Shown here one piece after another: positions 1 to 64,000 of a stretch of 64,000 nt of DNA. Origin of the DNA: Brevundimonas naejangsanensis. Lineage in GTDB: Bacteria > Pseudomonadota > Alphaproteobacteria > Caulobacterales > Caulobacteraceae. The notes beneath the pieces were generated by a model. The model saw nothing but the letters and a program-made list of their open reading frames with translations. It was not told where the DNA came from and did not search any database. Location: NCBI RefSeq assembly GCF_003627995.1, contig NZ_CP032707.1, positions 2,842,501-2,906,500 on the forward strand, in the 5' to 3' direction. Each line of letters starts with the position of its first letter. The first letter of the stretch is position 1. The translations under genes were made by a program, and so were the position numbers.

Positions 1-781
1 ACTTGTCGGCCTCCTGCACGACATGGGTGCGGAATGGCCAGGCGGCGACGCGGCCCGCCACGTCGGCGGCGACGGTGCCCGCCGCGACGACGGCGACCTC
101 CAACCCCGGAATCTCGCCCTTCAGACGCTTCGCCGCGTCTTCATAGACGGGCGTCATGCGCGTGATCTCGCTGGGCCGGCTGCCCGGCAGGACCAGCAGC
201 AGGGGCGCATCCGCCGCAATGCCCCGCGCCGCGCGGAAACGGGCGCCGTCGGCCCCCGCCATGTCGACATGCAGCGCCTGCGAGCCGACGACCGTCGTCG
301 GCAGGCCCGCCTTCTCGAACCAGGGCGCGTCCAGCGCATAGAGGGCCAGCAGGTGATCCACCGCCCCCGCCAGCGTCGTCGCCCGGCCCGGTCGCGAGGC
401 CCACACCTGCGGCCCGACGTATTTGATCAGCGGCGTCTTCGGCGAAGCGGCGCGGATCGCCTGGGCCACGCGGATGGTGAAGCCCCAGCTGTCGATCAGC
501 ACCACGGCGTCCGGCTTCTCCGCCGCCGCCAGAGCCGCCGTCTCGGCCACGCGCTTCTTGACCCGACCATAGGCCTTCAGCCCCTCGATCCAGCCCAGGA
601 TCGACAGTTCGGCGATGTCGAAGGGGCTGACGACGCCCTCGGCCGCCATCTTGGGACCGCCCACGCCGACGAAGACCACGTCATCGCCCAACCGCGCCTT
701 CAGCGTGCGCGCCAGACCGGCCCCCAGGGCGTCGCCCGAAGCCTCGGCCGCCACCAGCATGACCTTCAGGGGTCGACTCAT
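1..781 (-). CDS. lpxB: Lipid-A-disaccharide synthase, copy 1, cut by window edge
   Basis: This is the N-terminal two thirds (about 260 of 388 codons) of LpxB, identical to residues 1-260 of the complete copy at 17745-18911. LpxB is a GT19 glycosyltransferase at the inner membrane that joins UDP-2,3-diacylglucosamine to lipid X to form the lipid A disaccharide. The ATG at 781 overlaps the lpxI stop by four bases. The C-terminus lies beyond position 1. Because the whole segment is probably an assembly duplicate, this should not be counted as a second gene without read support. Confidence 0.85.
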   Translation of the reverse strand, partial: MSRPLKVMLVAAEASGDALGAGLARTLKARLGDDVVFVGVGGPKMAAEGVVSPFDIAELSILGWIEGLKAYGRVKKRVAETAALAAAEKPDAVVLIDSWGFTIRVAQAIRAASPKTPLIKYVGPQVWASRPGRATTLAGAVDHLLALYALDAPWFEKAGLPTTVVGSQALHVDMAGADGARFRAARGIAADAPLLLVLPGSRPSEITRMTPVYEDAAKRLKGEIPGLEVAVVAAGTVAADVAGRVAAWPFRTHVVQEADK

Positions 782-1617
782 CGTTCCACTCCCCAGACGA
801 ACAAGCCCAGACGGTCGGCCGCCTCGACCAGACCTTCGTGGTCGATGACGATCAACCGACCCTCAAACCCGCCGATTCCCGCCAGACCGGCGGCGGCGGC
901 GAGCTCGACCGTCGTCGGTCCAATAACGGGCATGTCGACGCGCAGATCCTGGATCGGCTTCGGCGCCTTGCCCAACGCGCCGCGCGCGAAACCCGGCGAG
1001 CCGCGCAGGTCGGCGGGCAGATGCGCCACGCGGCGCAGCATCTCGTCCGTGCCTTCCTGCGCCTCGACCGCCAGCACCAGGCCGTCGCAGACGACGGCGC
1101 CCTGACCGATGTCAAGTTCGCCTGATTTTTCAGCGACATGCAGCGCCTTCTTTAGATCCGAAAGCTGCTCTTCGGTCGGCGTCACTCGGCCTAGAGCCCC
1201 CGCCGTCAGCATCTCGCCGCCCAGAAGATCGTCCGCGCCCTCGACGGCGAAGCCTTCGTCCTCGAACACCGACAGGATCTTGCGCAGCAGGGCGTCGTCG
1301 CCCTTCGACGCCGCCGCGATGATGCCGGGCAGCAGGGATGCGCCCTTCAGATCGGGCTTCAAGGTCTTGAAATCTGGGCGATTGACGTAGCCCGCCAGAC
1401 ACACCGCACGGCAACCCTCGGCGCGCATGGCCTTCAGGATCTTGCCGATCTCGGCCATGCCGAAGTCCTGCCCCGGCCAGCGGTGCAGGTGGGCGTCGGC
1501 GAAACCCTTCAGGCGGATGATGAAGACCTCGCGCCCCTCGGCCTCGCAGCGCTGGGCGACGCGGATGGGCAGATCGCCAGAACCCGCGATCAGGGCCAGC
1601 TTGGGCGCGGTCGTCAT
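778..1617 (-). CDS. lpxI: UDP-2,3-diacylglucosamine pyrophosphatase LpxI, copy 1
   Basis: This intact 279-codon gene is identical to the copy at 18908-19747. LpxI hydrolyses UDP-2,3-diacylglucosamine to lipid X and UMP, the step before LpxB, and replaces LpxH in many alphaproteobacteria. The N-terminus carries the glycine-rich LALIAGSGDLP stretch of the family. I place the start at the ATG at 1617, which overlaps the lpxA stop (ATGA), rather than at an in-frame start six codons upstream. It lies in the duplicated segment and may not exist as a separate locus. Confidence 0.85.
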   Translation of the reverse strand: MTTAPKLALIAGSGDLPIRVAQRCEAEGREVFIIRLKGFADAHLHRWPGQDFGMAEIGKILKAMRAEGCRAVCLAGYVNRPDFKTLKPDLKGASLLPGIIAAASKGDDALLRKILSVFEDEGFAVEGADDLLGGEMLTAGALGRVTPTEEQLSDLKKALHVAEKSGELDIGQGAVVCDGLVLAVEAQEGTDEMLRRVAHLPADLRGSPGFARGALGKAPKPIQDLRVDMPVIGPTTVELAAAAGLAGIGGFEGRLIVIDHEGLVEAADRLGLFVWGVER

Positions 1618-2401
1618 TCCGCGCCCGGCAGGCACAGCGGGCGCTTGCCGCCGTCACGGATGAAGGCGACGATCTCCATGATCTCGGGCAGGTCGGCATA
1701 GGCCTGCTCGACCCGATCCAACCGCTCGGCGAAGACGCCGTCGCCCTCGAACAGATCACGATAGGCGGCCAGCAGGCGACGCACCGCGTCCTTGCCGTAG
1801 CCCTTGCGTTTCAGCCCGATCAGGTTGAGGCCGTGCAGGCTGGCGTGGTTGCCCCAGGCCGAGCCGTAGGGAATGACGTCGCGCGTCACTGCGGCCAAGC
1901 CGCCGACGATGGCGCCCTGCCCCACCCGGCCGTTCTGGTGCACGGCGCACAGGCCGCCCAGGAAGACCTTGTCGCCGATCCGGGCGTGGCCGCCCAGCGT
2001 GGCGTTGTTGGCCATGACGACGTTGTCGCCGACCACGCAATCGTGCCCGACGTGGGCGCCGGTCATGAACAGGTTGTTCGAGCCGACGCGGGTCACGCCC
2101 GTCCCCTGCGGCGTGCCCCGGTTGAAGGTGCAGTGCTCGCGGATCAGGTTGTTCTCGCCGATCTCCAGCCGCACCGGCTCGCCCTTGTAGCCGCCGTGCT
2201 GCGGATCACCGCCGATGACGGCGAAGGGGTGGATGGTCGTGTTCGCGCCTATGCTCGCATCCTGCTGGATCACGACGTGGCTGACCAGGCGCACGCCCTC
2301 GGCCAGGGTCACGCCCGGTCCGACCGTGCACCAGGGGCCGATGGCGACCCGTCCGCCAGGGCCGCCGAGGCGTCGACAATGGCGGTCGGGTGGATGCTCA
2401 C
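1614..2401 (-). pseudogene. lpxA: lpxA copy 1, frameshifted near its 5' end
   Basis: This matches UDP-N-acetylglucosamine O-acyltransferase at 19744-20532. One C is missing from a run of four near 2350 (copy 2 has CCCC, copy 1 CCC). The shift falls around codons 16-20 and separates the GTG start at 2401 from the rest of the frame. The remaining left-handed beta-helix sequence, including the GHDC catalytic-His region, is intact. A single homopolymer deletion in an otherwise identical essential gene is more likely a sequencing error than a mutation. Confidence 0.85.
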
Positions 2402-2862
2402 TGGGCGGGCTCCGCCACGGTCACGACCATGGCCATGAACTCGGCCTCGGCGGCCAGCTTGCCGTCGATGAAGGTCTCGCCGCGGAACTTGTAGGCGTCG
2501 CCGCGCGCCTTGATCACCTTGACCTCCATGCGCAGCTGGTCGCCGGGGCGAGCGGGCTTGCGGAAGCGCACGCCGTCGATCGACATGAACATGATGACCT
2601 TGTCCGCCACGGCCACGTCCAGCGACTTGGACATCAGCAGGGCGCCCGTCTGGGCCATGGCCTCGACGATCAGCACGCCCGGCATGACCGGGTCGATCGG
2701 GAAGTGACCGGGGAAGAAGGGCTCGTTATGGGTGACGTTCTTGATGCCGACGATCGAGGTCGCCGCCACGAAATCCTCGGCCTTGTCGACCAGCAGGAAG
2801 GGGTAGCGATGCGGCAGGCGACGCATCACCTCGGCGTAGTCGATCTTGTTGTCTTCGCTCAT
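2398..2862 (-). CDS. fabZ: 3-hydroxyacyl-ACP dehydratase FabZ, copy 1
   Basis: This intact gene of 154 codons is identical to 20529-20993. FabZ dehydrates 3-hydroxyacyl-ACP in type II fatty acid synthesis and competes with LpxA for 3-hydroxymyristoyl-ACP. The hot-dog fold residues are visible: the FPGHFP motif with the catalytic His and the VEAMAQ motif with the catalytic Glu. The ATG at 2862 overlaps the lpxD stop (ATGA). I prefer it to an in-frame start 17 codons upstream, which would lie inside lpxD. The gene sits in the duplicated segment. Confidence 0.85.
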   Translation of the reverse strand: MSEDNKIDYAEVMRRLPHRYPFLLVDKAEDFVAATSIVGIKNVTHNEPFFPGHFPIDPVMPGVLIVEAMAQTGALLMSKSLDVAVADKVIMFMSIDGVRFRKPARPGDQLRMEVKVIKARGDAYKFRGETFIDGKLAAEAEFMAMVVTVAEPAQ

Positions 2863-3878
2863 TCTTTCGATTCCTTCGCGCCCTTCTTCTGGGACGCCTG
2901 TTTGGACAGCCACACCGTCTCGCGCAAGAACTGGCGGAGCGGTTTGGCGGGATAGCCGGACCAGGTCTCGCCCGGCGGAATGTCGGCCAGGACGCCGCCG
3001 CCGGCCGCGACGCGGGCGCCTTCGCCGATGGTGATGTGGTCGCCCACGCCCGCCCGGCCGCCGAAGATGCAGTTGTCGCCGCTGGTGACCGAACCCGAGA
3101 TGCCGGTGTGCGCCGCCATCAGGTTGTTGCGGCCGATGACGCAGTTGTGGCCGATCATGACCAGATTATCGATCTTGGTGTTCTCGCCGATGACGGTGTC
3201 GTCGTAGGCGCCCCGGTCGATGCAGGAGTTGGCGCCGACCGTCACCCCGTCCTGCAGGATCACGCGCCCCAACTGGGGGATGTCCACCGGCCCCGCCTTG
3301 GAGCCCGCCGCGCCGAAGCCCGCCTCGCCGATGCGCGCGCCGGCCAGCAGCGTCACCCGGTCGCCGACCAGGGCGCAGCCCACGGTGACGTTGGCGCTGA
3401 TCAGGCAGTCGCGGCCAATCTGCACGCCCGGCCCGATGACGGTGTTGGCCCCGATGCGCGTGCCGCGCCCGATACGAACGCCTTCGCCCAGGATCACGCC
3501 CGGCTCGACCACCACGGTGTCGTCCTCGGCGGCCTCGGCGACTGCGATGGCGCGGTCCAGACGGACCGGCCGGTGCAGCAGGGCTGACGCCCGCGCCCAA
3601 CTCGCCTGCGCCTCGCCCGAGACGATGACGGCGGCGCCAAGGGGCGCCAGGTCAACGGCCGACGCCGGCACGATCACGCAGCCGGCGTTCGTTTCAGCCA
3701 GGGCGGCGGCGAACTTGCGGTCGCCCATAAACGCGATCGCGCCCCGGTCCGCACTGGACAGGGGCGCGACGGCCGAGATGACGACTTCGCCGCCCCGGAC
3801 GACCTCCCCGCCGATATGCTCGGCGAGGGCGGCGACCGTCAGGGGCGACAGGGTCTGGAAGAACCTCGGATCGGGCAT
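2859..3878 (-). CDS. lpxD: UDP-3-O-acylglucosamine N-acyltransferase LpxD, copy 1
   Basis: This intact 339-codon gene is identical to the copy at 20990-22009. It encodes the N-acyltransferase of lipid A synthesis, with an N-terminal uridine-binding domain followed by hexapeptide (left-handed beta-helix) repeats. The KIDNLVMIGHN segment carries the catalytic His (about residue 244). It ends in a Lys-rich tail. Its stop overlaps the fabZ start, and eight bases separate it from the ompH stop on its 5' side. It lies in the duplicated segment. Confidence 0.85.
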   Translation of the reverse strand: MPDPRFFQTLSPLTVAALAEHIGGEVVRGGEVVISAVAPLSSADRGAIAFMGDRKFAAALAETNAGCVIVPASAVDLAPLGAAVIVSGEAQASWARASALLHRPVRLDRAIAVAEAAEDDTVVVEPGVILGEGVRIGRGTRIGANTVIGPGVQIGRDCLISANVTVGCALVGDRVTLLAGARIGEAGFGAAGSKAGPVDIPQLGRVILQDGVTVGANSCIDRGAYDDTVIGENTKIDNLVMIGHNCVIGRNNLMAAHTGISGSVTSGDNCIFGGRAGVGDHITIGEGARVAAGGGVLADIPPGETWSGYPAKPLRQFLRETVWLSKQASQKKGAKESKE

Positions 3879-3886
3879 GGCCCGCC

Positions 3887-4471
3887 TTAGGACTGCGGCT
3901 GGGCCGGAACCGGCATGCGGTTGAAGTTCAACGTCGGCAGCTGGGCGTTCAGGCGCTGGATCACGGTGTCGGTGACTTCCATGGCCGGGTTCAGGATGAA
4001 GACGCTCTCGCGGTCCAGCATGATGCCGCAGCCCTTCTCCTGATAGACGGCGACCAGGATCGGCTCGATGGCTTCCGAGATCTTCTGGCGCTGCTGGGCC
4101 AGGGTGTAGCGCAGTTCGTTGTCGCGCGTGGCTTCCAGTTGCTGGGCTTCCTGGATGCGCTGCTGCAGGGCCTGACGGCGCTGGTTCATCTGATCGGCCG
4201 GGATGGTCGCCGCGCCTTGCTGCAGAGCCTGGGCCTCGGTCTGGATGGCGGTGGCGTAGGGCTGAAGCTCGCCCTGCACTTCCTTGGCCAGTTGCTCGAC
4301 GCGGGTCTGGACGGCCTGACCGACGGTCGACTGGGCCAGGACGCGCTGGCTGTAGAAGACGCAGACGCCGGGGATGGCCGGCCCCGGGTTGGCCGGGCCT
4401 TGCGTCTGGGCCAGGGCGGCCGATGCGGTCAGCGAAGCGAGGGCGAAGGCGCCGATAGCGATGAGTTTCAT
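3887..4471 (-). CDS. OmpH/Skp-family periplasmic chaperone, copy 1
   Basis: This intact 194-codon gene is identical to 22018-22602. It has a clear signal peptide (charged start, hydrophobic core, ALAQ cleavage region) and a Gln/Glu-rich helical middle typical of Skp/OmpH chaperones, which hold unfolded outer-membrane proteins in the periplasm on their way to BamA. Its place between bamA and lpxD is the conserved proteobacterial order. It lies in the duplicated segment. Confidence 0.82.
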   Translation of the reverse strand: MKLIAIGAFALASLTASAALAQTQGPANPGPAIPGVCVFYSQRVLAQSTVGQAVQTRVEQLAKEVQGELQPYATAIQTEAQALQQGAATIPADQMNQRRQALQQRIQEAQQLEATRDNELRYTLAQQRQKISEAIEPILVAVYQEKGCGIMLDRESVFILNPAMEVTDTVIQRLNAQLPTLNFNRMPVPAQPQS

Positions 4472-4505
4472 AATCTAAGCCTTAGTGGCGGCGGTCAGGC
4501 CGCGG

Positions 4506-6952
4506 TTAGAACTGGGTAGAGGTCGAGAAGCGGAAGGTCTCGGTCTTGTCGTAGTCTTCCTTGGCCATAACCTTGGACAGGTCGAAGCGGATCGGCCCCA
4601 TCGGCGAGCGCCAGTGGATGCTGATGCCGGCGGCGGCGCGCAAAGCCAGGTCGTCGACGATGTTCGGGTTGCGCAGACCCGTCGCCGAGTCGACCAGATA
4701 ACGGTCGTCCAGCTTGCCGATGGTGCCGACATCGGCAAACAGCGAAGTCTTGATGCCGTATTCCTCGGGCAACATGTTCGGCAGCGTCAGTTCAACCGTG
4801 CCGATGGCGTAGAAGTTGCCGCCCAGGGCGTCGGTCGTGGTCAGGTCGCGCGCGCCCATGCCCGCCGTTTCGAAGCCGCGGAAGGTGTTGCCGCCCTTGA
4901 AGAAGCGGTCGTTGATCCGGATCGGGTCGCCGTTCCAGCCGCTGACGTAGCCCGCCTGGCCCTGGACGCTGACCACCCAGTTTGGGCGGATGCCGTAGTA
5001 CCAGGAGGCGTCGGCCTCGGTCTTGATGTAGTTCACGTCGCCGCCGATGCCGGCGAAGTCCTGACGCAGCGAGGCCGACCAGCCGCGCGTCGGCCGGACC
5101 GGATCGTTCAGCCGGCTCACCAGAAGGGTGTAGCCGGCCGAGGAGTTGATGAACGAGCCCGCCTGGTCGCACAGGGCCGAGGACCCGCCGCCTACGCCGC
5201 TGCCGCAGTAGCCGAAGGGGATGACGACCTCGTCGTCCTTCAGGAAGTAGCGGGTGCTGAAGTTGGCGTAGCCGTTCAGCGGATAGGTGACCCGCACCCC
5301 GCCGCCGGTCGAGCGATAATCGTAGGACGAGTATTTGCTCAGGTCGTAGCGGATGTGGAACAGGTCGAAGCCCGCCCGCACGTCGCGGCCCATGAACTTG
5401 GGCTCGGTGAAGCGGAAGTCGATCTGCTGGCGCAGCGAGCCCCACTCGGCGCGGGCCACGACGTTCTGGCCGCGACCGCGGAAGTTGCGCTCGGTGATGC
5501 CCAGGTTCAGCACGAAGGAGTCGACCGAGCTGAAGCCGGCGCCGACCGACAGTTCGCCAGTGGGCTGCTCCTCGACGGTGACGTTGACGACCGAACGGTC
5601 CGGCGCGCTGCCGCGCGTCTCCTCGATCTTCACGTCCTTGAAGAAGCCCAGGGCGCGCAGGTTGTTGCGCGAACGCTCGACCAGGGAGCGGTTGAAGGCG
5701 TCGCCCTCGCCCACCATCAGCTCGCGACGGATGACGCTGTCCAGGGTGCGGGTGTTGCCGACCACATTGATGCGGTCGATGTAGACGCGCTGCCCCTCGC
5801 GGACGTTGAAGGTCACATTGACCGTGTCCGTCTCGGGATCGGCCCGATAGGTCGGGTTGATCTCGACGAAGGCGTAGCCCGCCGAACCGGCGGCGAAGGT
5901 CAGGGTGTCGACCGCCGCCTGGATGCGATCGCTCTCATAGAGGTCGCCCTTGCGGATCGGCAGCAGCAACTGCAGGAAGTCGGCGTTCAGGCGGTCGTTC
6001 TCGGTGACGACCTTGATCTCGCCGAAGTTGTAGCGGTCGCCCTCGTCCACGGTCACGGTGACGCCGAACGCGCCGTTGTCCGGCTTCAGCTCGGACACGG
6101 ACGACAGGATGCGGAAGTCGTAATAGCCGCGGTTGGTGTAGAATTTCCGCAGCTGCTCCCGGTCATAGTCCAGACGGTTCGGGTCGTAGTTGTCGTTCGT
6201 GCTGAACAGCCGCCACCAGGAAGACTGCTTGGTGACCATGACCTGACGCAGGTCGCTGTCCGAGAACGCCTTATTGCCCAGGAAGGTGATGGCGGCGATG
6301 CCCGTCTCGGGGCCCTCGTCGATCTCGAACACCACGTCGACGCGATTTCTGGTCCAGCTGGACCAGCTTGGGCGTCACGGTCGGCGGAGATCCGGCCCGA
6401 CAGGCGATACAGTTCGGACGATCTTGCCGACGTCTTCCTGGACGCGGGGCGCGGGTTGTAGATGCCGCGCGGCTTGATGGTGACCTCATCGCGCAACTTC
6501 TTCTCGGCCAGGGCCTTGTTACCCTCGAAGGTCACCTGGTTGATGATCGGGTTTTCGCGATCTCGACGATCAGGTCGCCGTTTGGCCTGGAGCCCGATCT
6601 GGACGTCGGCGAACAGGCCCGTGCGCGACAGGGTGCGCACCGCCACGTCGATGGTCACGGCCGTCGATGGTGTCGCCGGGCTGGATCGGCAGATAGGACA
6701 GGACCGTGGTCTGGTCGATGCGCTGGTTGCCCCGCACCACGATGCGGTTGACCAGGGCGCGCTCGGTCTGGGGCGCCAGCTGCATCTGGGGGGCCTGGGA
6801 AGGATCCTGGGCCTGGGCAGCGGCCTGGGCAGGGGCCGCCTGCTGGGCCAGGGCCGGCTCAGCCAGTCCGGCGGCGAAGATCAGGGCCAGGGCGCTGACC
6901 CGAGAATGCGGCCAGGAGTCTGGATCATGAGGCGGCTGTCGTTTTGAGTCAT
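4506..6952 (-). pseudogene. bamA: bamA copy 1, broken by multiple single-base indels
   Basis: The barrel and most POTRA domains (4506-6335, about 609 codons) match copy 2 exactly. Upstream of 6340 the frame is destroyed by extra bases near 6346, 6384, 6416, 6446, 6456, 6582 and 6658, and missing bases near 6558 and 6900, compared with the intact gene at 22637-25078. The changes are almost all homopolymer-length differences with no accompanying substitutions. That is typical of uncorrected long-read sequence and not of drift in a redundant gene. Confidence 0.85.
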
Positions 6953-6981
6953 GCGGGAAACCATCGGGGGCTGGCGTCGGC

Positions 6982-7745
6982 TCACGAGACGAGCCCGCCG
7001 AGGAATTTGAAGAGATTGAGCTTCTGCAGATCGTTCCAGGTCGCGAACAACATCAAACCCGCCAGCAAAGCAAGACCGACCCGATATCCCGCTTCCTGAA
7101 CCCGGGCGGCCATCGGACGGCGCGCCACGGCTTCATAGGCGTAGAACAGCAGGTGCCCCCCATCCAGAACGGGAATAGGCATCAGATTAAGAAAGCCGAT
7201 TCCGACCGAAAGTATGGCGGCGAAGCTCGTCAGCGTCAAGCAAGAGATGCGAACGATGGCCCAGGGCTCGGAATTGGCCGCGACGGCCGCGTTGGTCAAG
7301 GCCCCGGAAGCTTGGCGATTCCCAGCGCCCGCTGAACTGATCGCCGGTCTCGCGGCCGGTGAAGATGCGACGATATAGGTCAGGGTGGTGCTCAGGATGG
7401 CGCCGGTTTCGCGCACCCCCTGCCCCCAGCCGCGACGGGCCGTAGCGGACATGGCGAATCTCGTCGCGCGTCGAACCCAGAGCCAGGCCGATGCGGCCCA
7501 CGCTGACCCGGCCGGCGATGCGGTCGGTCTCGACCCGGCGCTCGGGCGTGGCGGTCAGTTGCACGGCGCGGTCGCCGCGCTCGACGATGAAGCGCACCGG
7601 ATCGCCGCTGCTCAGGGCCACCACGCGCGTCACCTCGCCGCCGTCAGAGATCAGCTTGCCGTTGACGTGGGTGATCAGGTCGCCCGGCAGGAAGCCCGCC
7701 GCGGCGGCCGGCGACTGGGCTGGACCTCCATCACCCGCGCGGGGC
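6982..7745 (-). pseudogene. rseP: rseP copy 1, 3' half only, frameshifted
   Basis: This is the C-terminal part of the site-2 protease gene whose full version is 25108-26325. About 150 N-terminal codons, including the HELGH zinc site, are absent because the repeat ends at 7745. Further indels (for example near 7240, 7245, 7312, 7322, 7368 and 7430) break the PDZ-to-C-terminal region. The LDGGH motif near the C-terminus is still readable. The fragment cannot make an active protease. Confidence 0.85.
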
Positions 7746-8026
7746 TTCGACGGCGCGGCCTCGATCATGGGGCTGGTGATGAAGGGCGGCGACACGGCGG
7801 CGGCCACGCCTTCATGCGGGCGCTGAGCCTGTTCGGCATGGGATATTCCTGGGGCGGCTATGAAAGCCTGGTCACCCATGAAACGCCGCAGTTGACCCAT
7901 CGCCTGCACGCCCCCGCCCTGCCCGGCCAGCTTCTGCGCCTGCATATCGGGCTTGAGGACCCAGTCGACCTGATGAACGACCTGGAAGGCGGGCTCGCTG
8001 GATGGCAAGCGCAGTTGAACGCCTGA
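7746..8026 (+). pseudogene. 3' fragment of cystathionine beta-lyase (metC-like)
   Basis: About 93 C-terminal codons of a PLP-dependent Cys/Met metabolism enzyme. The first part (FDGAASIMGLVMKGG) and the second (LFGMGYSWGGYESL, then LRLHIGLEDPVDLM) are characteristic of the cystathionine beta-lyase C-terminal domain. They lie in different frames, so an indel sits near 7800. The 5' three quarters of the gene is missing because the sequence to the left is the misplaced rseP copy. In the true chromosome the complete gene probably continues leftward from here. It is convergent with the genes to its right. Confidence 0.75.
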
Positions 8027-8041
8027 TCGCGCCTTCGCCGT

Positions 8042-8170
8042 TCAGAAACCGAAGGCCAGGCGCAAGAGCCCGCGCGCGACCAGCGCCAGCCCCATGACGC
8101 TGAGCGTCGCGCCGATCACGAACACCACGCGGAAATGCCGGTGCAGAAAGTAAAGGATGTCGCCTGCCAT
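8042..8170 (-). CDS. Small predicted membrane protein (42 residues)
   Basis: An ATG at 8170 opens a 42-codon frame ending at TGA 8042. It has a basic N-terminal stretch (LHRHFR) followed by one long hydrophobic segment (VVFVIGATLSVMGLALVA) and a short basic-hydrophobic tail. This suggests a single-span inner-membrane protein. It lies between the convergent metC fragment and the pyrG 3' end, on the same strand as pyrG, 69 bases after the pyrG stop. I do not recognise a family. Codon third positions are mostly G or C, which supports coding. It lies in the error-prone zone, so its exact ends are uncertain. Confidence 0.45.
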   Translation of the reverse strand: MAGDILYFLHRHFRVVFVIGATLSVMGLALVARGLLRLAFGF

Positions 8171-8239
8171 GTGCGCTGACCCAAAAGGTTAACACAACTA
8201 TAACATTTGACGGACGAACGTCGCAACAAGCGTGCGTGA

Positions 8240-9941
<1,702 letters not shown>

Positions 9942-9960
9942 TCAGTTGATCAAAAGAAGA

Positions 9961-9982
9961 AAGCGCGCCTTGCGGCGCGCTT
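9961..9982 (-). terminator. Rho-independent terminator after secG
   Basis: A perfect 9-base-pair stem (AAGCGCGCC / GGCGCGCTT) closes a 4-base loop that reads GCAA on the minus strand. In that direction it is followed by a T-rich tract (TTCTTCTTTT). It lies 27 bases beyond the secG stop and about 70 bases before the pyrG start, so pyrG should have its own promoter. Confidence 0.75.
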
Positions 9983-10008
9983 CCCCAAACTCGATGGCGG
10001 CGTCGCCC

Positions 10009-10422
10009 TTACTGGGCGGGCGCGCCCTGGCCGGCCGGAAGGCTGGCTTCCAGGTCATCCAGCGACGGAGCCGCCGGCTGGGCCGGAGCGGCCGGGGCGG
10101 CTTCCGGGGCCGGAGCCGTTTGCTGCGGCTGGTCGACGGCGATGGAGCCGACGGCCTCGGCGTCGATCACCGAGCGCGAGCCCCGCGCGAAGTTGCCCGC
10201 GATCGTCAGGCCGATGGCGCAGACGAAGAAGGCCACCGCCAGGATGGACGTCGTGCGGGTCAGCAGATTGCCCGCTCCCCGCGCCGTCATGAAGCCCGAA
10301 GGACCGCCGCCCATGCCCAGGGCGCCGCCCTCGGAACGCTGCAGCAGGATCACGGCCGACAGGGCGACCGAGATGAGGATCATGGCGACGAGCAGAATGG
10401 TCTGGAGCATGGCGTCATTCAT
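10009..10422 (-). CDS. secG: Protein-export membrane protein SecG
   Basis: 137 codons. SecG is the small accessory subunit of the SecYEG translocon. The typical two-helix layout is visible: a first hydrophobic segment (LQTILLVAMILISVALSAVILLQ in part), the SEGGALGMGGG loop motif, then the ARGAGNLLTRTT segment and a second helix (ILAVAFFVCAIGLTIAG). The Ala/Pro/Gln-rich C-terminal tail is longer than in E. coli SecG but common in alphaproteobacteria. The ATG at 10422 is used; an ATG five codons in is possible. It follows tpiA on the same strand with a 73-base gap. Confidence 0.9.
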   Translation of the reverse strand: MNDAMLQTILLVAMILISVALSAVILLQRSEGGALGMGGGPSGFMTARGAGNLLTRTTSILAVAFFVCAIGLTIAGNFARGSRSVIDAEAVGSIAVDQPQQTAPAPEAAPAAPAQPAAPSLDDLEASLPAGQGAPAQ

Positions 10423-10495
10423 GTGGGCGCAGAGGCGCGCCGATCAAGCGGCGGCCTCTAACACTGTTGGCGGTTTCGGGCAAACGGCTCGGCGC

Positions 10496-11244
10496 TCAGG
10501 CCGCGCGAATGATGCCCAGGAAGTCGTCGGCCTTCAGCGAGGCGCCGCCGACCAGGGCGCCGCGACTTCCGGCACCGCCAGGATTTCGGCCGCGTTCGAC
10601 GGCTTGACCGAGCCGCCGTAGAGGATCGGCGCAGTCCGGCCGCCCTCGCCCAGCTTGGCGACCATGGCGGCGCGCACGGCGGCGTGGACCTCCTCGATCT
10701 GCTCCAGCGTGGGCGTCAAGCCCGTGCCGATGGCCCAGACCGGCTCATAGGCGACGGCGAAGGCCTTGCCCGCCAGCGAGGCCGGCAGCGACCCCGCGAC
10801 CTGACGGCTGACGACCTCGACGGCCTGGCCGGCTTCGCGCTCCTGCAGGGTCTCGCCGATGCAGACGATGGGCTCCAGGCCGGCAGCCAGGGCCGCCTCG
10901 ACCTTGGCGGCGACGTCGGCGTCGGTCTCGCCGAATCCGGCGCGGCGCTCCGAGTGGCCGAGAATCACCAGGGTCGCGCCCGCATCGCGGACCATCTCGG
11001 CCGAGACCGAGCCGGTATAGGCGCCCGAGGACGCAGCGTGGCAGTCCTGCCCGCCGATCTCGACCGCGCCGCCCGCCAGGGCGCGCGCCATGCGCTCGAT
11101 CAAGGTGGCGGGCGGACACAGGGCCACGCGACAGGCCGCAGCCTGCGTCTTCAGCGCCCTTTCAAGGGTTTCAGCCTCGGCCAGGCTCGCGCCCAGGCCG
11201 TTCATTTTCCAGTTGCCGGCGACCAGCTTCACAGATTGTTTCAT
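10496..11244 (-). CDS. tpiA: Triosephosphate isomerase, one frameshift near the 3' end
   Basis: TpiA interconverts dihydroxyacetone phosphate and glyceraldehyde 3-phosphate. The N-terminal AGNWKMNG, the HSERR region with the catalytic His, the AYEPVWAIGTG segment with the catalytic Glu, and ILYGGSVKP are all present. One G is missing near 10562, in what should be the phosphate-binding GGALVGGASL loop. Restoring it gives the normal end (ASLKADDFLGIIRAA) with a stop at 10496. It is divergent from ppiD. The indel fits the error-rich left end of the window. Confidence 0.9.
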
Positions 11245-11297
11245 GCGGCCTGTCTAGTGGCGGCCGCGGCGGAAGCCAAGATGTCGTCAAGCCTCAC

Positions 11298-11327
11298 TTG
11301 CGGCGGCGGCCCTGCTCCCCCTATACG
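11298..11327 (+). promoter_or_regulatory. Candidate promoter for ppiD-trpE
   Basis: TTGCGG at 11298-11303 and TATACG at 11322-11327 are separated by 18 bases. They lie 49 bases upstream of the ppiD ATG in the divergent tpiA-ppiD spacer. The match to a housekeeping sigma-factor promoter is fair but not strong. Confidence 0.35.
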
Positions 11328-11375
11328 CGACCCTTGGCGCCCTTTCGACGCCGGCCCTCGTCAGGTTCTTCTTCG

Positions 11376-13292
11376 ATGATCACGCTCTTCCGCAACTTCG
11401 CCAAGTCGAAATGGGCCGCGGGCCTGTTCGCCCTGATCATCCTCAGCTTCCTGGTGGTCGGCGCCCAGTCCGACATCTTCGCCAACCTGGGGCCGCGCCA
11501 CATCATCAGCGCCGGCGACCGCAGCGTGGATTCGGGGCAGTTCCGCGCCGACTTCGAGCGCGTGCGCACCAATCTGCAGGAACAGGCCGGCCGTCCCGTC
11601 AGCTATGACGACATGGTCAAGGAGAACCTGCACCAGCAGTATCTCGACAGCCAGACCCAGCGCCTGGGCTTCCTGGACTGGGCCTATAAGGCCGGCATCC
11701 GCCCCGGCAAGGAGCTGGTTCTGGCGCAGATCCGCAAGATCCCCGCCTTCTTCAACCAGATCACAGGCCAGTTCGACAAAGACCTCTACACCCAGGCCCT
11801 GGCCCAGCAGAACCTGACCTCGGAAATGCTCGAGCAGGACCTACGCGACCAGTATGTGACCGCCCACGTCGGCTCGGCCGTGTTCGCCGGCCTGCAGGCG
11901 CCGCGCGTCTATGCCGCCCTGCTGGCGGGCCAGGCGCTGGAGACCCGCGACGGCCGCTGGTTCACCGTCACCCAGGACATGGCCGGCCGCGCCGCCGCCC
12001 CGACCGACGCCCAGCTGACCGCCTTCATGAAGGAGAACGAAGAGCGCCTGCGCAGCCCCGAGTTCCGCATGATCTCCCTGGTCCTGTTCACCCCGGGTCC
12101 GAACGATCCGCGCCCGACCGTCACCGAGGAGCAGATCAAGGAGCGCTATGAGTTCCGCAAGGCCGCCCTGGCCGAGCCGGAGAAGCGCACCTTCATGACC
12201 CTGACGGTCCCGACCAAGGCCGCCGCCGACAAGATCGCCGCCGACCTGCGCGCCGGCCAGAACCCGGCCGACGTGGCCAAGGCCAACAACATCCAGCTGG
12301 GCGATTACAAGGCCACGCCGCAGGCCGCCGTGGGCGACCCCGCCGTCGGCGCCGCCGTTTTCGGCCTGGCCGTCGACCAGGTCTCGGCCCCGATCCAGGG
12401 CCGCCTGGGCTTCACCGTGGCCAAGGTGGCCGCCATCCAGCCCGGTCAGGCCGTGACGCTGGAGGGCGCCCGTCCCGCCCTGACTCAGGAACTGCAGGCC
12501 GAAGCCGTCAAGGCCGCGACCTACGCCAAGGTCGAGCAGTTCGAGAAGGCCCGCCAGGAAGGCAAGAACCTGGCCGCCGCCGCCGAAGCGGCCAAGGCTC
12601 GCGTGATCCAGCTGCCGCCCTTCACCCAGCAGGGCCAGCTTCCCGACGGCCGGCCGATGAACGCCCCGCGCCAGGTCCTGGAAAGCGCCTACGCCCTGTC
12701 CAAGGGCGGCGAAAGCGACGTGATCGACGCCGGCGACGGCCAGTATTTCGCCGTGCGCCTGGACGACATCCGCGCGGCCGCCCTGCCGACCCTGGACGAA
12801 GTCCGCGCCCCGCTGGCCCAGCAATGGACCCTGCGTGAGAACGCCCGCCGCCTGTCGGCCAAGACCGAAGAACTGGCCGGGCGCGTCCGCGCCGGCGAGG
12901 ACATCGCCAAGGTGGCCGCCGAATCCGGCGCCCAGCTGACCGTCCGCACCGGCGTGCAGCAGAGCCGCGCGGCCCAGGCCGAAGTCGGCGACGGCGTCCT
13001 GCGCGGCCTGTTCGGCCAGGGCAAGGGTCAGGTCTTCTCCGGCCAGCAGACGCAGGACAGCTTCATCGTCGGCCGCGTCGACGCCGTTCACGCCGCCGTC
13101 CCGGCCCTGGCCGCGCCGCTGGCCGAGCAGGCCCGTCCGCGCCTGACCGAAGAGCTGGCCAACGCCATGGCCGACCGCACCATCGCCGCGGCCGCCGCTC
13201 GCACCAAGTCGCGCAACGACCCGGCCCTCGCCCTGCAGGCCCTGGGCGTCGAGGCGCCGACCGCCGCGCCCGCGACGCCCGCCAAGAAGTGA
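11376..13292 (+). CDS. ppiD: SurA/PpiD-type peptidyl-prolyl isomerase, membrane-anchored
   Basis: 638 codons from the ATG at 11376, chosen because the N-terminal anchor follows at once (FRNFAKSKWAAGLFALIILSF, quoted in part). An in-frame ATG 26 codons upstream would add a non-conserved arginine-rich leader. One transmembrane helix anchors a large periplasmic region: a SurA-N-like chaperone domain (roughly residues 35-230), a PpiC-type parvulin domain around residues 240-370, then a long helical region. PpiD assists folding of exported proteins at the Sec exit. Its stop overlaps the trpE start (TGATG), so the two are likely translationally coupled despite unrelated roles. Confidence 0.85.
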   Translation: MITLFRNFAKSKWAAGLFALIILSFLVVGAQSDIFANLGPRHIISAGDRSVDSGQFRADFERVRTNLQEQAGRPVSYDDMVKENLHQQYLDSQTQRLGFLDWAYKAGIRPGKELVLAQIRKIPAFFNQITGQFDKDLYTQALAQQNLTSEMLEQDLRDQYVTAHVGSAVFAGLQAPRVYAALLAGQALETRDGRWFTVTQDMAGRAAAPTDAQLTAFMKENEERLRSPEFRMISLVLFTPGPNDPRPTVTEEQIKERYEFRKAALAEPEKRTFMTLTVPTKAAADKIAADLRAGQNPADVAKANNIQLGDYKATPQAAVGDPAVGAAVFGLAVDQVSAPIQGRLGFTVAKVAAIQPGQAVTLEGARPALTQELQAEAVKAATYAKVEQFEKARQEGKNLAAAAEAAKARVIQLPPFTQQGQLPDGRPMNAPRQVLESAYALSKGGESDVIDAGDGQYFAVRLDDIRAAALPTLDEVRAPLAQQWTLRENARRLSAKTEELAGRVRAGEDIAKVAAESGAQLTVRTGVQQSRAAQAEVGDGVLRGLFGQGKGQVFSGQQTQDSFIVGRVDAVHAAVPALAAPLAEQARPRLTEELANAMADRTIAAAAARTKSRNDPALALQALGVEAPTAAPATPAKK

Positions 13293-14830
13293 TGGCTCAG
13301 GAACAGACCGCAGCGCAGCGCGACCCCTTCATCGCCGGTCTGACGGCGGGCCGGCCCCAGGTGCTGGTCCGCCGCTTGGTCGACGATCTGGAGACCCCCG
13401 TCTCGGCCTTCCTGAAGGTCGGGCACGGGCGGCGCTACGCCAGCCTGTTCGAGTCGGTCGAGGGCGGCGCCGTCAACGGTCGCTACTCCTTCGTCACCCT
13501 GTCGCCGGACGTGGTCTGGCGCTGCCGCGACGGCAAGGCCGAGATCGCGCGCGGCGCCGATGTCCTGGCCGATATCTTCACGCCCGAAGACAGGCCCGCG
13601 CTGGGGTCCCTGCGCGCCCTGATCGCGGCGACGAAGTTCGACCTGCCCGCCGACCTGCCGCCGATGGCCGCCGGACTGTTCGGCGTCTTCGGCTATGACA
13701 TGGTGCGGCTGCTGGAGCCGCTGGGCCCGGCCAATCCCGACCCGTTGGACCTGTCCGACGCCGTCATGGCGCGCCCGGCCCTGGTCGCCATCTTCGATTC
13801 GGTGAAGCACGAGATCGTGCTGATCTCCGCGGCCTATCCCGACACGGCGGCCGATCCGGCCCAGGCCTACACCGCCGCCGAGGCCCGGCTGGAGGATTTC
13901 GAGGACCGCCTGCGCGGCCCCCTGCCCATCCAGCGCGAGGTCGAGCCGGTTCCCGCGCCCGCCTTCCATTCCGACGTGGACGAGGCCGCCTTCGGCCGCA
14001 TGGTCGCGCGGGCCAAGGACTACATCGCCGCCGGCGACATCTTCCAGGTGGTGCTGGCGCACCGCTTCTCGGCGCCGTGGGACCAGGACCCGTTCGCCTT
14101 CTACCGGGCGCTGCGTCGCGGCAACCCGTCGCCCTATCTGTTCTTCCTCGACTACGTTGACTTCCAACTGGCCGGGTCCAGCCCGGAAATCCTGGTCCGG
14201 TTGAAAGACGGCCGCGTCACCATCCGCCCCCTGGCCGGCACCCGCCCGCGCGGCGCCACGCCCGAGCAGGACAAGGCGCTGGAGGCCGAACTGCTGGCTG
14301 ATCCCAAGGAGCGGGCCGAGCACCTGATGCTGCTGGACCTGGGCCGCAACGACGTGGGCCGCGTCTCATCGCCCGGCTCGGTCGAGGTCACGGAAAGCTT
14401 CGTGGTCGAGCGCTACAGCCAAGTCATGCACATCGTCTCCAACGTCAACGGCGCGGCCGATCCCAAGCTGGACGCAGTGGACACGCTTCTGGCCGCCCTG
14501 CCCGCCGGCACCCTGTCGGGCGCGCCTAAGGTGCGGGCCATGGAGGTTATCGACGAGCTTGAGACCGAGAAGCGCGGCGTCGGCTATGGCGGCGGCGTGG
14601 GCTACATCTCGGCCAACGGCGAGGCGGACATCTGCATCGTCCTGCGCACCGCCATGTTCGCGCGCGGCAAGATCTTCGTCCAGGCCGGCGCCGGCGTCGT
14701 CGCCGACAGCGATCCGGCCGCCGAATACGCCGAGACCCTGGCCAAGGCCCGTGCTCCGATGAAGGCGGCCGAGGACGCGTGGCGCTTCACCGCGACCACT
14801 CGCGGCCAGGGCGCCGGCGGATCAGTCTAA
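13292..14830 (+). CDS. trpE: Anthranilate synthase component I
   Basis: 512 codons. TrpE converts chorismate and ammonia to anthranilate, the first step of tryptophan synthesis. The chorismate-binding domain is clear: PLAGTRPRG, LLDLGRNDVGRV and GTLSGAPKVRAME in order. The N-terminal domain with the feedback-inhibition site is also present. The ATG at 13292 overlaps the ppiD stop; a GTG one codon upstream is possible. trpG follows after a spacer holding a small opposite-strand gene, so trpE and trpG may be transcribed separately. Confidence 0.95.
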   Translation: MAQEQTAAQRDPFIAGLTAGRPQVLVRRLVDDLETPVSAFLKVGHGRRYASLFESVEGGAVNGRYSFVTLSPDVVWRCRDGKAEIARGADVLADIFTPEDRPALGSLRALIAATKFDLPADLPPMAAGLFGVFGYDMVRLLEPLGPANPDPLDLSDAVMARPALVAIFDSVKHEIVLISAAYPDTAADPAQAYTAAEARLEDFEDRLRGPLPIQREVEPVPAPAFHSDVDEAAFGRMVARAKDYIAAGDIFQVVLAHRFSAPWDQDPFAFYRALRRGNPSPYLFFLDYVDFQLAGSSPEILVRLKDGRVTIRPLAGTRPRGATPEQDKALEAELLADPKERAEHLMLLDLGRNDVGRVSSPGSVEVTESFVVERYSQVMHIVSNVNGAADPKLDAVDTLLAALPAGTLSGAPKVRAMEVIDELETEKRGVGYGGGVGYISANGEADICIVLRTAMFARGKIFVQAGAGVVADSDPAAEYAETLAKARAPMKAAEDAWRFTATTRGQGAGGSV

Positions 14831-15015
14831 GGATTGGAAACCGTGGAACCCTGGTCAAACGACACGCCGGGGCCCGCGACCATGGTCCCGGCCAGAAGGA
14901 CCGCCGCTGTGGCGGCGAAGGCGGCTGCGGCCAGCAGGCGCAGGGGTTTCGGCTGCTCGGCCGGCGCCTCGTTCAACAGGGCGCGGGCGTTACGAATGGC
15001 TTCAAGAGGGGTCAA
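14827..15015 (-). CDS. Small predicted membrane protein between trpE and trpG
   Basis: 62 codons starting at a TTG (15015) with a GGAAG sequence about ten bases upstream and ending at TAG 14827, overlapping the trpE stop tail to tail by four bases. The N-terminal half is amphipathic (PLEAIRNARALLNEAP), followed by a basic spacer and one hydrophobic helix (LLAAAAFAATAAVLLAG). No family is recognised. The start is uncertain and the frame could be chance in GC-rich DNA, but the helix with a basic flank and the good fit in the gap support it. Confidence 0.45.
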   Translation of the reverse strand: MTPLEAIRNARALLNEAPAEQPKPLRLLAAAAFAATAAVLLAGTMVAGPGVSFDQGSTVSNP

Positions 15016-15139
15016 GACGGAATTCTTCCGATGGCGATGCCCCTGTATCGCCTGGACAGCTTAACGTCCGCTTTCATTCGGCCCGCTTGGTCCCCCTACG
15101 CTTGGCCCCCGCCTCCCCCCGTCCTAAGAAGCCTTCGCC

Positions 15140-15730
15140 ATGATCCTCGTCGTCGATAACTACGACAGCTTCACCTACAACCTCGTCCACTACCTCGCGG
15201 AGCTGGGCGCCCAGACGCACGTTGTCCGCAACGACGACCTGACCGTCGAAGAAGCCTGGGCGCTGAAGCCCGAGGCGGTCCTGCTGTCCCCCGGCCCCTG
15301 CGCCCCCGACCAGGCGGGCATCTGCCTGCCGCTGCTGCAGACGGCGGCGCAGACCATGCCCATCCTGGGCGTCTGCCTGGGCCACCAGTCGATCGGCCAG
15401 GCCTTCGGCGGCGAGGTGGTGCGCGCCAAGACCCTGATGCACGGCAAGACCTCGCCCATCCTGCACGAAGGGCGCGGTGTGTTCGGCGGCCTGCCCTCGC
15501 CCTTCACGGCGACGCGCTACCACTCCTTGGCCGTGCGCCGCGAAACCCTGCCCGACGCGCTGGAGGTCACCGCCTGGACCGAGGATGGCGAGATCATGGG
15601 CCTGTCGCACCGCACACGGCCGATCCACGGCGTCCAATTCCACCCGGAATCCATCGCCACCGAACACGGCCATGAGATGATCGCCAACTTCCTCGACCTG
15701 GCGGGCGTCCGGCGCCTGGCGACGGTCTGA
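15140..15730 (+). CDS. trpG: Anthranilate synthase component II (glutamine amidotransferase)
   Basis: 196 codons. TrpG is the class I glutamine amidotransferase that supplies ammonia to TrpE. The [14 protein letters not shown] start, the nucleophile elbow ([11 protein letters not shown]) and the His-Glu pair (VQFHPES) are all present. It could also serve aminodeoxychorismate synthase (PabA), as in bacteria with a single such subunit, but its place before trpD argues for TrpG. It is followed by trpD after four bases. Confidence 0.93.
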
Positions 15731-15734
15731 CGCC

Positions 15735-16769
15735 ATGGACACCATAAAGCCCCTGCTGGCCAAGCTGGTCGACGGCCAGGTGCTGACCCTGGACGAGGCC
15801 AAGGCCTTCTTCGCCGCCTGCCTGCGCGGCGAACCGACCCCGTCCCAGGTCGCCGCCGCCGTCACCGCCCTGCGCATTCGCGGCGAGACGGTGGACGAGA
15901 TCGTCGCCTTCGCCAGCGCCATGCGCGACGCCGCCCTGTCGCTGAACCACCCGTTCGACGAGGTGATCGACACCTGCGGCACCGGCGGCGACGGCCAGCA
16001 CACCTACAATGTCTCGACGGCCGCCGCCTTCGTGCTGGCGGGCGCGGGCCTGAAGGTCGCCAAGCACGGCAACCGAGCCGTCAGCTCCAAGTCCGGTTCG
16101 TCCGACGTTCTGGCCGCCCTGGGCGTCAATCTGGACGCCACGCCCGCCCAGCAAGCGCGGGCGCTGGACCGGGCGGGCGTCGCCTTCCTGTTCGCCCCGA
16201 CCTATCACGGGGCCATGCGCCACGTCGGGCCGGTGCGTGGCGAGATCGGCTTCCGCACCGTGTTCAACCTGCTGGGGCCGCTGTGCAATCCGGCTGGCGC
16301 GACGCATCAGGTCATGGGCGTCTATGATCCCGCCCTGCTGGAGCCGCTGGCCGAGGTGCTGGGCCGACTGGGCGCCAGGCGAGCCTGGACCGTCAACGGC
16401 CAGGGCCTGGACGAGTTGACCACCACGGGGCCGACCGAGGTGGCGGAATGGAAGGACGGCGCCGTGCGCCGCTTCACCGTCACCCCCGCCGACGCCGGAC
16501 TGCCGCTGGCGACCATGGACGACCTGCGCGGCGGCGACGCCGAGCACAATGCGGCGGCCCTGACGGCCCTGCTGGCGGGCGAGCGCGGGCCTTACCGCGA
16601 CATCGTCCTGCTGAACGCCGCCGCCGCTTTGGTTGTGGCCGGGCGGGCCGACGACCTGAAATCGGGCGCCGAGCTCGCCGCCGCCGTCATCGACGACGGC
16701 CGCGCCGCCGCCGCCCTGGCTGAACTGGTGCGCGTCTCCCACGCGCCGATCGAAGACGAGGACGCCTGA
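15735..16769 (+). CDS. trpD: Anthranilate phosphoribosyltransferase
   Basis: 344 codons. TrpD transfers phosphoribose from PRPP to anthranilate. The PRPP-binding glycine-rich motif (DTCGTGGDG), the [15 protein letters not shown] stretch and [15 protein letters not shown] are family hallmarks. Length is normal. The stop overlaps the trpC start (ATGA), so trpG, trpD and trpC form one translationally coupled unit. Confidence 0.95.
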
Positions 16770-17572
16770 TGAGCGACGTTCTGGACCGCATCGCCGCCTA
16801 CAAGCGCGAGGACGTCGCCGCCCGCAAGGCCGCCGTATCGCAGGACGCCATCGAGGCGCGCGCGAAAAAGGCTTCGGCCCCGCGCGGCTTCCGCGCCGCC
16901 CTGGCCAGCCGCTTCGCCGAAACTGGCCGCCCGGCCCTGATCGCCGAGATCAAGAAGGCCAGCCCGTCCAAGGGCCTGATCCGCGCCGACTTCGACCCGC
17001 CCGTTCTGGCCCAGGCCTATGAACGCGGCGGCGCGTCCTGCCTGTCCGTGCTGACCGACGGCCCCAGCTTTCAGGGCGACGACGCCCATCTGACCGCCGC
17101 GCGGGCCGCCGTGGCCCTGCCCTGCCTACGCAAGGACTTCCTGGTCGATCCGTGGCAGGTGGCCGAGAGCCGGGCGCTGGGCGCCGACTGCATCCTGATC
17201 ATCATGGACATGATCGACGACGCCCTGGCCGCTGAACTGCTCGCCGAGGCGACCCGCTGGGGCATGGACGCCCTGATCGAGACGCACGACGCGGACGAGA
17301 TGGCGCGCGCCGCCAAGCTGGTCGAGGGCCGCGACGACGCCCTGATCGGCGTCAACAACCGCTCGCTGCGGACCTTCGAGGTCGATCTGGCGACGACGGA
17401 GCAACTGGCGGCGATGAGCCCGGAAGGCGCGTTGCTGGTCGCCGAAAGCGGCCTGTTCACGCCGCAGGACGTGGCGCGCGTGGCGAAGGCTGGCGCGCGC
17501 GCCCTGCTGGTCGGCGAAAGCCTGATGCGACAGGCGGACGTGGAAGCCGCGACGCGAGCTTTGCTGGCTTAA
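16769..17572 (+). CDS. trpC: Indole-3-glycerol phosphate synthase
   Basis: 267 codons. TrpC closes the indole ring. The [11 protein letters not shown] motif near residue 60, [11 protein letters not shown] and [13 protein letters not shown] are typical. It is a stand-alone enzyme with no fused TrpF domain. It ends the trpGDC run. The genes next to it on the right (lpxB) converge on it, with a palindromic repeat between. Confidence 0.95.
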
Positions 17573-17598
17573 GCTCCCACCCGCAAAGCACCTTCAAT

Positions 17599-17711
17599 CG
17601 TCATTCTCGGGCTTGTCCCGAGAATCCGGAAACGCAACGGGCTGCAAGGCTTAAGCGACGCCATCAATGTCGGAGTCTCTGGACCCCCGGCACGAGGCCG
17701 GGGATGACGGA
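17599..17711. repeat. Palindromic intergenic repeat (REP-like), trpC-lpxB spacer
   Basis: Two hairpins face each other inside matching ends (CGTCAT ... ATGACGG). The first stem is ATTCTCGGG/CCCGAGAAT (17603-17625) and the second is CCCCGGC/GCCGGGG (17685-17703). This is the style of dispersed palindromic element common between convergent genes in alphaproteobacteria. Only this one copy is in the window. It probably also acts as a bidirectional transcription barrier. Confidence 0.7.
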
Positions 17712-17744
17712 GCAAAGAAGGCCAACAAGCGTCGAAGGTCAGCC

Positions 17745-18911
17745 TCAGCCCGCCTTCGCCGCAATCACCCGCAGCACCGCATCCGCCGCCAGTTCCGACG
17801 GGTCCGGCCCGCCGCGCCCCATCAGGTCCAGCGCCTGGGTCTGACGACGCGCCTGATCGGCCGCCGCCTCGGGATCGGTCAGCAGCCGCCCTACCGCCTT
17901 CGCCAGGGCCTGCGGCGTCGCCTCATGCTGGATGAACTCAGGCGCGATGCGCTCGTCGGCGGCGATGTTGAACAGGGTGATGTGCTTGGCCGTCACCAGC
18001 CGCTTCATCAGGACATAGCTCAAGCCGTCGATCTTGTAGGCGATGACCATGGGCGCGCCGGCCAGGGCCAGTTCGGTCGAGACCGTGCCGCTGGTGGCCA
18101 GGGCGGCGTTCGCGGCCTTCATGGCGTCGTACTTGTCGGCCTCCTGCACGACATGGGTGCGGAATGGCCAGGCGGCGACGCGGCCCGCCACGTCGGCGGC
18201 GACGGTGCCCGCCGCGACGACGGCGACCTCCAACCCCGGAATCTCGCCCTTCAGACGCTTCGCCGCGTCTTCATAGACGGGCGTCATGCGCGTGATCTCG
18301 CTGGGCCGGCTGCCCGGCAGGACCAGCAGCAGGGGCGCATCCGCCGCAATGCCCCGCGCCGCGCGGAAACGGGCGCCGTCGGCCCCCGCCATGTCGACAT
18401 GCAGCGCCTGCGAGCCGACGACCGTCGTCGGCAGGCCCGCCTTCTCGAACCAGGGCGCGTCCAGCGCATAGAGGGCCAGCAGGTGATCCACCGCCCCCGC
18501 CAGCGTCGTCGCCCGGCCCGGTCGCGAGGCCCACACCTGCGGCCCGACGTATTTGATCAGCGGCGTCTTCGGCGAAGCGGCGCGGATCGCCTGGGCCACG
18601 CGGATGGTGAAGCCCCAGCTGTCGATCAGCACCACGGCGTCCGGCTTCTCCGCCGCCGCCAGAGCCGCCGTCTCGGCCACGCGCTTCTTGACCCGACCAT
18701 AGGCCTTCAGCCCCTCGATCCAGCCCAGGATCGACAGTTCGGCGATGTCGAAGGGGCTGACGACGCCCTCGGCCGCCATCTTGGGACCGCCCACGCCGAC
18801 GAAGACCACGTCATCGCCCAACCGCGCCTTCAGCGTGCGCGCCAGACCGGCCCCCAGGGCGTCGCCCGAAGCCTCGGCCGCCACCAGCATGACCTTCAGG
18901 GGTCGACTCAT
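17745..18911 (-). CDS. lpxB: Lipid-A-disaccharide synthase
   Basis: 388 codons, complete. This GT19 enzyme condenses UDP-2,3-diacylglucosamine with lipid X at the cytoplasmic face of the inner membrane. The start (KVMLVAAEASGDALGAGL) with the SGD motif, the GVGGPKM segment and the conserved central stretch (KYVGPQVWA, LLVLPGSR) are visible. It is the last gene of the long minus-strand envelope run. Its ATG overlaps the lpxI stop. Residues 1-260 are duplicated at 1-781. Confidence 0.95.
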   Translation of the reverse strand: MSRPLKVMLVAAEASGDALGAGLARTLKARLGDDVVFVGVGGPKMAAEGVVSPFDIAELSILGWIEGLKAYGRVKKRVAETAALAAAEKPDAVVLIDSWGFTIRVAQAIRAASPKTPLIKYVGPQVWASRPGRATTLAGAVDHLLALYALDAPWFEKAGLPTTVVGSQALHVDMAGADGARFRAARGIAADAPLLLVLPGSRPSEITRMTPVYEDAAKRLKGEIPGLEVAVVAAGTVAADVAGRVAAWPFRTHVVQEADKYDAMKAANAALATSGTVSTELALAGAPMVIAYKIDGLSYVLMKRLVTAKHITLFNIAADERIAPEFIQHEATPQALAKAVGRLLTDPEAAADQARRQTQALDLMGRGGPDPSELAADAVLRVIAAKAG

Positions 18912-19747
18912 CGTTCCACTCCCCAGACGAACAAGCCCAGACGGTCGGCCGCCTCGACCAGACCTTCGTGGTCGATGACGATCAACCGACCCTCAAACCC
19001 GCCGATTCCCGCCAGACCGGCGGCGGCGGCGAGCTCGACCGTCGTCGGTCCAATAACGGGCATGTCGACGCGCAGATCCTGGATCGGCTTCGGCGCCTTG
19101 CCCAACGCGCCGCGCGCGAAACCCGGCGAGCCGCGCAGGTCGGCGGGCAGATGCGCCACGCGGCGCAGCATCTCGTCCGTGCCTTCCTGCGCCTCGACCG
19201 CCAGCACCAGGCCGTCGCAGACGACGGCGCCCTGACCGATGTCAAGTTCGCCTGATTTTTCAGCGACATGCAGCGCCTTCTTTAGATCCGAAAGCTGCTC
19301 TTCGGTCGGCGTCACTCGGCCTAGAGCCCCCGCCGTCAGCATCTCGCCGCCCAGAAGATCGTCCGCGCCCTCGACGGCGAAGCCTTCGTCCTCGAACACC
19401 GACAGGATCTTGCGCAGCAGGGCGTCGTCGCCCTTCGACGCCGCCGCGATGATGCCGGGCAGCAGGGATGCGCCCTTCAGATCGGGCTTCAAGGTCTTGA
19501 AATCTGGGCGATTGACGTAGCCCGCCAGACACACCGCACGGCAACCCTCGGCGCGCATGGCCTTCAGGATCTTGCCGATCTCGGCCATGCCGAAGTCCTG
19601 CCCCGGCCAGCGGTGCAGGTGGGCGTCGGCGAAACCCTTCAGGCGGATGATGAAGACCTCGCGCCCCTCGGCCTCGCAGCGCTGGGCGACGCGGATGGGC
19701 AGATCGCCAGAACCCGCGATCAGGGCCAGCTTGGGCGCGGTCGTCAT
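18908..19747 (-). CDS. lpxI: UDP-2,3-diacylglucosamine pyrophosphatase LpxI
   Basis: 279 codons from the ATG at 19747. LpxI cleaves UDP-2,3-diacylglucosamine to lipid X and UMP. It is unrelated to LpxH and was first characterised in Caulobacter, which supports the taxonomic call. The N-terminal LALIAGSGDLPIRV stretch and a C-terminal domain containing LRVDMPVIGPTTVE fit the family. It lies between lpxA and lpxB, with 4-base overlaps on both sides. Confidence 0.93.
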   Translation of the reverse strand: MTTAPKLALIAGSGDLPIRVAQRCEAEGREVFIIRLKGFADAHLHRWPGQDFGMAEIGKILKAMRAEGCRAVCLAGYVNRPDFKTLKPDLKGASLLPGIIAAASKGDDALLRKILSVFEDEGFAVEGADDLLGGEMLTAGALGRVTPTEEQLSDLKKALHVAEKSGELDIGQGAVVCDGLVLAVEAQEGTDEMLRRVAHLPADLRGSPGFARGALGKAPKPIQDLRVDMPVIGPTTVELAAAAGLAGIGGFEGRLIVIDHEGLVEAADRLGLFVWGVER

Positions 19748-20532
19748 TCCGCGCCCGGCAGGCACAGCGGGCGCTTGCCGCCGTCACGGATGAAGGCGAC
19801 GATCTCCATGATCTCGGGCAGGTCGGCATAGGCCTGCTCGACCCGATCCAACCGCTCGGCGAAGACGCCGTCGCCCTCGAACAGATCACGATAGGCGGCC
19901 AGCAGGCGACGCACCGCGTCCTTGCCGTAGCCCTTGCGTTTCAGCCCGATCAGGTTGAGGCCGTGCAGGCTGGCGTGGTTGCCCCAGGCCGAGCCGTAGG
20001 GAATGACGTCGCGCGTCACTGCGGCCAAGCCGCCGACGATGGCGCCCTGCCCCACCCGGCCGTTCTGGTGCACGGCGCACAGGCCGCCCAGGAAGACCTT
20101 GTCGCCGATCCGGGCGTGGCCGCCCAGCGTGGCGTTGTTGGCCATGACGACGTTGTCGCCGACCACGCAATCGTGCCCGACGTGGGCGCCGGTCATGAAC
20201 AGGTTGTTCGAGCCGACGCGGGTCACGCCCGTCCCCTGCGGCGTGCCCCGGTTGAAGGTGCAGTGCTCGCGGATCAGGTTGTTCTCGCCGATCTCCAGCC
20301 GCACCGGCTCGCCCTTGTAGCCGCCGTGCTGCGGATCACCGCCGATGACGGCGAAGGGGTGGATGGTCGTGTTCGCGCCTATGCTCGCATCCTGCTGGAT
20401 CACGACGTGGCTGACCAGGCGCACGCCCTCGGCCAGGGTCACGCCCGGTCCGACCGTGCACCAGGGGCCGATGGCGACCCCGTCCGCCAGGGCCGCCGAG
20501 GCGTCGACAATGGCGGTCGGGTGGATGCTCAC
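19744..20532 (-). CDS. lpxA: Acyl-ACP--UDP-N-acetylglucosamine O-acyltransferase
   Basis: 262 codons, starting at a GTG (20532) that overlaps the fabZ stop (GTGA). LpxA catalyses the first step of lipid A synthesis. Hexapeptide repeats fill residues 1-190 and form the left-handed beta-helix. The MTGAHVGHDC segment carries the catalytic His (about residue 120), followed by the helical C-terminal domain. The copy at 1614-2401 is broken by one base. Confidence 0.95.
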   Translation of the reverse strand: MSIHPTAIVDASAALADGVAIGPWCTVGPGVTLAEGVRLVSHVVIQQDASIGANTTIHPFAVIGGDPQHGGYKGEPVRLEIGENNLIREHCTFNRGTPQGTGVTRVGSNNLFMTGAHVGHDCVVGDNVVMANNATLGGHARIGDKVFLGGLCAVHQNGRVGQGAIVGGLAAVTRDVIPYGSAWGNHASLHGLNLIGLKRKGYGKDAVRRLLAAYRDLFEGDGVFAERLDRVEQAYADLPEIMEIVAFIRDGGKRPLCLPGAE

Positions 20533-20993
20533 TGGGCGGGCTCCGCCACGGTCACGACCATGGCCATGAACTCGGCCTCGGCGGCCAGCTTGCCGTCGAT
20601 GAAGGTCTCGCCGCGGAACTTGTAGGCGTCGCCGCGCGCCTTGATCACCTTGACCTCCATGCGCAGCTGGTCGCCGGGGCGAGCGGGCTTGCGGAAGCGC
20701 ACGCCGTCGATCGACATGAACATGATGACCTTGTCCGCCACGGCCACGTCCAGCGACTTGGACATCAGCAGGGCGCCCGTCTGGGCCATGGCCTCGACGA
20801 TCAGCACGCCCGGCATGACCGGGTCGATCGGGAAGTGACCGGGGAAGAAGGGCTCGTTATGGGTGACGTTCTTGATGCCGACGATCGAGGTCGCCGCCAC
20901 GAAATCCTCGGCCTTGTCGACCAGCAGGAAGGGGTAGCGATGCGGCAGGCGACGCATCACCTCGGCGTAGTCGATCTTGTTGTCTTCGCTCAT
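20529..20993 (-). CDS. fabZ: 3-hydroxyacyl-ACP dehydratase FabZ
   Basis: 154 codons from the ATG at 20993, which overlaps the lpxD stop. It is a type II fatty acid synthesis dehydratase with the hot-dog fold. The PHRYPFLLVD, FPGHFP (catalytic His, residue 53) and VEAMAQ (catalytic Glu, residue 67) motifs are in the normal order. Its position between lpxD and lpxA is the widespread arrangement that couples fatty acid and lipid A flux. Confidence 0.95.
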   Translation of the reverse strand: MSEDNKIDYAEVMRRLPHRYPFLLVDKAEDFVAATSIVGIKNVTHNEPFFPGHFPIDPVMPGVLIVEAMAQTGALLMSKSLDVAVADKVIMFMSIDGVRFRKPARPGDQLRMEVKVIKARGDAYKFRGETFIDGKLAAEAEFMAMVVTVAEPAQ

Positions 20994-22009
20994 TCTTTCG
21001 ATTCCTTCGCGCCCTTCTTCTGGGACGCCTGTTTGGACAGCCACACCGTCTCGCGCAAGAACTGGCGGAGCGGTTTGGCGGGATAGCCGGACCAGGTCTC
21101 GCCCGGCGGAATGTCGGCCAGGACGCCGCCGCCGGCCGCGACGCGGGCGCCTTCGCCGATGGTGATGTGGTCGCCCACGCCCGCCCGGCCGCCGAAGATG
21201 CAGTTGTCGCCGCTGGTGACCGAACCCGAGATGCCGGTGTGCGCCGCCATCAGGTTGTTGCGGCCGATGACGCAGTTGTGGCCGATCATGACCAGATTAT
21301 CGATCTTGGTGTTCTCGCCGATGACGGTGTCGTCGTAGGCGCCCCGGTCGATGCAGGAGTTGGCGCCGACCGTCACCCCGTCCTGCAGGATCACGCGCCC
21401 CAACTGGGGGATGTCCACCGGCCCCGCCTTGGAGCCCGCCGCGCCGAAGCCCGCCTCGCCGATGCGCGCGCCGGCCAGCAGCGTCACCCGGTCGCCGACC
21501 AGGGCGCAGCCCACGGTGACGTTGGCGCTGATCAGGCAGTCGCGGCCAATCTGCACGCCCGGCCCGATGACGGTGTTGGCCCCGATGCGCGTGCCGCGCC
21601 CGATACGAACGCCTTCGCCCAGGATCACGCCCGGCTCGACCACCACGGTGTCGTCCTCGGCGGCCTCGGCGACTGCGATGGCGCGGTCCAGACGGACCGG
21701 CCGGTGCAGCAGGGCTGACGCCCGCGCCCAACTCGCCTGCGCCTCGCCCGAGACGATGACGGCGGCGCCAAGGGGCGCCAGGTCAACGGCCGACGCCGGC
21801 ACGATCACGCAGCCGGCGTTCGTTTCAGCCAGGGCGGCGGCGAACTTGCGGTCGCCCATAAACGCGATCGCGCCCCGGTCCGCACTGGACAGGGGCGCGA
21901 CGGCCGAGATGACGACTTCGCCGCCCCGGACGACCTCCCCGCCGATATGCTCGGCGAGGGCGGCGACCGTCAGGGGCGACAGGGTCTGGAAGAACCTCGG
22001 ATCGGGCAT
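20990..22009 (-). CDS. lpxD: UDP-3-O-acylglucosamine N-acyltransferase
   Basis: 339 codons. LpxD adds the second 3-hydroxyacyl chain in lipid A synthesis. The uridine-binding N-terminal domain takes up roughly residues 1-110, and hexapeptide repeats fill about 115-310. The NSCIDRGAYDDT and MIGHNCVIG segments contain the active site (His at about 244). The C-terminus ends in a Lys-rich tail. ompH lies eight bases upstream. Confidence 0.95.
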   Translation of the reverse strand: MPDPRFFQTLSPLTVAALAEHIGGEVVRGGEVVISAVAPLSSADRGAIAFMGDRKFAAALAETNAGCVIVPASAVDLAPLGAAVIVSGEAQASWARASALLHRPVRLDRAIAVAEAAEDDTVVVEPGVILGEGVRIGRGTRIGANTVIGPGVQIGRDCLISANVTVGCALVGDRVTLLAGARIGEAGFGAAGSKAGPVDIPQLGRVILQDGVTVGANSCIDRGAYDDTVIGENTKIDNLVMIGHNCVIGRNNLMAAHTGISGSVTSGDNCIFGGRAGVGDHITIGEGARVAAGGGVLADIPPGETWSGYPAKPLRQFLRETVWLSKQASQKKGAKESKE

Positions 22010-22017
22010 GGCCCGCC

Positions 22018-22602
22018 TTAGGACTGCGGCTGGGCCGGAACCGGCATGCGGTTGAAGTTCAACGTCGGCAGCTGGGCGTTCAGGCGCTGGATCACGGTGT
22101 CGGTGACTTCCATGGCCGGGTTCAGGATGAAGACGCTCTCGCGGTCCAGCATGATGCCGCAGCCCTTCTCCTGATAGACGGCGACCAGGATCGGCTCGAT
22201 GGCTTCCGAGATCTTCTGGCGCTGCTGGGCCAGGGTGTAGCGCAGTTCGTTGTCGCGCGTGGCTTCCAGTTGCTGGGCTTCCTGGATGCGCTGCTGCAGG
22301 GCCTGACGGCGCTGGTTCATCTGATCGGCCGGGATGGTCGCCGCGCCTTGCTGCAGAGCCTGGGCCTCGGTCTGGATGGCGGTGGCGTAGGGCTGAAGCT
22401 CGCCCTGCACTTCCTTGGCCAGTTGCTCGACGCGGGTCTGGACGGCCTGACCGACGGTCGACTGGGCCAGGACGCGCTGGCTGTAGAAGACGCAGACGCC
22501 GGGGATGGCCGGCCCCGGGTTGGCCGGGCCTTGCGTCTGGGCCAGGGCGGCCGATGCGGTCAGCGAAGCGAGGGCGAAGGCGCCGATAGCGATGAGTTTC
22601 AT
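22018..22602 (-). CDS. OmpH/Skp-family periplasmic chaperone
   Basis: 194 codons with a signal peptide of about 21 residues (MKLIAIGAFALASLTASA start). The mature protein has a central coiled-coil region rich in Gln, Glu and Ala (roughly residues 60-130), as in Skp tentacles. Proteins of this family bind unfolded outer-membrane proteins in the periplasm. The gene follows bamA after 34 bases and is surely co-transcribed with it. Confidence 0.88.
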   Translation of the reverse strand: MKLIAIGAFALASLTASAALAQTQGPANPGPAIPGVCVFYSQRVLAQSTVGQAVQTRVEQLAKEVQGELQPYATAIQTEAQALQQGAATIPADQMNQRRQALQQRIQEAQQLEATRDNELRYTLAQQRQKISEAIEPILVAVYQEKGCGIMLDRESVFILNPAMEVTDTVIQRLNAQLPTLNFNRMPVPAQPQS

Positions 22603-22636
22603 AATCTAAGCCTTAGTGGCGGCGGTCAGGCCGCGG

Positions 22637-25078
22637 TTAGAACTGGGTAGAGGTCGAGAAGCGGAAGGTCTCGGTCTTGTCGTAGTCTTCCTTGGCCATA
22701 ACCTTGGACAGGTCGAAGCGGATCGGCCCCATCGGCGAGCGCCAGTGGATGCTGATGCCGGCGGCGGCGCGCAAAGCCAGGTCGTCGACGATGTTCGGGT
22801 TGCGCAGACCCGTCGCCGAGTCGACCAGATAACGGTCGTCCAGCTTGCCGATGGTGCCGACATCGGCAAACAGCGAAGTCTTGATGCCGTATTCCTCGGG
22901 CAACATGTTCGGCAGCGTCAGTTCAACCGTGCCGATGGCGTAGAAGTTGCCGCCCAGGGCGTCGGTCGTGGTCAGGTCGCGCGCGCCCATGCCCGCCGTT
23001 TCGAAGCCGCGGAAGGTGTTGCCGCCCTTGAAGAAGCGGTCGTTGATCCGGATCGGGTCGCCGTTCCAGCCGCTGACGTAGCCCGCCTGGCCCTGGACGC
23101 TGACCACCCAGTTTGGGCGGATGCCGTAGTACCAGGAGGCGTCGGCCTCGGTCTTGATGTAGTTCACGTCGCCGCCGATGCCGGCGAAGTCCTGACGCAG
23201 CGAGGCCGACCAGCCGCGCGTCGGCCGGACCGGATCGTTCAGCCGGCTCACCAGAAGGGTGTAGCCGGCCGAGGAGTTGATGAACGAGCCCGCCTGGTCG
23301 CACAGGGCCGAGGACCCGCCGCCTACGCCGCTGCCGCAGTAGCCGAAGGGGATGACGACCTCGTCGTCCTTCAGGAAGTAGCGGGTGCTGAAGTTGGCGT
23401 AGCCGTTCAGCGGATAGGTGACCCGCACCCCGCCGCCGGTCGAGCGATAATCGTAGGACGAGTATTTGCTCAGGTCGTAGCGGATGTGGAACAGGTCGAA
23501 GCCCGCCCGCACGTCGCGGCCCATGAACTTGGGCTCGGTGAAGCGGAAGTCGATCTGCTGGCGCAGCGAGCCCCACTCGGCGCGGGCCACGACGTTCTGG
23601 CCGCGACCGCGGAAGTTGCGCTCGGTGATGCCCAGGTTCAGCACGAAGGAGTCGACCGAGCTGAAGCCGGCGCCGACCGACAGTTCGCCAGTGGGCTGCT
23701 CCTCGACGGTGACGTTGACGACCGAACGGTCCGGCGCGCTGCCGCGCGTCTCCTCGATCTTCACGTCCTTGAAGAAGCCCAGGGCGCGCAGGTTGTTGCG
23801 CGAACGCTCGACCAGGGAGCGGTTGAAGGCGTCGCCCTCGCCCACCATCAGCTCGCGACGGATGACGCTGTCCAGGGTGCGGGTGTTGCCGACCACATTG
23901 ATGCGGTCGATGTAGACGCGCTGCCCCTCGCGGACGTTGAAGGTCACATTGACCGTGTCCGTCTCGGGATCGGCCCGATAGGTCGGGTTGATCTCGACGA
24001 AGGCGTAGCCCGCCGAACCGGCGGCGAAGGTCAGGGTGTCGACCGCCGCCTGGATGCGATCGCTCTCATAGAGGTCGCCCTTGCGGATCGGCAGCAGCAA
24101 CTGCAGGAAGTCGGCGTTCAGGCGGTCGTTCTCGGTGACGACCTTGATCTCGCCGAAGTTGTAGCGGTCGCCCTCGTCCACGGTCACGGTGACGCCGAAC
24201 GCGCCGTTGTCCGGCTTCAGCTCGGACACGGACGACAGGATGCGGAAGTCGTAATAGCCGCGGTTGGTGTAGAATTTCCGCAGCTGCTCCCGGTCATAGT
24301 CCAGACGGTTCGGGTCGTAGTTGTCGTTCGTGCTGAACAGCCGCCACCAGGAAGACTGCTTGGTGACCATGACCTGACGCAGGTCGCTGTCCGAGAACGC
24401 CTTATTGCCCAGGAAGGTGATGGCGGCGATGCCCGTCTCGGGGCCCTCGTCGATCTCGAACACCACGTCGACGCGATTCTGGTCCAGCTGGACCAGCTTG
24501 GGCGTCACGGTCGCGGAGATCCGGCCCGACAGGCGATACAGTTCGACGATCTTGCCGACGTCTTCCTGGACGCGGGCGCGGGTGTAGATGCCGCGCGGCT
24601 TGATGGTGACCTCATCGCGCAACTTCTTCTCGGCCAGGGCCTTGTTACCCTCGAAGGTCACCTGGTTGATGATCGGGTTTTCGGCGATCTCGACGATCAG
24701 GTCGCCGTTGGCCTGGAGCCCGATCTGGACGTCGGCGAACAGGCCCGTGCGCGACAGGGTGCGCACCGCCACGTCGATGGTCACGGCGTCGATGGTGTCG
24801 CCGGGCTGGATCGGCAGATAGGACAGGACCGTGGTCTGGTCGATGCGCTGGTTGCCCCGCACCACGATGCGGTTGACCAGGGCGCGCTCGGTCTGGGGCG
24901 CCAGCTGCATCTGGGGGGCCTGGGAAGGATCCTGGGCCTGGGCAGCGGCCTGGGCAGGGGCCGCCTGCTGGGCCAGGGCCGGCTCAGCCAGTCCGGCGGC
25001 GAAGATCAGGGCCAGGGCGCTGACCCCGAGAATGCGGCCAGGAGTCTGGATCATGAGGCGGCTGTCGTTTTGAGTCAT
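22637..25078 (-). CDS. bamA: Outer membrane protein assembly factor BamA
   Basis: 813 codons from the ATG at 25078. This gives a proper signal peptide ending ALAQ near residue 37. A GTG at 25111, overlapping the rseP stop, is an alternative start. POTRA domains occupy roughly residues 65-440 and the Omp85 beta-barrel follows to the C-terminal Phe. The barrel carries the conserved GGNTFRGF loop-6 motif, which reaches into the barrel. BamA inserts beta-barrel proteins into the outer membrane. The gene is immediately downstream of rseP. The copy at 4506-6952 is frameshifted. Confidence 0.95.
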   Translation of the reverse strand: MTQNDSRLMIQTPGRILGVSALALIFAAGLAEPALAQQAAPAQAAAQAQDPSQAPQMQLAPQTERALVNRIVVRGNQRIDQTTVLSYLPIQPGDTIDAVTIDVAVRTLSRTGLFADVQIGLQANGDLIVEIAENPIINQVTFEGNKALAEKKLRDEVTIKPRGIYTRARVQEDVGKIVELYRLSGRISATVTPKLVQLDQNRVDVVFEIDEGPETGIAAITFLGNKAFSDSDLRQVMVTKQSSWWRLFSTNDNYDPNRLDYDREQLRKFYTNRGYYDFRILSSVSELKPDNGAFGVTVTVDEGDRYNFGEIKVVTENDRLNADFLQLLLPIRKGDLYESDRIQAAVDTLTFAAGSAGYAFVEINPTYRADPETDTVNVTFNVREGQRVYIDRINVVGNTRTLDSVIRRELMVGEGDAFNRSLVERSRNNLRALGFFKDVKIEETRGSAPDRSVVNVTVEEQPTGELSVGAGFSSVDSFVLNLGITERNFRGRGQNVVARAEWGSLRQQIDFRFTEPKFMGRDVRAGFDLFHIRYDLSKYSSYDYRSTGGGVRVTYPLNGYANFSTRYFLKDDEVVIPFGYCGSGVGGGSSALCDQAGSFINSSAGYTLLVSRLNDPVRPTRGWSASLRQDFAGIGGDVNYIKTEADASWYYGIRPNWVVSVQGQAGYVSGWNGDPIRINDRFFKGGNTFRGFETAGMGARDLTTTDALGGNFYAIGTVELTLPNMLPEEYGIKTSLFADVGTIGKLDDRYLVDSATGLRNPNIVDDLALRAAAGISIHWRSPMGPIRFDLSKVMAKEDYDKTETFRFSTSTQF

Positions 25079-25107
25079 GCGGGAAACCATCGGGGGCTGG
25101 CGTCGGC

Positions 25108-26325
25108 TCACGAGACGAGCCCGCCGAGGAATTTGAAGAGATTGAGCTTCTGCAGATCGTTCCAGGTCGCGAACAACATCAAACCCGCCAGCAAAGCAAG
25201 ACCGACCCGATATCCCGCTTCCTGAACCCGGGCGGCCATCGGACGGCGCGCCACGGCTTCATAGGCGTAGAACAGCAGGTGCCCCCCATCCAGAACGGGA
25301 ATAGGCATCAGATTAAGAAAGCCGATTCCGACCGAAAGTATGGCGGCGAAGCTCGTCAGCGTCAGCAAGAGATTGCGAACGATGGCCCAGGGCTCGGAAT
25401 TGGCCGCGACGGCGGCGTTGGTCAAGGCCCCGGAAGCCTTGGCGATTCCCAGCGGCCCGCTGAACTGATCGCCGGTCTCGCGGCCGGTGAAGATGCGACC
25501 GATATAGGTCAGGGTGGTGCTCAGGATGGCGCCGGTTTCGCGCACCCCCTGCCCCACGGCCGCGACCGGGCCGTAGCGGACATGGCGAATCTCGTCGCGC
25601 GTCGAACCCAGAGCCAGGCCGATGCGGCCCACGCTGACCCGGCCGGCGATGCGGTCGGTCTCGACCCGGCGCTCGGGCGTGGCGGTCAGTTGCACGGCGC
25701 GGTCGCCGCGCTCGACGATGAAGCGCACCGGATCGCCGCTGCTCAGGGCCACCACGCGCGTCACCTCGCCGCCGTCAGAGATCAGCTTGCCGTTGACGTG
25801 GGTGATCAGGTCGCCCGGCAGGAAGCCCGCCGCGGCGGCCGGCGACTGGGGCTGGACCTCCATCACCCGCGCGGGGCGCAGGTCGACGCCCACCAGGCTG
25901 AACAGCAGGGTGAAGATGAAGATGGCCAGGACGAAGTTGGCGAAGGGCCCGCCCGCCACGACCAGGGCGCGCTGCCACAGGGGCTTGAAATAGAGGTAGT
26001 CGCGCTCGGCCCCCGGGCCATGTTCGGCCGTCACGGCCTGGCGCAGAGCCTCTAGGCCCGCCCGGTCGGGCACGCCCGTGGCGTCCAGATCGCCCGAGAA
26101 CTTCACATAGCCGCCCAGCGGCAGCCACCCCAGGCGCCACTCGACCCCGCGCCGGTCCGTTCGCCTTAGGATGGCGCGGCCGAAGCCGATGGAGAAGCGG
26201 TCCATCTTCACGCCGAAGGCCCGCGCGGTGAGGAAGTGCCCCAGTTCGTGCACCGTCACCACGACCGTCAGGACGAGCAGGAACGGCACGACGTAGATCA
26301 GGACCTGGCCGATGACGCCTAGCAT
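25108..26325 (-). CDS. rseP: Site-2 intramembrane metalloprotease RseP
   Basis: 405 codons. RseP cleaves transmembrane segments of anti-sigma factors and leftover signal peptides. The zinc-binding HELGH (residues 26-30) lies in the first helix. A PDZ domain follows in the periplasmic loop (about residues 150-240), and the second metal-site motif (PIPVLDGGHLL) lies in a C-terminal helix. It has one PDZ domain where E. coli has two, as usual in alphaproteobacteria. It sits between dxr and bamA in the conserved order. Its 3' half is duplicated at 6982-7745. Confidence 0.95.
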   Translation of the reverse strand: MLGVIGQVLIYVVPFLLVLTVVVTVHELGHFLTARAFGVKMDRFSIGFGRAILRRTDRRGVEWRLGWLPLGGYVKFSGDLDATGVPDRAGLEALRQAVTAEHGPGAERDYLYFKPLWQRALVVAGGPFANFVLAIFIFTLLFSLVGVDLRPARVMEVQPQSPAAAAGFLPGDLITHVNGKLISDGGEVTRVVALSSGDPVRFIVERGDRAVQLTATPERRVETDRIAGRVSVGRIGLALGSTRDEIRHVRYGPVAAVGQGVRETGAILSTTLTYIGRIFTGRETGDQFSGPLGIAKASGALTNAAVAANSEPWAIVRNLLLTLTSFAAILSVGIGFLNLMPIPVLDGGHLLFYAYEAVARRPMAARVQEAGYRVGLALLAGLMLFATWNDLQKLNLFKFLGGLVS

Positions 26326-26347
26326 GCCGTTCGTATCTCCCGTGCCC

Positions 26348-27544
26348 CTAGGCCGCGATGTTCAGCGAGGCGATGACGTCGCCTGCGATCCGTCGCGCCT
26401 CCGCATCGACCGCCAGGGCCGCGTCGCAGGCATCGTCGGAACCGCAAGACACGCCCGCGCCCGTCGCCTTTTCAAGGGTGTCGGCGACGACTGCGGCAAT
26501 ATTGAGAAAGCCCAGCCGCCGGTCAAGGAAAGCCAGGGTCGCGACCTCGTTGGCCGCGTTGAACACGATGGGCGCCGATCCGCCCGCCGCCAGGGCCTCG
26601 CGCGCCAGCCGCAGGGCCGGGAACCGCTCCTCGTCCGGCGCCTCGAAGGTCAGCCGGCCCAGGGCCGCCAGGTCCAGCCTGGGCGCGGGCCAGGCCAGGC
26701 GGTCCGGCCAGGCCAGGGCGCAGGCGATGGGCGTCTTCATGTCCGGCGGGCCCATCTGGGCCAGGGTCGAACCATCCACATATTCCACAAGGCTGTGGAT
26801 GATCGATTCCGGGTGGACCACGACGTCGATCCGCTCACCCGGCATGTCGAACAGATAGGCGGCCTCGATCAGCTCCAGCCCCTTGTTGGCCATGGTGGCG
26901 CTGTCGACCGAGATCTTGGAGCCCATGCTCCAGTTCGGGTGGGCCACGGCCTGTTCGGGCGTGATCCGCGTCATGGCGGTCCGCGGCAGGGTGCGGAACG
27001 GCCCGCCCGAGGCGGTCAGCACCAGCTTGGACACCCGCTCGGGCGCCTCGGCCGGAAAGACCTGGAAGATGGCCGAGTGCTCGGAGTCGACCGGGATCAG
27101 CCGCCCGCCGCTGCGCTTGACCCGTTCGATCAGGGCCGGGCCGCAGCAGACCAGGCTTTCCTTGTTGGCCAGTGCCAGGGTCGCCCCGGTCCCGGCCGCG
27201 GCCCAGGCCGAGCGCAGGCCCGCCGCCCCGACGATGGAGGCCATGATCCAGTCAGCCGGCCGCACGGCCGCCTCGACGACGGCGTCCGGCCCCGCCGCCG
27301 CCTCGACGCCGGTTCCGGCCAGGGCAGCGCGCAACTCATCCAGGCGCGCCGGATCGGCGGTGACGGCGATGCGCGGCCGCCAGCGGCGCGCCTGCTCGGC
27401 CAGTCGGGCGATGTTGGCGCCCCCGGTCAGGGCCTCGACCTCGAAGGCGGCCGAACCCGCGGCCTGGGCCTGCGCCATCAGGTCCAGGGTCGAAGAGCCC
27501 ACCGATCCGGTCGAGCCCAGGACGCTGACGCGGCGCGCGATCAC
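26348..27544 (-). CDS. dxr: 1-deoxy-D-xylulose 5-phosphate reductoisomerase
   Basis: 398 codons from a GTG at 27544 that overlaps the cdsA stop (GTGA). The frame extends further upstream, but that part lies inside cdsA. Dxr makes 2-C-methyl-D-erythritol 4-phosphate, the committed step of the MEP isoprenoid pathway. The NADPH-binding [13 protein letters not shown], the ANKESLV and [10 protein letters not shown] motifs, and [19 protein letters not shown] are diagnostic. It supplies isoprenoids for UppS two genes upstream. Confidence 0.95.
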
Positions 27545-28359
27545 GCCGCCCGCTCCAGCATCAGGACGATCAGCCGCCCGGCCGCCACCACGACCACGGC
27601 GAACATCAGCCCGTCGACCCGGTCCAGCAGGCCGCCGTGGCCGGGAATCAGATTGCCCGCGTCCTTGACCCCAAAGCGACGCTTCAGCGCCGATTCCCAC
27701 AGGTCGCCGCCCATGGTGGCCAGGGCCGCGGCCAGGCCCAGCACCCCGCCCCAGACGGCGTTCAATCGACCCATTTCGAGCCAGCCCGCCATGGCGGCGC
27801 CGGCGATCATCCCGGCGGTCAGGCCGCCGATGAAGCCGGACCAGGTCTTGTTGGGCGAAAAGCGCGGCCACAGCTTGGGCCCGCCGACGAAGCTGCCGAC
27901 CAGATAGGCCAGGATGTCGGCCGACCAGGCCACGGCGAAGACCAGAACGGTCCAGTACAGCCCCTGCGCCTCATTGAGGTCCCGCAGCCAGATCAGCAGG
28001 ACGCAGGGCCAGCCGAGGTAGAGGACGCCATAGGCGGCGTCGAGCGCGGATTCCCCGCGCGTGCGGGCGAACAGCCCGGCCGCCAGAGCGCCGAACACCA
28101 TCAGCACAAGGGCCAGGGAGATCTGGCCGACATGGGCCGCGATCACCGCCACGACCAGGGCCAGGGCCACGCTGACACCGACCGAGCGCCACAGGCGCGG
28201 CGCGCTCATCCGCGCCCATTCGAAGGCCAGCAGCACCGCGGCCGCAACGACCAGGGCGCAGAACCAGTCGCCGCCCGCCCAGGTCGCCAGGACCGCGGCG
28301 GGCGCCAGCACGACCGCCGAAGCGGCCCGCAGGGCGATGTCGCGAGGCTTCAACGCCAT
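27541..28359 (-). CDS. cdsA: Phosphatidate cytidylyltransferase (CDP-DAG synthase)
   Basis: 272 codons, an integral membrane protein with about seven or eight hydrophobic helices. It makes CDP-diacylglycerol from phosphatidic acid and CTP. The C-terminal signature ([20 protein letters not shown], then GLLDRVD) matches the CDP-diglyceride synthetase pattern exactly. It lies one base after the uppS stop and overlaps dxr. Confidence 0.95.
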
Positions 28360-28360
28360 C

Positions 28361-29119
28361 TCAGCTCACCGCCTCGCCATAGGGCGCCGTCACCGCTTCG
28401 CGTCCGCCGTAGCGGCGCTCGCGCTGGCCGAACTGGGCGATGGCCTCGGCCAGGGCCTCGGCGCCGTAGTCCGGCCACAGGATCTCCTGGAACACCATTT
28501 CGGCGTAGGCCGCCTCCCACAGAAGGAAGTTGGACAGGCGCTGCTCGCCCGAGGTCCGCACGATCAGATCGACCGGCGGCGACCCGGCCGTCGACAGGCC
28601 GGTGCCCAGCATCTCCTCGTCCACGACCACGTCCTCGCCCGCGCGGGCGCGATCGACCAGTCGCTGTGCCGCGTCGACCAGGTCGGCCCGGCCGCCGTAG
28701 TTGAAGGCCACCTGCAGCAGGAATTTGTCATTGCCCGCCGTCTGGGCCTCGGCCCGCTCGACGATGGCGGCGATGTCGGAGGGCAGGCCCTTGCGCCGGC
28801 CCAGCACCTTCACCCGCACGCCCGCGGCGTCCAGCCGGTTCAGATCGCTGCCGACGAAGGCCCGCACCAGGCCCATCAGGTCCGACACCTCGTCGGCCGG
28901 ACGGCTCCAGTTCTCGGTCGAGAAGCCGAACACCGTCAGGCATTCCACGCCCAGTTCCGGCGCCGCCTTGATGGTGCGGCGCAGGGCCTGGACCCCCTCG
29001 CGGTGGCCCACGGCGCGCGGAAGGCCCCGGCGCTGCGCCCAGCGGCCGTTGCCGTCCATGATCAGGGCGACGTGACGTGGCCCCTTTTCAGGCGCCGTGG
29101 CGACGGGCTCGGCCGACAT
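28361..29119 (-). CDS. uppS: Undecaprenyl diphosphate synthase
   Basis: 252 codons. This cis-prenyltransferase makes C55 undecaprenyl diphosphate, the carrier lipid for peptidoglycan and O-antigen. The IMDGNGRWAQRRG motif with the catalytic Asp, FGFSTENWSRP, and IVRTSGEQRLSNFLLW in the C-terminal third are all present. A short N-terminal extension precedes them. It lies between frr and cdsA. Confidence 0.95.
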   Translation of the reverse strand: MSAEPVATAPEKGPRHVALIMDGNGRWAQRRGLPRAVGHREGVQALRRTIKAAPELGVECLTVFGFSTENWSRPADEVSDLMGLVRAFVGSDLNRLDAAGVRVKVLGRRKGLPSDIAAIVERAEAQTAGNDKFLLQVAFNYGGRADLVDAAQRLVDRARAGEDVVVDEEMLGTGLSTAGSPPVDLIVRTSGEQRLSNFLLWEAAYAEMVFQEILWPDYGAEALAEAIAQFGQRERRYGGREAVTAPYGEAVS

Positions 29120-29152
29120 ATGGGACCTTCCTTGGCGGGACTGACGGCGTCG

Positions 29153-29710
29153 TCAGACCTGCATGATCTCGACTTCCTTGGCCTTCAAGGTCTCGTCGAT
29201 GCGCTTGATGGCGGCGTCGGTGTCCTTCTGGACCTCGGCTTCCATCTTCTTGTGTTCGTCCTGGCTGATGTCGCCGGCCTTTTCAGCCTTTTTCAGCTCG
29301 TCGTTGGCGTCGCGGCGCACGTTGCGCACGGCGACCTTCTTGTCCTCGGCGTATTTGCCGGCCAGCTTGACCAGGTCCTTGCGGCGCTCTTCGGTCAGCG
29401 GCGGGACCGGGATGCGCAGGGTCTGGCCGTCGACGACGGGGTTCAGACCCAGGCCGGCCGAGCGGATGGCCTTCTCGACCGAGACCACCATGCCCTTGTC
29501 CCAGACGCTGACCGAGATCATGCGCGGCTCCGGCACGCTGATGGCGGCCACGGCGTTCAGAGGCGAAATCGAGCCATAGGCCTCGACCATGACCGGTTCG
29601 ACCAGGCCCGCGCTGGCGCGGCCGGTGCGCAGTCCGGCGAAATCGTCCTTCAACGCGGAAACGGACTTGTCCATCCGGTCACGGAACGTCTTGAGATCGG
29701 GTTTGGCCAT
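29153..29710 (-). CDS. frr: Ribosome recycling factor
   Basis: 185 codons, the standard length. RRF, with EF-G, splits post-termination ribosomes. The LRTGRAS and [14 protein letters not shown] regions and the helical C-terminal half ([13 protein letters not shown]) are typical. It lies downstream of pyrH after 40 bases. Confidence 0.95.
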
Positions 29711-29750
29711 GGCTGTGTCCTTGGTCCTGTCTTGGGTCGATAGAGGCCGC

Positions 29751-30488
29751 TCAGGCGGCCTTGTTGGTGATGACGGTGAAGGTGCCCTGCCCCGTCAACG
29801 TCTTGTGCAGCGAGCCTTCCTCGCGGATCGAGAAGACCACGATCGGAATGCCGCTGTCGCGCATCAGGGCGATGGCCGAGGCGTCCATGACGCGCAGGTC
29901 CTTGGCCAGGACCTCCTGATAGGTCAGCGTATCATAGCGCGTCGCCGTCGGGTCCTTCTTGGGGTCGGCGGTATAGACGCCGTCCACGCTGGTGCCCTTC
30001 AGCAGGGCGTCGCAGCCCATTTCGGCGGCGCGCAGCGCGGCGCCCGAGTCCGTCGTGAAGAAGGGCGCGCCCACGCCGGCGGCGAAGATCACCACCCGGC
30101 CCTTTTCCAGGTGACGCATGGCGCGGCGACGGATGTAGGGTTCGGCGATCGCGGCCATCGGAATGGCGCTCTGGACGCGCGTGTCGACGCCGATCTTCTC
30201 GAGCGCGCCCTGCATGGCCAGGGCGTTCATGATGGTGGCCAGCATGCCCATGTAATCGGCGTTGGCCCGGTCCATGCCCTCGGCGGCCTTGGACAGGCCG
30301 CGGAAAATATTGCCGCCGCCGATGACCAGGCAGATTTCGACGCCCTGACGCGCCACGGCGGCGACGGCCGCCGCCACCACGTCCACGGTCTTCATGTCGA
30401 TGCCGTAGGCCTGGTCGCCCATCAGCACCTCGCCCGAGACCTTCAGCAGGACGCGCTTGTAACGAAACTCAGAGGGGGCGTCGGGCAT
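29751..30488 (-). CDS. pyrH: UMP kinase
   Basis: 245 codons. PyrH phosphorylates UMP to UDP and belongs to the amino-acid-kinase superfamily. The [15 protein letters not shown] start, the IGGGNIFRG loop and the [14 protein letters not shown] segment are characteristic. The tsf-pyrH-frr order is the common bacterial arrangement. A stem-loop lies between tsf and pyrH. Confidence 0.95.
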
Positions 30489-30600
30489 GGTCAGGGGTCC
30501 GTGGATACAGGGGTTAGCATCCGCGCGAAGTGAATCGGCGGCTCATCATAGACGAAGGGCGCGCCGGCCTTCAAAGCCGAACGCGCCCAAACGCATAATT

Positions 30601-30625
30601 CTCCCTCCCCGGCCCGGGGAGGGAG
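30601..30625 (-). terminator. Strong stem-loop between tsf and pyrH
   Basis: A perfect 10-base-pair stem (CTCCCTCCCC / GGGGAGGGAG) closes a 5-base loop nine bases beyond the tsf stop. The minus-strand sequence after it has few Ts, so it is a weak intrinsic terminator or an mRNA-stabilising hairpin. It would lower pyrH expression relative to rpsB-tsf. Confidence 0.5.
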
Positions 30626-30633
30626 ACGTCTTC

Positions 30634-31572
30634 TTAGTTGCCGCCGGTCATCGAGGCGACTTCCGAAGCGAAGTCGGGGGTCTCGACCTTCTCGACGCCT
30701 TCACCCAGCGCCAGACGGACGAAGCCGGCCAGCTTCAGCTCGGAGCCCAGCTCCTTGCCGGTGTTGGCGACCAGCTGCTCGATGGTCACGTCCGGGTCCA
30801 TGACGAACGGCTGCTTCGACAGCACCACGTCCTTCTGGAACTTGTTGATCTGACCTTCCACGATCTTCTCGATCATGTTGTCCGGACGGCCTTCTTCCTT
30901 GGCCTTCTCGATCAGGACGGCGCGTTCCTTTTCGATCGCGGCCGGATCCAGGTCCGAGGTGTTCAGGGCCAGCGGAGCCGTGGCCGCCACGTGCATGGCG
31001 ATCTTGCGGCCCACTTCGCGCAAGGTTTCCTTGTCGCCAGCGCCTTCCAGGGCGACCAGCACGCCGATGCGGCCGACGCCGGGCGAGACGGCGTTGTGGA
31101 CGTAAGTCGAAACCACGCCTTCATCGACCGACAGGCGAGCCGCGCGACGCAGCTGCATGTTCTCGCCGACGGTGGCGATCAGGTTGGTGACTTCGTCCTG
31201 AACGGTCTTGCCGTTTTCCAGGGTCGCGCCGTGGATGGCTTCGACGCCGTCGTGGTGCAGTCCCAGCTGGGCGAATTCCTTGGCGGCCGACTGGAACAGG
31301 TCGTTGCGGGCCACGAAGTCGGTTTCGGCGTTGAACTCGATGGCCGAGGCGACTTCGCCCTTGCCGTCCTCGCGCACGGCGACGGCCACCAGGCCCTCGG
31401 CGGCGACGCGGTCGGCCTTCTTGGCGGCCTTGGACAGGCCCTTGGCGCGCAGCCAGTCGATGGCCGCTTCGATGTCGCCGTTGTTCTCAACCAGCGCCTT
31501 CTTGCAGTCCATCATGCCGACGCCCGAACGCTCGCGAAGCTCCTTCACGAGGGCGGCAGTGATCTCGGCCAT
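30634..31572 (-). CDS. tsf: Elongation factor Ts
   Basis: 312 codons. EF-Ts is the nucleotide-exchange factor for EF-Tu. The UBA-like N-terminal domain ([17 protein letters not shown]) and the ETDFVARN motif are present, followed by the duplicated dimerisation core. It lies 100 bases downstream of rpsB, with two hairpins between. Confidence 0.95.
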
Positions 31573-31597
31573 GTTCTTCTCCTGAAATTCAAAATGG

Positions 31598-31663
31598 GCG
31601 GCCGGACTGTCTAGCCCGGCCGCATGTCAAGTTGACGTCGGTCCGGCGCGCGGCGGCGCCGGA
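31598..31663 (-). terminator. Paired stem-loops between rpsB and tsf
   Basis: One stem is GCGGCCGG/CCGGCCGC (31598-31623). The other is TCCGGCGC/GCGCCGGA (31642-31663), extended by GACGT/ACGTC. No U-tract follows, so they are more likely partial attenuators or processing sites in the rpsB-tsf transcript than a full stop. Confidence 0.4.
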
Positions 31664-31672
31664 ACGTCAGTC

Positions 31673-32512
31673 TCAGCCTTCGACCTTCTCGGCCTCGGCG
31701 GCGACCAGCTCTTCAGCCGCGCCTTCCGTGCCGGCCGGAGCGGCTTCGGCTTCAGCCACGACGGCTTCACGCAGAGCCGGCTCGACCGGAGCTTCTGAAG
31801 CGCCCAGGTCGATGCCCTGAGCGGCGGCGCCGGCGGCCAGGCCGTCCAGGACGGCGTCGGCGATCAGGTCGCAATAGGTCTGGATGGCGCGGGCGGCGTC
31901 ATCGTTGCCCGGCACCGGATAGGTGATGCCGTCCGGATCCGAGTTGGTGTCCAGGATGGCGATGATCGGGATGTTCAGCTTGCGGGCTTCCTGGATCGCG
32001 ATCGATTCCTTGTTGGTGTCGATCACGAACATGATGTCCGGCACCGAACCCATGTCTTTGATGCCGCCCAGCGACAGCTCCAGACGGTCCTTCTCGCGCT
32101 GCAGGGTCAGCAGCTCTTTCTTGTTCCGGCCTTCGCCGGTTTGAAGGATGGCTTCCAGTTCGCGCAGGCGCTGGATCGAGTTCGACACGGTGCGCCAGTT
32201 GGTCAGGGTGCCGCCCAGCCAGCGGTTGTTCATGTAGTATTGGGCGCAGCGCGTGGCGGCCTGCGCGACCGGGTCGGCGGCCTGACGCTTGGTGCCGACG
32301 AACAGAACGCGACCGCCCTTGGCGGCCACGTCGCGCACGGCGACCAGGGCCTGGTGCAGCAGCGGCATCGTCTGCGACAAGTCGATGATGTGGATGTTCG
32401 AGCGCGAGCCGAAGATGTAGCGGTCCATCTTCGGGTTCCAGCGGTGCGTCTGGTGGCCGAAGTGAGCGCCGGCTTCCAGCAGCGTGCGCATCGAGAATTC
32501 AGGCAGAGCCAT
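31673..32512 (-). CDS. rpsB: 30S ribosomal protein S2
   Basis: 279 codons from the ATG at 32512, preceded by an AAGGA ribosome-binding site. The conserved [20 protein letters not shown] start justifies this over the longer open frame. The family motifs [13 protein letters not shown] and [12 protein letters not shown] are present. An Ala/Glu-rich C-terminal tail of about 40 residues, longer than in E. coli, is usual in alphaproteobacteria. It is the first gene of the long minus-strand run. Confidence 0.96.
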
Positions 32513-32640
32513 GATCGTCTTTTCCTTTTTCCGATCAAACCTAGCGCGGGCGGTTAAAAGGATCGGCTGATCCCTCGGAACGGTGCAGGCCGGGATGTCT
32601 CCCCGGACCGCGCCACGCCCACGTGCGAAGTGCGCCGCGC

Positions 32641-32668
32641 ATGTAGGCGAAACGACCGGAAAAGGCAA
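32641..32668 (-). promoter_or_regulatory. Candidate rpsB promoter
   Basis: On the minus strand, TTGCCT (32663-32668) and CTACAT (32641-32646) are 16 bases apart and followed by a 128-base leader before rpsB. The sequence also fits the Caulobacter-type housekeeping pattern TTG...GC-TANA loosely. This would drive the rpsB-tsf part of the run at least. Confidence 0.4.
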
Positions 32669-32698
32669 GTCGAACCCTGCGCCGCCGCGCCGGCCAGG

Positions 32699-33064
32699 CT
32701 AGAAGCTGCGCCCGTCCACACGCTGGGCGGTCCAGTCCCAGGGCTCCACGTCGGTCAGGGTGCGCACGTTGATCGCCGCCACCTCGCTGCCGTCGGGCGC
32801 CACGCCGTAGCCGAAGGGCTGGACGCCGCAGGTCTTGCAAAAGCGATGGTCGATCTTGTGCCGGTTGAAGAAGTAGGAGGTCGTCTCGCCCTCCCCCTTG
32901 GTCAGGCGGAAGGCCGAGCGGGGCGCGAAGGCCAGCACGAATCCCTTGCGGTAACAATGGGTGCAGTTGCACTCGACCAGGCCTTCCAGCCCGACCTCGA
33001 CCTCATAGGCCACCGCGCCGCAGTGGCACGATCCCTTGTGCGTTACGGTTTCAGCTTGGCTCAT
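32699..33064 (-). CDS. GFA-family (Mss4-like) zinc protein
   Basis: 121 codons from the ATG at 33064, which overlaps the dnaE stop (TGATG). The GSCHCGAVAYEVEV start, the CNCTHCYRKG pair and the CKTCGVQPFGYG motif are the zinc-binding cysteine sets of the GFA domain. Members were named after glutathione-dependent formaldehyde-activating enzyme, but the function of most is unknown. The frame runs further upstream only as a shadow of dnaE. I assign family, not substrate. Confidence 0.85.
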   Translation of the reverse strand: MSQAETVTHKGSCHCGAVAYEVEVGLEGLVECNCTHCYRKGFVLAFAPRSAFRLTKGEGETTSYFFNRHKIDHRFCKTCGVQPFGYGVAPDGSEVAAINVRTLTDVEPWDWTAQRVDGRSF

Positions 33065-36000
33065 CAGGCGTCCTCCAGCATCACCACCCCCGGCGCCGAC
33101 TTCAACGCGCCGCGCAGCGCCGCGTCTAGCCGGTATCGTCCGGGCAGCTTGATTTCCACCTCGGTGCGGCCGCCCAGGGTCGCCTGCAGCCAGACCTCGC
33201 CGCCCTTGCCCTGCGCCCGCGCCCGATCCAGCCGCGCCTTCAGCGCCTCGGCGTCCGCCGACTGGGCCGACAGGACCACGCGCAGGCCGATCTGGGCGTC
33301 GTCCAGCAGCACGTCCATGCGGCTGGCGTCGTCGCCGAAGAAGCGCACCTCCCCGTCCGCCGCCTTGGCCCGCACCTTGACCAGGACCGACGCCCCCACC
33401 TCCAGAATCTCGCGGCAACGCCGCAGTTGCTCGGGCGGGAACAGGCATTCGAACTCGCCCGTCGGATCCGAGAAGGTGACGAAGGCGAACTTCTCGCCGG
33501 TGCGGGCGCTGGCCCGTTCCTGACGGCGCCGCACGACCCCGGCCATCTGGAAGGCTTCGTGCCCGGCCTCGGCCAGGCCTTGCGCCTCGGCCACGAAGGT
33601 CACGCGCTTGCGCTTCAGCGCCGGCGTCAGCTCCTCCAGCGGGTGGCCGGACAGGTAGAAACCGACGGCGTAAAGCTCCTGATCCAGCTTGTCCGGTCCG
33701 GCCCAGGGCTCCACGCTCTTCAGGCGCGGCCGGGCGGCGGCGGCCTGATCGGCGCCGAACAGGCTGACCTGGGACGAGGCGCGCTCGGCGGCCACGCTCT
33801 GGCAATAGGCGATCAGCACGTCGGCCTGCTCGAACAGCTGGCGGCGATTAGGATGGAGGCTGTCGAAAGCCCCGGCCCGCGCCAGGCCTTCCAGGGCCCG
33901 CTTGTTGACCGCCTTGGGATCGACCCGCTCCAGGAAGTCGAAGATGTCGGCGAAGGGGCCGCCCGCCTCGCGCACCTCCACCACGTGCTTCATCGCCTCC
34001 AGACCGACGTTGCGGATGGCGCCGAGCGCATAGAGGACGCTGCCCTGCCCGTCCTTCCACGCCACGTCGAAATCGGCGGACGAGCGGTTGATGTCCGGCG
34101 CCAGAACCGGAACCTCGAAACGACGGCAGTCCTGGTAGAAGACCGCCAGCTTGTCGGTGTTCGATAGATCGAGGCTCATCGAGGCGGCGAAGAACTCGAC
34201 CGGATGATTGGCCTTCAACCAGCCCGTCTGGAACGAGATCAGGGCATAGGCCGCCGCGTGCGACTTGTTGAAGCCGTAGCCCGCGAACTTGGCCACCAGG
34301 TCGAAGATGGAGCCGGACTGAGACTCCGGAACCCCCTTCTCGGACGCGCCCTTGACGAAGCGGAGGCGCTGGAAGTCCATCTCCTCCTTCTTCTTCTTGC
34401 CCATCGCGCGACGCAGCAGGTCGGCCTCGCCCAGGCTGTAGCCCGCCAGGATCTGGGCGATCTTCATCACCTGTTCCTGGTAGATGATGACGCCGTAGGT
34501 CTCGGTCAGCACCTCCTTCAGGCTGGGGTGCAGGTAGTCCACCTCGGCCCGGCCGAACTTCCGGTCGATGTAGGTATCGATCATCTCCATCGGCCCGGGC
34601 CGGTAGAGGGAGATCAGGGCGGTAATTTCCTCGATCGAGCCGCAGCGCATCTTGCGCAGGGTGTCGCGCATGCCCTGGGATTCCAGCTGGAACACCCCGA
34701 CCGTCTGGCCCGAGGCCATCAGTTCATAGGTCCTGGGATCGTCCAGCGGCAGCAGGTTCCATTCGGGCGCCGCGCCGCGCCGTTCCAGATAGCCCTTGGC
34801 CCGGTCCAGCACCGTCAGCGTCTTCAGGCCCAGGAAGTCGAACTTCACCAGGCCCGCCGGCTCGACCCACTTCATGTTGAACTGGCTGGCGGGGATGGTG
34901 GAGCGCGGGTCCTGATACAGGGGCACCAGCTCCGTCAGCGGCCGGTCGCCGATGACGATGCCCGCCGCGTGGGTCGAGGCGTTGCGATAGAGCCCTTCCA
35001 GCTCCAGCGCCGTCTCCAGCAGCGCCTTGACCGAGGCCTCGGCGTCACGCGCCTCGCGCAGGCGCGGCTCCAGGTCGATGGCCTGGGCCAGGGTCACGGG
35101 ATTGGCGGGGTTGGCCGGCACCATCTTGGCCAGGCGGTCCACCTGGCCCAGCGGCATCTGGAGCACGCGGCCCACGTCGCGCAGCACGGCCCGCGCCTGC
35201 AGGGTGCCGAAGGTGATGATCTGGGCCACCCGGTCCTTGCCGTAGTGGTCCTGGACGTAGTCGATGACCTCTTCGCGCCGCTCCTGACAGAAGTCGATGT
35301 CGAAGTCGGGCATCGACACGCGTTCCGGGTTCAGGAAGCGCTCGAACAGCAGGCCGAACCGCAAGGGATCCAGGTCGGTGATGGTCAGCGACCAGGCGAC
35401 CAGGGAGCCGGCCCCCGAGCCCCGCCCCGGCCCCACCGGGATGTCATGCAGCTTGGCCCATTTGATGAAGTCGGCAACGATCAGGAAGTAGCCGGGGAAC
35501 CCCATCTGCTGGATGATCCCCACCTCCCACTCGAGGCGGTCCCAATAGTCCTGCTCGGGCGCGTAAGCCTTATTCTTCTCCAGCCGCGCCTTCAGCCCCT
35601 CGCGCGCCTGGTGCGCCAGTTCGTCGGCCTCGGAACGGCCCGCGCCGGTGTCGAAGCGCGGCAGGATCGGCTTGTGCGTCTTGACCAGGAAGGCGCAGCG
35701 GCGGGCGATCTCGATGGTGTTGTCGCAGGCCTCGGGCAGGTCGGCGAACAGCTCGCGCATCGCCTCGGCCGACTTGAACCAGTGCTCGCCGGTGACGCGG
35801 CGGCGGTCCTCCTGGCCCGTGAAGGCGCCGTCGGAGATGCACAGAAGCGCGTCATGCGACTTCGCCTGGGCCGCCTTGGCGTAATAGACGTCGTTGGTCG
35901 CGACGAGCGGGACATCGTTGGCGTAGGCCCATTCGACCAGGCCGCCCTCGGCCTCGATCTCGCTGGACAGGCCGTGGCGCTGCAGTTCGACATAGAAGCG

Positions 36001-36534
36001 GTCGCCGAACACCCGCTTCATCTCGGCCAGGGCGGCGGCGGCCTCGGCGGGTTTCTTCTGCACGAACAGCGGGTCGATCGGGCCGTCCGGACCGCCTGAC
36101 AGCAGGATCAGCCCCTCGGACTTTTCCACAACCTTTCCCCAGGGCACGCCCGGCTCGGCCATCTCGCCCGCGTCGAGGTAGGCGGCGGACGACAGGGCGC
36201 ACAGATTGAGCCAGCCCCGCTCGTTCTGGGCCAGCAGGACGACCGTCGGGGTCTTGGCCCAGCGCGGCGCCGCCTGCCCGCCGATGTCGAGCACCGGCAG
36301 GGCGCAGGCGACCAGCGGCTGCACCCCCGCGTCCTTGGTCGTCTGGCTGAACTCCAGCGCGCCGAACAGGTTGGCGCGGTCGGCCACGGCGACGGCGGGC
36401 ATGCCCGCCTCGGCGGCCATCTTGCCGATCTTGCCGGCCTTGATCGCGCCTTCAAGCAAGGAATAGGCGCTGCGGACCCGCAGATGGACAAAGCCCTGAC
36501 TGTTCACCGCATCCGCCAATTGAAAACTCCGCAT
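33064..36534 (-). CDS. dnaE: DNA polymerase III alpha subunit
   Basis: 1156 codons. DnaE is the replicative polymerase. The PHP domain starts at [17 protein letters not shown]. The [14 protein letters not shown] segment and the catalytic [12 protein letters not shown] motif lie near residues 380-420. The fingers domain contains [14 protein letters not shown] and the helix-hairpin-helix/OB-fold region is C-terminal. The start is either the ATG at 36534 or a GTG nine codons in. The sidA candidate lies upstream on the same strand with an 83-base gap. Confidence 0.95.
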
Positions 36535-36617
36535 CGCAGCGCCCGCTCACACGGACGCGCCTCATCATGCAGGGAGTCTGCCGCGCCCTTCAAACCGGGC
36601 GTCGGCACGGCAGCGGG

Positions 36618-36707
36618 TCACGCCACCAGGAAGGCCGCCTGCCAGACCATCCAGACGAAGCCGCCGCAGGACGCAAGCGACAGCAGTTCCCTCACCCAAC
36701 GCGCCAT
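36618..36707 (-). CDS. sidA: SidA-like SOS-induced division inhibitor (29 residues), candidate
   Basis: An ATG at 36707 opens a 29-codon frame ending at TGA 36618, with GGGGA about nine bases before the start. The product has a short basic/acidic N-terminus (MARWVREL) and then one hydrophobic, Trp-containing helix (GGFVWMVWQAAFLVA). Caulobacter SidA is a 29-residue inner-membrane protein made under LexA control that blocks division by binding FtsW. Here the length, topology, LexA-like boxes over the promoter and position beside dnaE all agree; the neighbouring position in Caulobacter is from memory. I could not align the two sequences. Another small membrane protein remains possible. Confidence 0.65.
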   Translation of the reverse strand: MARWVRELLSLASCGGFVWMVWQAAFLVA

Positions 36708-36729
36708 TGATTTTATCCCCAGATCAAAT

Positions 36730-36769
36730 GTTGCCCATTTGTTCTATGTTGCCGATTTGTTCTCGTCAA
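36730..36769 (-). promoter_or_regulatory. Promoter overlapped by two LexA-like boxes
   Basis: On the minus strand, TTGACG (36764-36769) and TAGAAC (36741-36746) are 17 bases apart and 34 bases upstream of the sidA candidate. On the plus strand, GTTG-N7-GTTC occurs twice, at 36730-36744 and 36748-36762, spaced 18 bases apart, with nearly identical centres. The alphaproteobacterial LexA box is GTTC-N7-GTTC, so each box has one mismatch. Both cover the promoter, where a repressor would block RNA polymerase. Confidence 0.6.
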
Positions 36770-36846
36770 CCGCAAATTGTTTGACAAGGTAAGCGTGGCC
36801 GGCCTGCGCGGGACCGCTCGGCCGAACCTCATTGGCAGGCGTGGGC

Positions 36847-37590
36847 TCAGTAGGCTTGGCTCTGGGCCGCCCTCTGTTCCAGGTGGCCGTCCTTCAGGGC
36901 GAAGACACGGTCCATGTGGCCCGCCAACTCCATGTTGTGGGTGGCGATCAGGGCGGCGATGCCCGTGGTCTTGGCCCGTTCGCGCAGGGCCTCGAACACC
37001 GCCTGGCTGGTGGCGGGGTCCAGGTTGCCGGTCGGCTCGTCCGCCAGCAGCAGGCGCGGGCTGTTGGCCAGGGCGCGGGCGATGGCGACCCGCTGCTGCT
37101 CGCCGCCGGACAATTGCGCCGGCTGGTGGGTGACGCGCTCGCCCAGCCCGAGGGCGGTCAGGGTCTGGGTCGCGCGCCGACGCGCCTCCCCTTCCCGCAC
37201 GCCCGCGATGCGCATGGGCAGGGCCACATTGTCGAGGGCGTCGAACTCGGGCAGCAGGTGGTGGAACTGATAAACAAAGCCGATGCGGTGCAGGCGCAGC
37301 CGCGTGCGCGCGCGTTCGTCCAGCCCGCCGACGTCCTCGCCGTCGATCAGCACATGGCCGCTGGTCGGCCGCTCCAGCAGGCCCGCCGCGTGCAGCAGGC
37401 TGGACTTGCCCGAGCCTGACGGCCCGATCAGGCCGACGACCTCGCCCGGCATGACGTCCAGGTCAACGCCCTTCAGAACCGTCAGCCCGCCCTGGGCGGT
37501 CGGATAGGTGCGCGTCACCCCGCGCAGCGACAGGATGGCGCCGTTCGTCCCGGCGGCGACGGCGGGCTTCTTCTTCAGCAGCCTATTCAA
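36847..37590 (-). CDS. lolD: Lipoprotein-releasing ABC transporter ATP-binding protein LolD
   Basis: 247 codons. LolD powers release of outer-membrane lipoproteins from the inner membrane. Walker A (GPSGSGKSS), the ABC signature (LSGGEQQRVAIARAL) and Walker B (LLLADEPTGNLD) are complete. The start appears to be a TTG at 37590 inside the last codons of lolC. No better start exists before the ATPase core. The gene pairs with the LolC/E-type permease just upstream. Confidence 0.92.
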   Translation of the reverse strand: MNRLLKKKPAVAAGTNGAILSLRGVTRTYPTAQGGLTVLKGVDLDVMPGEVVGLIGPSGSGKSSLLHAAGLLERPTSGHVLIDGEDVGGLDERARTRLRLHRIGFVYQFHHLLPEFDALDNVALPMRIAGVREGEARRRATQTLTALGLGERVTHQPAQLSGGEQQRVAIARALANSPRLLLADEPTGNLDPATSQAVFEALRERAKTTGIAALIATHNMELAGHMDRVFALKDGHLEQRAAQSQAY

Positions 37591-38896
37591 AGCGCAGGGC
37601 CTCCACCGGATCGATGCGCGACGCGTTCCACGACGGCGGCAGGCTGGCTAGGCAGCTCATGAAGAAGGAGAAGACCGCCACCCAGGTCACGTCCCACGGG
37701 TCGACCTTGGCCGGCACGGAATCCAGCATGTAGACGTCGGCGTTGAACAGCTGGACGCCCAGCAGTCCTTCGAGGAAATGCTGGATCGCCCCGATGTTCC
37801 AGCAGAACAGCAGGCCCAGAACCAGGCCGGCGATGGTGCCGCCGATGCCGATGGCCGCGCCCGACATGAAGAAGATGCGCAGGATGGACGACTGGCTGGC
37901 CCCGACGGTGCGCAGGATGGCGATGTCGCGCGTCTTGTTCTTCACCAGCATGACGATGCCGCTGATGATGTTCATGGCGGCGATGGCCACGACCATGCCC
38001 AGGATGATGCTCATGGCCACCCGCTCGACCTTGAGCGCGCCCCAGATGGCGGCCTGACGGTTGCGCCAGTCCTGAACCACGCTGCCTGGCCCGGCCGCGC
38101 GCTGGACCGGCGTCAGCAGGTTTTCGACCAGGTCCGGCTCGGCCACCTTCATCTCGATGACGTCCCAGACGCCGTCCTTGCCGAAGAAGAGCTGGGCCTG
38201 CTCCAGCGGCATGAAGATGAAGGCGCGATCATAGTCGGCCGCGCCCGAGGTGTAGATGCCGCCGACGATATAGGTCTTCTCCAGCCCGCCGAGGTTGCCG
38301 AAGGCGCTGTCGGCCCCGGTCGGTGAATAGATGGAGATGGGGTCGCCCTCGCGCAGGCCCATCTGCTCGGCCAGGCTCTTGCCGATCAGGACGCGGTCGC
38401 CGCCGTATTCGCCCTTGCCGAAGCTCGCACGCGCCTCGGGGCTCAGGCTGTCATAGACGAATTTGGTCGAGGCCAGGTCCTGCGGCCGCACGCCGCGCAC
38501 CAGGCCCCCGGTGGCGCCCCCGCCCGCACGGAACATGGCGGGAGACTCGACCAGCGGCGACACCGCCACCACGCCCGGCACGTCGGCGATCCGCGTCAGC
38601 GCCGCGTCGCGGTCGGGCGCATAAAGCACCGGCCCCTGCACGTACATGTGACCGTTGAACGACAGGATCCGATCCATCAGCGTGCCGCGAAAGCCCGCCA
38701 TGATGCTCATGACGCTGATCAGCACGGCGACGGCCAGCATGATGCCGATGAAGCTGATCATGGCGATCAGCGCCACCCCGCCCTGCTTGCGCTTGGCGCG
38801 CAGGTAGCGGAGCGCCAGCCCGATCTCCCAGCTGGAGAACGGGCCGGATCCCTTCGATGCGGGCGGCGGAGCGGAGGCCGTCGCGGCGTCGGTCAT
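37583..38896 (-). CDS. lolC: Lipoprotein-releasing ABC transporter permease (LolC/E family)
   Basis: 437 codons from the ATG at 38896, which overlaps the proS stop. There is one N-terminal helix (residues about 40-70), a large periplasmic domain, and three C-terminal helices in an FtsX domain, the LolC/LolE layout. Only one such permease gene is present, so the transporter is probably a homodimer of this subunit with LolD, as in other alphaproteobacteria. The conserved [14 protein letters not shown] coupling motif is visible. Confidence 0.9.
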
Positions 38897-40209
38897 TTCG
38901 TGAGCAGCTCCAGGGCGGCGTCCAGCGACAGGTTCTGCTTCTCGCCCGTGGCGCGGCGCTTCAGTTCGACCACGCCGTCGGCCAGGCCCTTGGGCCCGAT
39001 GGTCAGCTGCCACGGCACGCCGATCAGGTCGGCGGTGGCGAACTTGCCGCCCGGACGCTCGTCGGTGTCGTCGTAGAGGACGTCCTTGCCCAGGGCCTCC
39101 AGCTTGGCGACCGCGTCCTCGCACGCGGCCGAGACGGCGGCGTCATTGGCGCGCAGGTTGATCACCACCACGTCGAACGGCGCGACCGAGTCCGGCCAGA
39201 TGATGCCGCCCTCGTCATGGCTGGCCTCGATGATGGCGCCCAGCAGGCGCGACACCCCGACGCCGTAGCTGCCCATGTGGACCTCGGTGTCCTGGCCGTC
39301 CGGCCCGGCGACCTTGGCCTTCATCGGGGCCGAGTATTTGGTGCCGAAGTAGAAGATGTGGCCGACCTCGATGCCGCGCGCCGACAGGCGGTCGCCCTCG
39401 GCGGTCTGGGCCTCGAACTGGGCCTGGTCGTGCATTTCCTCGGTCGCGGCGTAGAGGGCCGTGCGCTCGTTGAACACGCCTTCCAGCTGCTCGACGCTGA
39501 GGTTGTGGCCCGGCGCGGCCATCTCGACCAGCTTGCGGTCGCAGAAGACCTCGCTCTCGCCGGTGTCGGCCAGGACGATGAACTCGTGGCTCAGGTCGCC
39601 GCCGATGGGGCCGGTGTCGGCGCGCATCGGCACCGCCTTCAGCCCCAGGCGGGCGAAGGTGTTCAGATAGGCCGCGAACATCCGCTTGTAGGCGATGCGG
39701 GCCGAGGCCTCGTCCAGATCGAAGGAATAGGCGTCCTTCATCAGGAACTCGCGGCCACGCATGACGCCGAAGCGCGGACGGCGCTCGTCGCGGAACTTCC
39801 ACTGGATGTGGAAGAGGTTCAGCGGCAGGGCTTTGTACGACTTCACAAAGCCGCGGAAGATGTCGGTGACCATCTCCTCATTGGTCGGCCCATACAGCAG
39901 CTCGCGCTCATGGCGGTCGGTGATGCGCAGCATCTCCGGGCCATAGGCGTCGTAGCGGCCGCTCTCGCGCCACAGGTCGGCCAGCTGCAACGTCGGCATC
40001 AGCAGCTCGACGGCGCCGGCCTTGACCTGCTCCTCGCGCACGATGTTCTCGATCTTGCGCAGCACCCGCAGGCCCAGCGGCAGCCAGGCGTAGATGCCGG
40101 CCGCCTCCTGCTTGATCATGCCCGCGCGCAGCATCAGCTGATGCGACACGATCTGGGCGTCGGAAGGGGCTTCTTTCAGGGTCGGCAGGAAGTAGCGCGA
40201 CAGGCGCAT
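38893..40209 (-). CDS. proS: Prolyl-tRNA synthetase, short alphaproteobacterial type
   Basis: 438 codons. This class II synthetase charges tRNA-Pro. Motif 1 ([14 protein letters not shown]), motif 2 ([14 protein letters not shown]) and motif 3 ([14 protein letters not shown]) are in order. The editing insertion between motifs 2 and 3 found in E. coli ProS is absent, which matches the compact form typical of alphaproteobacteria. Mischarged Ala-tRNA-Pro would then need a separate editing protein, which I do not see in this window. Confidence 0.95.
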
Positions 40210-40269
40210 GGGAGGATTCTCGGCAAATTCAGTCAGGCCCGAGGTTTAACCGGGCGGGCGGCGCGAAAG

Positions 40270-40536
40270 CTAGAGCGCGCCGGATTGATTGATGTGAGGA
40301 ATGGGCATCCAGCCGATCCACACCAGGGCGACGATGATCGCCCAGACGATGGCGGCCACCCAGGTGGTGGTGATGAATTTCTGCTTGAGGCGGGGCTCGG
40401 TGGGCGCGCCCCACTGGGTGCCGTCCGTCGGCGGTTCCTTGGTCTGCTCCGATGTGCCCAGCGGCAGGATGGCGAACAGCACGATCCACCAGACGGTGAG
40501 ATAGGTGGCGACCAGGGTAAAGGGGCCAAGAGGCAT
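40270..40536 (-). CDS. DUF1467-family small membrane protein
   Basis: 88 codons from the ATG at 40536. Two transmembrane helices (FTLVATYLTVWWIVLFAILP near the start, and WVAAIVWAIIVALVWIG) flank a polar loop containing GTQWGAPTEPRL. Family members are widespread in alphaproteobacteria and often sit beside proS, as here, but their role is unknown. A longer in-frame start exists upstream but lies within the divergent promoter region. Confidence 0.85.
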   Translation of the reverse strand: MPLGPFTLVATYLTVWWIVLFAILPLGTSEQTKEPPTDGTQWGAPTEPRLKQKFITTTWVAAIVWAIIVALVWIGWMPIPHINQSGAL

Positions 40537-40604
40537 CGACAAAAGTCCGTTTATCGCTTTCTTCGTGCAGCGGAACACGACGGCCCGCAGCAAGGATCCC
40601 CTGA

Positions 40605-40958
40605 ATGCCACAGATTACGCTCGAACACTCCACCCATTTCGACGCGACCGACTGGCGCGCCCTGTCGCTGGAGATCCATCGCCTCTGCGTCGACGTGGTC
40701 GGGGCGACGACCCAGGCGTGCAAGACGCGCGTCGTCCGCTGCGATCGGCTGATCATCGCCGACGGCGATCCGGCCCAGGCCATGGTCCACTGCGACCTGC
40801 GCATCCTGACCGGCCGCACCCAGGAGCAGAAGACCGCCCTGGGCGAAGCCGTGCTGGCGGCCCTGCTGGCGGGCGTCGCGCCCTACGACGGTCCGCGCCA
40901 GATCTCGGTCGAGATCGGCAATCTGGACCGCGACAACTATCGCAAGGTCACTTTGTAA
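40605..40958 (+). CDS. 5-carboxymethyl-2-hydroxymuconate isomerase-like tautomerase
   Basis: 117 codons. It is a small tautomerase-superfamily protein whose N-terminal Pro (exposed after Met removal) would act as the catalytic base. The MPQITLEHS start, the VVRCDRLIIADG region and the ISVEIGNLDRDNY end match the HpaF/CHMI family. No other homoprotocatechuate-degradation genes are nearby, so the substrate is unclear. It is the only plus-strand gene between trpC and the autotransporter, divergent from DUF1467. Confidence 0.8.
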   Translation: MPQITLEHSTHFDATDWRALSLEIHRLCVDVVGATTQACKTRVVRCDRLIIADGDPAQAMVHCDLRILTGRTQEQKTALGEAVLAALLAGVAPYDGPRQISVEIGNLDRDNYRKVTL

Positions 40959-40960
40959 GT

Positions 40961-41137
40961 CCCTCTCCCGATGGGAGAGGGCTTGAGCGCCCGGGAGCCG
41001 AAGGCGATCGGCTACGCGAAAGGGTGAGGGTTCGCCGTTTCAGTCGGCGTCAGCCGTCGCGCTGCGGCTTACGCCGACATAAGCCGGAAACCCTCATCCG
41101 GCCCTTCGGGCCACCTTCTCCCATCGGGAGAAGGGAA
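40961..41137. repeat. Palindromic intergenic repeat (REP-like) between convergent genes
   Basis: The left hairpin is CCCTCTCCC/GGGAGAGGG (40961-40981) and the right is CCTTCTCCC/GGGAGAAGG (41114-41134). Between them lie GTGAGGGTT and AACCCTCAT arms and an inner GTCGGCGT/ACGCCGAC pair, so the whole 177-base unit folds on itself. Elements of this kind are dispersed in many proteobacterial genomes. It separates the tautomerase gene from DUF3088, which point at each other. Confidence 0.75.
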
Positions 41138-41143
41138 CATCGG

Positions 41144-41482
41144 TTACGGATGCGGCCGGCCGATGCCGTAGCGGGCGGCCCAGTACGGCAGGATGTCGTC
41201 GTCCTGCAGGAAGCGCGCGCCGGTCTCTTCGCTGACCTGGGCGTCGGGCCAGTCGAACTCGCCGTCCAGCACCAGCAAGGGGCAGCTCTGGTTCGCCTCC
41301 CCCACCTCGGCGATCACGGCCGGGCGCGGGCGCGGGTGATCCAGATAGGTGACGGTCAGATGCTCGCGCAGGCGCGGATAGAGGCCCAGCACCCCCTCGA
41401 TCCGCGCGCCGGGCGGGCAGAACCACGGCCCGCCCTGATCGTCGAACCAGTCGGCGTTCAGCAGATACAGACGATCGGCCAT
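41144..41482 (-). CDS. DUF3088-family protein
   Basis: 112 codons. The WFCPPGARIEGVLGLYP stretch, the DHPRPRPAVIAEVGEANQS segment and CPLLVLDGEF fit the DUF3088 family of unknown function, which looks thioredoxin-like. In some relatives the first motif has an extra Cys; here only one Cys remains there, with a second at SCPLL. The ATG overlaps the RNase J stop by one base, suggesting co-transcription. Confidence 0.75.
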   Translation of the reverse strand: MADRLYLLNADWFDDQGGPWFCPPGARIEGVLGLYPRLREHLTVTYLDHPRPRPAVIAEVGEANQSCPLLVLDGEFDWPDAQVSEETGARFLQDDDILPYWAARYGIGRPHP

Positions 41483-43158
41483 CAGAGCCTCAGCACCACG
41501 GTTTCGACGATGGGACGACGGTCCCAGATCTGCTGGCTGGCCTTCTTCAGGGTCCGGCTGACGGCCTGTTCAATGACCATCTCGTCCTCCAGCGCCTCGC
41601 CCTTCAGGCCGCGCACCGTGTTCTCGACGCGCTCGGCCATGTCGTCCAGAACGTCGCCCAGAGGCCGGTCCGCGTCGCCGGGCAGGCCGATGCCGCGCAC
41701 GTCGATGTCGCTGGCGATGCGGCCGCGCTTATCCAGGGCGAAGCTGACGATCAGGATGCCGTTGCTGGCCGCGTGCTTGCGCTCGCGCAGGGCCTCGCCC
41801 GCCTCCTCGACCAGCATGCCGCCGTCGACGAACAGGCGGCCCGAGGGCACTTCGTCGATGATGGCGGCGGGTCCGGGGGCCAGACGCACCATGTCGCCGT
41901 TGCGCGGCGTCACCGTCTCCGGCACCTGCATGTCCTTGGCCAGGGCGCCGTGCTCGATCAGGTGGCGGCGCATGCCGTGCGTCGGCACGGCGATCTTCGG
42001 CCGGGCCCACTGATACATCTGGCGCAGTTCGTCACGGCACGGGTGGCCCGAGACGTGGATGCCGGGATGGTCCTTCTCGGTGTAGAGGCGCACGCCGCGC
42101 TCGGCCATCTTGTCCTGCAGGCGGCCGATGCCCAGCTCGTTGCCGGGGATGACGCGCGATGAGAAGATGCAGTGGTCCCCCTCGCCCAGCTTGATGAAGG
42201 GATGCGTCCCCTCGGCCACGCGCGACAGGGCCGCGCGGGCCTCGCCCTGGCTGCCGGTGCACAGATACAGGATCTCGTCCGCCGGCCAGATCTTGGCCTC
42301 CTGCTCGGACAGGAAGGGCTTGAGGTCGCTCAACATCCCGACCGACTTGGCGGCGGCGGTGATGCGGTGCATCGACCGGCCGGCCAGGGCCACGCGGCGC
42401 CCGGCGGCCTCGGCGGCGCGGATCACGCTGTCCATGCGCGCGACGTTGGAGGCGAAGCAGCCGACCGCGACCCGGCCCTTCAGGCCCTGGATCAGCTCGG
42501 CCAGCTTGACCTTCACATCGCCTTCCGAGCCGGCGACGCCGTCCACGAAGACGTTGGTGGAGTCGCACACCATGGCCAGGACGCCTTCGTCGCCCAGCTT
42601 CTGGATGAACTCGACGTCGGTGCGCTCGCCCACGACCGGATCGTTGTCGATCTTCCAGTCGCCCGTGTGCAGCACCGTGCCCAGCGGCGTCTTGATGGCC
42701 AGGCCGTTCGGCTCGGCGATCGAGTGGGTGATGGTGACGTAGGTCACCTCGAACGGGCCCAGGTTCACGGTCGAACCCAGGGGCGCCTCGTTCAGCTCGA
42801 CATCCTCATAGATGCCGGCGTCGCGCAGCTTCTCGCGGATCAGGAAGGCCGTGAACGGCGTGGCGTACAGCGGCGCCTGAATGCGCGGCCACAGCCAGCC
42901 CAGGGCGCCGATATGGTCCTCGTGCGCGTGCGTCAGCACGATGCCGAGGATGTTCTCGCCTTCCAGGAAGGTCGGATCGGGCACGATGACGTCCACGCCG
43001 GGCGTGGACTGGTCGCCGAAGGTCACGCCGACGTCGACGATGATCCATTTGCGGTCATGCGCCGGGCCGAAGCCATAGGCGTTGAGGTTCATTCCGACCT
43101 CGTTCGAGCCGCCCAGCGGCAGGAAGACGAGTTCGTCGTTTTGATTTTTCTTAGTCAT
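41482..43158 (-). CDS. rnj: Ribonuclease J
   Basis: 558 codons. RNase J is a metallo-beta-lactamase/beta-CASP nuclease with endo- and 5'-to-3' exonuclease activity, acting in mRNA decay and rRNA maturation. The zinc-site motif (LTHAHEDHIGALGW) is near residue 75. The beta-CASP domain and C-terminal dimerisation region follow. It is the last but one gene of the nuo-birA-coaX-rnj run, an order I know from other alphaproteobacteria. Confidence 0.92.
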   Translation of the reverse strand: MTKKNQNDELVFLPLGGSNEVGMNLNAYGFGPAHDRKWIIVDVGVTFGDQSTPGVDVIVPDPTFLEGENILGIVLTHAHEDHIGALGWLWPRIQAPLYATPFTAFLIREKLRDAGIYEDVELNEAPLGSTVNLGPFEVTYVTITHSIAEPNGLAIKTPLGTVLHTGDWKIDNDPVVGERTDVEFIQKLGDEGVLAMVCDSTNVFVDGVAGSEGDVKVKLAELIQGLKGRVAVGCFASNVARMDSVIRAAEAAGRRVALAGRSMHRITAAAKSVGMLSDLKPFLSEQEAKIWPADEILYLCTGSQGEARAALSRVAEGTHPFIKLGEGDHCIFSSRVIPGNELGIGRLQDKMAERGVRLYTEKDHPGIHVSGHPCRDELRQMYQWARPKIAVPTHGMRRHLIEHGALAKDMQVPETVTPRNGDMVRLAPGPAAIIDEVPSGRLFVDGGMLVEEAGEALRERKHAASNGILIVSFALDKRGRIASDIDVRGIGLPGDADRPLGDVLDDMAERVENTVRGLKGEALEDEMVIEQAVSRTLKKASQQIWDRRPIVETVVLRL

Positions 43159-43164
43159 ACGGCC

Positions 43165-43956
43165 TTACAGATGGGAGTTCCGCCGCCAGATTTCGAGTAG
43201 GCCGCGGATGGTCAGGTCCGGATCAAACCGGTCGATAGAGTCAGTTGCGCCTTCAAACAGGGAGGCGACGCCGCCGGTGCCGATGACCGTCATGGGCTTG
43301 CCCCACTCGGCCTTGATGCGGTCCACCAGCCCTTCGATCAGGGCGATATAGCCCCAGAAGACGCCCGATTGCATGGAAGTCACGGTGTCGCGCCCGATGA
43401 CGGTCTCGGGGCGCTGAATGGCGATGCGCGGCAGTTTGGCCGCCGCCTCGTGCAGGGCCTGAAGCGACAGGTTGATGCCCGGCGCGATCAACCCGCCCTC
43501 GAAGGCCCCCGCCCCCTGCCCGTTCGCGCCCGAGACGACGTCGAAGGTGGTGGCCGTGCCGCTGTCGATCAGCAGCAGGTCGCCTTCATAGACCTGCAGC
43601 GCGCCGATGGCGTTGACCAGCCGGTCGGCCCCGGCCTCGCTGGGCTTGTGGATGCGCACCTCGATGCCCAGCTCGACGTTCTCGCCGATCACCAGGGGTT
43701 CGACGTTCAGATAGCGCCGCGCCAGGTTGCGCAGGTTGAAGATCGACTGCGGCACCACGCTGGAGATGATGCAGCCGTCCATATCGGCCATGGTCATGCC
43801 CTGGCCGCGCATCTCGAACAGCTGATGCAGCCAGACGGCGTATTCATCGGCCGTCCGCATCGGATCGGTGGCCGTGCGCCATTGGACGATCCACTCCTTG
43901 CCGTCATGGACGGCGAACAGGGTGTTGGTGTTGCCTTGCTCGATCGCCAGCAGCAT
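43165..43956 (-). CDS. coaX: Type III pantothenate kinase
   Basis: 263 codons. CoaX phosphorylates pantothenate, the first step of coenzyme A synthesis. The phosphate-binding start reads AIEQGNTNT, where many family members have D-V-G-N-T, so Asp is replaced by Glu; I believe this is common in alphaproteobacteria. [11 protein letters not shown] and [13 protein letters not shown] are the other family motifs. It overlaps birA by one base. Confidence 0.92.
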
Positions 43957-44702
43957 CAGGCGGCCTCTCCGAAGAAGACGTCGCCGGCGGAAATGACCCG
44001 CAAGGTTCCGTCCGGAAGTTTCAGGCGCAGGGCGCCGTCGGCCTCGACGCCGTCGGCGGTCCCGGTCAGGGTTTCATGGCTCAGCCGCGCCGTGCACGGG
44101 CCGAACAGGCCCGGCGTCCGCGCGACCCAGGCGTCCAGCACCGGCTGAAAGCCCAGCCGCGACCAGCGTTCCAGCCAGGCGTCGAAGGTCTCGGCCAGCA
44201 TCCTGGCCCCCTCCTCGGCCGACGGCGCGGCGGCCACGTCGTGACGCAGGTGCTCGGCGATGCAGGTGGCGGGGCGCTCCGTCCCCTCGGGCGCGTGCGA
44301 CAGGTTCACGCCTATGCCGACCGCCAGCCACAAGCCGCCAGAGGGGGCGGGACCGGACTCGATCAGGATGCCGGACGACTTGCGCCCGTCCAGAAGCACG
44401 TCATTGGGCCATTTGATGCTAACGAGCGTCGACGGGACATAGCGGTCCAGCAGGTCGGCCACCGCTAGGGCGGCGGCGAAGGTCAGCTGCGCCGCCTCGG
44501 CCGGAGACCGGTTCAGCGTCAGCAGCAGGGTCGAGGCCAGGTTGCCGTCCCGGCTGTCCCAGGCGCGGCCGCGACGGCCCCGCCCGGCGGTCTGACGCCG
44601 GGCCGCGATCCACAGCGGCCCGGCCTCGCCCGCCTCGGCGCGGCGACGCGCCTCGGCGTTGGTGGAGTCGGTCTCTTCGAGGATCAGGACCGGAGCCGCC
44701 AA
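43956..44702 (-). CDS. birA: Biotin--[acetyl-CoA-carboxylase] ligase
   Basis: 248 codons. It attaches biotin to the BCCP subunit of acetyl-CoA carboxylase. The biotinyl-AMP-binding [11 protein letters not shown] motif and the [19 protein letters not shown] segment are conserved. There is no N-terminal winged helix, so this is a ligase only and not a repressor. The start appears to be a TTG at 44702, seven bases after the nuoN stop. Confidence 0.9.
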
Positions 44703-44708
44703 GGCCCC

Positions 44709-46151
44709 TTATCCGATCCCGACGCCCGCGGCCGCCGCGCGCGTCAGCGGCTCAAGCCAGGTCAGGGCGATCAGCAGCACGGGGAAGCTGAAGGCCGCGG
44801 CGGCCCAGCCGATCCACTGCGCGCCGGCCGGCGCCTTGTCCGTCGTCACGTCGAACTCGGGCGTGTCGAACCACATCACCTTGATGATGCGCAGGTAGTA
44901 GAAGCCCGCCACGACCGAGGCCACCAGGCCCGCGGCGCCCGCCATCCAGTAACCGGCGTCGGCGGCGGCGCCGAAGACGTAGAACTTGCCCCAGAAGCCC
45001 GACATCGGCGGGATGCCGATGGCCGACAGCGACAGGATCGTCAGGGCGACGGCCGTCAGCGGGCGGTCCTTCTTCAGCCCCGCCAGGTCGGCGATCTTGC
45101 GGATCGGACGGCCGTTGCGGCTCAGCGACAGCAGGACGGCGAAGAAGCCGATCTGATCCACTACATACAGGGTCATGAACATCAGCGTCGCCTGGACGCC
45201 GAGTTGGGTGCCCGCCGCCACGCCCAGCAGGGCGTAGCCGATGTTGATGATCGAGGAATAGGCCAGCAGGCGCTGGATGTCCTTCTGCATCAGGCCGCCG
45301 AAGGCGCCGACCGCGAAGCTGATCAGCGAGATCAGGATCAGCACCTGGGCCCACTGCGCATGAGCCAGGCCGAAGCCTTCGACCAGAACGCGGATGATCA
45401 ACACCATGGCCGCCACCTTGGGCGCGGTCGAGAACAGGGCCACGACCGGGGTCGGGGCGCCTTCATAGACGTCCGGCGTCCACATGTGGAACGGCGCGGC
45501 CGAGACCTTGAACGCCAGGCCGCAGATCAGGAAGACCAGGCCGAAGATCAGGCCGGGGCCCGGGTTGGCGGTGGCGAAGGCGGCGATATCCACGAACCGC
45601 ATCGAGCCGGCGAAGCCGTAGATCAGGCTGGCGCCGTACAGCAGCAGGCCCGAGGACAGGGCGCCCAGGACAAAATACTTCAGGCCGGCTTCCGAGGCCT
45701 TCAGATCGTCGCGGCGATAGGCGGCCAGAACGTAGAGGGCCAGCGAGTGCATCTCGATGCCGATGTAGAGCGAGATCAGGTCGCCCGACGACGCCATCAT
45801 CCCCATGCCGACCGAGGCCAGCACGATCAGGATCGGATACTCGAACTTGGCGATCTTGTTGCGATGCATCCAGCTGTCGCCCAGCACCACGGCCACAGCG
45901 GCGGACAGGAAGATGACCGCCTTGCCGTAAACGGCCAGCGGATCGGCCACATAGGCCCCGTTGAAAGCCGAACCCAGCGGGCCGACGACAGCCAACGCCG
46001 TCGCCGCCAGCAGCAGCAGAACCGACAGGCCCGAAACCAGGCGCGTCGACTTCTCGCCGGAGAAGGCGCCGACCATGAGCAGCACCAGACCGCCGACCGC
46101 CAGGGTCAGTTCCGGGGCCGAGAGATGAAGGGCGGAAGACAGATCAGTCAT
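44709..46151 (-). CDS. nuoN: NADH-quinone oxidoreductase subunit N
   Basis: 480 codons, with about 14 transmembrane helices. NuoN is one of the three antiporter-like proton-pumping subunits of complex I. The KYFVLGALSSGLLLYG segment and FKVSAAPFHMWTPDVYEG, which holds the conserved helix-break region, are typical. It follows nuoM after seven bases. Confidence 0.95.
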   Translation of the reverse strand: MTDLSSALHLSAPELTLAVGGLVLLMVGAFSGEKSTRLVSGLSVLLLLAATALAVVGPLGSAFNGAYVADPLAVYGKAVIFLSAAVAVVLGDSWMHRNKIAKFEYPILIVLASVGMGMMASSGDLISLYIGIEMHSLALYVLAAYRRDDLKASEAGLKYFVLGALSSGLLLYGASLIYGFAGSMRFVDIAAFATANPGPGLIFGLVFLICGLAFKVSAAPFHMWTPDVYEGAPTPVVALFSTAPKVAAMVLIIRVLVEGFGLAHAQWAQVLILISLISFAVGAFGGLMQKDIQRLLAYSSIINIGYALLGVAAGTQLGVQATLMFMTLYVVDQIGFFAVLLSLSRNGRPIRKIADLAGLKKDRPLTAVALTILSLSAIGIPPMSGFWGKFYVFGAAADAGYWMAGAAGLVASVVAGFYYLRIIKVMWFDTPEFDVTTDKAPAGAQWIGWAAAAFSFPVLLIALTWLEPLTRAAAAGVGIG

Positions 46152-46158
46152 TATGCTC

Positions 46159-47646
46159 TCACCCGCCGATGGCTGCGCGATAGGCGGTCGTCAGGGCCTC
46201 AACGCTTGGCCCGGTGTAGTCGAGGACGGCGTTGGGATAGAGGCCCAGCCAGATGGTGCCGACGATCAACGGCACGAAGATCAACAGCTCGCGCTTGTCG
46301 ATGTCCGTGATGGTCTGCAGCGCCGGATTGGTGATCTCGCCGTACATGACGTTGCGGAACAGCGTCAGCGCGTACACCGCCGAGAAGATCACGCCCGAGG
46401 CGGCGATCAGGGCGGTCCAGGTCGAGGCCTGATAGGCGCCCGTCATGGTCAGCACTTCGCCGATGAAGCCCGAGGTGCCCGGCAGGCCGACGTTGGCCAT
46501 GGTGAACATCAGGAAGATGGCCGCATACCAGGGCATCCGCGCCGTCAGGCCGCCATAGAAGGCAATCTCACGCGTGTGCATCCGGTCATAGACCACGCCG
46601 ACGCACAGGAAGAGCGCGCCCGAGATCAGGCCGTGGCTCAGCATTTGGAAGACGGCGCCCTGAACGCCGGTGTCGTTGCCGGCGAAGATGCCCATGGTCA
46701 CGAAGCCCATGTGGGCGACCGACGAATAGGCGATCAGCTTCTTGATGTCGGTCTGACGGAAGGCGACCAGCGACGTATAGACGATGGCGATCACCGACAG
46801 GGCGAACACCAGCGGCGTGAACATCTGCGACGCCAACGGGAACATCGGGATGTTGAACAGGATGAAGCCGTAGCCGCCCAGCTTCAGCAGGATGCCCGCC
46901 AGGATGACCGAACCGGCCGTCGGCGCCTGAACGTGGGCGTCGGGCAGCCAGGTGTGCACCGGCCACATCGGCATCTTCACCGCGAAGGAGGCGAAGAAGG
47001 CCAGCCACAGGATCGGCTGCACCGAGGCGTCGAAGGCGTACTGCTTCAGCTCCGGGATGCTGGTGGTGCCGGTCGTGTGGGCCATCCACAGCATGGCCAG
47101 CAGCATAAGGACCGAACCGGCCAAGGTGTAGAGGAAGAACTTGTACGCCGCGTAGATCCGGTTGGCGCCGCCCCAGATGCCGATGATCAGATACATCGGG
47201 ACCAGGGTGCCTTCGAAGAAGATGTAGAAGAGGAACAGGTCCAGCGAGGTGAACACCCCGATGACCAGCGTCTCCAGGATCAGGAAGGCGATCATGTATT
47301 CGACGACGCGCGTCTGGATCGACTTCCAGCTGGCCACGATACAGATCGGCAGCAGGAAGGCCGTCAGCAGGACGAACAGGATCGAGATCCCGTCCACGCC
47401 CAAGTGATAGCCGGCGCCGGCGAACCAGGCGTAGTTCTCGACGAACTGATAGGCCGGGTTCGACGGATCGAACTGCGCGACCAGCAGGACGGACACCGCC
47501 AGCACCACCATGGTGGTGACCAGGGCGATCCAGCGGGCGGCCGGGGCCGCGGCGTCCTGACCGCCCTTGTTCAGCAGGCGCGCGACCAGGATCGCGGCCG
47601 CGCCAAGAAGCGGCAGGAAGGTGACGATGCTCAGAATGTGAGGCAC
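46159..47646 (-). CDS. nuoM: NADH-quinone oxidoreductase subunit M
   Basis: 495 codons from the GTG at 47646, which has GGGAG about ten bases upstream. A GTG six codons earlier would overlap nuoL and is the alternative. NuoM is an antiporter-like proton-pumping subunit. The [20 protein letters not shown] segment and [13 protein letters not shown] are conserved family sequences. Confidence 0.94.
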
Positions 47647-47651
47647 GAGGC

Positions 47652-49736
47652 TCAGGCTCCCCACGTGAAGATGGCGAAGGCAAGGAACGCAGCCACGCCG
47701 ATCAGCATCACGAATGCATAGAAGTAGACGAAACCGGACTGGAACCGGGACAGCCAGCCGCCCGACTTCAGCGAAGCCCAGGCCGCGCCGTTCGGGCCCA
47801 GACCGTCGATGATCTTCACGTCGCCGATCTTCCAGAAGAAGTCGCCGAGCGCCTTGGCGCCCTTCACGAAGACGGCGTCATACAGCTCATCGAAGAACCA
47901 CTTGTTGTAGAGGAAGGTCCACAGTGGGCCCTTGCGCTCGGCCCACTCCTTGGCGACGCCTTCCTTCAGGACGTAAATCCAGAAGGCGATGGCCGTGCCC
48001 AGCAGCGTCACGATCAGCGGCGCCCACTTCACCCAGGTCGGGACGTTGTGGCTCTCGTGCAGGACGTGGTTGGCTTCGCCGACGAAGATGGCGCCGCGCC
48101 AGAACTCGGCCTCATGATTACCGATGAAGTGCGGAGCAAAGACGATACCCGCAGCAACCGCGCCAACCGACAGCGCCAGCAGCGGCAGCACCATGACCAA
48201 CGGGCTCTCGTGCGGCTTCAGCGGACCGTGGTGATGGTCGTCGTGCGCATGATCGTCGCCGTCCAGCGGTTCGGAATGCGTTTCGATCTGAGCATGCGAC
48301 GCGTGGTCGTCGGCCGCGTGGGCGTGCGCGCCCTCCTCTTCCTTCCAAACGGGCTTGTTGTGGAAGGTCATGAACACCAGACGCCAGGAATAATAGGCCG
48401 TCAGCAGAGCCGCCGAGATGCCGATGACAAAAGCGAACATGCCCGCAGCCGAATGGCCGGTCGTCGCCGCCGCATAGGCGCTCTCGAGGATGGAGTCCTT
48501 GGAGTAGAAGCCCGCGAAGCCGCCAATGCCCGGAATACCGAGACCCGTAATGGCGATGGTGCCGATCATCATGGTCCCGTAGGTCCAAGGCAGAAGCTTC
48601 ACCAGGCCGCCCATCTTCCGCATATCCTGCTCGTGGTGCATGCCGTGGATCACCGAACCGGCGCCCAGGAACAGCAGGGCCTTAAAGAAGGCGTGCGTGA
48701 ACAGGTGGAACATGGCGGGCTGGTAAGCGCCGACGCCCGCCGCGAAGAACATGTAGCCCAGCTGCGAACAGGTCGAATAGGCGATCACCCGCTTGATGTC
48801 GTTCTGCATCATGCCGACGGTCGCGGCGAAGATGGCCGTGATGCCGCCGATGATGGCGATGAACTGCGAGGCGATCGGCGCGTGCTCATACAGCGGCGAC
48901 AGCAGGCAGACCATGAAGACCCCGGCGGTGACCATGGTGGCCGCGTGGATCAGGGCCGACACCGGGGTCGGGCCTTCCATGGCGTCCGGCAGCCAGGTGT
49001 GCAGGAAGAACTGCGCCGACTTGCCCATGGCGCCGACGAACAGCAGCAGACCGGCCAGGTCCAGCGCCGACCAGGTGTAGCCCAGGAACTCCCAGCCCGC
49101 GCCGACCTTGCCGGCGATCAGCGGGAACAGCTTGGCGAACTCGATCGTGCCGAACATCCAGAACACGGTCATCATGCCGAGCAGGAAGCCGAAGTCGCCG
49201 ACGCGGTTGACGACGAAGGCCTTGATGGCGGCGGCCGAAGCCGAGGCCTTCTTGTACCAGAAGCCGATCAGCAGATAGGACGCCAGGCCCACGCCTTCCC
49301 AGCCGAAGAACATCTGCACGAAGTCGGCGGCCGTCACCAGCGCCAGCATCATGAAGGTGAACAGGGACAGATAGGCGAAGAAGCGAGGACGGCTGTCGTC
49401 CTCCTTCATGTAGCCCCAGGAATAGAGGTGAACCAGCGAGGACACCGAGGTCACCACGATCAGCATGACCGCTGACATGGCGTCGACGCGGATCGACCAG
49501 TTCGACTGGAAGTCGCCCACGTGGATGAAGGGCGCAATCTTGACGGTGAAGGCTTCCAGCTCGCCCCAGGTCCACTGTCCGAACACGATCCACGAGACCG
49601 CGCACGAGAAGAACAGCAGGCCCGTCGTAACGGCCTGAGACGGAATGTCGCCGATCCGGCGACCGAAGAAGCCGGCGATCATGGCCCCCAGCAGGGGGGC
49701 GAAGACGCCGAGAGTGACGAGAGTCTGGATAGTCAC
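47652..49736 (-). CDS. nuoL: NADH-quinone oxidoreductase subunit L
   Basis: 694 codons. NuoL is the distal antiporter-like subunit, with the long lateral helix in its C-terminal third. [18 protein letters not shown] and [20 protein letters not shown] are conserved. A loop at residues about 465-512 carries 11 His and many Asp/Glu ([13 protein letters not shown], then [11 protein letters not shown]), longer and richer than I expect for the family. It lies between transmembrane segments and could bind metal ions. Confidence 0.95.
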
Positions 49737-49744
49737 GGTTCCGA

Positions 49745-50053
49745 TCAGCCCTTCATCACGGAGGCGTCGTCGACCGCGATGTCGCCGCGGTTACGGAAGA
49801 AGGTCACGAGAATGGCCAGGCCGACGGCGGCCTCGGCCGCGGCGACGGTCAGGACGAACATGGCCATCAACTGACCCGACACGTCGTTCAGGTGGGTCGA
49901 GAAGGCCACGAAGTTGATGTTCACCGCGAGCAGGATCATCTCGACCGACATCAGGATGATGATGACGTTCTTGCGGTTCACGAAGATGCCGAACACGCCG
50001 ATGGTGAACAGCATGGCGGCGACCGCCAGATAGTGCTGGAGCGAGATATCCAT
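49745..50053 (-). CDS. nuoK: NADH-quinone oxidoreductase subunit K
   Basis: 102 codons with three helices. The [20 protein letters not shown] start and the helix-2 [15 protein letters not shown] motif carry the conserved Glu involved in proton transfer. The ATG at 50053 overlaps the nuoJ stop (TGATG). Confidence 0.95.
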
Positions 50054-50679
50054 CACAGAAGCTCCTCGGGGGTGACGCCCTGGCCCGTGGTCACGGACTT
50101 GACCTCGACGGCCTTGGCGCGTTCGCGGTTGGCCTGGGCCGCCAGATCCTGGCGATGCACGCCCGGACGGTGACGCAGGGTCAGGACGATGGCGCCGATC
50201 ATGGCGATCAGCAGGACCACGCCCGCCGCCTGGAAGAAGTAGACGTAGTCCGTGTAGAGCACGCGGCCGATCGTCTCGATGTTGGTCGCGTCAGGCCCGG
50301 CCGGAACCGGCGAGGCGGCGTCGCGGGCGGCTCCGCCCTGAACGACGCTGATCGACACCATGATCATCTCGGCCAGCAGGACGCCCGCCACAATGCCCGC
50401 CAGCGGCAGATAGCGCGCGTAACCTTCGCGCAGCTTCACGAAGTCGACGTCCAGCATCATGACGACGAACAGGAACAGCACCGCCACGGCGCCGACGTAG
50501 ACGACCACCAGCAGCATCGCCAGGAACTCGGCGCTCAGCAGCACGAACAGGCCGGCCGCCGAGAAGAAGGTCAGGATCAGCCAGAGGACGGAGTGCACGG
50601 GGTTGCGCGCGGTCACCACCAGAAGGGCGGAAACCACGGCGACCGTCGCCAGAAGATAGAAGGCCAGGCCTTGCAACAT
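50053..50679 (-). CDS. nuoJ: NADH-quinone oxidoreductase subunit J
   Basis: 208 codons from the ATG at 50679, chosen because the family begins at the first helix ([11 protein letters not shown]). It is a five-helix membrane subunit of complex I. The [20 protein letters not shown] segment holds the conserved pi-bulge helix. The C-terminal tail is polar. A 114-base gap separates it from nuoI, with no gene I can identify. Confidence 0.94.
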
Positions 50680-50793
50680 GTGCGGGACGACGCCCCTCTT
50701 CAAAACCAATGGCCCGGGCGAACGCCTCGGACCCTTCCAGAAATCGGCCCCGGCCCGAAGGTCAGGGTCAGCGTGGCGGAATCGCCGCTCCGT

Positions 50794-51285
50794 TTAGCGA
50801 TACGGAGCGTCGAGTTCCAGATTCTTCGCGATCAGACGCTCCCAGCGGTCGCCGTTGTCCAGCAGGCGCGCCTTGTCATAGAGCAGTTCTTCGCGGGTCT
50901 CGGTGGCGAACTCGCTGTTCGGTCCCTCGACGATGGCGTCCACCGGGCAGGCCTCCTGGCACAGGCCGCAGTAGATGCATTTGACCATGTCGATGTCGTA
51001 GCGCGTCGTGCGACGGCTGCCGTCGGCGCGCGGTTCGGCCTCGATGGTGATGGCCTGGGCCGGGCAGATGGCCTCGCACAGCTTGCAGGCGATGCAGCGT
51101 TCTTCACCGTTCGGATAGCGACGCAGCGCGTGTTCGCCGCGGAAGCGCGGCGACTGCGGGTTGCGCTCGAACGGATAGTTCACCGTGGCCTTGGGCTTGG
51201 CCATGTACTTCAGCGACAGGCCGACGGCGCCGAACACGTCGGTCAGCATCGCGCCCTTGGCCGCCTGAACGATACGGGTCAGCAT
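50794..51285 (-). CDS. nuoI: NADH-quinone oxidoreductase subunit I
   Basis: 163 codons. NuoI carries two [4Fe-4S] clusters: [12 protein letters not shown] and [12 protein letters not shown]. The [19 protein letters not shown] segment is typical of proteobacterial NuoI. The ATG at 51285 overlaps the stop of the small gene upstream, so a longer open frame is not needed. Confidence 0.95.
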
Positions 51286-51497
51286 TACGATTTCACTCCG
51301 GCGCACTCGCGTTCATAGCGGGCGCTTTCCTTGTCGAGAGTCTGGCACAGGCGCTGGCGTTCCGCCTCGCGCCGTTCAACTTCCTGCACCTTGCGCTCCC
51401 ACTGATAGACCGAGACGGGCTCGGCCTCATAGGGCGCGCAGGCGCCGGCCGTCGCGGCGACGGCCAGGCCGATCAGCAGGGGCACGCGGATGCTCAT
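51285..51497 (-). CDS. Small putative lipoprotein inside the nuo operon
   Basis: 70 codons from the ATG at 51497 (TGATG with the nuoH stop) to a stop that overlaps the nuoI start. The N-terminus looks like a lipoprotein signal ([20 protein letters not shown]), although A-G-A-C is a weak lipobox. The rest is a charged helix ([18 protein letters not shown]) with two more Cys. Tight coupling to nuoH and nuoI on both sides suggests a complex I accessory or assembly role, which is inference only. No family is recognised. Confidence 0.65.
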
Positions 51498-52573
51498 CAG
51501 CCGCCCACCGCGAACACGCGCCAAGCCGCCACGAAGACCACGGCGACCAGCGAAGCCGGCAGGAAGATCTTCCAGCCCAGGCGCATCAGTTGGTCGTAGC
51601 GGTAGCGCGGCACGAAGGCCTTCACCAGGGCGATCATGAAGAACCAGAAGACCACCTTCACCGCGAAGACCGCCAGGTAGAACAGGTTGGCGACGAAGGC
51701 CGGGACGCTGTTCAGGAAGTCGGTCGGGAAGCCCGGATTCCACCCGCCGCAGAACAGCAGGGTGATCATGGCGCACATGAAGACGATGTTGGCGTACTCG
51801 CCGATCATGAACAGCAGGTAGGGGGTCGAGGAATATTCGACCTGATAACCGGCCACCAGTTCCGATTCCGCTTCGGGAAGGTCGAACGGCGGGCGGTTGG
51901 TCTCGGCCAGGGCCGAGATGAAGAAGACGATCGTCATCGGCAGCATGACGATGATGGTAGGCAGGGTTTCGAGGCCGCCGCCGAAGGCGTTCCAGTTCCA
52001 GATCCAACCCTGTTGCTGGGTCACGATCTCGGTCAGGTTCATCGTCCCGGCCAGCAGGATGACGTTGATGATGATCAGGCCCATCGAGACCTCATAGGAC
52101 ACCATTTGCGCCGCCGAACGCAGCGAGCCGAGGAACGGATACTTCGAGTTCGAAGCCCAACCGCCCATGATGATGCCGTAAACGCCCAGCGAGCTGATCG
52201 CGAGGATGTACAGGATGCCGACGTTCAGGTCCGACACCACCCAGCCCGGCGCGAACGGGATCACCGCCCAGGCGATGAAGGCCAGCACGAAGCTGATCAG
52301 AGGGGCCAGGATGAAGACCACCTTGTCCGAGCCGGCCGGGATGACGATCTCCTTCAGCACGAACTTGAAGAAGTCGGCGAAGGACTGCAGCAGGCCGAAG
52401 GGGCCGACCACGTTCGGACCCTTGCGCAGCTGAACGGCCGCCCAGATCTTGCGGTCGGCGAGCAGCAGGAAGGCCAGGGAGATCAGGATGCCGACCACGA
52501 CCAGCAGAATCCCGCCCAAAGTGGCGAGGGTCCAGCCGACGGGGGTGGCCCAGAAGGAAGTCGCAGCGTCCAT
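51497..52573 (-). CDS. nuoH: NADH-quinone oxidoreductase subunit H
   Basis: 358 codons, with about eight helices. NuoH links the quinone chamber to the membrane arm. [20 protein letters not shown] and GYQVEYSS are the strongly conserved loop sequences near the quinone site. It lies three bases after the nuoG stop. Confidence 0.96.
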
Positions 52574-52576
52574 GTC

Positions 52577-54622
52577 TTACTCCGCCGCCAGGGCGACCGG
52601 CGCCGTCCGCTCAGCGGACAGTTGGGCCATCGTTTCACTGGCGCGCGCGATCGGGTTGGTCAGGTAGGGATCGGCGATGACGGAGACGAAGGCGACGTCG
52701 CCCAGGTCCCCCTTGGCGCCCAGCTTGGCGACGTCGAACGTCGCGGCCGGAGCCAGATAGTCGATGCGGCCGAAGGTCGAATGGTCGCCCATCAGCTTGG
52801 CGCGCAGTTGTTCCAGCGTGTCGAACGGCAGCTTGGCGCCCACACGCTCGGACAGGGCGCGGATGATGGCCCAGTCGTCCTTGGCCTCGCCCTTCGGGAA
52901 GACCACGCGCTCGGCCATCTGCACCCGGCCTTCGGTATTGACGTACAGGCCCGACTTCTCGGTGTAGGCCGCGCCCGGCAGGATCACGTCCGCGCCGTGC
53001 GCGCCGCGATCGCCGTGCGAGCCCAGATAGACGCGGAAGGCGCCCGACGCATCCGTGTTCACCTCATCGGCGCCCAGCAGGAACAGCACGTCCAACGCAC
53101 CCGGCTTCAGCATGCCGGCCACGTCCAGACCGCCCTCGCCCGGCAGGAAGCCCATGTCCAGGCCGCCGACGCGCGCGGCGGCGGCGTGCAGGACGTTGAA
53201 GCCGTTCCAGCCGTCCTTGACGACGCCGACCTTCTTGGCAAGCGCGCCAAGAGCGTTCAGCACGGCCGGGCCGGTCTCGCCGGTCAGGGCGCCCGCGCCG
53301 ACGATGATGGCCGGACGTTCGGCCTGGGTCAGGAAGTCGGTCGCGGCCTTGGGCAGCTTGCCCAGGGTCTTCGAACCGGCGCCCAGCCAGGCGTAATCAT
53401 AGGTCAGGTCGGCTTGCGGGCCGATGACGCCGACTTCGACGCCGCCCTTCAGCCAGCTCTTGCGGATACGGGCGTTGAGCAGCGGCGCTTCCGTGCGCGG
53501 ATTGGCGCCCACGATCAGGATGGCGTCAGCGTTTTCAATGCCTTGCAGGCCAGAGTTGAACAGCCAGCCCTCGCGAGCCTCGCCGCCCAGCGCCGCGCCG
53601 TCCTGACGGCAGTCGGTGTTGGCCGAGCCCAGGGCGCGGAACAGGTCCAGCGTCGCCTTCATCGACTCGGCGTCCTGCAGATCGCCGGCGATGGCGCCGA
53701 TGCGGTCAGCCGGAGCGGCCTTCAGCTTGTCGGCCACGACCGACAGGGCTTCATCCCACGAAGCGGGACGCAGCTTGCCGTTCTCGCGCACCCACGGGCG
53801 ATCCAGACGACGCGCCTGCAGGCCGTCGACGGCGTAGCGGCTCTTGTCAGACAGCCACTCTTCGTTGATGCCCTCGTTCACGCGCGGCAGCACGCGCATG
53901 ACCTCGGCGCCGCGCGAGTCGGCGCGGATGTTCGAGCCGAGGGCGTCCATCACGTCGATGGTCTCGGTCTTCTTCAGCTCCCACGGGCGGTAGTGATACT
54001 GCCACGGGCGGTGCGTCAGGGCCCCGACGGGGCACAGGTCGTTGACGTTGCCCGACAGCTCGCTGTCGATGTTCTTTTCCAGATAGGTCGTGATCTCAGC
54101 GCTTTCGCCGCGCGAGATCATGCCGATGTCGGGCACGCCCGCCACTTCGGTGATGAAGCGAACGCAACGCGTGCACTGGATGCAGCGCGTCATGAACGTC
54201 TTGACCGTCGGGCCCATGTTCTTTTCTTCGACCGCGCGCTTGTTCTCGCCGTAGCGCGAACCGTCGCGGCCGTAGCCCACAGCCTGATCCTGCAGGTCGC
54301 ACTCCCCGCCCTGGTCGCAGATCGGGCAGTCGAGGGGGTGGTTGATGAGCAGGAACTCCATCACCCCTTCGCGGGCCTTCTTCACCATCGGCGTGTCGGT
54401 GAAGATTTCCTGGCCGTCGGCGGCCGGCAGCGCGCACGATGCCTGCGGCTTGGGCGGTCCAGGCTTCACCTCGACCAGGCACATGCGGCAGTTGCCGGCG
54501 ATGGACAGGCGCTCGTGGTAGCAGAAGCGCGGGATTTCCTGCCCGGCGCGCTCGGCGACCTGCAGCACGGTCATGCCCGGTTCGAACTCGACTTCAACGC
54601 CGTTGACCTTGGCGATAGGCAT
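52577..54622 (-). CDS. nuoG: NADH-quinone oxidoreductase subunit G
   Basis: 681 codons from the ATG at 54622. The N-terminal [2Fe-2S] ferredoxin domain (CYHERLSIAGNCRMC), the His-Cys cluster region (HPLDCPICDQGGECDLQD) and a [4Fe-4S] site (CIQCTRCVRF) are all in the first 220 residues. A molybdopterin-oxidoreductase-like domain without catalytic function follows. The frame stays open upstream only by overlapping nuoF. Confidence 0.95.
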   Translation of the reverse strand: MPIAKVNGVEVEFEPGMTVLQVAERAGQEIPRFCYHERLSIAGNCRMCLVEVKPGPPKPQASCALPAADGQEIFTDTPMVKKAREGVMEFLLINHPLDCPICDQGGECDLQDQAVGYGRDGSRYGENKRAVEEKNMGPTVKTFMTRCIQCTRCVRFITEVAGVPDIGMISRGESAEITTYLEKNIDSELSGNVNDLCPVGALTHRPWQYHYRPWELKKTETIDVMDALGSNIRADSRGAEVMRVLPRVNEGINEEWLSDKSRYAVDGLQARRLDRPWVRENGKLRPASWDEALSVVADKLKAAPADRIGAIAGDLQDAESMKATLDLFRALGSANTDCRQDGAALGGEAREGWLFNSGLQGIENADAILIVGANPRTEAPLLNARIRKSWLKGGVEVGVIGPQADLTYDYAWLGAGSKTLGKLPKAATDFLTQAERPAIIVGAGALTGETGPAVLNALGALAKKVGVVKDGWNGFNVLHAAAARVGGLDMGFLPGEGGLDVAGMLKPGALDVLFLLGADEVNTDASGAFRVYLGSHGDRGAHGADVILPGAAYTEKSGLYVNTEGRVQMAERVVFPKGEAKDDWAIIRALSERVGAKLPFDTLEQLRAKLMGDHSTFGRIDYLAPAATFDVAKLGAKGDLGDVAFVSVIADPYLTNPIARASETMAQLSAERTAPVALAAE

Positions 54623-54627
54623 TACGA

Positions 54628-55941
54628 TTACTCCGCCGCGATCGCGTGGCCGGCGAAGTTCGCGCGGCGGCTGCGGTAGGTGTGGATGCGCTCTTCGATC
54701 TCGTGACGGAAGTGCCGGATCAGGCCCTGAACGGGCCAGGCGGCGGCGTCGCCGAGGGCGCAGATGGTGTGTCCTTCGACCTGACCGGCCACGTCGAGCA
54801 GCAGGTCGATCTCGGACGGGTCGGCGTCGCCGATCGCCATGCGTTCCAGCACGCGCCACATCCAGCCGGTGCCTTCACGGCACGGCGTGCACTGGCCGCA
54901 GCTCTCGTGCTTGAAGAAGTAGCTGATGCGGGCGATCGCCTTCACGATGTCGGTGGACTGGTCCATGACCGTCACCCCGGCGGTGCCCAGCGACGAGCGA
55001 TGCTCGCGCATGGAGTCGAAATCCATCAGGGCGACTTCGGCCTGTTCGCGCGTGATGACCGGGCAGGACGCGCCGCCCGGAATGATGGCCTTCAGGTTTT
55101 CCCAGCCGCCGCGCACGCCGCCGCCGTGATCCTCGATCAACTGGCGCAGCGGGATCGACATGGCCTCTTCGACCACGCAGGGGGTGTTCACGTGGCCCGA
55201 CAGGGACATCAGCTTGGTGCCGGTGTTGTTCGGACGACCGAAGCTGGCGAACCAGTCCGCGCCACGACGCAGGATGGTGCCGACCACGGCGATCGATTCC
55301 ACGTTGTTCACGGTCGTCGGGCAGCCATAGAGGCCTGCGCCAGCCGGGAACGGCGGCTTCAGGCGCGGCTGGCCCTTCTTGCCTTCCAGCGACTCCAGCA
55401 GGGCCGTCTCTTCACCGCAGATGTAAGCGCCCGCGCCGTGGTGGATATAGACGTGGAAGTCCCAGCCGTGGACGTTGTCGTCACCGATCAGCTTGGCCTC
55501 ATAGGCCTGCTTGACGGCGGCTTCCATGCGCTCGCGCTCGAGGATGTATTCGCCGCGCAGGTAGATGTAGCAGGCGTGAGCCTTCATCGCGAAGGAGGCG
55601 ATCAGGGCGCCTTCGATCAGCAGGTGCGGATCATGACGCATGATCTCGCGGTCCTTGCAGGTCGCGGGCTCGGACTCGTCGGCGTTGATGACCAGGTAGT
55701 GAGGGCGATCCTTCACTTCCTTGGGCATGAAGGACCACTTCAGCCCGGTCGAGAAACCGGCGCCGCCGCGTCCGCGCAGGCCCGAGTTCTTGACGTTGTT
55801 GATGATCCAGTCGCCGCCAAGGTCCAGCATGTCCTTGGTGGCGTTCCACGCGCCGCGCTTCTTCGCACCTTCAAGGCCCCAGTCGTGGAAGCCGTAGAGG
55901 TTGGTGAAGATCCGATCCTTGTCTTGGAGGATGCCGACCAT
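54628..55941 (-). CDS. nuoF: NADH-quinone oxidoreductase subunit F
   Basis: 437 codons. NuoF binds FMN and NADH and holds one [4Fe-4S] cluster. The [16 protein letters not shown]ossmann-like FMN/NADH segment, [15 protein letters not shown], and the cluster motif [11 protein letters not shown] are visible. It is preceded by a small membrane-protein gene that splits nuoE from nuoF. Confidence 0.96.
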
Positions 55942-55947
55942 GATCCC

Positions 55948-56217
55948 TTAAAGTCCTTCCGCCATGCGGCGTTTATGGTGGCGGGTGCGCTGGAAGACGG
56001 CGTAGATCACCAGCACCCATCCGATAGCCAACAGGCCATAGGCCGCCATCACCGCGTTGTCAGTCAGGCCGAAACGGCCGTCGCGCGCGAACAAAACCAA
56101 TGCGGCCGCGACCACGATGCAAGCCAGGCCAGCCCAACGCTGACGCCAGCCCACGCGACGCAGCTCGGCCCGATAGGCCGCCCTGCCCGCTTCTGTCTCG
56201 AGGTCCGGCCGCGCCAT
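55948..56217 (-). CDS. Small two-helix membrane protein between nuoE and nuoF
   Basis: 89 codons. The ATG at 56217 overlaps the nuoE stop by one base, and nuoF begins six bases after its end. A basic amphipathic N-terminus (YRAELRRVGWRQRW) precedes two hydrophobic helices (GLACIVVAAALVLFA and YGLLAIGWVLVIYAVFQ) and a basic tail (RTRHHKRR). It is not one of the 14 core subunits. I recognise no family. Its coupling to nuoE and nuoF suggests a role in complex I assembly or anchoring, by inference only. Confidence 0.75.
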   Translation of the reverse strand: MARPDLETEAGRAAYRAELRRVGWRQRWAGLACIVVAAALVLFARDGRFGLTDNAVMAAYGLLAIGWVLVIYAVFQRTRHHKRRMAEGL

Positions 56218-56891
56218 CAGACCGGCGCCTTTTCAGCGACAGGCTCCGAATTCGGCAGCTTCTTGATCTTCTTGGCGGCCGAGCCGTCATACAGCGCCGG
56301 ATCCGTCAGCACGCGCGCGCCGCCTACCGGCTCAGACGTGTGACGACCGACATAGCTGCCCGCCTTCGGCGTCTTGCCCGCAGCGAAATCATCGATGATC
56401 TGGGCCATGTTCTCAGGCGTCAGATCTTCGTAATAGAGGTCGTTGATCTGGGCCACCGGCGCGTTCGAGCAGGCGCCGATGCATTCGACTTCCTGCCAGG
56501 TGAAGCGGCCGTCGGCGGACAGTTCGTCCTTGGGACCGATCTTCTCGCGGCACACGCGCATCAGCTCATTGGAGCCGCGCAGCATGCACTGCGTCGTGCC
56601 GCAGACCTGGATCAGCGCGGCCGTACCGACCGGCGTCAACTGGAACATGGTGTAGAAGGTCGCGACCTCCAGCACCCGGATATAGGCCATGCCCAACAGG
56701 TCGCCGATGGCGCGCAGCGACGGCTCGGACACCCAGCCTTCCTGTTTCTGGACCAGCCACAGGATCGGGATCACGGCCGACTGGCGACGCGATTCAGGGT
56801 ACTTCTTGATCCACCACTGAGCCTTTTCCATCGTCTCCTTCGAAAACTCGAAAGAGGACGGTTGTTCCTTGGCGAGACGACGAACGCTCAT
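56217..56891 (-). CDS. nuoE: NADH-quinone oxidoreductase subunit E
   Basis: 224 codons. NuoE is the thioredoxin-fold [2Fe-2S] subunit of the NADH-oxidising module. Cluster ligands lie in [11 protein letters not shown] and CIGACSNAP. Compared with E. coli it has a C-terminal extension of about 50 residues, rich in Lys and Pro, as usual in alphaproteobacteria. The ATG overlaps the nuoD stop. Confidence 0.95.
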
Positions 56892-58159
56892 CGGTCCACT
56901 TCTCCGAACACCATGTCGAGCGAGCCGAGGATGGCGGACACGTCCGCCAGCATATGGCCGCGGTTCATCCAGTCCATCGCCTGCAGGTGACGGAAGCCGG
57001 GGGCCGACAGCTTGACGCGGTAGGGTTTGTTGGTGCCGTCCGACACCAGATAGACGCCGAACTCGCCCTTGGGCGCCTCGACGGCCGCATAGACCTCGCC
57101 TTCCGGAGTGCGGAAGCCCTCGGTGTAGAGCTTGAAGTGGTGGATCAGCGCTTCCATCGAACGCTTCATCTCACCGCGACGCGGCGGGGCGACCTTATGG
57201 TCTTCGGTCAGGACCGGTTCGCGGGGGCAGTTGCGCAGCTTGTGGATGCACTGCTCCATGATGCGCACCGACTGGCGCATCTCTTCGACGCGGCACAGGT
57301 AGCGGTCCCAGCAGTCGCCGTTCTTGCCGACGGCGATGTCGAACTCCATGTCGGCGTAGCAGTCGTACGGCTGGGCCTTGCGCAGGTCCCAGGCGATGTC
57401 CGAGCCGCGCAGCATGACGCCCGAGAAGCCCCACGCCAGGGCGTTCTCCTTGGACACGACGCCGATGTCGACGTTGCGCTGCTTGAAGATGCGGTTCTCG
57501 GTAACCAGGCTTTCGATGTCGTTCAGCGCGGCCGGGAACTCGGCGCACCAGCGGCCGATGTCGTCGATCAGCTCGGGTGTCAGATCCTGATGGACGCCGC
57601 CCGGACGGAAGTAGTTGGCGTGGAGGCGCGCGCCGCAGGCCCGCTCGTAGAAGACCATCAGCTTCTCGCGCTCTTCGTGGCCCCACAGCGGCGGGGTCAG
57701 GGCGCCAACGTCCATAGCCTGCATGGTCGCGTTCAGAAGGTGGTTCAGGATGCGGCCCATCTCCGAGTACAGGACCCGGATCAGCTGGCCGCGATACGGC
57801 ACGTCGATCTCCAGCAGGCGCTCGATGGCCAGGCAGAAGGCGTGCTCCTGGTTCATCGGCGAGACATAGTCCAGCCGGTCCAGATAGGGGATGTTCTGGA
57901 GGTAGGTGCGCGCCTCCATCAGCTTCTCGGTGCCGCGGTGCAGCAGGCCGATGTGCGGATCGACGCGCGTGACCAGCTCGCCGTCCAGCTCCAGCACCAG
58001 ACGCAGCACGCCGTGCGCGGCCGGGTGCTGCGGGCCGAAGTTGATGGTGAACTTGCGGTCGTCCATCGCCCTTGCGTGCGGGGTCAGGCCGTCTTCATAA
58101 TCCTCGAACGGGTCGATGGCCGAACCGAGCGGCGCGGGCATGTTCTTGACGTCGGCCAT
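56888..58159 (-). CDS. nuoD: NADH-quinone oxidoreductase subunit D
   Basis: 423 codons. NuoD is the 49-kDa-type subunit that forms the quinone site with Nuo[21 protein letters not shown] with the conserved His, the [12 protein letters not shown] motif and [18 protein letters not shown] at the end are diagnostic. It is separate from nuoC, unlike in E. coli where they are fused. It overlaps nuoC by one base. Confidence 0.96.
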
Positions 58160-58782
58160 TACTGCGCTCCCGCCTTTTCATCGCCCGGAAGGACGGTCGG
58201 ATAGTCGGCGCCTTCCCACGGAGACAGGAAGTCGAAGTTGCGGAATTCCTGCGTCAGCTTCACCGGCTCGTAGACGATGCGCTTCTGCTCTTCGTCGTAG
58301 CGGACCTCGACGTAGCCCGTCATCGGGAAGTCCTTGCGCAGCGGGTGCCCCTGGAAGCCGTAGTCGGTCAGGATGCGGCGCATGTCCGGGTGATCCGAGA
58401 AGATCATGCCGTACATGTCGAAGGCCTCACGCTCGAACCAGCCCGCCGACGGATAGACCGAAACGACGCTGGGGACCGGCTGCACTTCGTCGGTCGACAC
58501 CTTGACGCGAACGCGCGCGGCGCGCGTCAGCGACAGCAGGTGATAGACAACCTCGAACCGCTCGGCGCGGTCGGGATAGTCGGCGCCGCAGACATCCATG
58601 CACTGCTGGAAGCCGAACTGATCGCGCAGGGCCGTCATGATCTCGACGATGTTCTCGCGCGGGGCGATCAGCGTCAGCTCGCCATAGGCCACCACAGCTT
58701 CGACGCCGAGCGCCGCGACCATTTCAGTGCCCAGGGGCGTAAGGGCGGATTCGCGCTCCGCAACGCGCACCAGTTCGCTCAT
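58159..58782 (-). CDS. nuoC: NADH-quinone oxidoreductase subunit C
   Basis: 207 codons from the ATG at 58782, which overlaps the nuoB stop. The 30-kDa subunit signature ([20 protein letters not shown]) and the GHPLRKDFP motif are present. The upstream open frame is a shadow of nuoB. Confidence 0.95.
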
Positions 58783-59357
58783 CGCTCGATGGTCCCCGTG
58801 CGGCGGATCTTCTTCTGCAGTTGCAGGATGCCGTACAGCAGGGCCTCGGCGGTCGGCGGGCAGCCCGGAACATAGACGTCCACCGGCACCACGCGGTCGC
58901 AGCCGCGCACGACGCTGTAGCTGTAGTGATAGTAGCCGCCGCCGTTGGCGCACGACCCCATCGAGATGACGTAGCGCGGGTCCGGCATCTGATCGTAGAC
59001 CTTGCGCAGGGCCGGAGCCATCTTGTTGGTCAGCGTCCCGGCGACGATCATCAGGTCGGACTGGCGCGGCGAACCGCGCGGCGCGGTGCCGAAACGCTCC
59101 AGGTCGAAGCGCGGCATCGACAGGTGGATCATCTCCACGGCGCAGCAGGCCAGACCGAACGACATCCACATCAGCGAACCGGTGCGGGCCCAGGTGATGA
59201 CGTCGTCCAGCGAGGTCGTCAGGAAGCCGCGCTCGCCCAGTTCGGTGTTCACCGACTCGAAGAACTTGTCGTGGACCTTGGGATCATAGCCCTCGACGGT
59301 CGAGCGCGCGGCAGAACCGGCGGGGACCAGAGGACTGGAGGGGGCGATCACTGCCAT
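58779..59357 (-). CDS. nuoB: NADH-quinone oxidoreductase subunit B
   Basis: 192 codons from the ATG at 59357. NuoB binds cluster N2 next to the quinone site. The adjacent Cys pair ([10 protein letters not shown]), [10 protein letters not shown] and [12 protein letters not shown] give the four ligands. It overlaps the nuoA 3' end by ten bases. Confidence 0.96.
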
Positions 59358-59725
59358 TCCAGGGCTCCCTTCTTCCATTCGTAGATGAAGCCGACCGTCA
59401 GGACGCCCAGGAAGACCATCATCGACCAGAAGGCGAAGACCATGCCGCCGTGCGACAGGTCGAACATCGACACCGCCCAGGGGAACAGGAAGGCGATTTC
59501 CAGGTCGAAGATGATGAAGAGGATCGACACCAGATAGAAGCGCACGTCGAACTTCATGCGCGCGTCGTCAAAGGCGTTGAAGCCGCACTCATAAGCCGAG
59601 AGCTTCTCGGTGTCGGGGTTCTTGGGGGCCAGCACCCAGGCCGCCAGCATGAAGCCGGCGCCGAGCACGATGGCGATGCCCAGGAAAACGACGATCGGAA
59701 GATATTCTAGAAGAAATTCGTTCAT
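59348..59725 (-). CDS. nuoA: NADH-quinone oxidoreductase subunit A
   Basis: 125 codons from the ATG at 59725, chosen because the family starts just before the first helix ([15 protein letters not shown]). It has three helices. The loop [20 protein letters not shown] with the conserved Cys near the quinone site is clear. It is the first gene of the nuo operon. Confidence 0.95.
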
Positions 59726-59770
59726 TCGAGCTGCCTCGCCCGCCGGAGGGAGGGGGCGGATTCGGGGCTT

Positions 59771-59797
59771 CTTAGACCCAACCTCGCCGGGGTTCAA
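59771..59797 (-). promoter_or_regulatory. Candidate nuo operon promoter
   Basis: On the minus strand, TTGAAC (59792-59797) and TCTAAG (59771-59776) are 15 bases apart, about 45 bases before the nuoA start. The spacing is short for a standard promoter but within the range of Caulobacter-type housekeeping promoters. Confidence 0.35.
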
Positions 59798-60022
59798 ACC
59801 CAAGTGGCCGAAGGTTTTTTCTTGCGAACGGTTCGCAGATTATTGTGACGCTGGAAGGCCATTTCACACCCCGCCTCCATACCGCCGATCCGCGAGTTCA
59901 GCCCCGCCGCCGACACGAAGTCGGCGCCCGTCTCAAGGAGCGGCCGCCCCCTCGCGCAGCCCGCCCTCAAGCGCTCGCGAAAGGAAGACTGCATTGATTT
60001 GCTTTATCCACAGCCAGGTCGC

Positions 60023-60050
60023 TTGACGTGCGACGCGGCCCCGCCTAAAC
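60023..60050 (+). promoter_or_regulatory. Promoter of tRNA-Asp
   Basis: TTGACG (60023-60028) and CTAAAC (60045-60050) are 16 bases apart, with GC just before the -10. This is close to the Caulobacter housekeeping pattern TTGACG...GCTANA. It lies 42 bases upstream of the mature tRNA 5' end. Confidence 0.6.
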
Positions 60051-60092
60051 GACGCCCCTCGCCGCGGCGCACAGCGCTTCGGTTCGGGAAAC

Positions 60093-60169
60093 GCGGGTGT
60101 AGCTCAGTTGGTTAGAGTGCCGGCCTGTCACGCCGGAGGTCGCGGGTTCGAGCCCCGTCACTCGCGCCA
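60093..60169 (+). tRNA. tRNA-Asp (GTC)
   Basis: A complete 77-base cloverleaf. The acceptor stem GCGGGTG pairs with CACTCGC (one G-U). The D-arm has AGTTGGTTAGA. The anticodon stem CCGGC/GCCGG frames the loop CTGTCAC with anticodon GTC. The T-loop TTCGAGC sits on a 5-base stem. The discriminator is G and CCA is encoded in the DNA. Confidence 0.95.
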
Positions 60170-60197
60170 CTTCCTTCAGAAATGAATGAAGTGGCGC
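60164..60197 (+). terminator. Inverted repeat overlapping the tRNA-Asp 3' end
   Basis: GCGCCACTTC (60164-60173) pairs perfectly with GAAGTGGCGC (60188-60197) around a 14-base loop. The left arm includes the last bases of the tRNA and its CCA. No U-tract follows, so it may be a processing or termination hairpin. It could also be an inverted remnant of a tRNA-end attachment site, which I consider less likely. Confidence 0.4.
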
Positions 60198-60267
60198 ACC
60201 GCCCTTCCCTCTCTCAAATGCATCGTCATGAACGCACCGCGCGCCGCGCGAGCGAACGCGCCCGGCC

Positions 60268-61518
60268 TCAGTTCATCGGCAGGGGCTCTCGCGGCGTGAC
60301 GAACTCGGCGCGGCCCGTGAGTTCGCCATACAGGATGGTCAGGTCCTCGAAGACGCGATTCCAGGCGAACTGCTCGACCGCTTTCACTCGGGCGGCTCGC
60401 CCCAGCGCCTCTATGTCGCGGGCGAACAGGGCCTCGACCGCCGCGGCGTAGTCCGCGGGGTCGGCCGAGGCGGCCAACTGGCCCACGCCCTCGTCCACCG
60501 TCTCGGCCACGCCTCCGGCGTCGACCCCCACGACGGGACGCCCGCAGGCCATGGCCTCCAGCACGATCAGACCGAAGGGCTCCTTGTCGTTGGCGTGCAC
60601 GAAGGCGTCGCAGCTGGCGATGATGCGCGCGACCGCGCGCGGGTCCTTTTCATAAGGCAGGGAAAAGACCCGATCCTCCGCCGGCATGCCCGCCCCGGCG
60701 CCGACCAGCACCAGGTGATAGGGCGCGCCGAGGCGCTGCACTGCGTCGATCAGGACGCCGACATTCTTCTCCTTCGCCGGACGGCCTGCGAAGCACAGCA
60801 GGCGAGCGTCCGCGCCCAGCCCCAGCCGCTTCAGCAGCCAGTCGCGATCCCGGCGGTCGGGATGGAAGGCGTCCACCTCGACGCCCAGCGGACGAATCAC
60901 GATGCCGCCTACCCCCGCCTCTTCCAGCCGTCGGGCGATGAAGCGGCTGGGCGAGACCACGCGGTCGAACTGCGAGAACAGCTTCGCCCAACGCTTCTCA
61001 ACGGGCTTCTTGGCCCATTCGCCGAAATGCAGCGCCGCCAGGCTGGCCGGGTCGGAGTGACAGAAGCCCACGACCGGGCAGCCGACTCTCTGCCCCGCCT
61101 CCAGAGCGCCCTGCCCGGGCGTATAGGGATCGCCCGCCTCGATCAGGGCGGGATTGAGCGAGGCGCACCATGCGCCCCAGCGCCGCACCGAACTGGGCCA
61201 GCGATAGCCGTCGCCGAAGGGCAGCTTGGTCGCGTGCAGACGCACCACGCCGTCCAGGGCGGCCTTATGCTTGGCGCCCGGCACGACCAGGTTGTGCGCC
61301 ACGCCGGGCCGGTTGGCCTCCAGCCAGGCCTTCTTCGACAGCAGATAGCGCTTCACCCCGCCCGAGCGCGGCGCGAACAGCATGGTGGTGTCCACCAGGC
61401 GCGGCCGGGGATCAGCGGCCGCCGTCTTCATCGCCCGCAAGGTGTCCGCCACCTCTTCGTCCAGGCCCGGAAACAGTCTCAGCTCGCTTTCCTGGACGTC
61501 GATGCAGCTCTTGCTCAT
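60268..61518 (-). CDS. GT4-family glycosyltransferase
   Basis: 416 codons from the ATG at 61518; an ATG at 61431 nearer the first conserved strand and an ATG at 61602 are alternatives. The fold is GT-B: the N-terminal domain begins LVDTTMLFAPRSGGVKRYL, and the C-terminal domain carries FAGRPAKEKNVGVLIDA and the E-x7-E motif in KEPFGLIVLEAMACGRP. Such enzymes transfer a sugar from a nucleotide-sugar to glycolipid or polysaccharide acceptors. The acceptor is unknown and no sugar-pathway genes are nearby. It stands alone on the minus strand, divergent from the autotransporter gene. Confidence 0.8.
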   Translation of the reverse strand: MSKSCIDVQESELRLFPGLDEEVADTLRAMKTAAADPRPRLVDTTMLFAPRSGGVKRYLLSKKAWLEANRPGVAHNLVVPGAKHKAALDGVVRLHATKLPFGDGYRWPSSVRRWGAWCASLNPALIEAGDPYTPGQGALEAGQRVGCPVVGFCHSDPASLAALHFGEWAKKPVEKRWAKLFSQFDRVVSPSRFIARRLEEAGVGGIVIRPLGVEVDAFHPDRRDRDWLLKRLGLGADARLLCFAGRPAKEKNVGVLIDAVQRLGAPYHLVLVGAGAGMPAEDRVFSLPYEKDPRAVARIIASCDAFVHANDKEPFGLIVLEAMACGRPVVGVDAGGVAETVDEGVGQLAASADPADYAAAVEALFARDIEALGRAARVKAVEQFAWNRVFEDLTILYGELTGRAEFVTPREPLPMN

Positions 61519-61824
61519 GTCGTCGATCTTCTGCCTGCCGTTCTTCACGATAACGCTAGAGCTCCGACTTTGGATGCGACGGACAGGGTTGAGCATCACC
61601 ATCCGATTCGCCCGTAGCGCTTGTTACGGCCCCGCTCAAGCGTCCCGCGCGGAGCGCCGCGTCGCCCGCCGGAGCCGTTTTCATCCGCCGTTCAGCTTCC
61701 GCCCCCTACGCCCGGCCTTGCATTCGCCTCAAATTCGAGAAACTTGGGGCATGCGGGCGCCGACCCTGTTAGGAGGGGGCGCCTTACGATCCTTGCGCGT
61801 GCGACCACGAGGGGTTTCTGACGA
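61519..61824. other. Divergent spacer, glycosyltransferase to autotransporter gene
   Basis: This 306-base region should hold the promoters of both divergent genes. The first 84 bases could still be coding if the glycosyltransferase starts at 61602. I see a ribosome-binding site (GAGGGG, 61809-61814) for the autotransporter gene but no convincing -35/-10 pair on either strand. Confidence 0.4.
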
Positions 61825-64000
61825 ATGCGTATTCTGCTCGCGAGCGCTGTTGCGATCGCTCCTCTTCTGGTCGCCTCGGGCGTTCAGGCTGAACAGGTCG
61901 TTTCGACCGCGCGGACGACCCCGATCAGCACCTCGACCGCCAACAACGGCGCACCCGACGCCGTGCGCCTGGCCAACGGCGGTTCGATCGCCGTGACCTC
62001 GGGCGCCGCGGTGACGCTGGATTCCAGCCATGACGTGAAGCTGGACGGCAATTCCAAGATCGACATGCTCAAGGCCGCCGATGGCGCTACGGGCGTGCTG
62101 GTCAACGGCGGAAACACCGGCAATGTCACCATCGCCGGCTCGATCAACATCACCGACTCCATCGAAGAGTATAAGGACGACGACAAGGACGGCGACCTGG
62201 ACGGCCCGTTCGCCGACGGCACGAACCGTCACGGCGTCCACGTGACCGGCGCCTCGCCCCTGGTCGGCGACATCCGCATCGAATCGTCGGGCTCGATCAA
62301 AGTCGAGGGCAACAACTCGTCCGGCCTGACGATCAATGCGCCGCTGACCGGCGACATCTTCAGCCTGGGCCAGATCAACGTCGTCGGCAACAACACCTAT
62401 GGCGTGCACACCACGGGCGACGTGACGGGCGACATCACCCTGCTCGGCAGCATCACCGCCATGGGGGAAAACGCCGTCGCCGTCGCCGTCGACGGCGCGG
62501 TCGACGGCGCGGTCAAGATTCAAGGCGCGGTCGCCGTCACCGGCTATCGCTACACCACCCCGCCGCCGTCCAAGCCGACCACGGGCAATCCGATTGAGGG
62601 ACGGACCTATCTTGAAAACCTGGACGCTGATGACCTGCTCCAGGGCGGTCCGGCCGTGCGCATCGCCGGCGACGTCAGCAAGGGCGTGCTGTTCGACACC
62701 GCGCCGAACTACGGCCCCAAAGGCATCGACGGCGACGACGACGGCGACGGCGTCAAGAATGGCGACGAGGACGACGACGGCGACGGCAAGAAGAACCGCG
62801 AGGACGATGACCGGGACGGCGACGGCATCACTGACGTTCAGGAAACGACCGCCGCCATCCGCGCTTTCGGCGGCGCTCCGGCGGTGCTGGTCGGTTCGGC
62901 CGACAAGGCCATCACCCTCGGCGCGGTCGGCACGGGCAACGACGCCTACGGCCTGATCAATCGCGGCTCGATCGAAGCCGCCGGCGTTTACAAGGACATC
63001 GACACCACGGCGGTTCAGATCGGCGGCACGGGCCAATCCGTCACCCTGACCGGCGGCTTGCGCAACGAAGGCACGATCAACTCGACCGCCAACACGGCGA
63101 ACAGCACCGCCATCCTGGTCGGCGCGGGCGCCACGGCGCCCAACATCGTCAACACGGGTTCGATCCAGAGCGTGTCGGCGGGGACGAACGCCGATCTGGC
63201 GGCCGGCATCCTGATCGACAGCGGTGCCAACGTGTCCTCGCTGACCAACTCGGGCACCCTGGCGGCCCTCGTGAACGGCTCCAAGGGCGACGCGGTGGCC
63301 ATCCGCGACGCCTCGGGGACGCTGACCTCCGTCAGCAACACCGGCAACATCATCGCCCTGATCACCCCCGAACAGGGCGTGGCGTCGACGGGCTCGGCGA
63401 TCGCCGTCGACCTCAGCGCCAACAGCTCGGGCGTCACCCTGGTGCAGGACGGGGTCGTCGTCCCCGACAACAAGCTGCCCGACGCCGACGGCGACGGCGT
63501 GCCCGACGCCAAGGAACCGGCGATCCTGGGCGACATCCGCCTGGGCTCGGGCGCCGACGTGCTGGACATCCGCAACGGCACGGTGACCGGCGACATCTCC
63601 TTCGGGACCGGGGCCGACCGCCTGTCCATCAGCGGCGGCGCCCTGGTGACCGGCAAGCTGTCGAACGGCGATGGCCAACTGGACATCGACATCTCCAAGG
63701 GCACCCTGGACGCCCGCCACACCGGCCAATTGGAGATCAGCGAATTGAACGTCGGCGCGGACGGCAATCTGATCGTCACCCTGGACCCGGCCAACGGCGC
63801 CGCCGGCGGCTTCAAGGTCAGCGGTTCGGCCGACCTGGCCGACGGCGCGGGCCTGGGCGTGCGTTTCAACTCCCTGATCCAGGACCCGACCTCCTTCACC
63901 ATCATCGAGGCGGGCGATCTGAACGTCGGGGCCATCGATCAGGATTTGCTGCAATCCAACTCGCCCTACGCCTTCGTGGTCAGCTCGAACGTGGACGAAG
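61825..64000 (+). CDS. Large autotransporter-like surface protein, N-terminal part
   Basis: An ATG at 61825, ten bases after GAGGGG, opens a frame that stays open for 725 codons to the window end. It begins with a Sec signal peptide (MRILLASAVAIAPLLVASGV, cut near VQA-EQ). The rest is rich in Gly, Asn, Thr and Ser with irregular repeats of the form G-x-I-x(3)-G-N-N-x(2)-G and TGDI, as in autotransporter beta-helix passengers. Asp-rich calcium-binding-like stretches break this pattern at residues 302-340 (GDDDGDGVKNGDEDDDGDG) and again near residue 555 (PDADGDGVPDAKEP). The C-terminal barrel, which would confirm the class, is outside the window. Function unknown. Confidence 0.75.
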   Translation, partial: MRILLASAVAIAPLLVASGVQAEQVVSTARTTPISTSTANNGAPDAVRLANGGSIAVTSGAAVTLDSSHDVKLDGNSKIDMLKAADGATGVLVNGGNTGNVTIAGSINITDSIEEYKDDDKDGDLDGPFADGTNRHGVHVTGASPLVGDIRIESSGSIKVEGNNSSGLTINAPLTGDIFSLGQINVVGNNTYGVHTTGDVTGDITLLGSITAMGENAVAVAVDGAVDGAVKIQGAVAVTGYRYTTPPPSKPTTGNPIEGRTYLENLDADDLLQGGPAVRIAGDVSKGVLFDTAPNYGPKGIDGDDDGDGVKNGDEDDDGDGKKNREDDDRDGDGITDVQETTAAIRAFGGAPAVLVGSADKAITLGAVGTGNDAYGLINRGSIEAAGVYKDIDTTAVQIGGTGQSVTLTGGLRNEGTINSTANTANSTAILVGAGATAPNIVNTGSIQSVSAGTNADLAAGILIDSGANVSSLTNSGTLAALVNGSKGDAVAIRDASGTLTSVSNTGNIIALITPEQGVASTGSAIAVDLSANSSGVTLVQDGVVVPDNKLPDADGDGVPDAKEPAILGDIRLGSGADVLDIRNGTVTGDISFGTGADRLSISGGALVTGKLSNGDGQLDIDISKGTLDARHTGQLEISELNVGADGNLIVTLDPANGAAGGFKVSGSADLADGAGLGVRFNSLIQDPTSFTIIEAGDLNVGAIDQDLLQSNSPYAFVVSSNVDE

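Follow-up and report, generated by a model that had tools for sequence, protein, structure and literature searches.

The founding paper on the division inhibitor SidA is reportedly that of Modell et al. (2011). In Caulobacter crescentus, SidA is described as an SOS-induced inhibitor of cell division that acts on FtsW, and DidA as an SOS-independent inhibitor that binds FtsN; both descriptions come from the portion of PMC4211646 used here. The LexA box of this species is given as GTTCN7GTTC in PMC12700426, the consulted sections of which state that about 97% of SOS promoters have a single box. We met no report of SidA outside Caulobacter in a literature search that was shallow and is therefore no proof, and PMC13384398, in the sections consulted, deals with higX and does not treat sidA in Brevundimonas.

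Here we describe a short reading frame in a 64,000-nucleotide stretch of the Brevundimonas naejangsanensis genome (contig NZ_CP032707.1, positions 2,842,501 to 2,906,500; referred to below as the window); the whole genome is a single contig of 3,002,429 bases. With high probability, this 29-residue frame is a genuine gene, the counterpart of the Caulobacter protein that pauses division after DNA damage. Size, predicted topology, the position before dnaE, a LexA-type promoter, a full-length match to the SidA protein model, and conservation across the family all agree with the identity put forward in the original prediction, which had been made from the bare sequence.

The sidA frame and its conservation before dnaE

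The frame runs uninterrupted from ATG to stop where it had been predicted (Table 1), and its product is MARWVRELLSLASCGGFVWMVWQAAFLVA (translation of 36707..36618, minus strand). Arginines occupy positions 3 and 6 and tryptophans positions 4, 19, and 22, and a hydrophobic run begins at about residue 8 (mean Kyte-Doolittle value of 1.70 over residues 8 to 29); a basic N terminus, a single hydrophobic helix, and a length of about 29 residues are what a SidA orthologue should have, and the window peptide has all three. A Pfam search of the peptide returned no family. The frame lies upstream of dnaE, also as expected of an orthologue and as predicted, with 83 bases between the two genes on the same strand, and the lolD-type ATPase gene on its other side is accompanied by that of an FtsX/MacB-type permease, likewise on the minus strand; the name lolD is a provisional one, given for the position beside this permease. 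A Shine-Dalgarno-like pattern, permissively defined, precedes all 24 same-genus sidA copies. Because 77 frames of at least 25 amino acids overlap a stretch of 9 kb, a short frame alone is no proof of a gene, and this one rises above chance because of its conservation and its promoter.

Table 1. Features of the sidA locus in window coordinates
Feature	Position	Strand	Remarks
dnaE, DNA polymerase III alpha subunit	33064..36534	minus	downstream neighbor; PHP and Pol III alpha domains
sidA-dnaE gap	36534-36618		
sidA	36618..36707	minus	ATG, 29 codons, stop; one hydrophobic helix, N terminus predicted inside
Shine-Dalgarno-like GGGGA	36716..36720	minus	before sidA ATG
LexA-type box 2, GAACAAATGGGCAAC (GTTGCCCATTTGTTC on plus strand)	36730..36744	minus	overlaps proposed -10; 7 of 8
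Proposed -10, TAGAAC	36741..36746	minus	putative; 17-base spacer
LexA-type box 1, GAACAAATCGGCAAC (GTTGCCGATTTGTTC on plus strand)	36748..36762	minus	between proposed promoter hexamers; 7 of 8
Proposed -35, TTGACG	36764..36769	minus	putative assignment
lolD-type ABC transporter ATPase	36847..37590	minus	upstream neighbor

Clear purifying selection is present in only one of the six reading frames of this stretch, that of sidA. For pairs that differ by less than 20% among the 24 copies from the genus, pN/pS was 0.32 in the sidA frame and 1.17, 3.00, 0.84, 2.64, and 0.65 in the other five; over all pairs the sidA value was 0.43. Codon position 2 was the least variable (14 of 26) and position 3 the most (26 of 26).

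We searched for the peptide in 149 Caulobacteraceae genomes at E values up to 10 and found a match in 122, including every one of the 24 same-genus genomes. We examined the loci surrounding these matches (30, a further 91, and that of genome G020) together with dnaE regions sought in the 27 genomes lacking a match, of which 22 loci were used and weak matches to distant DnaE relatives were excluded. Two loci, L198 (G124) and L206 (G043), held stray matches and no dnaE, and they were dropped, leaving 142. A frame of 28 to 31 codons scoring at least 46 against four reference peptides is present in 138 of these, the remaining four scoring 19 to 22; the script's choice of start favored lengths near 29, which accounts in part for how narrow the length range is. 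With genome G124, which was found on inspection to carry the frame, a sidA-like frame precedes dnaE in 139 of the 149 genomes; conservation in relatives had been set beforehand as the test on which the prediction could fall. Seven genomes (G001, G023, G043, G044, G050, G100, and G105) were not assessable, because their dnaE start either escaped detection or lay at a contig edge, and in three (G016, G017, and G031) the frame is absent. These three, at loci L228, L225, and L223, respectively, belong to two genera and have the dnaE start with no sidA-like frame ahead of it and no LexA-type box in the scanned stretch; they are possible losses of sidA that would offer a useful contrast for FtsW.

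The gene order lolD-sidA-dnaE also occurs in a record named Caulobacter vibrioides OR37 (10 of 80 loci were compared with the window). Of the 111 copies that are 29 residues long, 109 retain Phe17, 109 Val18, and 104 Ser13. The single Trp-containing helix that had been likened to that of SidA is indeed predicted, but its tryptophan is not diagnostic: Trp19 is found in 101 of these 111 copies and missing from 10. When alignment A2 was searched across the order at an E value of 0.01, 51 of 249 genomes matched, all of them Caulobacteraceae; this figure applies to copies within reach of the search and does not establish absence outside the family.

The record L292, titled Brevundimonas vancanneytii (a MAG), has a SidA resembling that of Caulobacter and a dnaE 74% identical to that of the window, no closer than those of the Caulobacter records compared, and its label may be wrong. 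In one Caulobacter genome, another SidA-like frame, 37 codons long (L388; G022:C3:315099-315185, minus strand), begins MTRLIRETLAFAAAATFVWAVC and has no LexA-type box on its own strand within 250 bases upstream.

The NCBIfam equivalog model for SidA (NF033228, div_inhib_SidA) aligns with all of residues 1 to 29 of the window peptide at an E value of 8e-6. The likeness to SidA extends over the full length, yet the score of 25.7 bits misses the curated cutoff of 35 bits, and for this reason the peptide is not filed under the equivalog as the model stands. Four of the 24 same-genus copies (the window's and those of G002, G024, and G083) were scored, and none reaches 35 bits. Ten peptides from the position before dnaE in different genomes gave 72.7, 72.3, 64.9, 45.7, and 44.3 bits above the cutoff and 33.5, 26.5, 25.7 (the window), 23.5, and 18.3 bits below it, with the top score belonging to the OR37 record; because all ten sit before dnaE, we read the low scores as divergence within one orthologous group. 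A class-wide search with the model found one of 385 genomes over the cutoff, G020, of the Caulobacteraceae. Matches outside the family were taken for chance, since the best of them (E value of 0.006) covered only part of the model and 9 of 14 control genomes also matched at E values up to 10, one of them above the cutoff.

The sidA promoter and LexA-type boxes

The LexA-like boxes claimed for the promoter are there, two in number when scored against the consensus GTTCN7GTTC. Of the 24 same-genus promoters, 19 retain TTGAC, box 1, TAGAAC, and box 2 in this order, which would place box 1 within the promoter spacer and have box 2 cover the -10 hexamer; a consensus promoter scan gives different hexamers (TGGGCA/TAAAAT, 36737-36710, 9 of 12). 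The paired box pattern, which was drawn up after the boxes had been sighted, has a single exact match in the 3.0-Mb genome, the sidA promoter, and with up to two mismatches it has six genome matches versus three for the reversed control.

Across the family, we scanned 110 bases upstream of 138 sidA-like frames for GAACN7GAAC with at most one mismatch. Every promoter, that of the window included, has at least one box, 130 have at least two, and 122 have a pair 16 to 18 bases apart, although the 138 share descent and are not independent trials. Of 13,800 single-base shuffles, 1,084 had at least one box, 78 at least two, and 1 such a pair, and 2,764 control windows from the same loci gave 92, 0, and 0. 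At least one perfect box occurs in 90 of the 138 promoters; the window's has none, and LexA may bind weakly there, since each of its boxes ends in CAAC, one half-site being changed from GAAC. In one lineage (g14; L218, L219, L220, L226, and L380), three LexA-type boxes 18 to 19 bases apart precede the sidA-like frame, and the peptides are without Trp19.

What we had less reason to expect is a tandem operator throughout the family, an unusual arrangement given the share of single-box SOS promoters cited above from part of PMC12700426. A tentative reading, which we consider possible and rather doubtful as a whole, is that the sidA promoter is a multi-operator LexA switch throughout the family, with two and sometimes three boxes in a register of about 18 bases over the spacer and -10 hexamer; cooperative repression would then set a threshold, division would be blocked only after heavy damage, and, at loci with a short sidA-dnaE gap, SOS would also raise the level of the replicative polymerase subunit. 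The estimated gap ranges from -52 to 319 bases across the genus and is short in many relatives, with the caveat that dnaE starts are uncertain and that one value (-917) is a failure of the measure, for which reason no count was drawn. A scan of the gap found no terminator-like site, and a hairpin considered between the two genes was dropped because the fold is unremarkable (z score of -0.67). Where the gap is short, dnaE may be transcribed partly from the SOS promoter.

Elsewhere in the window's genome, perfect boxes precede ssb, recA, uvrA, lexA, a comM-type gene, and mraZ, and the GTTCN7GTTC boxes of lexA, ssb, recA, and uvrA lie about 20 to 110 bases before the gene. These were drawn from 20 stretches, mostly A+T-rich ones, hand-picked among the box matches in the genome (Pfam was run on proteins from 7, and 6 were named) and do not amount to a regulon count. 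Single box matches are weak evidence, because GTTSN7GTTC has 122 matches in the genome and 60 in its reversed control. The mraZ box (L098; G000:C1:386084-386098) is perfect and lies at least 135 bases upstream of the frame, so SOS control may extend in this genome to a division gene.

Proposed mechanism and alternative readings

We consider it likely, with a probability of roughly 85%, that the window gene is an orthologue of Caulobacter SidA that is repressed by LexA, made during the SOS response, and able to hold FtsW/FtsI and thereby division. In undamaged cells, LexA on the two boxes over the promoter spacer and -10 hexamer would keep the gene off, a first step that the sequence supports. 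By analogy with Caulobacter, RecA would trigger LexA self-cleavage and the promoter would open; the 29-residue peptide would be made and inserted into the inner membrane with its N terminus inside, where it would join the FtsW/FtsI septal wall-synthesis complex and hold it inactive, and the cell would grow without dividing until repair lowers the signal. We infer from orthology that LexA binds, that damage induces the gene, that the peptide enters the membrane and contacts FtsW, and that division is blocked; for damage induction, FtsW binding, and the block itself the presumed behavior is carried over from the Caulobacter literature. An FtsW-directed, damage-induced checkpoint in this organism, which the original prediction put forward conditionally, would likewise follow by analogy. 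A comparison of FtsW between genomes pointed neither way on the target, and for the FtsW suppressor positions the C. crescentus numbering failed to transfer at 145 and 246 to the Caulobacter FtsW of G022.

The peptide could instead belong to the SidA lineage and be an SOS-induced membrane peptide that has moved in this genus to a new target, such as FtsN, FtsI, or some other envelope protein, with the locus and LexA control kept. Its second half does differ from that of Caulobacter copies (position 22 is Trp in the window peptide and Cys in most of them, and 31-residue forms make up 9 of the 138 copies), and the DidA precedent in the cited part of PMC4211646 shows that a second Caulobacter inhibitor has FtsN as its partner. 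The core formed by Ser13, Phe17, and Val18 is nonetheless kept, and we regard such a shift as unlikely.

Two further readings give the peptide no role at all. A leader or regulatory peptide, with dnaE tuned as ribosomes translate the short frame or as polymerase passes through it, would suit a frame standing right before dnaE in 139 of 149 genomes, often at a short distance; against this, selection acts on the amino acids, the estimated gap varies widely within the genus, and the gap has neither a terminator-like site nor a remarkable fold, all of which make this reading quite improbable. That the frame is open by chance next to genuine LexA boxes serving dnaE is scarcely credible: short frames are common in G+C-rich DNA, and frame +2 here stays open as well in 23 of the 24 copies from this genus, but frame +2 has a pN/pS of 3.00 against 0.32 for sidA, and conservation is at the protein level.

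Implications and comparison with known division inhibitors

Taken as an orthologue of SidA, the window gene brings into a known system a related genus, tested copies of which score under the usual annotation threshold. The extension to a further organism, foreseen should the prediction be confirmed, reaches only within the family of Caulobacter. Our results suggest that the SidA checkpoint is of long standing in the Caulobacteraceae and not peculiar to Caulobacter, and that annotation with the current SidA model misses this genus, all four scored copies falling below its cutoff. The 139 dnaE-linked copies, some without the central Trp, offer a readout of the residues that matter for the proposed contact with FtsW, and the conserved tandem operators provide a single promoter at which the role of having several LexA boxes can be tested.

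DidA, as described in the cited part of PMC4211646, likewise halts division after DNA damage and is a small membrane peptide; in contrast to that SOS-independent inhibitor, the window gene has tandem LexA-type boxes. SulA of Escherichia coli, according to the same part of that source, is an SOS-induced division inhibitor too but acts on FtsZ, whereas the window product is a membrane peptide. YneA of Bacillus subtilis and SosA of Staphylococcus aureus are described, in the portions of the literature consulted, as SOS-induced division inhibitors, with YneA reported to act on FtsW; these come from Gram-positive bacteria, and the likeness is an analogy by description and not by sequence. The comparison with C. 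crescentus SidA was made through NF033228 and the peptide of the OR37 record rather than the C. crescentus NA1000 sequence. The window peptide differs from SidA in its score below the curated cutoff, in having Trp at positions 4 and 22, and in the imperfection of both LexA boxes; it is like SidA in its 29 residues, its one hydrophobic helix, its LexA-type promoter, its full-length alignment with NF033228, and its place before dnaE, as in the C. vibrioides OR37 record.

What the first reader, a model, noticed from the sequence alone, without database searches (positions are those of the whole stretch)
36618..36707. A 29-codon SidA-like gene next to dnaE
The frame is below the size cut-off of most gene finders. 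Its product is 29 residues with a single Trp-containing membrane helix, the same size and topology as the Caulobacter SOS division inhibitor SidA. It lies beside dnaE and has LexA-like boxes at its promoter. If confirmed, this extends the FtsW-directed DNA-damage checkpoint to this organism.
Basis: partly seen in the sequence, partly recalled or inferred. Interest (0 to 1): 0.75.

Follow-up and report, generated by a model that had tools for sequence, protein, structure and literature searches.

The report
SidA cell-division brake beside dnaE
A tiny, easily overlooked gene in a Brevundimonas bacterium is almost certainly its version of SidA, the 29-residue membrane brake that stops Caulobacter cells dividing while their DNA is damaged, and likely distant versions sit in the same place in several other groups of alphaproteobacteria.

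Summary
Window 36618-36707 (-) encodes MARWVRELLSLASCGGFVWMVWQAAFLVA, 83 bp upstream of dnaE, with a Shine-Dalgarno-like site and a promoter carrying two LexA-type operators. In the same genome perfect operators precede lexA, recA and ssb. The frame is under purifying selection (pN/pS 0.30) and was found in all 73 same-genus genomes listed. It is an ortholog of Caulobacter SidA: same length, same place before dnaE, related sequence, LexA-type promoter. It scores 25.7 bits on NCBI's SidA model, below that model's cut-off of 35. FtsW residues 31, 145 and 246, where SidA-bypass mutations map in C. crescentus, are identical here. Function (SOS-induced block of FtsW) is inferred, not shown. Beyond the finding: LexA-boxed one-helix mini-ORFs upstream of dnaE occur in Maricaulis, Parvularculaceae, Parvibaculum, Phreatobacter, Stappia, Pseudovibrio and the PS1 clade. 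A profile built without the class sample put its top 8 frames there, all 8 with perfect LexA boxes. SidA therefore looks like an old alphaproteobacterial peptide, absent from many lineages, not a Caulobacter peculiarity. Single distant members are uncertain. In passing: a perfect LexA box before mraZ, head of the division-gene cluster, in 26 of 29 Brevundimonas genomes.

The parts
36618..36707 (-). sidA ortholog, 29 codons, ATG start
   Evidence: NCBIfam NF033228 1-29/29, 25.7 bits, E 8.2e-6, below cut-off 35
36716..36720 (-). Shine-Dalgarno-like GGGGA, 8 nt before the ATG
   Evidence: read from the sequence; gGG columns conserved among 40 unique upstream regions
36730..36744 (-). proximal LexA-type operator GAACAAATGGGCAAC, overlapping the -10
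36748..36762 (-). distal LexA-type operator GAACAAATCGGCAAC, in the -35/-10 spacer
36764..36769 (-). -35-like hexamer TTGACG
   Evidence: TTGAC in 35 of 41 unique anchored promoters; the strict promoter scan did not list it
36741..36746 (-). -10-like hexamer TAGAAC, 17 bp from the -35, sharing bases with the proximal operator
   Evidence: TAnA in 40 of 41 unique anchored promoters
33064..36534 (-). dnaE, replicative DNA polymerase III alpha subunit, 83 bp downstream of sidA as listed; its exact start is uncertain (homologs align from residues 1-15)
   Evidence: no terminator-like site in 36500-36860
36847..37590 (-). lolD-like ABC ATPase, the upstream neighbour
   Evidence: name from recall of the LolCDE family

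Best explanation
The frame is the Brevundimonas ortholog of SidA. LexA sits on two operators, one between the -35 and -10 and one on the -10, and keeps the promoter off. DNA damage activates RecA, LexA is cleaved, and the 29-residue peptide is made. Its basic N-terminus stays in the cytoplasm and its one helix enters the inner membrane, where it holds FtsW (in the FtsW/FtsI/FtsN complex) inactive, so constriction waits until repair. Shown here: the gene, its conservation, the operators and promoter geometry, the place in the genome, and the unchanged FtsW residues. Inferred from C. crescentus: LexA repression, membrane topology, FtsW binding and the division block.
For: Matches at E <= 2.2e-5 in the 73 same-genus genomes listed (own included), and at a loose E <= 10 in 267 of 299 Caulobacteraceae genomes. 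Full-length hit to NF033228; a Caulobacter-genus homolog scores 72.4 bits on that model, and a bridging sequence (L014) scores 38, above the cut-off, while being 66% identical to the query. pN/pS 0.30. Tandem operators 18 bp apart in 41 of 48 loci; TTGAC in 35 of 41 and TAnA in 40 of 41 unique promoters. Perfect LexA boxes before lexA, recA and ssb in this genome. FtsW A31, F145 and A246 identical to a Caulobacter FtsW; in PMC4211646 A31K, F145L and A246T suppress SidA lethality (passages read). C. crescentus dnaE is CC1926 (PMC1839093, passage read); that sidA is CC1927 is recalled.
Against: Score on NF033228 is under its curated cut-off. Both operators in this genome are GAACN7CAAC, one base off consensus in one half. 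No expression or interaction data for this organism. A246T does not affect SidA binding, so identity at 246 says little about contact; F145 and A246 also occur in FtsW of Maricaulis and Phreatobacter, so they may be kept for FtsW's own work. The C. crescentus peptide itself was not in hand.
Confidence: 0.86

Rival explanations
1. The frame is a leader peptide or attenuator of dnaE: LexA regulates the replicative polymerase through this promoter, and the peptide matters only as a leader.
For: Only 83 bp separate it from dnaE as listed and no terminator-like site was found in 36500-36860, so read-through into dnaE is plausible.
Against: The amino-acid sequence is conserved, not just translation (pN/pS 0.30). 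ATG-to-dnaE distance ranges from about 100 to 340 bp among Brevundimonas loci. In C. crescentus SidA acts on FtsW and a lexA mutant's filamentation depends on sidA (PMC4211646, PMC12700426, passages read).
Confidence: 0.06
2. It is an SOS-controlled single-helix peptide of other function (for example a depolarising toxin like DinQ or TisB) that only resembles SidA.
For: Small LexA-controlled one-helix toxins exist in enterobacteria (DinQ, abstract start seen; TisB recalled).
Against: Direct sequence similarity to Caulobacter-genus SidA with a bridging sequence above the NCBI cut-off, and the same place directly before dnaE.
Confidence: 0.05
3. The frame is not a gene; the operators serve dnaE only.
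For: 29 codons is short, and the LexA-like motif alone is at chance frequency in the window.
Against: Codon-level selection, conservation across the genus and family, conserved Shine-Dalgarno-like site and ATG.
Confidence: 0.01

Closest known systems
SidA of Caulobacter crescentus (NCBIfam NF033228 div_inhib_SidA)
   Same: 29 residues, one helix, LxSxxxFVWM core, placed before dnaE, LexA-type operator at the promoter, FtsW bypass residues present
   Different: 48-57% identity to the 7 Caulobacter-genus homologs in hand; Trp at 22 where those have Cys; below the NCBI cut-off; two GAACN7SAAC operators in most Brevundimonas loci against one or none in the 7 Caulobacter-genus loci (degenerate second boxes in several); no function tested
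DidA of C. crescentus
   Same: small one-helix division inhibitor acting on the FtsW/I/N complex (PMC4211646, passages read)
   Different: 71 residues, SOS-independent (DriD), contacts FtsN
YneA (Bacillus), SosA (Staphylococcus), ChiZ (Mycobacterium)
   Same: SOS-induced membrane division inhibitors; shown or predicted to contact FtsW (PMC13396833, passages read)
   Different: larger, ChiZ with a LysM domain; no sequence relation tested here; SidA was predicted there on the opposite side of FtsW TM7
SulA of Escherichia coli
   Same: LexA-controlled division brake
   Different: blocks FtsZ polymerisation, not FtsW (PMC4211646, passage read)

Membership tests
SidA (ortholog group) | about 29 residues with a single transmembrane segment | tested here: met
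   by simple hydropathy only; B. diminuta-group peptides of nearly the same sequence pass a 15-residue cut of 1.3 but miss a 17-residue cut of 1.5
SidA (ortholog group) | sequence homology to Caulobacter SidA | tested here: met
   tblastn E 6e-5, 55% identity to the Caulobacter sp. D5 homolog (L016); that homolog scores 72.4 bits on NF033228; alignment A1
NCBIfam NF033228 equivalog | score at or above curated cut-off of 35 bits | tested here: not met
   25.7 bits, 23.2 bits in the six-frame search; so it is filed as an ortholog of the locus, not as a member of that equivalog set
SidA (ortholog group) | LexA-regulated promoter | tested here: inconclusive
   motif and geometry fit, LexA and boxed recA/ssb/lexA in the genome; binding and regulation not tested
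SidA (ortholog group) | place directly upstream of dnaE | tested here: met
   CC1926 = dnaE; sidA = CC1927 recalled
SidA (ortholog group) | binds FtsW and inhibits division | not testable with these tools
   FtsW A31, F145, A246 unchanged, which is compatible but not proof
SidA (ortholog group) | induced by DNA damage through RecA/LexA | not testable with these tools
   needs RNA-seq or reporter

The most novel reading that the evidence does not exclude
SidA is not a Caulobacter invention but an old alphaproteobacterial SOS checkpoint peptide. It was encoded in one fixed place, directly upstream of dnaE and after lolD, under LexA in a common ancestor of Caulobacterales, Maricaulales, Parvularculales, Parvibaculales, the PS1 clade and part of the Hyphomicrobiales. 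It was lost where the lolD-dnaE gap closed. It supplies an FtsW-directed division brake in lineages for which no SOS division inhibitor is named.
Probability: 0.6. Interest if true: 0.68.

Novelty: new member of a known kind. Interest (0 to 1): 0.52.

Why it matters
It indicates that the FtsW-directed SOS checkpoint studied in one species is present, below NCBI's naming cut-off, throughout the Brevundimonas genomes searched. It also gives a simple rule (look just upstream of dnaE, downstream of a LexA box) for finding candidate division brakes in other alphaproteobacteria. A set of diverged natural peptides with their FtsW partners would make the SidA-FtsW contact surface directly testable.

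Tried and rejected
Chance frame: rejected by pN/pS and conservation. LexA motif alone as proof: rejected, 4 matches against 2.99 expected in the window. Pfam: no hit. The hydropathy filters were both too strict and too loose: the filter missed 8 of 14 Brevundimonas loci that homology finds and picked a spurious frame in L018, L038, L062 and L079; I relied on the profile test instead. My first FtsW extraction picked wrong frames and was redone. My first profile-shuffle script had conflicting options and gave no scores; redone. Single distant peptides scored one by one against the Caulobacteraceae profile are weak: 15 of 31 are matched by at most 5% of their own shuffles, 16 of 31 are not. One of the 14 strict class hits, L241, has its box in the other orientation and its dnaE-upstream frame is not among the 60 best profile hits listed; I do not count it. 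Six of 25 class loci have a box upstream of dnaE but no frame that passed the filter (L122, L156, L159, L181, L206, L228); these were not re-examined. An unbroken lolD-sidA-dnaE order throughout Caulobacteraceae, which I first wrote, is not borne out: lolD is often further off.

Full report
What is there. Window 36618-36707 on the minus strand is an ATG-started frame of 29 codons, MARWVRELLSLASCGGFVWMVWQAAFLVA. Its neighbours on the same strand are lolD upstream (36847-37590) and dnaE downstream (33064-36534), 83 bp after its stop as listed. The closest dnaE loci in a named genome collection are Brevundimonas diminuta and relatives at 97% protein identity, so the organism is a Brevundimonas; its genome is one 3.0-Mb contig.

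It is a gene. tblastn found it in the 73 same-genus genomes listed (own included), the weakest at E 2.2e-5, and at a loose E <= 10, which admits chance hits, in 267 of 299 Caulobacteraceae genomes; none of the 20 listed non-matching genomes is of the genus, and 12 more non-matching genomes are not listed. Among 36 unique coding sequences of the Brevundimonas group (46 before removing duplicates) pN/pS is 0.30 in frame, against 1.29 and 2.76 in the other forward frames and 0.94, 0.66 and 3.13 in the reverse frames. A GGGGA Shine-Dalgarno-like site lies 8 nt before the ATG.

Its promoter. Two LexA-type operators, GAACAAATCGGCAAC and GAACAAATGGGCAAC, start at -55 and -37. In 41 of 48 related loci (duplicates not removed) a pair of GAACN7SAAC boxes lies exactly 18 bp apart; the other 7 have one box under that pattern. 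Anchored on the distal box (in the single-box loci its place was set by the 18-bp rule), 41 unique promoters give TTGACG, then the distal operator inside a 17-bp spacer, then TAGAAC as -10, which is also the start of the proximal operator; TTGAC is present in 35 of 41 and TAnA in 40 of 41. A strict sigma-70 scan lists a different, weaker pair instead, so the promoter rests on conservation. In this genome LexA is present (181.9 bits over a cut-off of 110.95). I looked at 12 stretches around some of the genome's 122 GAACN7SAAC sites (70 and 52 by strand, against 33 and 27 for the control pattern), chosen for AT-rich spacers or nearness to lexA. Perfect boxes lie 53 and 28 bp before lexA, 84 and 103 bp before the first ATG of recA, 71 bp before ssb, 39 bp before a comM-like gene, 39 bp before a radical-SAM gene and 142 bp before mraZ; the other 6 stretches showed no gene I recognise as SOS-related (gene names read from the translations, by recall). 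This is not a regulon count.

It is a SidA ortholog. NCBIfam's SidA equivalog model matches residues 1-29 at 25.7 bits, E 8.2e-6, below its cut-off of 35. A Caulobacter-genus homolog scores 72.4 bits, a Phenylobacterium one 67.2, and a bridging sequence (L014) 38, above the cut-off, while an Asticcacaulis one (26.5) falls below like ours. L014 is 66% identical to our peptide. The cut-off seems set on the Caulobacter-Phenylobacterium side; I file our gene as an ortholog of the SidA locus, not as a member of that equivalog set. The C. crescentus peptide itself was not in hand; the comparison is with other members of the genus (48-57% identity over 7 loci) and with the model.

The target. C. crescentus SidA is a 29-residue inner membrane protein that contacts FtsW, and FtsW A31K, F145L and A246T suppress its lethality (PMC4211646, passages read). 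Numbering the FtsW of Caulobacter sp. D5 from its MRQQT start gives A31, F145 and A246, so the published numbering fits. FtsW of our genome has A, F and A at those three places and is identical at 242 of 389 aligned positions. Of the other FtsW proteins aligned, B. diminuta has A, F, A, Maricaulis V, F, A, Phreatobacter A, F, A and Stappia G, M, A. PMC13396833 (passages read) reports AlphaFold 3 models, not of high confidence, that put SidA on TM7 of FtsW.

Beyond Brevundimonas. Looking upstream of dnaE in 80 named loci (79 with a dnaE N-terminus), I found one-helix mini-ORFs after a LexA box (perfect, or with one mismatch) not only in Caulobacter (7 of 7), Phenylobacterium (5 of 5) and Asticcacaulis (5 of 5, all with one mismatch) but in 6 of 6 Maricaulis-like loci (Maricaulis, Oceanicaulis, Robiginitomaculum), and in Parvularculaceae and Aquisalinus, Parvibaculum, Tepidicaulis, Phreatobacter, a Xanthobacteraceae genome, Stappia, Pseudovibrio and the PS1 clade. 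In the group of 28 other alphaproteobacteria 14 have a perfect box with such a frame (the frame picked for L062 and L079 there is spurious, the credible ones are) and 14 have none, among them Magnetospirillum, Insolitispirillum, Maritimibacter, Nioella and a Rhodobacteraceae genome; one further locus was too short to judge. One Caulobacteraceae MAG, L053, also has none.

A sample of the class. 162 genomes were drawn evenly, 156 with dnaE; I fetched up to 6 kb upstream from 140 of these 156, leaving out the own genome, one same-genus genome and the 14 lowest-scoring. Of 138 with at least 200 bp, 25 have a perfect direct-repeat box within 450 bp of dnaE; the rest of the fetched sequence holds 28 counted on both strands of 0.72 Mb, that is 14 places. 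14 of 138 have the box plus a Trp-containing one-helix frame, against 0 in the rest. Five more have a box and a helix frame that the filter had missed, one of them (L194) weak; one of the 14, L241, I do not count. That leaves 18 of 138.

The independent test. A profile trained on Caulobacteraceae and named genomes, with no use of LexA boxes, was run over 17,672 start-to-stop frames (nested starts counted) on both strands of the 140 class loci. All 8 frames at 14 bits or more lie within 500 bp upstream of dnaE on its strand, and all 8 have a perfect LexA box; at 10 bits or more 9 of 10 lie there, at 6 or more 14 of 21. Of my 18, those 14 reach 6 bits; L209 (5.8), L194 (5.6) and L155 (4.3) do not, and L169 is not among the 60 hits listed. 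Some class genomes may be close kin of the named ones. Profile against profile, Caulobacteraceae SidA and 19 distant peptides align with probability 95.5 and score 32.9; the best of 100 column-permuted controls reached 14.5 and the reversed alignment 8.0. Taken singly, only 15 of 31 distant peptides stand out from their own shuffles.

The place. lolD lies directly upstream of dnaE (gap under 1.2 kb, same strand) in 14 of 18 class positives, with gaps from 190 bp up, and in 13 of 20 named non-Caulobacteraceae positives. Among 121 other class loci 49 have lolD directly upstream, and 34 of those 49 have a gap of 165 bp or less, too small for the peptide and its promoter; 15 of 49 have 234 bp or more. 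In 43 named Caulobacteraceae or Caulobacteraceae-like loci lolD-like sequence is on the same strand upstream in 35 or 36 (36 by my count), with gaps of about 227 to 2676 bp in those with a peptide (B. diminuta-group loci about 1430 bp, our window 312 bp) and 18 bp in L053, which has no peptide; the others show no lolD in the held flank. So sidA-dnaE is the tight pair and lolD the looser neighbour. The simplest reading is one ancestral locus with repeated loss; no tree was built.

A second link to division. The perfect box before mraZ (GTTCCATGTATGTTC on the mraZ strand) recurs at -118 to -145 in 26 of 29 Brevundimonas loci, with none in 3. mraZ and ftsW lie on the same strand about 9 kb apart here, as expected for the mraZ-to-ftsZ division cluster. 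No paper listed shows, by title or abstract start, LexA control of mraZ in Caulobacter, and the one I searched (PMC12700426) does not mention mraZ. Whether LexA acts there is unknown.

What is and is not in print. Searches of the open library for SidA with FtsW, Brevundimonas, LexA and Alphaproteobacteria, LexA and dnaE, Rhizobium, and Caulobacterales listed no paper that, by title, abstract start or the passages I read, describes SidA outside Caulobacter; most listed papers were not opened. Modell 2011 and Erill 2004 are not held, and either may mention relatives or a LexA site before dnaE.

Judgement. The finding is right and its direct content is expected biology: an ortholog in a sister genus. 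The wider pattern is what raises the interest. Function is inferred throughout.

Noticed in passing
G000:C1:386084-386098, 142 bp before mraZ (385687-385956, -), outside the window; L305-L333: A perfect LexA box lies 118-145 bp before mraZ, head of the division-gene cluster that holds ftsW, in 26 of 29 Brevundimonas loci. It may be a second SOS input on cell division.
   Followed up: partly
L032 -211, -193 and -175 from dnaE (Asticcacaulis benevestitus): Three degenerate LexA-type boxes in a row, each 18 bp apart, before the SidA-like frame; four other Asticcacaulis loci have two of the GAACN7GAAT form.
   Followed up: partly
G000:C1:2909880 and lexA at 2909933, about 3.4 kb beyond the window's right end: lexA lies about 30 kb from sidA-dnaE and carries two boxes in opposite orientation; in C. 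crescentus lexA (CC1902) and dnaE (CC1926) are also near each other by number.
   Followed up: partly
L146 (unnamed class genome of 1.9 Mb) and L071 (PS1 clade): The smallest SidA-like frames, 26-27 residues without Trp, with a perfect LexA box.
   Followed up: no
lolD-dnaE junction in the class loci: Where lolD is adjacent, all 14 loci with a peptide have gaps of 190 bp or more, while 34 of 49 without one have 165 bp or less; in Brevundimonas the gap varies from 312 bp (window) to 2676 bp, so other DNA comes and goes there.
   Followed up: partly
window 36535-36617: No terminator-like site between sidA and dnaE, so SOS induction may also raise dnaE transcription by read-through.
   Followed up: no
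window 16096-16110 (-): A lone perfect GAACN7GAAC match; chance expectation for the looser pattern is about 3 per window.
   Followed up: no
L297 (own genome, 39 bp after a perfect LexA box): A radical-SAM-like protein (CxxxCxYC motif) may be in the LexA regulon of this organism; family named by recall.
   Followed up: no
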